Positions 1-21,151 of a DNA stretch of 21,151 nt are shown here, piece after piece; the first letter of the stretch is position 1, and each line of letters begins with the position of its first letter. Source of the stretch: a virus; IMG/VR virus record IMGVR_UViG_3300001472_000181, positions 1-21,151 of that record. The stretch is one strand, 5' to 3'. The notes below the pieces were generated by a model that did no database searches, was not told the DNA's origin, and worked only from the letters and a program-made list of their open reading frames with translations. The position numbers and the translations under genes were made by a program.

Positions 1-185
1 CTAGTAGACGAAGTTAAAGTTAAATCAGAATTTTCTTGAACTACTCCATTAACTAAAACGATAACGGAACTAAGAGAACTTATGCTTTGATTTAAGTCTA
101 TGTAGTTTTGCGTTAACCCAGTAAAATACTGGTTAGCTTCTTGTGATATAAATCCACTTTGTGGAGGAACACCTAAATATGCCAT
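1..185 (-). CDS. N-terminus of a tail fibre/tail-associated protein (partial, runs off the left edge)
   Basis: An ATG at 185 opens a frame with no stop to the window edge, giving 61 complete codons. It begins MAYLGVPPQSGF and continues to a segment reading VIVLVNGVVQENSDLTL. Openings of the form 'MAYLG..P..GF' followed by a short beta segment of 'V.VNG..Q' type are common at the start of marine phage tail fibre or receptor-binding proteins (from memory of such families). It begins one base after the stop of the preceding tail gene, so it continues the tail operon. The C-terminal part, which would define its role, lies outside the window. Confidence 0.7.
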   Translation of the reverse strand, partial: MAYLGVPPQSGFISQEANQYFTGLTQNYIDLNQSISSLSSVIVLVNGVVQENSDLTLTSST

Positions 186-186
186 G

Positions 187-504
187 TTATGCTACATCTG
201 TTAATAGTGAAACAATTACATCAGCTGTGCCACTATCTTTTTTAACTTTTATTAATCCACCACTAGGTATTACTATTTTTCCCTGAACACACTCTAATGA
301 GCTCCCAGTAGGTAGGGGTGCATTTTTAATTATGTATCTATCGTTAGAGCCATCATTAAGAACTGCGTCTACATTTATAGAAGTAGTACCTGTATTTGAA
401 ATAAGTAAACCAATAACAATTTGCTTATTACTTGTAGCGGAAACAATAGTAGTCAAATTATTATCAGCTAGTGTTGCGTCAGCTTGTGAAAAATTATTTG
501 CCAT
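187..504 (-). CDS. Small predicted beta-sandwich tail-associated protein, function unknown
   Basis: 105 residues, ATG start with AGGAAA about 5 bases upstream. The sequence alternates polar and hydrophobic residues (IVIGLLISNTGTTSINVDAVL, then IVIPSGGLIKVKK and ADVIVSLLTDV), as expected of a small all-beta domain. No signal peptide, membrane segment or catalytic motif is visible. It lies between the tail fibre gene (7 bases upstream) and another tail gene (1 base downstream), which suggests a virion component of the tail or fibre, perhaps a fibre adaptor or decoration. That role is inferred from position only. Confidence 0.75.
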   Translation of the reverse strand: MANNFSQADATLADNNLTTIVSATSNKQIVIGLLISNTGTTSINVDAVLNDGSNDRYIIKNAPLPTGSSLECVQGKIVIPSGGLIKVKKDSGTADVIVSLLTDVA

Positions 505-511
505 ATATTTC

Positions 512-2053
512 CTATCCTAATGCGATTGCAAAAGGAATACTATTATCCGTTGCTGCAATCGTTAATGTTTCATTACCACCATTATTATTTTCTGTAAACG
601 TCACATTAGTTCCAGCTACTAGCTTACCATTAAGATAACCAGCAGTAGTATCATTAGCAGATACTTTAGCTAAGAAATCTGTATCAGCAGATATAACTTG
701 CCAAGAAGAACCATCATAATATTTTAATTGATTAGAAGTTGTATTGTAACATAAATCTCCAGCATCTAATGAAGAACTTGGATCAGAAGAAGCTACTCTA
801 TATTGATTAGCAAAACTATTAACTGAAGATATATTAGAAGCTACAGTATTAATATTAGCTATAGAACCACTACAATTTGACATAGCAGTTACATTAGCCG
901 AAGTACCTAAAGTATTCATTGCAGTAACATTTGCAGAAGAAGCTAAAGTATTCATGTCAGCCACTACATCAGTAGTCGCTAAAATATTCATGTCAGTTAC
1001 TACATCAGAAGTTGCCAAAGTATTCATATCAGCTACTACATCACTACTACCAAGAATTGACATATCTTCTACTATTGCAGCAGTACCTAATATTCCCATG
1101 TCTGTAATAACAGCAGAAGTACCTAATAATCCCATAGCAGTTACAATAGAAGAAGTACCAAGTAATCCCATAGCAGTTACATTGGCACTTGTTGCCAAAG
1201 TATTCATATCACTTACAATATCTGAAGTAGCTAAAGTATTCATATCTGATATAACATCAGACACTCCTAATAATCCCATAGCAGTAACATTAGCTGAAGT
1301 ACCTAATAAATTCATATCAGTAACGATTGCACTCGTACCTAATATTGCCATATCGGCTACAGCATCAGTAGTTCCTAATCTTCCTATTTCTGTAGATTTA
1401 CCAGCTACAGCAGTTACATCTGCAGAAATTCCAGCTACTGTAGTTATGTTAGCGCTTATACCAGCACAAGTTGTTATGTTTGCAGCTATTCCAGCACAAG
1501 TAATTATATCACTAGCTATTGCGGCAACAGCAGCAACATCAGTAATTGATTGACTAAACTCTAAAGCATTTCCAGCTGAATTAACTGTAAGTATTTTATT
1601 TGCTACTAAATTAGGAAAAGTTAAATTATAGGTATTAGCTGTACTTGCAGCAGCTTTTGGGGAAAACTTTAAGTTATCTTCGTTTTGTTGCATCATAGCA
1701 ACAATCTTATCTAATTCTGTATTAAGTGTTTCTACTGAAAATTGACCTGAAGCTGGAAAGTCAGTAGTCCTGGCAATAGGTAATTCTCTAAAAATTGTAT
1801 ATATATCTCCATTAGTAGAGTTAGCTCCTAATGTAAGTGTACCACCACCAGTTGAACCAGCTCCTGATACAGAAAATTGATTTACATTTGTTGGGTTTGT
1901 ACTGTAAGTTAAATTAGTATCAGTACCACCAGAAGTTTTAATTGCTTTAATATCTGTAACAGCAAAAAATTCAAAAGGTATAGTAAAACTAGCTTGTGTA
2001 TTAGCAGCTGTGTACTGTATTCTTGGCGAAGTATCGTTAATTTGTATTGTCAT
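512..2053 (-). CDS. Tail fibre protein with T7 gp17-like N-terminus and a long 12-residue repeat
   Basis: 513 residues, ATG start immediately after the gp16-like gene. Residues 1 to about 130 resemble the N-terminal tail-attachment domain of T7-type fibres: 'RIQYTAANTQASFTIPFEFF', a GDIYTIFRELPI-like segment, and then SVETLNTELDKIVAMMQQNED, which recalls the conserved '..LN.elDr...l.Q...' helix. Residues 180-219 hold four 10-residue repeats (type SANITTVAGI). Residues 228-395 hold fourteen 12-residue repeats (type TSANVTAMGLLG or TSDVVSDMNTLA). A C-terminal region with 'AGDLCYNTTSNQLKYYDGSSWQ' recalls a collagen-free fibre tip insertion common in phage tail proteins. No chaperone domain is visible. 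The protein likely forms a trimeric shaft (beta-helix or repetitive fibre), with the attachment domain at the tail and host contact at the C-terminus. Confidence 0.9.
   Translation of the reverse strand: MTIQINDTSPRIQYTAANTQASFTIPFEFFAVTDIKAIKTSGGTDTNLTYSTNPTNVNQFSVSGAGSTGGGTLTLGANSTNGDIYTIFRELPIARTTDFPASGQFSVETLNTELDKIVAMMQQNEDNLKFSPKAAASTANTYNLTFPNLVANKILTVNSAGNALEFSQSITDVAAVAAIASDIITCAGIAANITTCAGISANITTVAGISADVTAVAGKSTEIGRLGTTDAVADMAILGTSAIVTDMNLLGTSANVTAMGLLGVSDVISDMNTLATSDIVSDMNTLATSANVTAMGLLGTSSIVTAMGLLGTSAVITDMGILGTAAIVEDMSILGSSDVVADMNTLATSDVVTDMNILATTDVVADMNTLASSANVTAMNTLGTSANVTAMSNCSGSIANINTVASNISSVNSFANQYRVASSDPSSSLDAGDLCYNTTSNQLKYYDGSSWQVISADTDFLAKVSANDTTAGYLNGKLVAGTNVTFTENNNGGNETLTIAATDNSIPFAIALG
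869..1372 (-). repeat. Fourteen tandem 36-base (12-residue) repeats inside the tail fibre gene
   Basis: Dividing the protein from residue 228 gives fourteen consecutive 12-residue units without a gap. They alternate between two types, T-S-A-N-V-T-A-M-G-L-L-G and T-S-D-V-V-S-D-M-N-T-L-A. Methionine at position 8 of the unit and L/I at positions 10-11 are nearly invariant. The DNA copies are diverged at third positions, so the array is old or kept variable. Confidence 0.9.
1397..1516 (-). repeat. Four tandem 30-base (10-residue) repeats upstream of the 12-residue array
   Basis: Residues 180-219 of the fibre read as four units of the type (A/S)(A/S)(D/N)(I/V)(I/T)(T/A)(C/V)AG(I/K). The spacing is 10 residues and not 12, so the fibre has two repeat registers, separated by an 8-residue linker at residues 220-227. 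Confidence 0.8.
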
Positions 2054-5000
2054 TTATCTTAGACCTTTTTCAACATTGTCAAATAAGCTATCTAAATACC
2101 ATACATTTTGAAAGGGAATTAGTCTACGCACATTCTTGGCTGTATAATGATTATGCGTACCTTTACCCCAATCAAACATAATATCAGTAATATTAGCAAA
2201 CTGAGAAGAACTTGGACCTAACAATCCAAATCCACTCATTACATTTTTAGTTGTATAACTACTATAAGGTTTACCAGCTCCCAACATTGGTCTTAATCCT
2301 ATTTTATTATTTCCCATTCTTTCTACAACATTATTAATATCTGAGTATATTCCACCTAATCCACTTCTATCAAAAGCATTAACTATTTTTTCTCCAAATG
2401 GTTTTTTACTATAACTTCTATCAAATGCTTGTGTACGAATTGCATCTACCATAGCACCAGCTCCCATCAACATTAGTGAACCAGAAAGGAAAGATAAATC
2501 TCTTTCTTGCATACCTCTTAATAACATTCTTTGAGTTGCAGCCATTGCAAACTTTTTAAATTGCACAAGCACACCTCCCATTTCAGTGTTAAACCATAAA
2601 GGAATATCTCCTTTGCCTGGAGTAACAATAGTAATATTAATATCTTTACCTAAAGCACTATGAAATAAATCTGCTGTAGCTCTTGCTTCATCATCCCAAA
2701 ATTCTGTATTAGCTATTCGTGTATATTTCCATTCAGCTTTATTTGCATCAGGACCTAAACCATGTTTTTGATATTGCTGATAAATTTTTCTAGCAGCAAT
2801 TTCATCTATACCAGCATTTAATAATTTAGCTTTTTGTGTTTTAGTAATTGTTCCATTTACCCATTTACCTGATTCTTCAATTAACCGAGTACCATTAACT
2901 GCACTTGCCCAACTTTTCATTAAAGTATTCCAAGGATTCATTGCATTTACATAAGTAAAATAAACATTAGCCATACTGCTAGTACCTTTTTCAAATTTAT
3001 TAAATACACCAAAAGCATTTTCTAAATCATACATTGACATAGCTCTAGAACCTAAAACCATATCAAGAGCTTCTCCTGATAAATATGCTTGTTGTTTAGA
3101 TAATTTAGCTAATTCAGTTCCTAATGAATTTGTAAATAAATCCCATGAAGTTCTAAACCCTCTATTAATTCCTGAAGTCATAGCTATTCTTGCAACATCT
3201 GGTACTGCTGCCATAAATCCAGTAAGCATAGTCATTGAATTATATAATTTAGCTACTCGTACTCCACGACTAAATGCTCTTTGTGGATTTTCAGGTAAAC
3301 CATAAGTACCTCTAATTAAATCTCTAGCAGCTTCTAAATCTTCAATAACTTGATCTCTTTCTTTTTCTAATTTCTTTTTTTTATCTTTTGTAGCTAATTT
3401 AATTTTACTATTATATTCATCTGTTATTTGTTTTAATCCTTGATTTAATCCTGAGTTATTACTCCAGCGATACCCACTCATCATTGGGTCGCCAAATACT
3501 TTAGTTAATTCAATATCAGGAGCAATAGAATTAAAATATAATCTTTGCAGTATAAACATATCAGTTTCTACAAAACCTTTTTCTGCTAATATAACTTCAT
3601 CTTCAGGTCTTAATCGTAATTCTCTAGTTCTAAAATTTCTAGCAACTGTAAGAGGATTAGCAGATTTAGTTTGATCAAATCTTACAAATGGTTGTGCTTG
3701 TTTTACTGATTCAATTAATTCTTCAATAGCTTCATCAGTCATAGTAGGATTTTTTGCTTTAATCATTGGAGTAACTAAAGATTTAAATTCATCAAATCTT
3801 GATTCTATTTGATCTCTTAACCATATACGATTAACATAATTTTTTGCTAAAGAACCATTGTCTTTCATGTATGCATATTTTTCTTCTAATTTAGCTAATT
3901 GTTTTTCTAATCCTATTTTATTTTTTCCAGTAGTTTTTTTTATTTGAGCTTTCATAATTTGTATTTGTCTTTCCATATACATAAGAGGAATACCAAGCTC
4001 ATCATATTCTTCTCCCATTTTGTAAACATATTTTTGTGTTACTTCTGTTGCTTTTATAACTTCATCTATTTCTGCATCAGGATGTTGTTGTCCTATTCTT
4101 CTTTTCCATATTGCAGTTTTAAAATCTCTAAAACTCATTACAATATTTTCTTCACTTTTAACTATGTTTAATCCTACTCTACTTCCAAACAATGGAACTT
4201 TTTTTCCAATTCTTTGTAAGTAACCTCTATATAAATCTTCTATTTCTTTTTCAGCAGAAAATACATTATATTTTCTTTTAGCTATTGTTCTTTCAATAGA
4301 TTGAGAAGTAGCAATATCTTTAAAATTTTTATTTTGTAGTAAAGGTATTTCTAAAATTTTTTCTATTGCTTCTTTTGCTGTTAATGAAGCTGACTTTAAT
4401 GTTCTAAATATTGGAGTGTATGGACCTTTTTCTCCAAGCCATCCAAAACCAGTATTATATATTTCTTCTAAACGAGATAATTCTTCATCAGTATAAACTT
4501 TATTTACTTGTGCAGCTCCTACTCCAGTATCTTTAAATGAAGCACTACTAGCATCATCTATATCATCCATAATATCTGCTTTTTTATCAAACTTATTAAA
4601 TGTTGATTTAGTTTTAGCAGAATTTAATCCACCAAAAACAAATGGTAATACAAACCCAGCTCCAGTTATTATTGTACTTTCTGATAGTGTTCTTTTAGGA
4701 GATACCATTCTTTTTAATTGTTCTTCTCCAGCAATTGCTCCACCAAGTTTAGCTGTTGTTGCTAATCTACCACCAGTAATTAATCCTCTGCCTACTTTAG
4801 TAAATAATAATAAACTGGAAGGGTCAGTAAGACCTCCTAATATTCTACCTACAATAGCAGCTGGAACATTAGAATACATTTCTTGATTTGTTTTCATTTC
4901 TTCTAATAATCTTTGTGTTTCTTCTTTACTTCTTGAGTGCATAAAATTACCCATTTGATCTTGATAGGGTAATAAATTCATATCATTATAAGGATTATAA

Positions 5001-5227
5001 GTTACATCATCAGCAAAATTTTCTTTTTCAGAAAGAGCTTTAGTTATGGTTAATGTTAATAAATTTTCATCAAGAAAATTACCTGATAAACTTTTAGCTG
5101 TATTTTTAACTGTACCAGTAAAGTCAGAAAAAAAAGCTCCTAAATTTTGATATCCAGCTTCATCATAACTAGATATATCAACAGGACTTAATCTTGGTCC
5201 AGTGTAGTTATAAATATAATCTCCCAC
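2054..5227 (-). CDS. Internal virion protein D (T7 gp16-like), without a visible transglycosylase domain
   Basis: 1057 residues, the largest protein in the window, lying last in the internal-virion-protein group and just before the fibre, as gp16 does in T7-like phages. Residues 121-202 contain several glycine- and alanine-rich hydrophobic stretches (AAIVGRILGGL, LGGAIAG, FVLPFVFGGL), and there are more near the C-terminus (SLMLMGAGAMVDAI), as expected for a protein ejected into or across the envelope. A lysine- and glutamate-rich helical segment lies around residues 600-640. The N-terminal lytic transglycosylase domain of T7 gp16 is not recognisable, and a separate lysozyme-bearing gene lies directly upstream. 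The start is a GTG at 5227, with no clear Shine-Dalgarno; it lies two bases after the upstream stop, so translational coupling is likely. The next in-frame Met is at residue 83. Confidence 0.8.
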   Translation of the reverse strand: MGDYIYNYTGPRLSPVDISSYDEAGYQNLGAFFSDFTGTVKNTAKSLSGNFLDENLLTLTITKALSEKENFADDVTYNPYNDMNLLPYQDQMGNFMHSRSKEETQRLLEEMKTNQEMYSNVPAAIVGRILGGLTDPSSLLLFTKVGRGLITGGRLATTAKLGGAIAGEEQLKRMVSPKRTLSESTIITGAGFVLPFVFGGLNSAKTKSTFNKFDKKADIMDDIDDASSASFKDTGVGAAQVNKVYTDEELSRLEEIYNTGFGWLGEKGPYTPIFRTLKSASLTAKEAIEKILEIPLLQNKNFKDIATSQSIERTIAKRKYNVFSAEKEIEDLYRGYLQRIGKKVPLFGSRVGLNIVKSEENIVMSFRDFKTAIWKRRIGQQHPDAEIDEVIKATEVTQKYVYKMGEEYDELGIPLMYMERQIQIMKAQIKKTTGKNKIGLEKQLAKLEEKYAYMKDNGSLAKNYVNRIWLRDQIESRFDEFKSLVTPMIKAKNPTMTDEAIEELIESVKQAQPFVRFDQTKSANPLTVARNFRTRELRLRPEDEVILAEKGFVETDMFILQRLYFNSIAPDIELTKVFGDPMMSGYRWSNNSGLNQGLKQITDEYNSKIKLATKDKKKKLEKERDQVIEDLEAARDLIRGTYGLPENPQRAFSRGVRVAKLYNSMTMLTGFMAAVPDVARIAMTSGINRGFRTSWDLFTNSLGTELAKLSKQQAYLSGEALDMVLGSRAMSMYDLENAFGVFNKFEKGTSSMANVYFTYVNAMNPWNTLMKSWASAVNGTRLIEESGKWVNGTITKTQKAKLLNAGIDEIAARKIYQQYQKHGLGPDANKAEWKYTRIANTEFWDDEARATADLFHSALGKDINITIVTPGKGDIPLWFNTEMGGVLVQFKKFAMAATQRMLLRGMQERDLSFLSGSLMLMGAGAMVDAIRTQAFDRSYSKKPFGEKIVNAFDRSGLGGIYSDINNVVERMGNNKIGLRPMLGAGKPYSSYTTKNVMSGFGLLGPSSSQFANITDIMFDWGKGTHNHYTAKNVRRLIPFQNVWYLDSLFDNVEKGLR

Positions 5228-5229
5228 TA

Positions 5230-6579
5230 TTAAGCCATAGGATAAGGATTTTCATTTTCAGGAAATTCTACATCAACTTGTATATCTCTACCATCTGCCC
5301 ATAGTTTAATAAACTGGGCATTTTTTTCTAATCTACTATAAATACCTCCAGCTCCTCTTTGTTTATATGCTTCAGCATCTATAAACATTTGACCTAATAC
5401 AGTTTCAGGATTAGCTACTCCCCATTCTCCTAAATATTTTGTATCTTTAGTTTTTCTATATAAATTTAAATATTTATAAAACTTACTATTAGGTCCAGCA
5501 AAACTTCTTTTGCCATCTCCAGTTTGATACATCATATCTGTTAAAGCCATGCGTAAAAAACCATTTCCTTTACCCATTAATTCTTTTCCATAATGTTTTA
5601 AAACTCTATCGTTAGCAGCTTTAACTCCTACATCTAAAACTAAATCAACAGAATCTTTCATATTAATAGATTCTTCTCCACTTCTTATTTTTTCAATATC
5701 ATATCCTTTAGCTGTTAATGCATTAATTAATTCTGTATGTGGAACTATACCATCATCTGTTTTAACATCTAAAGCTAACCCATGTCCTATAGTTTGAACA
5801 CCAGAAGTATCTAAATATACTTTTGCTTCAAATCCTTCATTTTTTGCAATTACATCAAAAAGAGGATTTTCACTTCTTATTACATCTCCATTATCATTCA
5901 TAACTAAATTTCCTTTCAAATATTGACCAGCTATATTTCTTTCTTTATCAGCCATAGCTCTTTCTAAAGCTATTTGTTGTCCAATTCTTTCTTGTAAAAT
6001 TCTTTGTCTATCAGATATTGTAAATTTTTGTTCTCCAAATATCCATTCTCCAATTTCTTTTAATCCAGTTTCTCCAAAAACATAACTTCTTGCAGCTATA
6101 TTAGCAATAAAATCTGAATTTTGTTTACTTAATCCAGTTTTCATTAAAAAATTAGAACCAAATCTAGTTCCTCTTTCTACTTCTTGTTCATTAGCAGCAC
6201 CTAAAGATAACTGACTATATCTTTGTAATGGTCTTTCAGGAATAAAAGAAGCATCAGGATTTAAAGGATTTGGTATAGAACTAAAAATACCATCTCTTTC
6301 TAAATCCATACTAATATTATAACTAGGTTGTCCTGGCTTACTTCGTTTATTATAATCTAATTTAATATGACCATTCTCTAACATTTGAAATAAATTAACA
6401 CTTGATAATTTTTCATCAGTTATATTTAATGCTAATTTTTCTGCATCAGACATAGAGCTTAATCTTTTTTGTATAGTATATACAGTATCAGTATCTATAT
6501 CATCTTGTGATAAACCCATTTTTCCATATGTAGTATAAACTGGGTATCTACTAATTTCTAATTGTTTAGTCATATCCAT
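5230..6579 (-). CDS. Virion-associated protein with a T4-type (GH24-like) lysozyme domain
   Basis: 449 residues. The segment around residues 247-267, with NEGF, then YLDTSG, then TIGHG, matches the catalytic signature of T4-type lysozymes: Glu248, Asp257 and Thr263 have the same spacing as Glu11, Asp20 and Thr26 of T4 lysozyme. The domain probably covers residues 240-420, with about 240 residues of unrecognised sequence before it and a short acidic tail after it. It would cleave the glycan strands of peptidoglycan. It sits between the gp15-like and gp16-like genes and overlaps the former by 14 bases, which points to an internal virion enzyme that opens the wall during DNA ejection, not a late lysis enzyme. 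No signal peptide is visible. Two near-adjacent ATGs (6579 and 6573) could serve as start. Confidence 0.85.
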   Translation of the reverse strand: MDMTKQLEISRYPVYTTYGKMGLSQDDIDTDTVYTIQKRLSSMSDAEKLALNITDEKLSSVNLFQMLENGHIKLDYNKRSKPGQPSYNISMDLERDGIFSSIPNPLNPDASFIPERPLQRYSQLSLGAANEQEVERGTRFGSNFLMKTGLSKQNSDFIANIAARSYVFGETGLKEIGEWIFGEQKFTISDRQRILQERIGQQIALERAMADKERNIAGQYLKGNLVMNDNGDVIRSENPLFDVIAKNEGFEAKVYLDTSGVQTIGHGLALDVKTDDGIVPHTELINALTAKGYDIEKIRSGEESINMKDSVDLVLDVGVKAANDRVLKHYGKELMGKGNGFLRMALTDMMYQTGDGKRSFAGPNSKFYKYLNLYRKTKDTKYLGEWGVANPETVLGQMFIDAEAYKQRGAGGIYSRLEKNAQFIKLWADGRDIQVDVEFPENENPYPMA

Positions 6580-8704
6580 ATCCTTCTTGACCTAATCTTT
6601 TTATTGCATATTGAATAGCTTTAACACCTTGTTGCCCAGCTTCATTTCCATCTTTAAACCAATTACCAATATCAAAAAAACCAGTAGCTTCAAATTTAGA
6701 TGGTACAATTTCAGTAAGTTTAGGATTAAATGCAATTAAATATTCATATACATATTCATTAAATACTTCTTTTATTTCTGTATTTTGTAATAAAAATTGT
6801 GCATCTTTAATATCTTGTGGTACTAATTCTAATTTTGATGAACCAGTCATAAATCTAAATACTTCTTCTGCTACAAATTCTGTTTCTAATATTTGTGCAA
6901 AATCTAATCCTTTAGTTTCCATAATAGTAACAAGACGAGCTTTTTTTTCATCATAATCAGTTGCATCAGGATTAATAATAGATAGATATTTATCAGCATA
7001 AAATTTTAAATCTATATTATCTGGCTTATTACTTACATCATTCCAAAATATTTCTAGAGCATCTTGTGTTATAGTATCCATTAAATTTACTGAACTACCA
7101 AAACGAGTTGTTAATTGATTATTTATTTCTGCTAATTTATATAATTGGTTAACATCTGATAAATCATTTGTATTTATTCTTGTTGCAGTATTCATCATAT
7201 TTTTTAATTGAGGATGTATAATTCCTTCTGCACTTGCTAAGTTAATAGCTGCTTGAAAAGAAGCTGATAAATTATCTATAACTACTGGTCCATTTCCAGC
7301 TTCCATAACAATAGTATTAATATTAAAAGCATTAGGATTAAATATACCATTTGATTGTGGGTCTATTTGTTTCATATAACCAACCATTTTAGAATTAATT
7401 ATATTTAATTTTATTTGTGATAATTTTTCACTAGTTACATTAATACCCATAGTATTTAATTGCATACTAATACTTCCAAGAGTTGTATCAAAACTATCAT
7501 TTAATTTAATTGCTTCTCTAGTTATTTGTCCTTCAATATAAGCATTATTTAAAACAGATAATTGTTCTGCACTAGCTCCATAAAAATTTTCTTGTATATA
7601 AGAATTATATTCTTCCATACTCCAATCAGTTCTTGCATCATTTAAAGCTCCTACATCATAATTACTACTACTACTAACTGCTAATTTTATATTAGCTGAT
7701 TCTATATTAGTTAATGTATCTGCTGCTTGTTTAAATTCATTTCCATATTTAGTTGCCCAATCTAATCTAGCTTCTTTAATTTTTTGTCTTTCTTCTTGTG
7801 TAGTATCTCTAAATACAAATGGACCATCACTATCTCCACCATCAGGTTCAAATAAATAATTTTCTGCTTTATCTCCTATTAAAGCTAATGCTTTATCTAC
7901 AGCTCCAATAGATGTCCAACCAGTTACTTTACTTCCAATAAAACCTTCTTTTTCTAAAGCAATAGCTTGATCTAATAATTGTTTATCATCAGCTATAACT
8001 CTGCTTTGTTCAAATCCTATTTTTAATTTACGCATGTATTCTTCAGGAGAATCCATTTGTGAAATAAAACTAGGGTCTAAACTATTATATAATTTAGTAT
8101 AAGAAGTAACTAATTCAGAAATTCTAGGTAAAATATTTTCTCCAAACAATGTAGTAAAATTAGGATATAAACCTTTAAAGTCATCTTTACTTTCAACTAA
8201 TTTTCTTTCATAATCTAATAAATTATCACTAGCATTTGTATTTAATATTAAATCATTCATATCAGCTATTTCACTAGATGAACTTTCATTAAATAATGTA
8301 ACAGCTTGTATTTGTTTTTTCTTAATACTTTTTAAAGAAATACCATTAAAATTTTGAGCTGACATCATACCAGCATAACTTTTAGCCCATGATTTAAATT
8401 TATCAGGAGCTTCAGATAAAGAAGTTTCTATATAACTAGATGATTGAGCCATATAGTCAGTAGGACTATCAGGATTTTCTCTCGCAAATTTACTTAAACT
8501 TTGATAAGTTTTTAATTTAAAATCATTTTTCCAATTTTCTTCTTCTACTACAGCTTGTCTTTTAGCAAAACCATCAATAGTTTTTGCAATAGCATCAGCA
8601 GCATAAGCAAAACCATCTCCAGTTTGTCCTTTAACAACACCCATTCTATTAGCTAATGATGATGGTGTAGTATAAACTTTTCTTTCTCCTACTTTAAGAA
8701 CCAT
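6566..8704 (-). CDS. Internal virion protein C (T7 gp15-like)
   Basis: 712 residues, close to the length of T7 gp15 (about 750). It is mostly helical and polar, and lies directly after the gp14-like gene. The N-terminus reads SSLANRMGVVKGQTGDGFAYAADAIAKTIDGFAKRQ, similar in character to the opening of gp15-type proteins in marine podoviruses. No enzymatic motif is visible. The start overlaps the upstream stop by one base (TAATG), so the two are translationally coupled. It would form part of the internal core that becomes a conduit during ejection. The call rests mainly on size, composition and position. Confidence 0.75.
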   Translation of the reverse strand: MVLKVGERKVYTTPSSLANRMGVVKGQTGDGFAYAADAIAKTIDGFAKRQAVVEEENWKNDFKLKTYQSLSKFARENPDSPTDYMAQSSSYIETSLSEAPDKFKSWAKSYAGMMSAQNFNGISLKSIKKKQIQAVTLFNESSSSEIADMNDLILNTNASDNLLDYERKLVESKDDFKGLYPNFTTLFGENILPRISELVTSYTKLYNSLDPSFISQMDSPEEYMRKLKIGFEQSRVIADDKQLLDQAIALEKEGFIGSKVTGWTSIGAVDKALALIGDKAENYLFEPDGGDSDGPFVFRDTTQEERQKIKEARLDWATKYGNEFKQAADTLTNIESANIKLAVSSSSNYDVGALNDARTDWSMEEYNSYIQENFYGASAEQLSVLNNAYIEGQITREAIKLNDSFDTTLGSISMQLNTMGINVTSEKLSQIKLNIINSKMVGYMKQIDPQSNGIFNPNAFNINTIVMEAGNGPVVIDNLSASFQAAINLASAEGIIHPQLKNMMNTATRINTNDLSDVNQLYKLAEINNQLTTRFGSSVNLMDTITQDALEIFWNDVSNKPDNIDLKFYADKYLSIINPDATDYDEKKARLVTIMETKGLDFAQILETEFVAEEVFRFMTGSSKLELVPQDIKDAQFLLQNTEIKEVFNEYVYEYLIAFNPKLTEIVPSKFEATGFFDIGNWFKDGNEAGQQGVKAIQYAIKRLGQEGYGYD

Positions 8705-9210
8705 TATTCCCCACTTCCATATGCTTGTTCATAATCAACAGCAAAAGATTTTTTAGAAGGTGTTTTATTCCATTTGTAATCTGCATAACCACTTGTTAAT
8801 CCAGTTATAATAGAAGTATATCCACCAAATACAGCTGACTTTAATGCAACATCATTTTCAAACATTTGATCTCTATATTTTTGTTGAACACTTAATCCCA
8901 TTAATTTTATATTTTTAATATCTTTAGCTCCTTTAATTCTAGCTTGTTGATTTATATTAAGAAAACTTCTACTATCATCATAGTAACCAGCACCAGCTTG
9001 AAAAGCTATATTGTTTGCTAATGTTTGATTTAACATATCTCGTCTAAGATTTTCTTGTTCAATAGCTTCTATTTGAGCCATCTTTGATTCTCTTTCATAA
9101 CGAGTTCTTTCTCTAGCATTTGCTGCTTTTTGATATTGTATTTGTTGATATGTTCCAGCAGCACTAACTACTGTACTTGCCATCATCATTGTTGCTGCAC
9201 TTACACCCAT
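8704..9210 (-). CDS. Internal virion protein B (T7 gp14-like)
   Basis: 168 residues, compared with 196 for T7 gp14. The N-terminus is hydrophobic and alanine-rich (AATMMMASTVVSAAGTYQQ), followed by a charged helix at residues 25-60 (ANARERTRYERESKMAQIEA). A conserved-looking segment NNIAFQAGAGYYDDS has small and aromatic residues typical of this family. Together with the gp15- and gp16-like genes downstream, this gives the standard internal core set of a T7-like virion. gp14-type proteins are ejected and are thought to form a pore in the outer membrane; here this is inferred from family and position. Confidence 0.8.
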   Translation of the reverse strand: MGVSAATMMMASTVVSAAGTYQQIQYQKAANARERTRYERESKMAQIEAIEQENLRRDMLNQTLANNIAFQAGAGYYDDSRSFLNINQQARIKGAKDIKNIKLMGLSVQQKYRDQMFENDVALKSAVFGGYTSIITGLTSGYADYKWNKTPSKKSFAVDYEQAYGSGE

Positions 9211-9216
9211 ATTATC

Positions 9217-10098
9217 CTACACAAACTGCAATTCTATTGCCATCGCCAATACCTTTAATGGTAAAGGGTCGTTTTGTGATACAGTAATTGTTGGATTTTT
9301 ACTATACCCTAAAAAGTTAAATTCTTTTTTTCCAGTTACTGCTACCATATCACTACCTATTGTAAAATTTAAAGGGGTAATTAATAATTCATATGCGCTA
9401 TTATTAGCAGCTTTTACATTTACATCCAATGCACTATTTACATCAAGAATACATCTAGTAATTCTTCGTGGCTGACCAGTCAAAGGACCACTATCTATTT
9501 CTTTATCAATAGGCATAGTTTCTAATATAGGAGTATAATTAAATCCTACTTTTACTCCAGTAGCTCTAGGAGAAACAGAACTAGCATTAAGTGTTATTCT
9601 ATTATTTGCATCTATTGTATATGTTCCTAAAGAAGAATTACCAAATACTGCATTAACACTAATTTCCCCATAGATAGCATTAACAGTATGTATATAACCA
9701 TCTACTATAGTTATTACTGCATTATCAGAAGGAACAGCTGCTAAATTTTGATCTAAAGTTAAAGTATGTCCACTTGAAGTAGTTGTAACTGCTGTAATAG
9801 TATATTTTGTAGTATTACCAGCAATAGTAAATGTTTCTAAAACTTGTGGAGCAGTTGTAAATCCATCAACAATTAAAAACTTTTGATTAGTTGCTTGACT
9901 TGCTCCATTAACTTTTGGACTACCTTTTTGATAAACAGTAGTAGAAGTTTGACAATCAAGAGTAGTTGAATCATCATCAGCAAACTTTTCTAAAGCATAA
10001 GTAGTTGTGCCATTAATTTGTCTTTTAGATACTACAAATAAATTAGAATTAGCAGCTGTCATACTATGAAAAAAATCTCCTAATCTTGTTTCATACAT
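9217..10098 (-). CDS. Tail tubular protein B (T7 gp12-like), C-terminal part, out of frame with the N-terminal part
   Basis: 293 residues from an internal ATG. The same frame is open upstream to about 10146 and there encodes AVFHSIRNEKIAGWT in front of MYETR. The string 'avfHsiR.eki.gWt..et' is a conserved stretch inside single-chain tail tubular B (gp12/nozzle) proteins, so this is the C-terminal portion of one protein, not an independent gene. The rest is beta-rich and threonine-rich and ends with a conserved-looking 'RRITRCILDVNSALDVNV' region. The first ATG is therefore probably not a true start. The product would complete the nozzle of the short tail below the gp11-like ring. See the junction finding at 10142-10149. 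Confidence 0.85.
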   Translation of the reverse strand: MYETRLGDFFHSMTAANSNLFVVSKRQINGTTTYALEKFADDDSTTLDCQTSTTVYQKGSPKVNGASQATNQKFLIVDGFTTAPQVLETFTIAGNTTKYTITAVTTTSSGHTLTLDQNLAAVPSDNAVITIVDGYIHTVNAIYGEISVNAVFGNSSLGTYTIDANNRITLNASSVSPRATGVKVGFNYTPILETMPIDKEIDSGPLTGQPRRITRCILDVNSALDVNVKAANNSAYELLITPLNFTIGSDMVAVTGKKEFNFLGYSKNPTITVSQNDPLPLKVLAMAIELQFV

Positions 10099-10141
10099 TG
10101 TCCATCCAGCTATTTTTCATTTCTTATACTATGAAAGACTG

Positions 10142-11446
10142 CTATTTACCATTACTTATTGAACCACCATTAACAAAAAAAGCAAACTGTTCTGGTCTTG
10201 TATCATTACCAGTTATCATAGCTATTTGTTTAGGATTATCAATTAATTGAGAAGATAATACTGAAATAGATTCTGAAGAATAAGCTGCTTGACTATCTGA
10301 ATATAAATATTCTCTAATTGATTTACCATTTTTTTGAGAAAATACAGTAGCTCCATCAAATATAGTTGGATTAGCTCTACTACATCCATAAGGAGTTTGT
10401 CGTCTAAAAGCTATATTACTAGGAGTAATAGCAGCAGTATCAGAAGCAGAAGGAGAATAATACTCTCCACCATCTGTAAATATTAATAAATTTCTAGAAC
10501 TAACAAGATGTCGCACTTCATTAACTCTATCTCCAGCAATAGCTACATTAATACTTTCATTAGCTAAACCAGTACCTAAAGCAAAATTAAAATATCCTCC
10601 TATTTGACTAGCAACAACACTAGATGGTTTATTTTTAATACCACCAAACCATAATCTATTATCATGAAAAGTAACTGCTTGAGGAAATCCTTGAATAGCA
10701 GATATTAATTGTTCTTCCCAATCTACATGAGGTCCAACAGAAACAGTATCTTCTAATACAGTTACAGTTAATACAGTAGCACTAGTATATCCAGTAACAT
10801 AAACTTGTTTTGCATTTACTGTTAAATATGTACCAACATAAGCATTAGTAAAAGAACTAGCACTAGCAGTTAATGTTCTTCCAGCTCCAGTTGCATGAGC
10901 TGATAAAGTTACAGTAGTTGTACTAGCAGCATATTTATAAAAAGGTTGTGTTGTTTTATTTGTACTACTAACTGTAACAGTATCATCATCTTCAAAAGCA
11001 AATAAACTTACAGTAAAGTTAGTAGCTGAAGTTCTTTTAATTTCTATAATAGGATTATCTCTATGTGTTATAAATACAGTATCTCCAAACTGAGCATAGT
11101 TTAATTCAAATAACTGTGCAGTAGTCCAATTACAATTAGAAGTTATATTTGTTTGTACATCAGCTCCATCACTATCTACAACATCTAATCTATTATTTGA
11201 TAATGCAAATATTGCTACTTCATCATTAGAAAATATAAAAGGAATTATTCTTGTTTCTCTTGTACCAAAAGTATTTTTATACTCAGTGCCAGGTCTACGC
11301 ATAACTCCACCTTCATCTAAAAGATACCAATTACGACATTGTTTAGCACCATCAAAATATGCTTTTGCATCTGTACGAGCTGCTAAAAGAGGATTAAGTT
11401 CTCCAGATGAAAAATTAGTTAATACTGTTCTTAATTGTCTAGCCAT
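10142..11446 (-). CDS. Tail tubular protein B (T7 gp12-like), N-terminal part, truncated by a frame change
   Basis: 434 residues. It opens with MARQLRTVLTNFSSGELNPLLAARTDAKAYFDGAKQCRNW, the typical start of tail tubular B proteins ('..nfs.GelsP.l.gR.D...y..G...c.N....p.GG..rRPGt.y'), here with GGVMRRPGTEY. The central region has VTFHDNRLWFGG and LLIFTDGGEYY, also typical. It ends prematurely at SISNGK followed by TAG, exactly where homologues continue with a 'IAVFHSIR' segment, which is found in the next frame. Together the two parts give about 743 residues, near the 794 of T7 gp12. The start overlaps the tail tubular A gene by 8 bases. Confidence 0.92.
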   Translation of the reverse strand: MARQLRTVLTNFSSGELNPLLAARTDAKAYFDGAKQCRNWYLLDEGGVMRRPGTEYKNTFGTRETRIIPFIFSNDEVAIFALSNNRLDVVDSDGADVQTNITSNCNWTTAQLFELNYAQFGDTVFITHRDNPIIEIKRTSATNFTVSLFAFEDDDTVTVSSTNKTTQPFYKYAASTTTVTLSAHATGAGRTLTASASSFTNAYVGTYLTVNAKQVYVTGYTSATVLTVTVLEDTVSVGPHVDWEEQLISAIQGFPQAVTFHDNRLWFGGIKNKPSSVVASQIGGYFNFALGTGLANESINVAIAGDRVNEVRHLVSSRNLLIFTDGGEYYSPSASDTAAITPSNIAFRRQTPYGCSRANPTIFDGATVFSQKNGKSIREYLYSDSQAAYSSESISVLSSQLIDNPKQIAMITGNDTRPEQFAFFVNGGSISNGK

Positions 11447-12053
11447 TTAATCCAAAACCACTTGATCTAGTTGATCTTCTTTCTTCAATAAATCTGCTAG
11501 TAGCAAGTTGTTTAGATGTTGTTTCTTGTGAAGCTATATTTTTAGCTCTCATAAATTGTCTTTCAGCTAAATCATCAAATTGTTTAATCATACCAGCATC
11601 TCTTGCAACAGCTCCAGCATAGATTGAAGCTAGTTTATATTCTAAGGCAAGACGAAAATAGGGAGGAAAATTACTTTCGTCTTGTCTAAAAATATAATCC
11701 ATAATTACAGTTGAGTTAGAACCATAACCATTTAAATAAATCATATCTTCATATCGTGAATAAGGCAAAACAACATCATTACAAGTAACTGTACATATTT
11801 CTAAAACTTGTGGATTTGTTGGAATTTGATATGCATATTCATATCTACCAGCTGGAGTTGCTGTTAATAAAGATAATTGTTTTTGCCCAGTAGCAAATCT
11901 CCATCTAGTTCTAGTTAAACTAGCTTCTACAATTTCTTCATAAATATTATTTGTTACAAGTCCTTCTGTACTATCATCTGTAAATGACGAAATCGGTTGC
12001 GCACCGATCATAATTAAAGCTCTTGCTGCTATATCTACTTTTGTTACTGCCAT
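11439..12053 (-). CDS. Tail tubular protein A (T7 gp11-like gatekeeper/adaptor)
   Basis: 204 residues, near the 196 of T7 gp11. Recognisable family features are an N-terminal helix 'DIAARALIMIGAQPISSF', then 'ASLTRTRWRFATGQKQLSLL' and 'EYAYQIPTNPQVLEI', and the later 'PPYFRLALEYKLASIYAGAVARD', followed by a basic C-terminal tail. It forms the ring between the portal and the nozzle and closes the head after packaging. It is preceded by a hairpin (12069-12092) and followed by tail tubular B with an 8-base overlap. Confidence 0.95.
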   Translation of the reverse strand: MAVTKVDIAARALIMIGAQPISSFTDDSTEGLVTNNIYEEIVEASLTRTRWRFATGQKQLSLLTATPAGRYEYAYQIPTNPQVLEICTVTCNDVVLPYSRYEDMIYLNGYGSNSTVIMDYIFRQDESNFPPYFRLALEYKLASIYAGAVARDAGMIKQFDDLAERQFMRAKNIASQETTSKQLATSRFIEERRSTRSSGFGLNG

Positions 12054-12068
12054 AGTTTAATTGTTTTA

Positions 12069-12092
12069 TGATGGGGGAAAATTCCCCCACCA
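12069..12092 (-). promoter_or_regulatory. Strong RNA hairpin between the decoration-like and tail tubular A genes
   Basis: On the coding strand this 24-base stretch folds with TGGTGGGGGA pairing to TCCCCCATCA around a four-base ATTT loop. It gives ten pairs, five of them consecutive G-C, plus one G-U wobble. No run of T follows, so it is a weak candidate for an intrinsic terminator. It fits better as an attenuator, an mRNA stabiliser or a nuclease processing site that separates expression of the abundant head proteins from the less abundant tail proteins (inference). Confidence 0.7.
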
Positions 12093-12104
12093 AATTAATA
12101 TCAG

Positions 12105-12359
12105 TTACGCAAGTGCTACAGTTGTTACAGTTGTTGCTCCAGTTGCTGAAGTAACAGTGATAACATCCATTTCATGCGTTCCACCTACACCAATAGAACA
12201 AAGGATTACATCTCCAATGCTTAATTCTTGGTATGATAGATTAAAGTAACCAGAAGCAACTACTGTTGATTTGGCATCTCCGTCAGTATAAAAAAACAGT
12301 GAGTTTTCACTTCCTGCCTGGGAGATTTTTTTAATTGGGTTTGCTAATGCATATGCCAT
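12105..12359 (-). CDS. Small head protein, possible capsid decoration protein
   Basis: 84 residues, with a good ribosome site (AGGAG 7 bases before the ATG). It lies directly after the capsid gene and before the tail tubular A gene. The sequence is beta-rich, with YFNLSYQELSIGDVILCSIG in the middle and a valine/threonine-rich end. Small proteins of this type ('...gYF......l..GDvI....') follow the capsid gene in many marine phages. A head decoration or head-fibre base role is inferred from position and composition; no conserved catalytic residues are visible. Confidence 0.75.
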   Translation of the reverse strand: MAYALANPIKKISQAGSENSLFFYTDGDAKSTVVASGYFNLSYQELSIGDVILCSIGVGGTHEMDVITVTSATGATTVTTVALA

Positions 12360-12374
12360 AAATATTCTCCTTTC

Positions 12375-13217
12375 CTATTCTGTACAGAGCTGTACTCTAG
12401 CTCCATCGCCATCAATTAAAACTGAACCCATGCTTAACATAGAAGTAACAAGGTGTGCTACTTTTTCAGGAATGTAATTCAATTCAGTTCTCACATCAGT
12501 ACCAACACCTAAACCACAAGATGACTTATGCCATGCTAGAGTTTTTCTGTCGTTACCAGTTTTAGTTAAACCAGAGTGAGTAAAGATTAAGAATCCCATC
12601 CATCTTTTAGCAGTTTGTTCTCCACTTAAAAATGGAAGATCAGCTGGACCAACATATTCTTGATTAGAAAATTGATCAACTGCTAATAGTTCTCCATATT
12701 GGGTTGGACCTAATGCCCAGTATCTTTGGTTGTCATCAGGAACATCATTGTTTCCGAAAACAGTTTGCATGTTTTGAGCTTTAATCAAAGTCATGCCAGT
12801 TGCAGAAGCTGTACCACCAAATGAAACATTTGCCGCTATAGAAGTTGCAGCAGTAATAATATCAATAATAATTGAGTCAGTCTTTCTACCTAATGCATAA
12901 GCTGCATTTTTAGCAAGAATCCCTCTTTCGTCGATATTAGTTTTAAGCTCATCCAGTTTATCAACATAATCAGCTGCATAAAAGTCGCTTAAAGAAGCAG
13001 ACACATTACTGTGTGCGCTGTTCATAGCTACTACTTCAGCATGTCTTGCTTTTGTAGTTGCAGAACCTTTAGCTAGTTTTTGAAAAGTAACTGTTGAACC
13101 AGTAACTCCATTAATATTTCTAACTAAATTCTTCATTTTTGACCCCATGCGTTGATATGCCATGTGGACTTCAGCTTCAAATTGCGTAATAAATGCGTTA
13201 GTTATTGAACTAGCCAT
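12375..13217 (-). CDS. Major capsid protein
   Basis: 280 residues. The N-terminus 'SITNAFITQFEAEVHMAYQRMGSKMKNLVR', then 'GSTVTFQKLAKGSATTKARHAEV', 'SDFYAADYVDKLDELKTNIDERGILAKNAAYALGRKTDSIIIDII' and a late 'KVAHLVTSMLSMGSVLIDGDGARVQL' match the phage capsid family seen in marine podoviruses and other small phages (HK97-fold by family, not seen directly). It lies right after scaffold and a small peptidase-like gene. The base composition is less AT-rich than the neighbours, in keeping with high expression. AAAGGAT lies about 7 bases before the ATG. A 132-base leader with a promoter-like motif and a hairpin precedes it. Confidence 0.95.
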   Translation of the reverse strand: MASSITNAFITQFEAEVHMAYQRMGSKMKNLVRNINGVTGSTVTFQKLAKGSATTKARHAEVVAMNSAHSNVSASLSDFYAADYVDKLDELKTNIDERGILAKNAAYALGRKTDSIIIDIITAATSIAANVSFGGTASATGMTLIKAQNMQTVFGNNDVPDDNQRYWALGPTQYGELLAVDQFSNQEYVGPADLPFLSGEQTAKRWMGFLIFTHSGLTKTGNDRKTLAWHKSSCGLGVGTDVRTELNYIPEKVAHLVTSMLSMGSVLIDGDGARVQLCTE

Positions 13218-13293
13218 AATATTATCCTTTCAATTTAAAGTTTGTTTCGCTTGTCTTTTATGTATTCCTTGTGTTGTCCATAGATATCATAGG

Positions 13294-13321
13294 CACAAAT
13301 ACCCACAAAAAAGGGCTTGTG
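13294..13321 (-). promoter_or_regulatory. Hairpin in the leader of the capsid gene
   Basis: On the coding strand CACAAG-CCC pairs with GGG-TA-TTTGTG around the loop TTTTTTGT, with a two-base bulge. The run of T is inside the loop and not after the stem, so it does not look like a terminator. It lies between the promoter-like motif at 13325-13358 and the capsid start, and would sit at the 5' end of the predicted capsid transcript, where such structures often stabilise mRNA (inference). Confidence 0.5.
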
Positions 13322-13324
13322 TAT

Positions 13325-13358
13325 TCTATCTCATAAAATTTATTTTAATTCAACGCAC
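13325..13358 (-). promoter_or_regulatory. Promoter-like motif TGTGCGTTGAAT ... GATAGAAT ahead of the capsid gene
   Basis: One of four copies of TGTGCRTTGAA on the coding strand. TTGAAT (13353-13348) is followed after 17 bases by GATAGA (13330-13325). The copy shares TAAGAATGTGCRTTGAA with the one at 20802 and the downstream block TATGARATAGARTW with the one at 17348. It overlaps the stop codon of the peptidase-like gene and lies about 100 bases ahead of the capsid ATG. Confidence 0.6.
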
Positions 13359-13718
13359 ATTCTTAAGTTTTTCAACTAATATTTTTAAAAGTATAGGGTT
13401 TTCTTTAAGTGTTGCTACTAAACCATTAGAAAGTGCATTGATAACTACTTCTTCTTTATTTTCTTCATCTAAAGGTTGTCCTGATTGTGTTAAATTATAA
13501 TAGTATGCTATTGCATGAAGTACCTCATGTATTAAAGTACATGAATAATCTAAATTAGATAAATCCTCCTGAATCGTAATAGAATTTTTCCTATGATCAA
13601 ATTCGCCATATGAATCAGAAGGTTTAGAAAATGTTGCTTTATCTTTTTCTACAAGAACATCTTGATAACTTATTTTAAGATTAAATTTTTGCTGGAGTAG
13701 TTCCGTATTTTTTTTCAT
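13350..13718 (-). CDS. Small HExxH zinc-peptidase-like protein in the capsid module
   Basis: 122 residues. HEVLH at residues 64-68 is a classic HExxH zinc-binding motif, within 'CTLIHEVLHAIAYYY'. A glutamate about 21-22 residues later (Glu89 or Glu90, in 'NKEEVVINALSNGL') is placed to be the third ligand of a minimal gluzincin, as in SprT/ImmA-like phage peptidases. A segment 'YGEFDHRKNSITI' before it also fits that fold. It lies between scaffold (38-base overlap) and capsid, so it could process scaffold, capsid or a host protein; this is inference. No standard prohead protease is visible in the window. Confidence 0.8.
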   Translation of the reverse strand: MKKNTELLQQKFNLKISYQDVLVEKDKATFSKPSDSYGEFDHRKNSITIQEDLSNLDYSCTLIHEVLHAIAYYYNLTQSGQPLDEENKEEVVINALSNGLVATLKENPILLKILVEKLKNVR

Positions 13719-14424
13719 ATAAAGCTGTAACTCTATTTACATATGCTGGGTCTCTCCTAGCGTCATCCCAATAACGAGCATCTCTCATCATAGAACGTAA
13801 ATCATCTTCACTAGCATTTACATCAATAGCAGTATCAGAACTAGGAATAGAAGAATCTTTTGTTAATCCCATTATTTCTTCTAAAACCTTAACATTATCA
13901 GCACTTGTTGCAATGTTTGAAACAGATTGATATGCAGTTTCAGAAAGATTTTTCTTTGCCCATAAATCAACAGCTTCTATTCTAGCTTTACCATTATCGC
14001 CTAATTCAGCTATTTGATCTTCTTGACTAGGTATATCAGCTACAGCATTATCTACAAATGCTTTAATTCCATCATTAAAATCATCTTGTGATAAACCTTT
14101 TGATTTAGAAAATTCTTGCCACCATTGAACCATAGGTACATCAGGACTTAAATTAACATCTACATTTTCAGGAAGTTCAGGAGTAGGAAGTTCATATGAT
14201 TCAGGTATTTTACCTAATCTTTCCTTTTCATAATCTTCACGAATAGATTTTGTTAATTCTTCTGTTCGTTGTCCTAGTTTAGATTCTAATGCTTTATAAG
14301 AAGAACCTAATGCTTCAATATTAACTTCTCCTCTATCAGTATCCCAAAATTTTTCTGATATATATTCTGGTCTACTTGCTTGTTCTTGTTGTTGTTCTTG
14401 TGGTTGCCCATTATCTTCAGCCAT
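13681..14424 (-). CDS. Scaffolding (capsid assembly) protein
   Basis: 247 residues, acidic and helical, with a Gln/Glu-rich N-terminus (QPQEQQQEQ), then 'ISEKFWDTDRGEVNIEALGSSYKALESKLG', a common opening of podovirus scaffolds, and a proline-rich 'ESYELPTPELPENVDVNLSPDVPMVQWW' linker. Near the C-terminus it reads 'MMRDARYWDDARRDPAYVNRVTALYEKKY', which is typical of scaffold tails that contact capsid. It lies between portal and capsid as expected and overlaps the Bbp19-like gene by 8 bases. It guides procapsid assembly and is removed before or during packaging. Confidence 0.92.
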   Translation of the reverse strand: MAEDNGQPQEQQQEQASRPEYISEKFWDTDRGEVNIEALGSSYKALESKLGQRTEELTKSIREDYEKERLGKIPESYELPTPELPENVDVNLSPDVPMVQWWQEFSKSKGLSQDDFNDGIKAFVDNAVADIPSQEDQIAELGDNGKARIEAVDLWAKKNLSETAYQSVSNIATSADNVKVLEEIMGLTKDSSIPSSDTAIDVNASEDDLRSMMRDARYWDDARRDPAYVNRVTALYEKKYGTTPAKI

Positions 14425-14674
14425 TGTTTTCTTTTCCTTTGTTTATTCTGTTTTGTATTATTGCATATAAAAATTTTGAACCTTCCATATGAAATAATTG
14501 ATTGGTTTCTATATTTGGACCACTTACTGAATCTACAGTAATTGATTTTAAATGTGTTAAAACTTCCTTACCAGCATCAGTAGAAAAAACAGAAGCATAT
14601 AATTTATTAATTCTATTTTCTTCAACCGAAATTTCTTTTGGTTTTTTTTTATCCTTGAGGCTGTTCCAACTCAT
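14417..14674 (-). CDS. Bbp19-like small phage protein
   Basis: 85 residues from the ATG at 14674. A GTG two codons upstream (14680) is also possible but less likely. The pattern 'YASVFSTDAGKEVLTHLKS......NQLFHMEGSKFLYAIIQNRIN' resembles the Bbp19-like family (small proteins with 'F.t..G..vL..L' and '..eG.r.v...I'), which usually lies between portal and scaffold, as here. Its function is not established to my knowledge. It overlaps the end of the portal gene and the start of scaffold, so it is translated as part of the head operon. Confidence 0.75.
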   Translation of the reverse strand: MSWNSLKDKKKPKEISVEENRINKLYASVFSTDAGKEVLTHLKSITVDSVSGPNIETNQLFHMEGSKFLYAIIQNRINKGKENNG

Positions 14675-16229
14675 TTGCACCCATACTACCTTGTTGAGCC
14701 ATGTTTTGCAACTGATTTGCTAATTCTTGTTGTTCAGCTGCATCTCTAATTAATTTTTCAGGTAAGTTCATTTTTTCAGCTAAATACTTAGCTACTTCAT
14801 CTTGTTTAACTATCATGTTCAACATTTGTGGACCAAATGTCATAGCAATAATTTCATTAAATCTACTTACATCTGCTACATCTTGTTGATGTTGTGCTTT
14901 AGCTAATGGAGAACGAGGTACTACTTTTACTTCTTTTCCATCTACACTAGGAATATCTATTCTACCTTGTTTAGATAATATTCTAATTACTCTACGAAGT
15001 AATGGAGTTACAAACTCAGACTGTAATCTACCAAATGAAGAACCTATTTGTCTTGATAGGTCTGCCATTCTTTCTGCAACTTCTGTAGCTGACATTGGTG
15101 TACCTTCTGGTCTACCTAAAGTTTCCATGTATAAAGCTTTTTTAATATTTGTTCTCATGTCAGATAATATTAATTGAGCTACATTAAAATCTCCAGCTCC
15201 ATTTAAAGGAACTAAACCTCTACTGCCTGGCGATACTGGAATTAGACTACCGGGAACAAGTTGAATATTATCAGGATTAATTACACCATCATCTTCAAAA
15301 GTATAAATACCACTAATTGACATCTGTGCATTTTGTAAAATCATTTCTACAGTTAAGTTAGTAGTTTTAATTGCAGCCATTGCATTAAAGATTGGTCCTC
15401 TACCATAAACTTCGCCACTTGCTTTGTTCCATCTAAATACTAAATATGGATTAGAAGCATTACCTTTTAATTCTTTTTCTTCTATCATTATTTTTTCTTT
15501 AGGAAGTACAACACAGTATTTATATTTTTCTACATTAGGTTCATCATACAAACGCATAACACCTTCAACAACAGTACATTTTGTTTTTGTATGTCTAACC
15601 TTATTCATTATTTCAAAAGGTATATTTCCTTTAGGATAGATTGATTGTAAATCTTCATAATCAATATATCTTGTTCTATAAATTTGATCTATTCTATTAT
15701 CTGGTCCTGAGTTTAAAGTTATGCGTGGTAAAGGTATTGCATTAAATTTAATTGGATTAATTGCATCTCCTTCTTCTACTAATAAACATCCAGTACCTAC
15801 AGCTAAATCCATAAAACATTCATGTACTTCTGTATTAAAATTACTATTTTGTAATATTTCAAATACATAACCAGTTATTGCATCTAACTGTTCATTTATT
15901 TGTGGTTTTAAATCATCTGGTATTTCAGTTCCAGCTTCAAAATCTGCCCATCTTGCAAAAGTAGGTGTCATACCAGCTTGTAATCTACTAGCAAATTCTT
16001 GTATTCCTACTACTGCTGTTTCATCAAATATTTTATCAGTTCTTCTTTCGCCTGGTGTTTCTTCATAAAAAGATTCTCTTTGAGGTAAACAATATTCATA
16101 TGCTTCTTCAAATTTATCTTTCCAATAATCTTTTATTCCTTCTGCTTTTTTAAATCTTTTTAAAAAAGTAGCTACACTATTTGCAGTATCTCCAACATTA
16201 GGAGTTATATCAGGCATTTCATAAGACAT
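14649..16229 (-). CDS. Portal protein (head-tail connector)
   Basis: 526 residues, the same size as T7-type connectors (about 535). The sequence 'KDKFEEAYEYCLPQRESFYEETPGERRTDKIFDETAVVGIQEFASRLQAGMTPTFARWADFEAG' is the hallmark N-terminal region of the bacteriophage head-to-tail connecting family. Later 'NAMAAIKTTNLTVEMILQNAQMSISGIYTFEDDGVINPDNIQLVPGSLIPV' and 'LGRPEGTPMSATEVAERMADLSRQIGSSFGRLQSEFVTPLLRR' are also typical. It forms the dodecameric ring at one capsid vertex through which DNA enters and leaves. The start overlaps the upstream stop by one base (TAATG). Confidence 0.96.
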   Translation of the reverse strand: MSYEMPDITPNVGDTANSVATFLKRFKKAEGIKDYWKDKFEEAYEYCLPQRESFYEETPGERRTDKIFDETAVVGIQEFASRLQAGMTPTFARWADFEAGTEIPDDLKPQINEQLDAITGYVFEILQNSNFNTEVHECFMDLAVGTGCLLVEEGDAINPIKFNAIPLPRITLNSGPDNRIDQIYRTRYIDYEDLQSIYPKGNIPFEIMNKVRHTKTKCTVVEGVMRLYDEPNVEKYKYCVVLPKEKIMIEEKELKGNASNPYLVFRWNKASGEVYGRGPIFNAMAAIKTTNLTVEMILQNAQMSISGIYTFEDDGVINPDNIQLVPGSLIPVSPGSRGLVPLNGAGDFNVAQLILSDMRTNIKKALYMETLGRPEGTPMSATEVAERMADLSRQIGSSFGRLQSEFVTPLLRRVIRILSKQGRIDIPSVDGKEVKVVPRSPLAKAQHQQDVADVSRFNEIIAMTFGPQMLNMIVKQDEVAKYLAEKMNLPEKLIRDAAEQQELANQLQNMAQQGSMGANELEQPQG

Positions 16230-17095
16230 TAAACCATACTTCCAGTAATTGTTTGACCAGTTTTTTTGAATAATGATCTAGCACTAGCTATTTGATCAGA
16301 CATATTACTAGCTTTTTTCTTTTTAAATTTAGTTGTAGTAGAAATTTCTTTTTCTTCTGTATTTGGGTCTACTACTTGATCTTGATTAGATACAACATTA
16401 CTACCAGAAGAATCAGTTGTTTGATTATTTTGAGATGATTGTATTCCTGAACTAGACATAGTTGAATAAAATTTTTTTAAATAATTATCATAAGTATTAC
16501 TAGGTCTATTATTATATGCAAGAAAAGTTCCAGCTAAAGGCATGCCAACAGCAGCCATTCCAAGCATAGCAATACTTTTTATTTTTTTTTGTGATTCAAA
16601 CATTGGTTCTGATATTTGTATAGAAGTCATAATACCAGTAGGGTCTCCTGAACCCATAGCTGAATTTGATTGTCCATATTTTAACCCTAAACTACTTTTA
16701 TTACCTATTACTGATCGACTTATACTTGGGTCGCCTTTAGCATATAATTTTTCTCCTTCTTCTTTACTTATTCTAATAAATTCACCTCCAACTTTTTTAA
16801 AATAATTTCCTACTTTAACTTTACCTTCTGATACTAAATAATCATTAGTAGCTTTAGAAGCTGCACCTCCATACATATCATTTGTTTTTCCATTAGTTAC
16901 TGCATATGTTCCAGTAGTTTTTCCTTTTTGTAAATAATCAAATGGACCAGCTTTTTTTTCTGTAAAACCAATATCTTTTTTAACTTTTTTTACAGCTCTT
17001 TTAGTTTGATTTTCTGTTGCTTTTCTTTCATTTCTATCATCTCTATCACGACCTCTATCATCACCACCATAACTTGTTGAATTTTTACTGCCCAT
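16229..17095 (-). CDS. Unknown virion-associated protein with one hydrophobic segment
   Basis: 288 residues. The N-terminus is rich in Asp and Arg (GGDDRGRDRDDRNERK at residues 10-25). Lysine-rich helices follow, then a segment with repeated glycine and tyrosine, a hydrophobic stretch at residues 173-194 (IKSIAMLGMAAVGMPLAGTF) that could cross a membrane, and a Ser/Gln/Asn-rich region. It ends with ARSLFKKTG, close to RSLFTKAGG of the preceding small protein. I do not recognise a family. Position between a terminase-side gene and the portal suggests a head-neck or virion component. It is coupled on both sides by one-base overlaps. Confidence 0.75.
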   Translation of the reverse strand: MGSKNSTSYGGDDRGRDRDDRNERKATENQTKRAVKKVKKDIGFTEKKAGPFDYLQKGKTTGTYAVTNGKTNDMYGGAASKATNDYLVSEGKVKVGNYFKKVGGEFIRISKEEGEKLYAKGDPSISRSVIGNKSSLGLKYGQSNSAMGSGDPTGIMTSIQISEPMFESQKKIKSIAMLGMAAVGMPLAGTFLAYNNRPSNTYDNYLKKFYSTMSSSGIQSSQNNQTTDSSGSNVVSNQDQVVDPNTEEKEISTTTKFKKKKASNMSDQIASARSLFKKTGQTITGSMV

Positions 17096-17310
17096 TAATT
17101 CATTTCTCCATCAGAATAAAAACCAGCACCACCAGCTTTAGTAAACAAAGAACGACTACCAACGAGTCCTCTTTCCCTTCTTCTTTTTTGTCTTTTTTCT
17201 TCTGCTTTTTTCTTAGCTAATTCTTTTTCTTCAGCTTCTCTTTTCTCTTTCATCTGTTTTTCTAATTCAGGATCAGGAGGAGGTGGCTTTGGAGCTCTAA
17301 ATATTCCCAT
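17095..17310 (-). CDS. Small proline- and lysine-rich protein upstream of the portal
   Basis: 71 residues. It begins MGIFRAPKPPPPDPELEKQ, continues as a highly charged helix (KREAEEKELAKKKAEEKRQKRRRERG) and ends with a glycine-rich GLVGSRSLFTKAGGAGFYS tail. Proteins with this three-part build (proline run, charged helix, 'RRSLL/RSLF..g..G.gf' tail) lie near the portal in many marine phages; function unknown to me. The ATG lies only about 10 bases after the ATAG block of a promoter-like motif. Confidence 0.75.
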   Translation of the reverse strand: MGIFRAPKPPPPDPELEKQMKEKREAEEKELAKKKAEEKRQKRRRERGLVGSRSLFTKAGGAGFYSDGEMN

Positions 17311-17312
17311 AA

Positions 17313-17732
17313 TTATAACTCTATTTCATAGAATTTTTGTTTTTTCAACGCACAAAAGAGTTGATATGGTGTAAATATCCAAAAATATGTCATACCTAAC
17401 AATCTCTGTACATAACTAACACATGAATGTTCTTTAATCCAAGAACTAAATAATCTTGGTAATCCTAACTTTACATCTTCTCTCATAGTTCCTTTGAGAA
17501 CTTTTCCTTTAACTTTTTTAATAAACCTAAAAATAGCATCAACATCTTTACCTTCTAATATCTCCACATTATACTTACCATAAATAAACTCTTGCATAAC
17601 CCATATATCTTTTTCAACACAGTAGCCAATAGCTCCACAATGTTTGTATCCTTTTTTAAAAAAACGAATAGACTTATTGTGTCCACTTGCTTCATAAAAA
17701 TATACTAACCACTCTTTCTGAGGAAATCCCAT
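17313..17732 (-). CDS. Possible permuted papain-like (NlpC/YiiX-type) phage protein
   Basis: 139 residues. His31-Cys32 in 'GYKHCGAIGYCVEKDIWVMQE' and a later Cys104 in 'EHSCVSYVQRLLGM' recall small phage proteins of the circularly permuted papain-like fold, where a His early and a Cys in 'C(V)..(V/A)(K/Q)..LG' later form the active pair. This is a pattern match and not a firm family call. If right, it could cut a peptide or amide bond, for example in cell wall peptide, and serve in lysis or entry. It overlaps the terminase gene by 28 bases. The gene end contains a copy of the TGTGCRTTGAA motif, so the last codons double as a regulatory site. Confidence 0.6.
   Translation of the reverse strand: MGFPQKEWLVYFYEASGHNKSIRFFKKGYKHCGAIGYCVEKDIWVMQEFIYGKYNVEILEGKDVDAIFRFIKKVKGKVLKGTMREDVKLGLPRLFSSWIKEHSCVSYVQRLLGMTYFWIFTPYQLFCALKKQKFYEIEL
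17320..17353 (-). promoter_or_regulatory. Promoter-like motif TGTGCGTTGAAA ... AATAGAGT ahead of the portal gene group
   Basis: Coding-strand copy of TGTGCRTTGAA. TTGAAA (17348-17343) is followed after 17 bases by AATAGA (17325-17320). It lies within the last codons of the papain-like gene. From position 15 onward it matches the capsid copy nearly base for base. A start site downstream would give a very short leader before the ATG at 17310, which is unusual and counts somewhat against a normal promoter. Confidence 0.5.
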
Positions 17733-19249
17733 GTGCTTTTCTTTGGTTTAGTTTTAAATATATCCCATTTTTGTTTAGCTATATGGGTATGTCCAGTCTT
17801 ATTACCAGCTATTAATTTTCTTCCTTCTCCAGCTCCCATCATTAAATATTGTAGTGCATCATGAACATGGGAGTATCTATTCTTATTTGGTTTATCATCA
17901 TATCTATCTCCTGAAGTTTGTATTCTTCTATAATGATAACCACCATTAAATCCTTTTTTTAAATTTTGGCAGCTCTTATCAATAAGAAAAGCTGGTTCGC
18001 CATCTACTAATCTATTAATAGTTGTTTCTACAGATTCTATTCTAAGAGATACATCATTACTAGGAGCTGGTTTAGCAATTATATTATGTTGTCGCATTAC
18101 CATAAATGCAGTTCTTTCATCAGTTTGTGCTCTAAAATCTCCAGCTGGGTCTCCCCATATTTCTATATCTAAGTTACCAAATCTTTTATTTATTTCTACT
18201 CGTAGTAAATCAGAAAATCTAGATATACCCATATCAAAACAAACAAGCTCTCCTACTATATTCCATTTACCACTAGGAAGTCTTTGACCAAACACAGCAG
18301 CTGGTGTTAATCCAAAATCAATTCCTATTGTAACTGGAGCATTAGCTATTGGTATTGTTTCTTTTGCTACATGAACTTCTTCTTTAAAACTAGGATAAAC
18401 TAATTTACCATCTTCTAGTGTTCCATATTTGTTCATTACATAAACATCTATCCAACTTTTAGTTTTACCTTTAACTATATTCTCATAATACTTAGGAGTT
18501 AAATTATTACTGTTTTCAGATAGTTTGTTAGGTTCATATCCATGTAAAACTTTTTCTTTTATTATTTCTGTCATACCACCTGGCTGATTATAAAATGACC
18601 AGTTTTCAGGTTTAACTAACATAATAGCTTCTTCTCTTGATAAATGTTCTGGTACTGGTACATCTCCAGCCATGATTGCCCACCAATGATCTTCTTCTGG
18701 TGCGTTAGTATCAGCAATTACTCCATACCAAGTAGCACCACCATCACGCATAGAAGGGTATCTACCTACCCTCATAGTACATGCATCTATTATTGATTTA
18801 GGCAGCTCTCTTGCTTCATTAACCCATACACCAGTTAGTTCTAGCGATAGAAGTTTTTTAACATCCTCAGGGCGATCTAAAGCAAGAAATATAACTTCCA
18901 TTTCTACTTCGCCTTTGTATATTCTATGTGTGTAAGGTACTGACCAAGCAAATGAACCGAAGTCAGCTTCATTAAACCAATCAAGCCATGTTTTAATTGT
19001 TGTTGTTTTTAACTGGGGATTGGTATTACGAATGACTGCCCATCTAGTTTTTCTTTTACCATCCTTACCTTTTTCTTGAGCTAAGGCTCGTCTAAATATT
19101 TCTACACAACAAGCAACTGATTTACCTGAACCAACTGGTCCTCGTAGTCCACGAAAGAAGTCATCAGACTTCATAAAATCTTTTAGGACTTGACCATCTG
19201 GTTTAAATACAAAATCAGTCAATGTCGCCCAACTGAATATATTTAGCAA
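17705..19249 (-). CDS. terL: Terminase large subunit (packaging ATPase and nuclease)
   Basis: 514 residues. Walker A is GPVGSGKS at residues 37-44, after 'FKPDGQVLKDFMKSDDFFRGLR', a conserved lead-in of phage terminases. The Walker B-like strand is LTGVWVNEA (residues 138-146), with Asn in place of the usual Asp before the catalytic Glu. The C-terminal RNase H-type nuclease has three acidic sites: GIDFG (Asp311), WGDPAGD (Asp367) and HVHDALQYL (Asp464). It drives ATP-dependent DNA packaging at the portal and cuts concatemers. The frame opens with a TTG immediately after a TGA stop; no ATG precedes residue 26, so a non-ATG start (19249 or 19222) is likely. Confidence 0.97.
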   Translation of the reverse strand: MLNIFSWATLTDFVFKPDGQVLKDFMKSDDFFRGLRGPVGSGKSVACCVEIFRRALAQEKGKDGKRKTRWAVIRNTNPQLKTTTIKTWLDWFNEADFGSFAWSVPYTHRIYKGEVEMEVIFLALDRPEDVKKLLSLELTGVWVNEARELPKSIIDACTMRVGRYPSMRDGGATWYGVIADTNAPEEDHWWAIMAGDVPVPEHLSREEAIMLVKPENWSFYNQPGGMTEIIKEKVLHGYEPNKLSENSNNLTPKYYENIVKGKTKSWIDVYVMNKYGTLEDGKLVYPSFKEEVHVAKETIPIANAPVTIGIDFGLTPAAVFGQRLPSGKWNIVGELVCFDMGISRFSDLLRVEINKRFGNLDIEIWGDPAGDFRAQTDERTAFMVMRQHNIIAKPAPSNDVSLRIESVETTINRLVDGEPAFLIDKSCQNLKKGFNGGYHYRRIQTSGDRYDDKPNKNRYSHVHDALQYLMMGAGEGRKLIAGNKTGHTHIAKQKWDIFKTKPKKSTWDFLRKSG

Positions 19250-19529
19250 TCATATCTTCAGCGACTTTAGGACCAAGAGCTTCTATTAATTTATCTGCTT
19301 CTTTATCAGTAACCATATGAGTTGGATAATGTTTAAAGTGTACTGCTTTAACTACTTTCCTCAATCTTCTTCTGTCTTGTAGGCTTATATCGAAATGTCT
19401 GTTTTGGGAATTTGGCTTTAATGTGTCCAGTTTGCCACCCACTGTTCCGTATTTTTCTTTTAATTTCTTTAGGTCTAGCTCTTGTTGTGTGAGCTTCTTC
19501 TCCTTCGGTTTGTTCTGGTCTAATGTCAT
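19215..19529 (-). CDS. Unknown protein between the resolvase-like and terminase genes
   Basis: 104 residues, ATG start. The N-terminal third is charged (KPKEKKLTQQELDLKKLKEKYG). The C-terminal half, 'DISLQDRRRLRKVVKAVHFKHYPTHMVTDKEADKLIEALGPKVAEDMI', looks like a folded helical domain. The first 60 residues share DNA with the end of the resolvase-like gene in another frame of the same strand (182 bases), and its end overlaps the terminase start by 35 bases. Position directly before terL would suit a packaging partner, but a small terminase-like sequence already lies further upstream. I do not recognise a family. Confidence 0.7.
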   Translation of the reverse strand: MTLDQNKPKEKKLTQQELDLKKLKEKYGTVGGKLDTLKPNSQNRHFDISLQDRRRLRKVVKAVHFKHYPTHMVTDKEADKLIEALGPKVAEDMIAKYIQLGDID

Positions 19530-19830
19530 GTAAATACTGTTTGTATAACTCCCAATCCATGACTACCATAGGGGAAGTTCTATCTCTTTTCAATATTAAA
19601 ATATCAGAGTTACCTTTCCATCTTTCTAATTGAGTAAATCCTTCGCCATTTTTACGAGCTTTAACTTCTATATTTGTTCCCTCATGCAAATCTTTTACAA
19701 TTACATCATGAGGAAAACCAACAATAGCTCCTGACATTGGCTGTCTGTAAGCATCATAACCCTCTTTCTTATAGAGAGCTACTATTTCATTTTCTATTCT
19801 AGTACCTTTTACCTTTGCTTTGCTTGACAA
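19348..19830 (-). CDS. Holliday-junction-resolvase-like (Hjc/PD-(D/E)xK) nuclease
   Basis: 160 residues. 'KGTRIENEIVALYKKEGYDAYRQPMSG' followed by 'GFPHDVIV' and 'TNIEVKARK' gives the order of the archaeal Hjc-type fold: Glu13, then R-Q-P-x-S-G, then Asp42, then Glu55-x-Lys57. The nuclease domain fits residues 8-100. The basic tail after that is encoded in DNA shared with the next gene. It likely cuts branched DNA, clearing junctions before or during packaging. The start is TTG, supported by a strong GGAGG five bases upstream; no ATG lies near. It overlaps the 39-residue gene upstream by 32 bases. Confidence 0.85.
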   Translation of the reverse strand: MSSKAKVKGTRIENEIVALYKKEGYDAYRQPMSGAIVGFPHDVIVKDLHEGTNIEVKARKNGEGFTQLERWKGNSDILILKRDRTSPMVVMDWELYKQYLHDIRPEQTEGEEAHTTRARPKEIKRKIRNSGWQTGHIKAKFPKQTFRYKPTRQKKIEESS

Positions 19831-19918
19831 CTTTTCCTCCAGTTTTTTTTGCTTCAGCTTTTGCTTTCTTCATACCAGCTTTTGTATAGCTGTATGTTTT
19901 TTTTCCTACTTTAGGCAT
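19799..19918 (-). CDS. 39-residue lysine-rich small phage protein
   Basis: Read directly from the sequence: ATG at 19918, stop TAG at 19801-19799. It begins MPKVGKKTYSYTKAGMKKAK and ends VKQSKGKRY, with more than a third lysine. Short proteins beginning 'MPKVGKK.(F/Y).Y(T/D)..G...A' recur in marine phages next to terminase genes (from memory). It overlaps the coiled-coil gene upstream by 8 bases and the resolvase-like gene downstream by 32 bases, which supports real translation. Highly basic, so nucleic acid binding is plausible, but the function is unknown. Confidence 0.75.
   Translation of the reverse strand: MPKVGKKTYSYTKAGMKKAKAEAKKTGGKVVKQSKGKRY
19836..19840 (-). promoter_or_regulatory. 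Strong ribosome binding site for the TTG start of the resolvase-like gene
   Basis: On the coding strand GGAGG is followed by AAAAG and then TTG at 19830-19828. This is among the best Shine-Dalgarno matches in the window and decides the non-ATG start. It lies inside the end of the 39-residue upstream gene, so the site is also coding. Confidence 0.7.
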
Positions 19919-20093
19919 TGGCAACTCCTTTCAGTTGATCTTTCATATTAAAATTTTCTGCTCTTAATTCTACTCTATCTCCATAAGCTTTTTCTAACTT
20001 AGTGATTAGAACCTTATTAATATCTTTAACATCTTTTATTTCGTCTTTTAATAATTGCACATCTTGCATAAGAGCATCTATAGTCATTTTCAT
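19911..20093 (-). CDS. Small coiled-coil protein, function unknown
   Basis: 60 residues, with AAAAGGAA upstream of the ATG at 20093 (a second ATG lies two codons on). It shows heptad-like hydrophobic spacing over most of its length (IDALMQDVQLLKDEIKDVKDINKVLITKLEKAY), so a coiled coil is likely. No other motif is visible. It is the first gene after the promoter-like motif at 20129-20162 and begins the run that leads to the resolvase-like and terminase genes. Confidence 0.7.
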   Translation of the reverse strand: MKMTIDALMQDVQLLKDEIKDVKDINKVLITKLEKAYGDRVELRAENFNMKDQLKGVANA

Positions 20094-20128
20094 TCCTTTT
20101 TGTTTATAGTAATTTGGGTGAACTTTAA

Positions 20129-20162
20129 ACTATAAAAGAATTAAAAATTTTTTTCAATGCAC
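20129..20162 (-). promoter_or_regulatory. Promoter: TGTGCATTGAAA, 17 bases, TATAGT
   Basis: This is the best sigma-70-like copy of the recurrent motif. On the coding strand TTGAAA (20157-20152) and TATAGT (20134-20129) are separated by exactly 17 bases, which contain A7 and T5 runs. It lies in a 72-base gap between the 79-residue gene and the coiled-coil gene, with about 30 bases of leader left before the ATG. Confidence 0.7.
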
Positions 20163-20165
20163 AGA

Positions 20166-20405
20166 TTAACAATCCCATGCTCTAAGTGATTTAGATAATC
20201 TATCTTGACCAGTATTGTTACTAGGTTTTTGTCTTTTTCTCATGCCTTTCATTCTAGCACAAAAAGACTTTCTTCTTTTACTTCCTTTTTTCTTTGTAGG
20301 AGCTTTTAAGTTACCACCAGTTTCACGATTGTAACTAGCTCTACCTTTGGCATTTAATCCACCTTTAGGATTCTTGCCTTCTTTTCGTTGCCAGGCAGCA
20401 GTCAT
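20166..20405 (-). CDS. Small basic phage protein (DUF6321-like)
   Basis: 79 residues. It opens MTAAWQRKEGKNPKGGLNAKGRASYNRETG, a strongly conserved signature in phage proteins that I recall as DUF6321, followed by 'LKAPTKKKGSKRRKSFCARMKGM', which is also part of the pattern, and a polar C-terminus. Two cysteines (Cys49 in SFCARM and the final residue) are present, but no clear zinc site is visible. It is very basic, so it may bind DNA. The start overlaps the stop of the 48-residue gene by one base (TAATG). Confidence 0.85.
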   Translation of the reverse strand: MTAAWQRKEGKNPKGGLNAKGRASYNRETGGNLKAPTKKKGSKRRKSFCARMKGMRKRQKPSNNTGQDRLSKSLRAWDC

Positions 20406-20551
20406 TATTTATTTTTCTTAGGTTTCTTATGAGTTAATACTTTAGAATTTTTTGTATGTTTAGCTCCACTATGTAATGACCCATTAGGCATTTTATGTGT
20501 TTTGCCTTTAAAGAGTTTTCCATCTTTTGTATAATGAGGTACTCCTTTCAT
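20405..20551 (-). CDS. 48-residue small basic phage protein
   Basis: Read directly from the sequence: ATG at 20551, stop TAA at 20407-20405. The protein starts MKGVPHYTKDGKLFKGKTHK and continues MPNGSLHSGAKHTKNSKVL. The pattern 'Y.kdGk...G.tHkMpnGslh.G..Ht..S..L' recurs in small phage proteins near terminase genes (from memory). One-base TAATG overlaps on both sides show it is translated together with its neighbours. It has histidines at regular positions (6, 19, 27, 32, 41), which might allow metal binding, but that is speculation. Confidence 0.8.
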   Translation of the reverse strand: MKGVPHYTKDGKLFKGKTHKMPNGSLHSGAKHTKNSKVLTHKKPKKNK

Positions 20552-20688
20552 TACTTCTTTTTCTTTTTAGGAAAACCAGCCTTCATATTGGCATAAGATT
20601 TAGCTGACACAGTAGATTTAGATTTTGGTCTACTTGTTCCAGCTTTGCGTCTAGCATTTATATTTGCGTATAATCCTTTTTTAGCCAT
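20551..20688 (-). CDS. 45-residue small basic phage protein
   Basis: Read directly from the sequence: ATG at 20688, stop TAA at 20553-20551. It starts MAKKGLYANINARRKAGTSR and ends YANMKAGFPKKKKK. The 'MAKKGLYANI(N/H)A(R/K)R(K/E)' opening is widespread among phages of diverse hosts, usually in this neighbourhood; the function is unknown to me. GGATTGAG lies shortly before the ATG. It is the first gene after the inverted-repeat-rich non-coding region, so it heads the transcription unit. Confidence 0.85.
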   Translation of the reverse strand: MAKKGLYANINARRKAGTSRPKSKSTVSAKSYANMKAGFPKKKKK

Positions 20689-20717
20689 TATCTATCATAC
20701 TCAATCCTTTTTATCTG

Positions 20718-20765
20718 CCTAGTACTAGGAGCTATCGATCTTAACCAGATCAGAGCTACTTAAGT
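20718..20765. repeat. Adjacent palindromes and a hairpin in the leader of the small-gene operon
   Basis: CCTAGTACTAGG (20718-20729) is a perfect 12-base palindrome. It is followed directly by a hairpin in which AGCT (20730-20733) pairs with AGCT (20754-20757) and GATCT (20737-20741) with AGATC (20747-20751). Then comes the palindrome ACTTAAGT (20758-20765). All three abut without spacing. Confidence 0.7.
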
Positions 20766-20776
20766 CAGACTTTTAC

Positions 20777-20807
20777 TTTATACGAAGTAAATATATTTTC
20801 AATGCAC
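20777..20807 (-). promoter_or_regulatory. Promoter-like motif TGTGCATTGAAA ... TATAAA with overlapping operator-like inverted repeat
   Basis: Coding-strand copy of TGTGCRTTGAA, ahead of the small-gene operon. TATAAA (20782-20777) lies only 14 bases from TTGAAA (20802-20797), a poor spacing for sigma-70. The downstream element is covered by the inverted repeat TTTACTT-(6)-AAGTAAA (20772-20791), which could be a repressor site. The leader to the ATG at 20688 would be about 80 bases. Confidence 0.5.
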
Positions 20808-20826
20808 ATTCTTATGTGCTTTTTTT
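20804..20826 (+). terminator. Intrinsic-terminator-shaped hairpin on the plus strand
   Basis: GCACAT, TCTT loop, ATGTGC (20804-20819), then seven T (20820-20826). It has the form of a rho-independent terminator for rightward transcription, although the stem is short and half A-T. All genes read leftward, so it would stop antisense transcripts. In the leftward direction the T run becomes a leading A run and termination is not expected. One arm of the stem is the TGTGC of the recurrent motif. Confidence 0.45.
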
Positions 20827-20843
20827 CCACTCTATTGCGTGTA

Positions 20844-20883
20844 GGGGTTCACACAGTAGTTATACGTTGTGTTTTTAAACCCC
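20844..20883. repeat. Long imperfect inverted repeat downstream of the partial terminase-like gene
   Basis: On the plus strand GGGGTT (20844-20849) pairs with AACCCC (20878-20883), and ACACA inside it can pair with TGTGT near the other arm. On the coding strand this lies shortly after the stop codon of the partial gene, and could act as a transcript end structure. A run of C (CCCACCCCC) next to it is unusual for this AT-rich sequence. Confidence 0.55.
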
Positions 20884-20921
20884 ACCCCCTCGTAGTACAG
20901 CAACTATTCTATCTCGTTTTC

Positions 20922-21151
20922 CTAACTGAGATCAATCGATACCTTCAGGTTTCCATCGACTTGATGTTGTACTCGTTCAGGTGCTCGTAGACCTACTCTA
21001 TCTAGTATATCTCTACTCGCTTCTAGTTGGACATACTCGCTTCGTGCATTATCAGATAGTTCCACTAACTTACGACTAGCTGTTACTGCACCTAATCCAA
21101 TGGTATTAGCTATCTGTCGTTTCATATAGTCTTGTACCTTTGGGATGCGTA
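20922..21151 (-). CDS. C-terminal part of a probable terminase small subunit (partial, runs off the right edge)
   Basis: The frame is open from the window edge to a TGA at 20922-20924, so the ATG at 21125 is probably internal. It is preceded in frame by a segment reading RIPKVQDY. The sequence 'ASRKLVELSDNARSEYVQLEASRDILDRVGLRAPERV' followed by 'NLKVSIDLS' is typical of the C-terminal end of phage small terminase subunits ('..vrl.Aa.diLDR.G...pe.v..', then a short beta strand), which recognise the packaging site and recruit the large subunit. About 45% GC by local counts, clearly higher than the rest of the window. A different DNA-binding or packaging protein with a similar tail remains possible. 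Confidence 0.65.
   Translation of the reverse strand, partial: RIPKVQDYMKRQIANTIGLGAVTASRKLVELSDNARSEYVQLEASRDILDRVGLRAPERVQHQVDGNLKVSIDLS

Follow-up and report, generated by a model that had tools for sequence, protein, structure and literature searches.

The non-coding gap at 20689-20921, between the small-terminase gene terS and a small gene that starts at 20688, is probably a compound control region in which a genome-packaging site is followed by a late promoter with a hairpin leader. Its three modules, a two-part site, a promoter-like motif and a 5' leader, all lie on the minus strand (Table 1). The two-part site is conserved and linked exclusively to terS, whereas most of the inverted repeats that first drew attention to the gap are not its conserved signal.

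The window, meaning the whole stretch of 21,151 nt that was analysed, covers positions 1-21151 of a virus record 24,356 bases long (G000). Its genes resemble those of the cultured pelagiphage Hodr, with large terminases 65% identical, and the source record is a Hodr-like marine pelagiphage. The late genes run on the minus strand in the order terS, small genes, terL, portal, capsid and tail. To the right of terS lie a non-coding stretch and then plus-strand genes. An earlier sequence-only reading had described the gene bordering the gap as small-terminase-like, and profile searches bear this out: its product matches Pfam PF03592 (Terminase_2) at 39.5 bits against a cut-off of 26.1, and also phrog_51/2538. 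A PDB sequence search with the small terminase returned 7joq and 6w7t, both small terminases, and the closest solved small terminases are those of NV1 and PaP3. The large terminase belongs to phrog_2, whereas that of HK97 belongs to phrog_9.

Several features of the records were observed alongside. Undetermined bases (N) lie inside terS at record positions 21152-21156 (L082:5153-5157), just beyond the window edge, and leave a few terS residues undefined. In contigs G002:C1:26515-26855 and G003:C1:4597-4900, terS is split over two frames, the result of either a frameshift or a faulty assembly. Between terS and terL, at 19348-19830, a RusA/Hjc-like Holliday junction resolvase (phrog_244) is encoded. 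The locus tags of the Hodr record (L083, OQ414635) read EXVC032PBaldr, a likely labelling slip.

Table 1. Positions of the features of the gap and its surroundings, in window numbering.
Feature	Position	Strand	Description
terS, whole gene	20922-21299	-	ORF; window holds 3' part 20922..21151
Block 1, G-tract then A-run	20871..20891	-	GAGGGGGTGGGGTTTAAAAAC
Spacer, variable sequence, near-constant length	20843..20870	-	30-32 nt, A-run to block 2 core
Block 2	20819..20842	-	ACACGCAATAGAGTGGAAAAAAAG; A-tract 20820-20826
Predicted terminase cut	20836..20838		42-44 nt after G-run end at 20880; inferred from HK97, D3 and LincolnB right ends
Promoter-like motif, copy 1	20799..20808	-	TGTGCATTGA, includes -35-like TTGAAA; upstream of small gene
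-10-like TAAAGT	20775..20780	-	spacer 16 from TTGAAA; weak consensus; best box for copy 1
Promoter-like motif, copy 2	20154..20163	-	upstream of gene at 20093
Promoter-like motif, copy 3	17345..17354	-	inside 3' end of gene 17313-17732, upstream of gene at 17310
Promoter-like motif, copy 4	13350..13359	-	upstream of major capsid gene (12375-13217, PF19821)
Structured 5' leader, 58 nt	20713..20770	-	GUCUGACUUAAGUAGCUCUGAUCUGGUUAAGAUCGAUAGCUCCUAGUACUAGGCAGAU; predicted start ~20767-20770
Basic small gene, 45 aa	20551..20688	-	phrog_25774 match; first gene of presumed transcript
Inverted repeat 1	20718-20729		CCTAGTACTAGG; perfect, 12 bp
Inverted repeat 2	20730-20757		AGCT..GATCT-loop-AGATC..AGCT; imperfect
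Inverted repeat 3	20758-20765		ACTTAAGT
Inverted repeat 4	20772-20791		TTTACTT/AAGTAAA
Inverted repeat 5	20804-20819		GCACAT/ATGTGC, then T7 on + strand
Inverted repeat 6	20844-20883		GGGGTTcacac/gtgtttttAAACCCC
Terminator-like hairpin and T7	20804..20826	+	GCACATTCTTATGTGC; partly retained in close relatives, absent from L026 and L050

To delimit the conserved part of the gap, 50 non-redundant relatives were compared. Block 1 shows a mean pairwise identity of 80% and block 2, compared at a fixed offset, 47%, against 30% for the spacer and 28% for the sequence beyond block 2. The consensus of block 2 is ACAcACAtTA...AAAAAAg, and its motif appears at the matching offset in 1.1% of shuffled sequences. 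Block 1 precedes the block 2 core by ~38 nt, and the distance from A-run to core is 30, 31 or 32 nt in 7, 25 and 8 of 40 sites; it also falls at 30-32 nt in all 47 unique training sites. As judged from these comparisons, conservation in the packaging part lies in the linear sequence of the two blocks and in the distance between them.

The site is present in one copy per locus and follows terS in relatives whose terS is 45 to 99% identical. Scanning 2.9 million viral contigs with the site pattern yielded at least 110 newly parsed copies; among the matches listed, every copy with enough flank (106 of 106) lies 2-121 nt after a terS gene, and the contigs carrying the other 4 of the 110 begin 49-116 nt before the site. 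The same pattern in 257 Gb of cellular genomes matched 12 stretches, 0 of them near a terminase gene; these were rejected as real sites, being chance matches inside genes, four of them from one archaeal locus. This exclusive linkage, together with the rarity in cellular genomes, indicates that the signal is real and tied to terS. In the 30-kb genome of Hodr, the site is the top-scoring place in a weight-matrix scan (19.7, against at most 16.2 in shuffles). Block 2 is kept in L025 and L027, where it overlaps the start of the next gene, so that it is more than just a 3' untranslated region.

The two-part site is absent from the terminase relatives BcepC6B and Mx8, and from MEP301. Cronobacter phage Ss1 and the Vibrio phages VA-RY-3 and PVA7 have sites of similar appearance on the upstream side of terS, with a spacing ~5-6 nt shorter. 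In a weight-matrix scan of these three genomes the top plus-strand place coincides with the visually similar site, at scores not above those of shuffles, so that these sites rest on their mutual resemblance only. In the PVA7 record (L189, PQ582223) the large terminase and portal are annotated as many short pieces, which suggests many indel errors.

A conserved sequence, found once per locus and tied to the terminase genes, has the profile of a recognition site, and the two-part site is quite likely a genome-packaging site, cos-like or pac. The sequence-only reading had offered a pac or cos site as one possible function of the gap. This survives as the best reading of the left half (~20819-20891), on the strength of conservation and geometry rather than mapped ends, but contig ends do not pile up there.

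The geometry was derived by comparison with phage genome ends. The right end of HK97 reads GGGGGGGGGATCAAATCTTCAAAACC...CCGCCGCCAAA, followed by the cut. With the record end taken as the physical end for every compared phage except HK97, a G-run ends 35-44 nt before the cut at six independent 3'-cos right ends, those of HK97, D3, phiC31, Shambre1, LincolnB and Mcklovin (42 nt from G-run end to right end in HK97, 44 nt in both D3 and LincolnB); the right ends of PSA, Sfi21 and Gudmit carry no G-run at that distance on that strand. Six of the 9 G-runs in the last 200 nt of the right ends fall within the 10-nt interval 35-44, with a p of 1e-6 that is nominal because the interval was picked after seeing the data, and with actinophage examples that are GC-rich. 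Applied to the window, this distance places the predicted cut inside block 2, with the G-tract ~40 nt before it, a regularity derived here and not a literature definition. The A-tract would then lie at ~+10 to +18 from the cut; the HK97 small terminase binds at +15 to +29 after the cut, at an A-tract (PMC11331095).

The arrangement is like the 3'-cos of HK97 and HK022 in its G-tract, which there ends 42 nt before the cut, in its orientation toward terL and, for the A-tract as a candidate counterpart, in the A/T-tract small-terminase site just after the cut. It differs in that terS lies downstream of the site in those phages and upstream here, in the different large-terminase family, in that no HNH gene was found, and in that the ends here are predicted ones. 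HNH genes (PF01844) are common beside such cos sites; none was detected in G000, Hodr or eight other relatives, with HK97 positive as the control. In Pseudomonas phage D3 and Paenibacillus phage LincolnB, the cos sites carry GGGGTGGGGCGGGTCAAAACC and GGGAGGGGGAGGTTCAAAAATG ~44 nt before the end, closely like block 1, but block 2 is not recognisable in them and the terS of D3 is downstream. PaP3, whose cos has a 5' overhang of 20 nt, has a related small terminase (phrog_51/2538 in common); no G-tract site was found at its ends or near its terS. Given the phrog_2 large terminase, the lack of an HNH gene and the lack of a contig-end pile-up, the site is called cos-like and not filed as an HK97-type cos. 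On this analysis, the chance that it is a cos-like packaging site is about even. Within open-licence papers, no report of Hodr ends or of a G-tract upstream of cos was found. A broader proposal, tentative and somewhat less likely than even, is that cos sites in general share a cis-element, a G-tract ~42 nt ahead of the cut, across large-terminase families and from HK97 and actinophages to marine pelagiphages, and that the cos of the present marine group has moved between terS and terL, the late operon then needing its own promoter and leader.

The same site could instead be a pac, from which headful packaging would start with imprecise first cuts, giving circularly permuted genomes that have no cohesive ends. 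Near-complete relatives do break at differing, unrelated positions, and Hodr was assembled as a circle. Among 59 whole contigs, from unspecified source libraries, 1 ends within 100 nt of the site on the upstream side and 3 on the downstream side, and of the 21 contigs having the right half, 0 start at the predicted cut; contig-end clustering was rejected as proof of ends, since the ends scatter. The missing pile-up, weak evidence given such libraries, fits a pac and is also compatible with cos, because the cells from which IMG/VR contigs come may have contained concatemers. Myxococcus phage Mx9, in the sister group of Mx8, was called pac by PhageTerm (PMC10281127), and the large terminase of Mx8 is related to the one here, but Mx8 itself does not have the site. 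The geometry, moreover, fits the cut sites of fixed-end phages, and PaP3, whose small terminase is related, is a cos phage. A pac is considered unlikely, though not negligible. The suggestion that the gap marks a terminal-repeat boundary found no support: relatives break at differing places, and the single exact terminal repeat among 10 near-complete contigs (127 bp) lies at an unrelated place, 25.7 kb upstream of terL, so that direct terminal repeats at the site were rejected.

The second module is the motif TGTGCRTTGA. The window has 4 copies of it, against 0.07 expected, and each is on the minus (late-gene) strand; in the terL-oriented loci of 80 relatives, 85 copies lie on the late strand and 1 on the opposite strand. 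A motif repeated upstream of late genes and on their strand is what a late promoter would be, and TGTGCRTTGA is very probably a promoter. The best -10-like box at 15-19 nt scores 2.5 on average against 1.5 in shuffled sequences (maximum of 500: 2.26), with no single sharp spacing. A TGTGC box joined to TTGAAA resembles activated phage promoters. The order TTGAAA, 16 to 19 nt, TA..GT, with the TGTGC box upstream, is that of sigma-70-type promoters with an activator box, from which it departs in the weak -10 found here. Copy 3 lies in the last codons of its host gene and is itself retained in distant relatives, together with the peptide CALKK/CALIK, and the DNA signal there seems to constrain the protein.

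Proximity of the two-part site to this motif, just upstream of it in the window and in many relatives, would also suit a transcriptional or mRNA signal belonging to the terS transcript (an activator, antitermination or 3' processing signal) that feeds the late promoter. Such a role is very improbable: the site stands without a nearby motif in L025 and L142, three further copies of the motif in the window have no such site beside them, and cognate-looking sites lie upstream of terS in Ss1 and VA-RY-3. An origin of replication at which a G-rich transcript acts as primer (an R-loop, like ColE1 or mitochondrial CSBII) deserves even less credence, for although the G-run followed by an A-run on the transcribed-sense strand, in one copy per locus, is reminiscent of those systems, an origin does not predict the exclusive terS linkage or the 31-nt spacing to block 2.

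The third module, the leader, is nearly invariant in 20 distinct sequences. In its common fold the 5' end pairs with the 3' end; support for base pairing comes from one compensatory pair, C-G to U-A, in one clade, and from a paired change that keeps ACTTAAGT/ACTATAGT palindromic. Other relatives have different hairpins at the leader position. Occurrences of the leader elsewhere were discounted, as its 17-base core matches unrelated viral contigs by chance and the full element is found only after terS. The leader is likely a 5' untranslated RNA. The sequence-only reading had also offered a regulated leader; for the right half of the gap (20713-20808), a promoter followed by a structured leader is well supported.

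Homology ends directly after the leader; the small genes joined on at that point are unrelated, and relatives have different genes in the position of the 45-aa gene. The stretch from the leader to a DUF6321 gene (20166-20405) carries small genes that are swapped among near-identical phages (window 20402-20710; L001, L102, L107). The break falls just after the CAGA of the leader, a cassette-like variable spot.

All six inverted repeats counted in the sequence-only reading are present at the coordinates it gave. The gap is also more structured than dinucleotide shuffles, against which folding of 20690-20921 gave z -4.6 for DNA (0/200 shuffles), z -3.9 for the plus-strand RNA (0/200) and z -2.5 for the minus-strand RNA (2/200). 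Comparison of the stems across relatives gave a divided answer: the leader hairpins are almost invariant, but the larger hairpins are not conserved, repeats 4 and 6 being present in the closest relatives only. Hairpins were ruled out as the packaging signal because the two largest are not conserved; in these alignments, inverted repeats are mostly not the conserved signal of the gap. The plus-strand terminator-like hairpin may be a side effect of block 2 and the promoter motif. No tRNA or tmRNA was found in the gap, and no Rfam family matched it at E up to 1. The gap itself is real, but it is the longest only within the window: a longer non-coding stretch lies just outside, upstream of terS, at record ~21300-21642 (L082:5301-5643). 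That stretch separates terS from the divergent plus-strand genes, contains long imperfect inverted repeats (TTCGCTCCATTTCGGTCAACTTCGTTGATAAGTGGCAAAGCCACT) and is probably a divergent promoter region.

On the packaging reading, the small terminase would recognise 20819-20891, probably through the block 2 A-tract, and the terminase would cut near 20836-20838, ~42 nt past the G-tract, as in 3'-cos phages, which would leave cohesive ends. Packaging would begin in the direction of the small genes and terL, so that terS would come to lie at the opposite end of the virion chromosome. Just past the packaging site, the late promoter (TGTGC and TTGAAA-16-TAAAGT) would restart transcription. The first part of the transcript would fold into a compact hairpin leader in which the 5' end is hidden and which probably stabilises the mRNA or tunes its translation.

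Hardly any packaging sites are known for marine phages, since most of these phages are metagenome contigs that have no mapped ends. The signature described here predicts a candidate site and cut to within a few bases in more than 100 uncultured phages. That HK97, D3 and Gram-positive phages have the G-tract in common suggests a packaging element unremarked in the open-licence papers searched. It is also unusual for such a site to stand between terS and terL. If the cos proposal is true, an abundant marine group would carry its terminase genes at opposite ends of the virion chromosome, and the promoter and leader of its late operon would lie a short way in from the left end.
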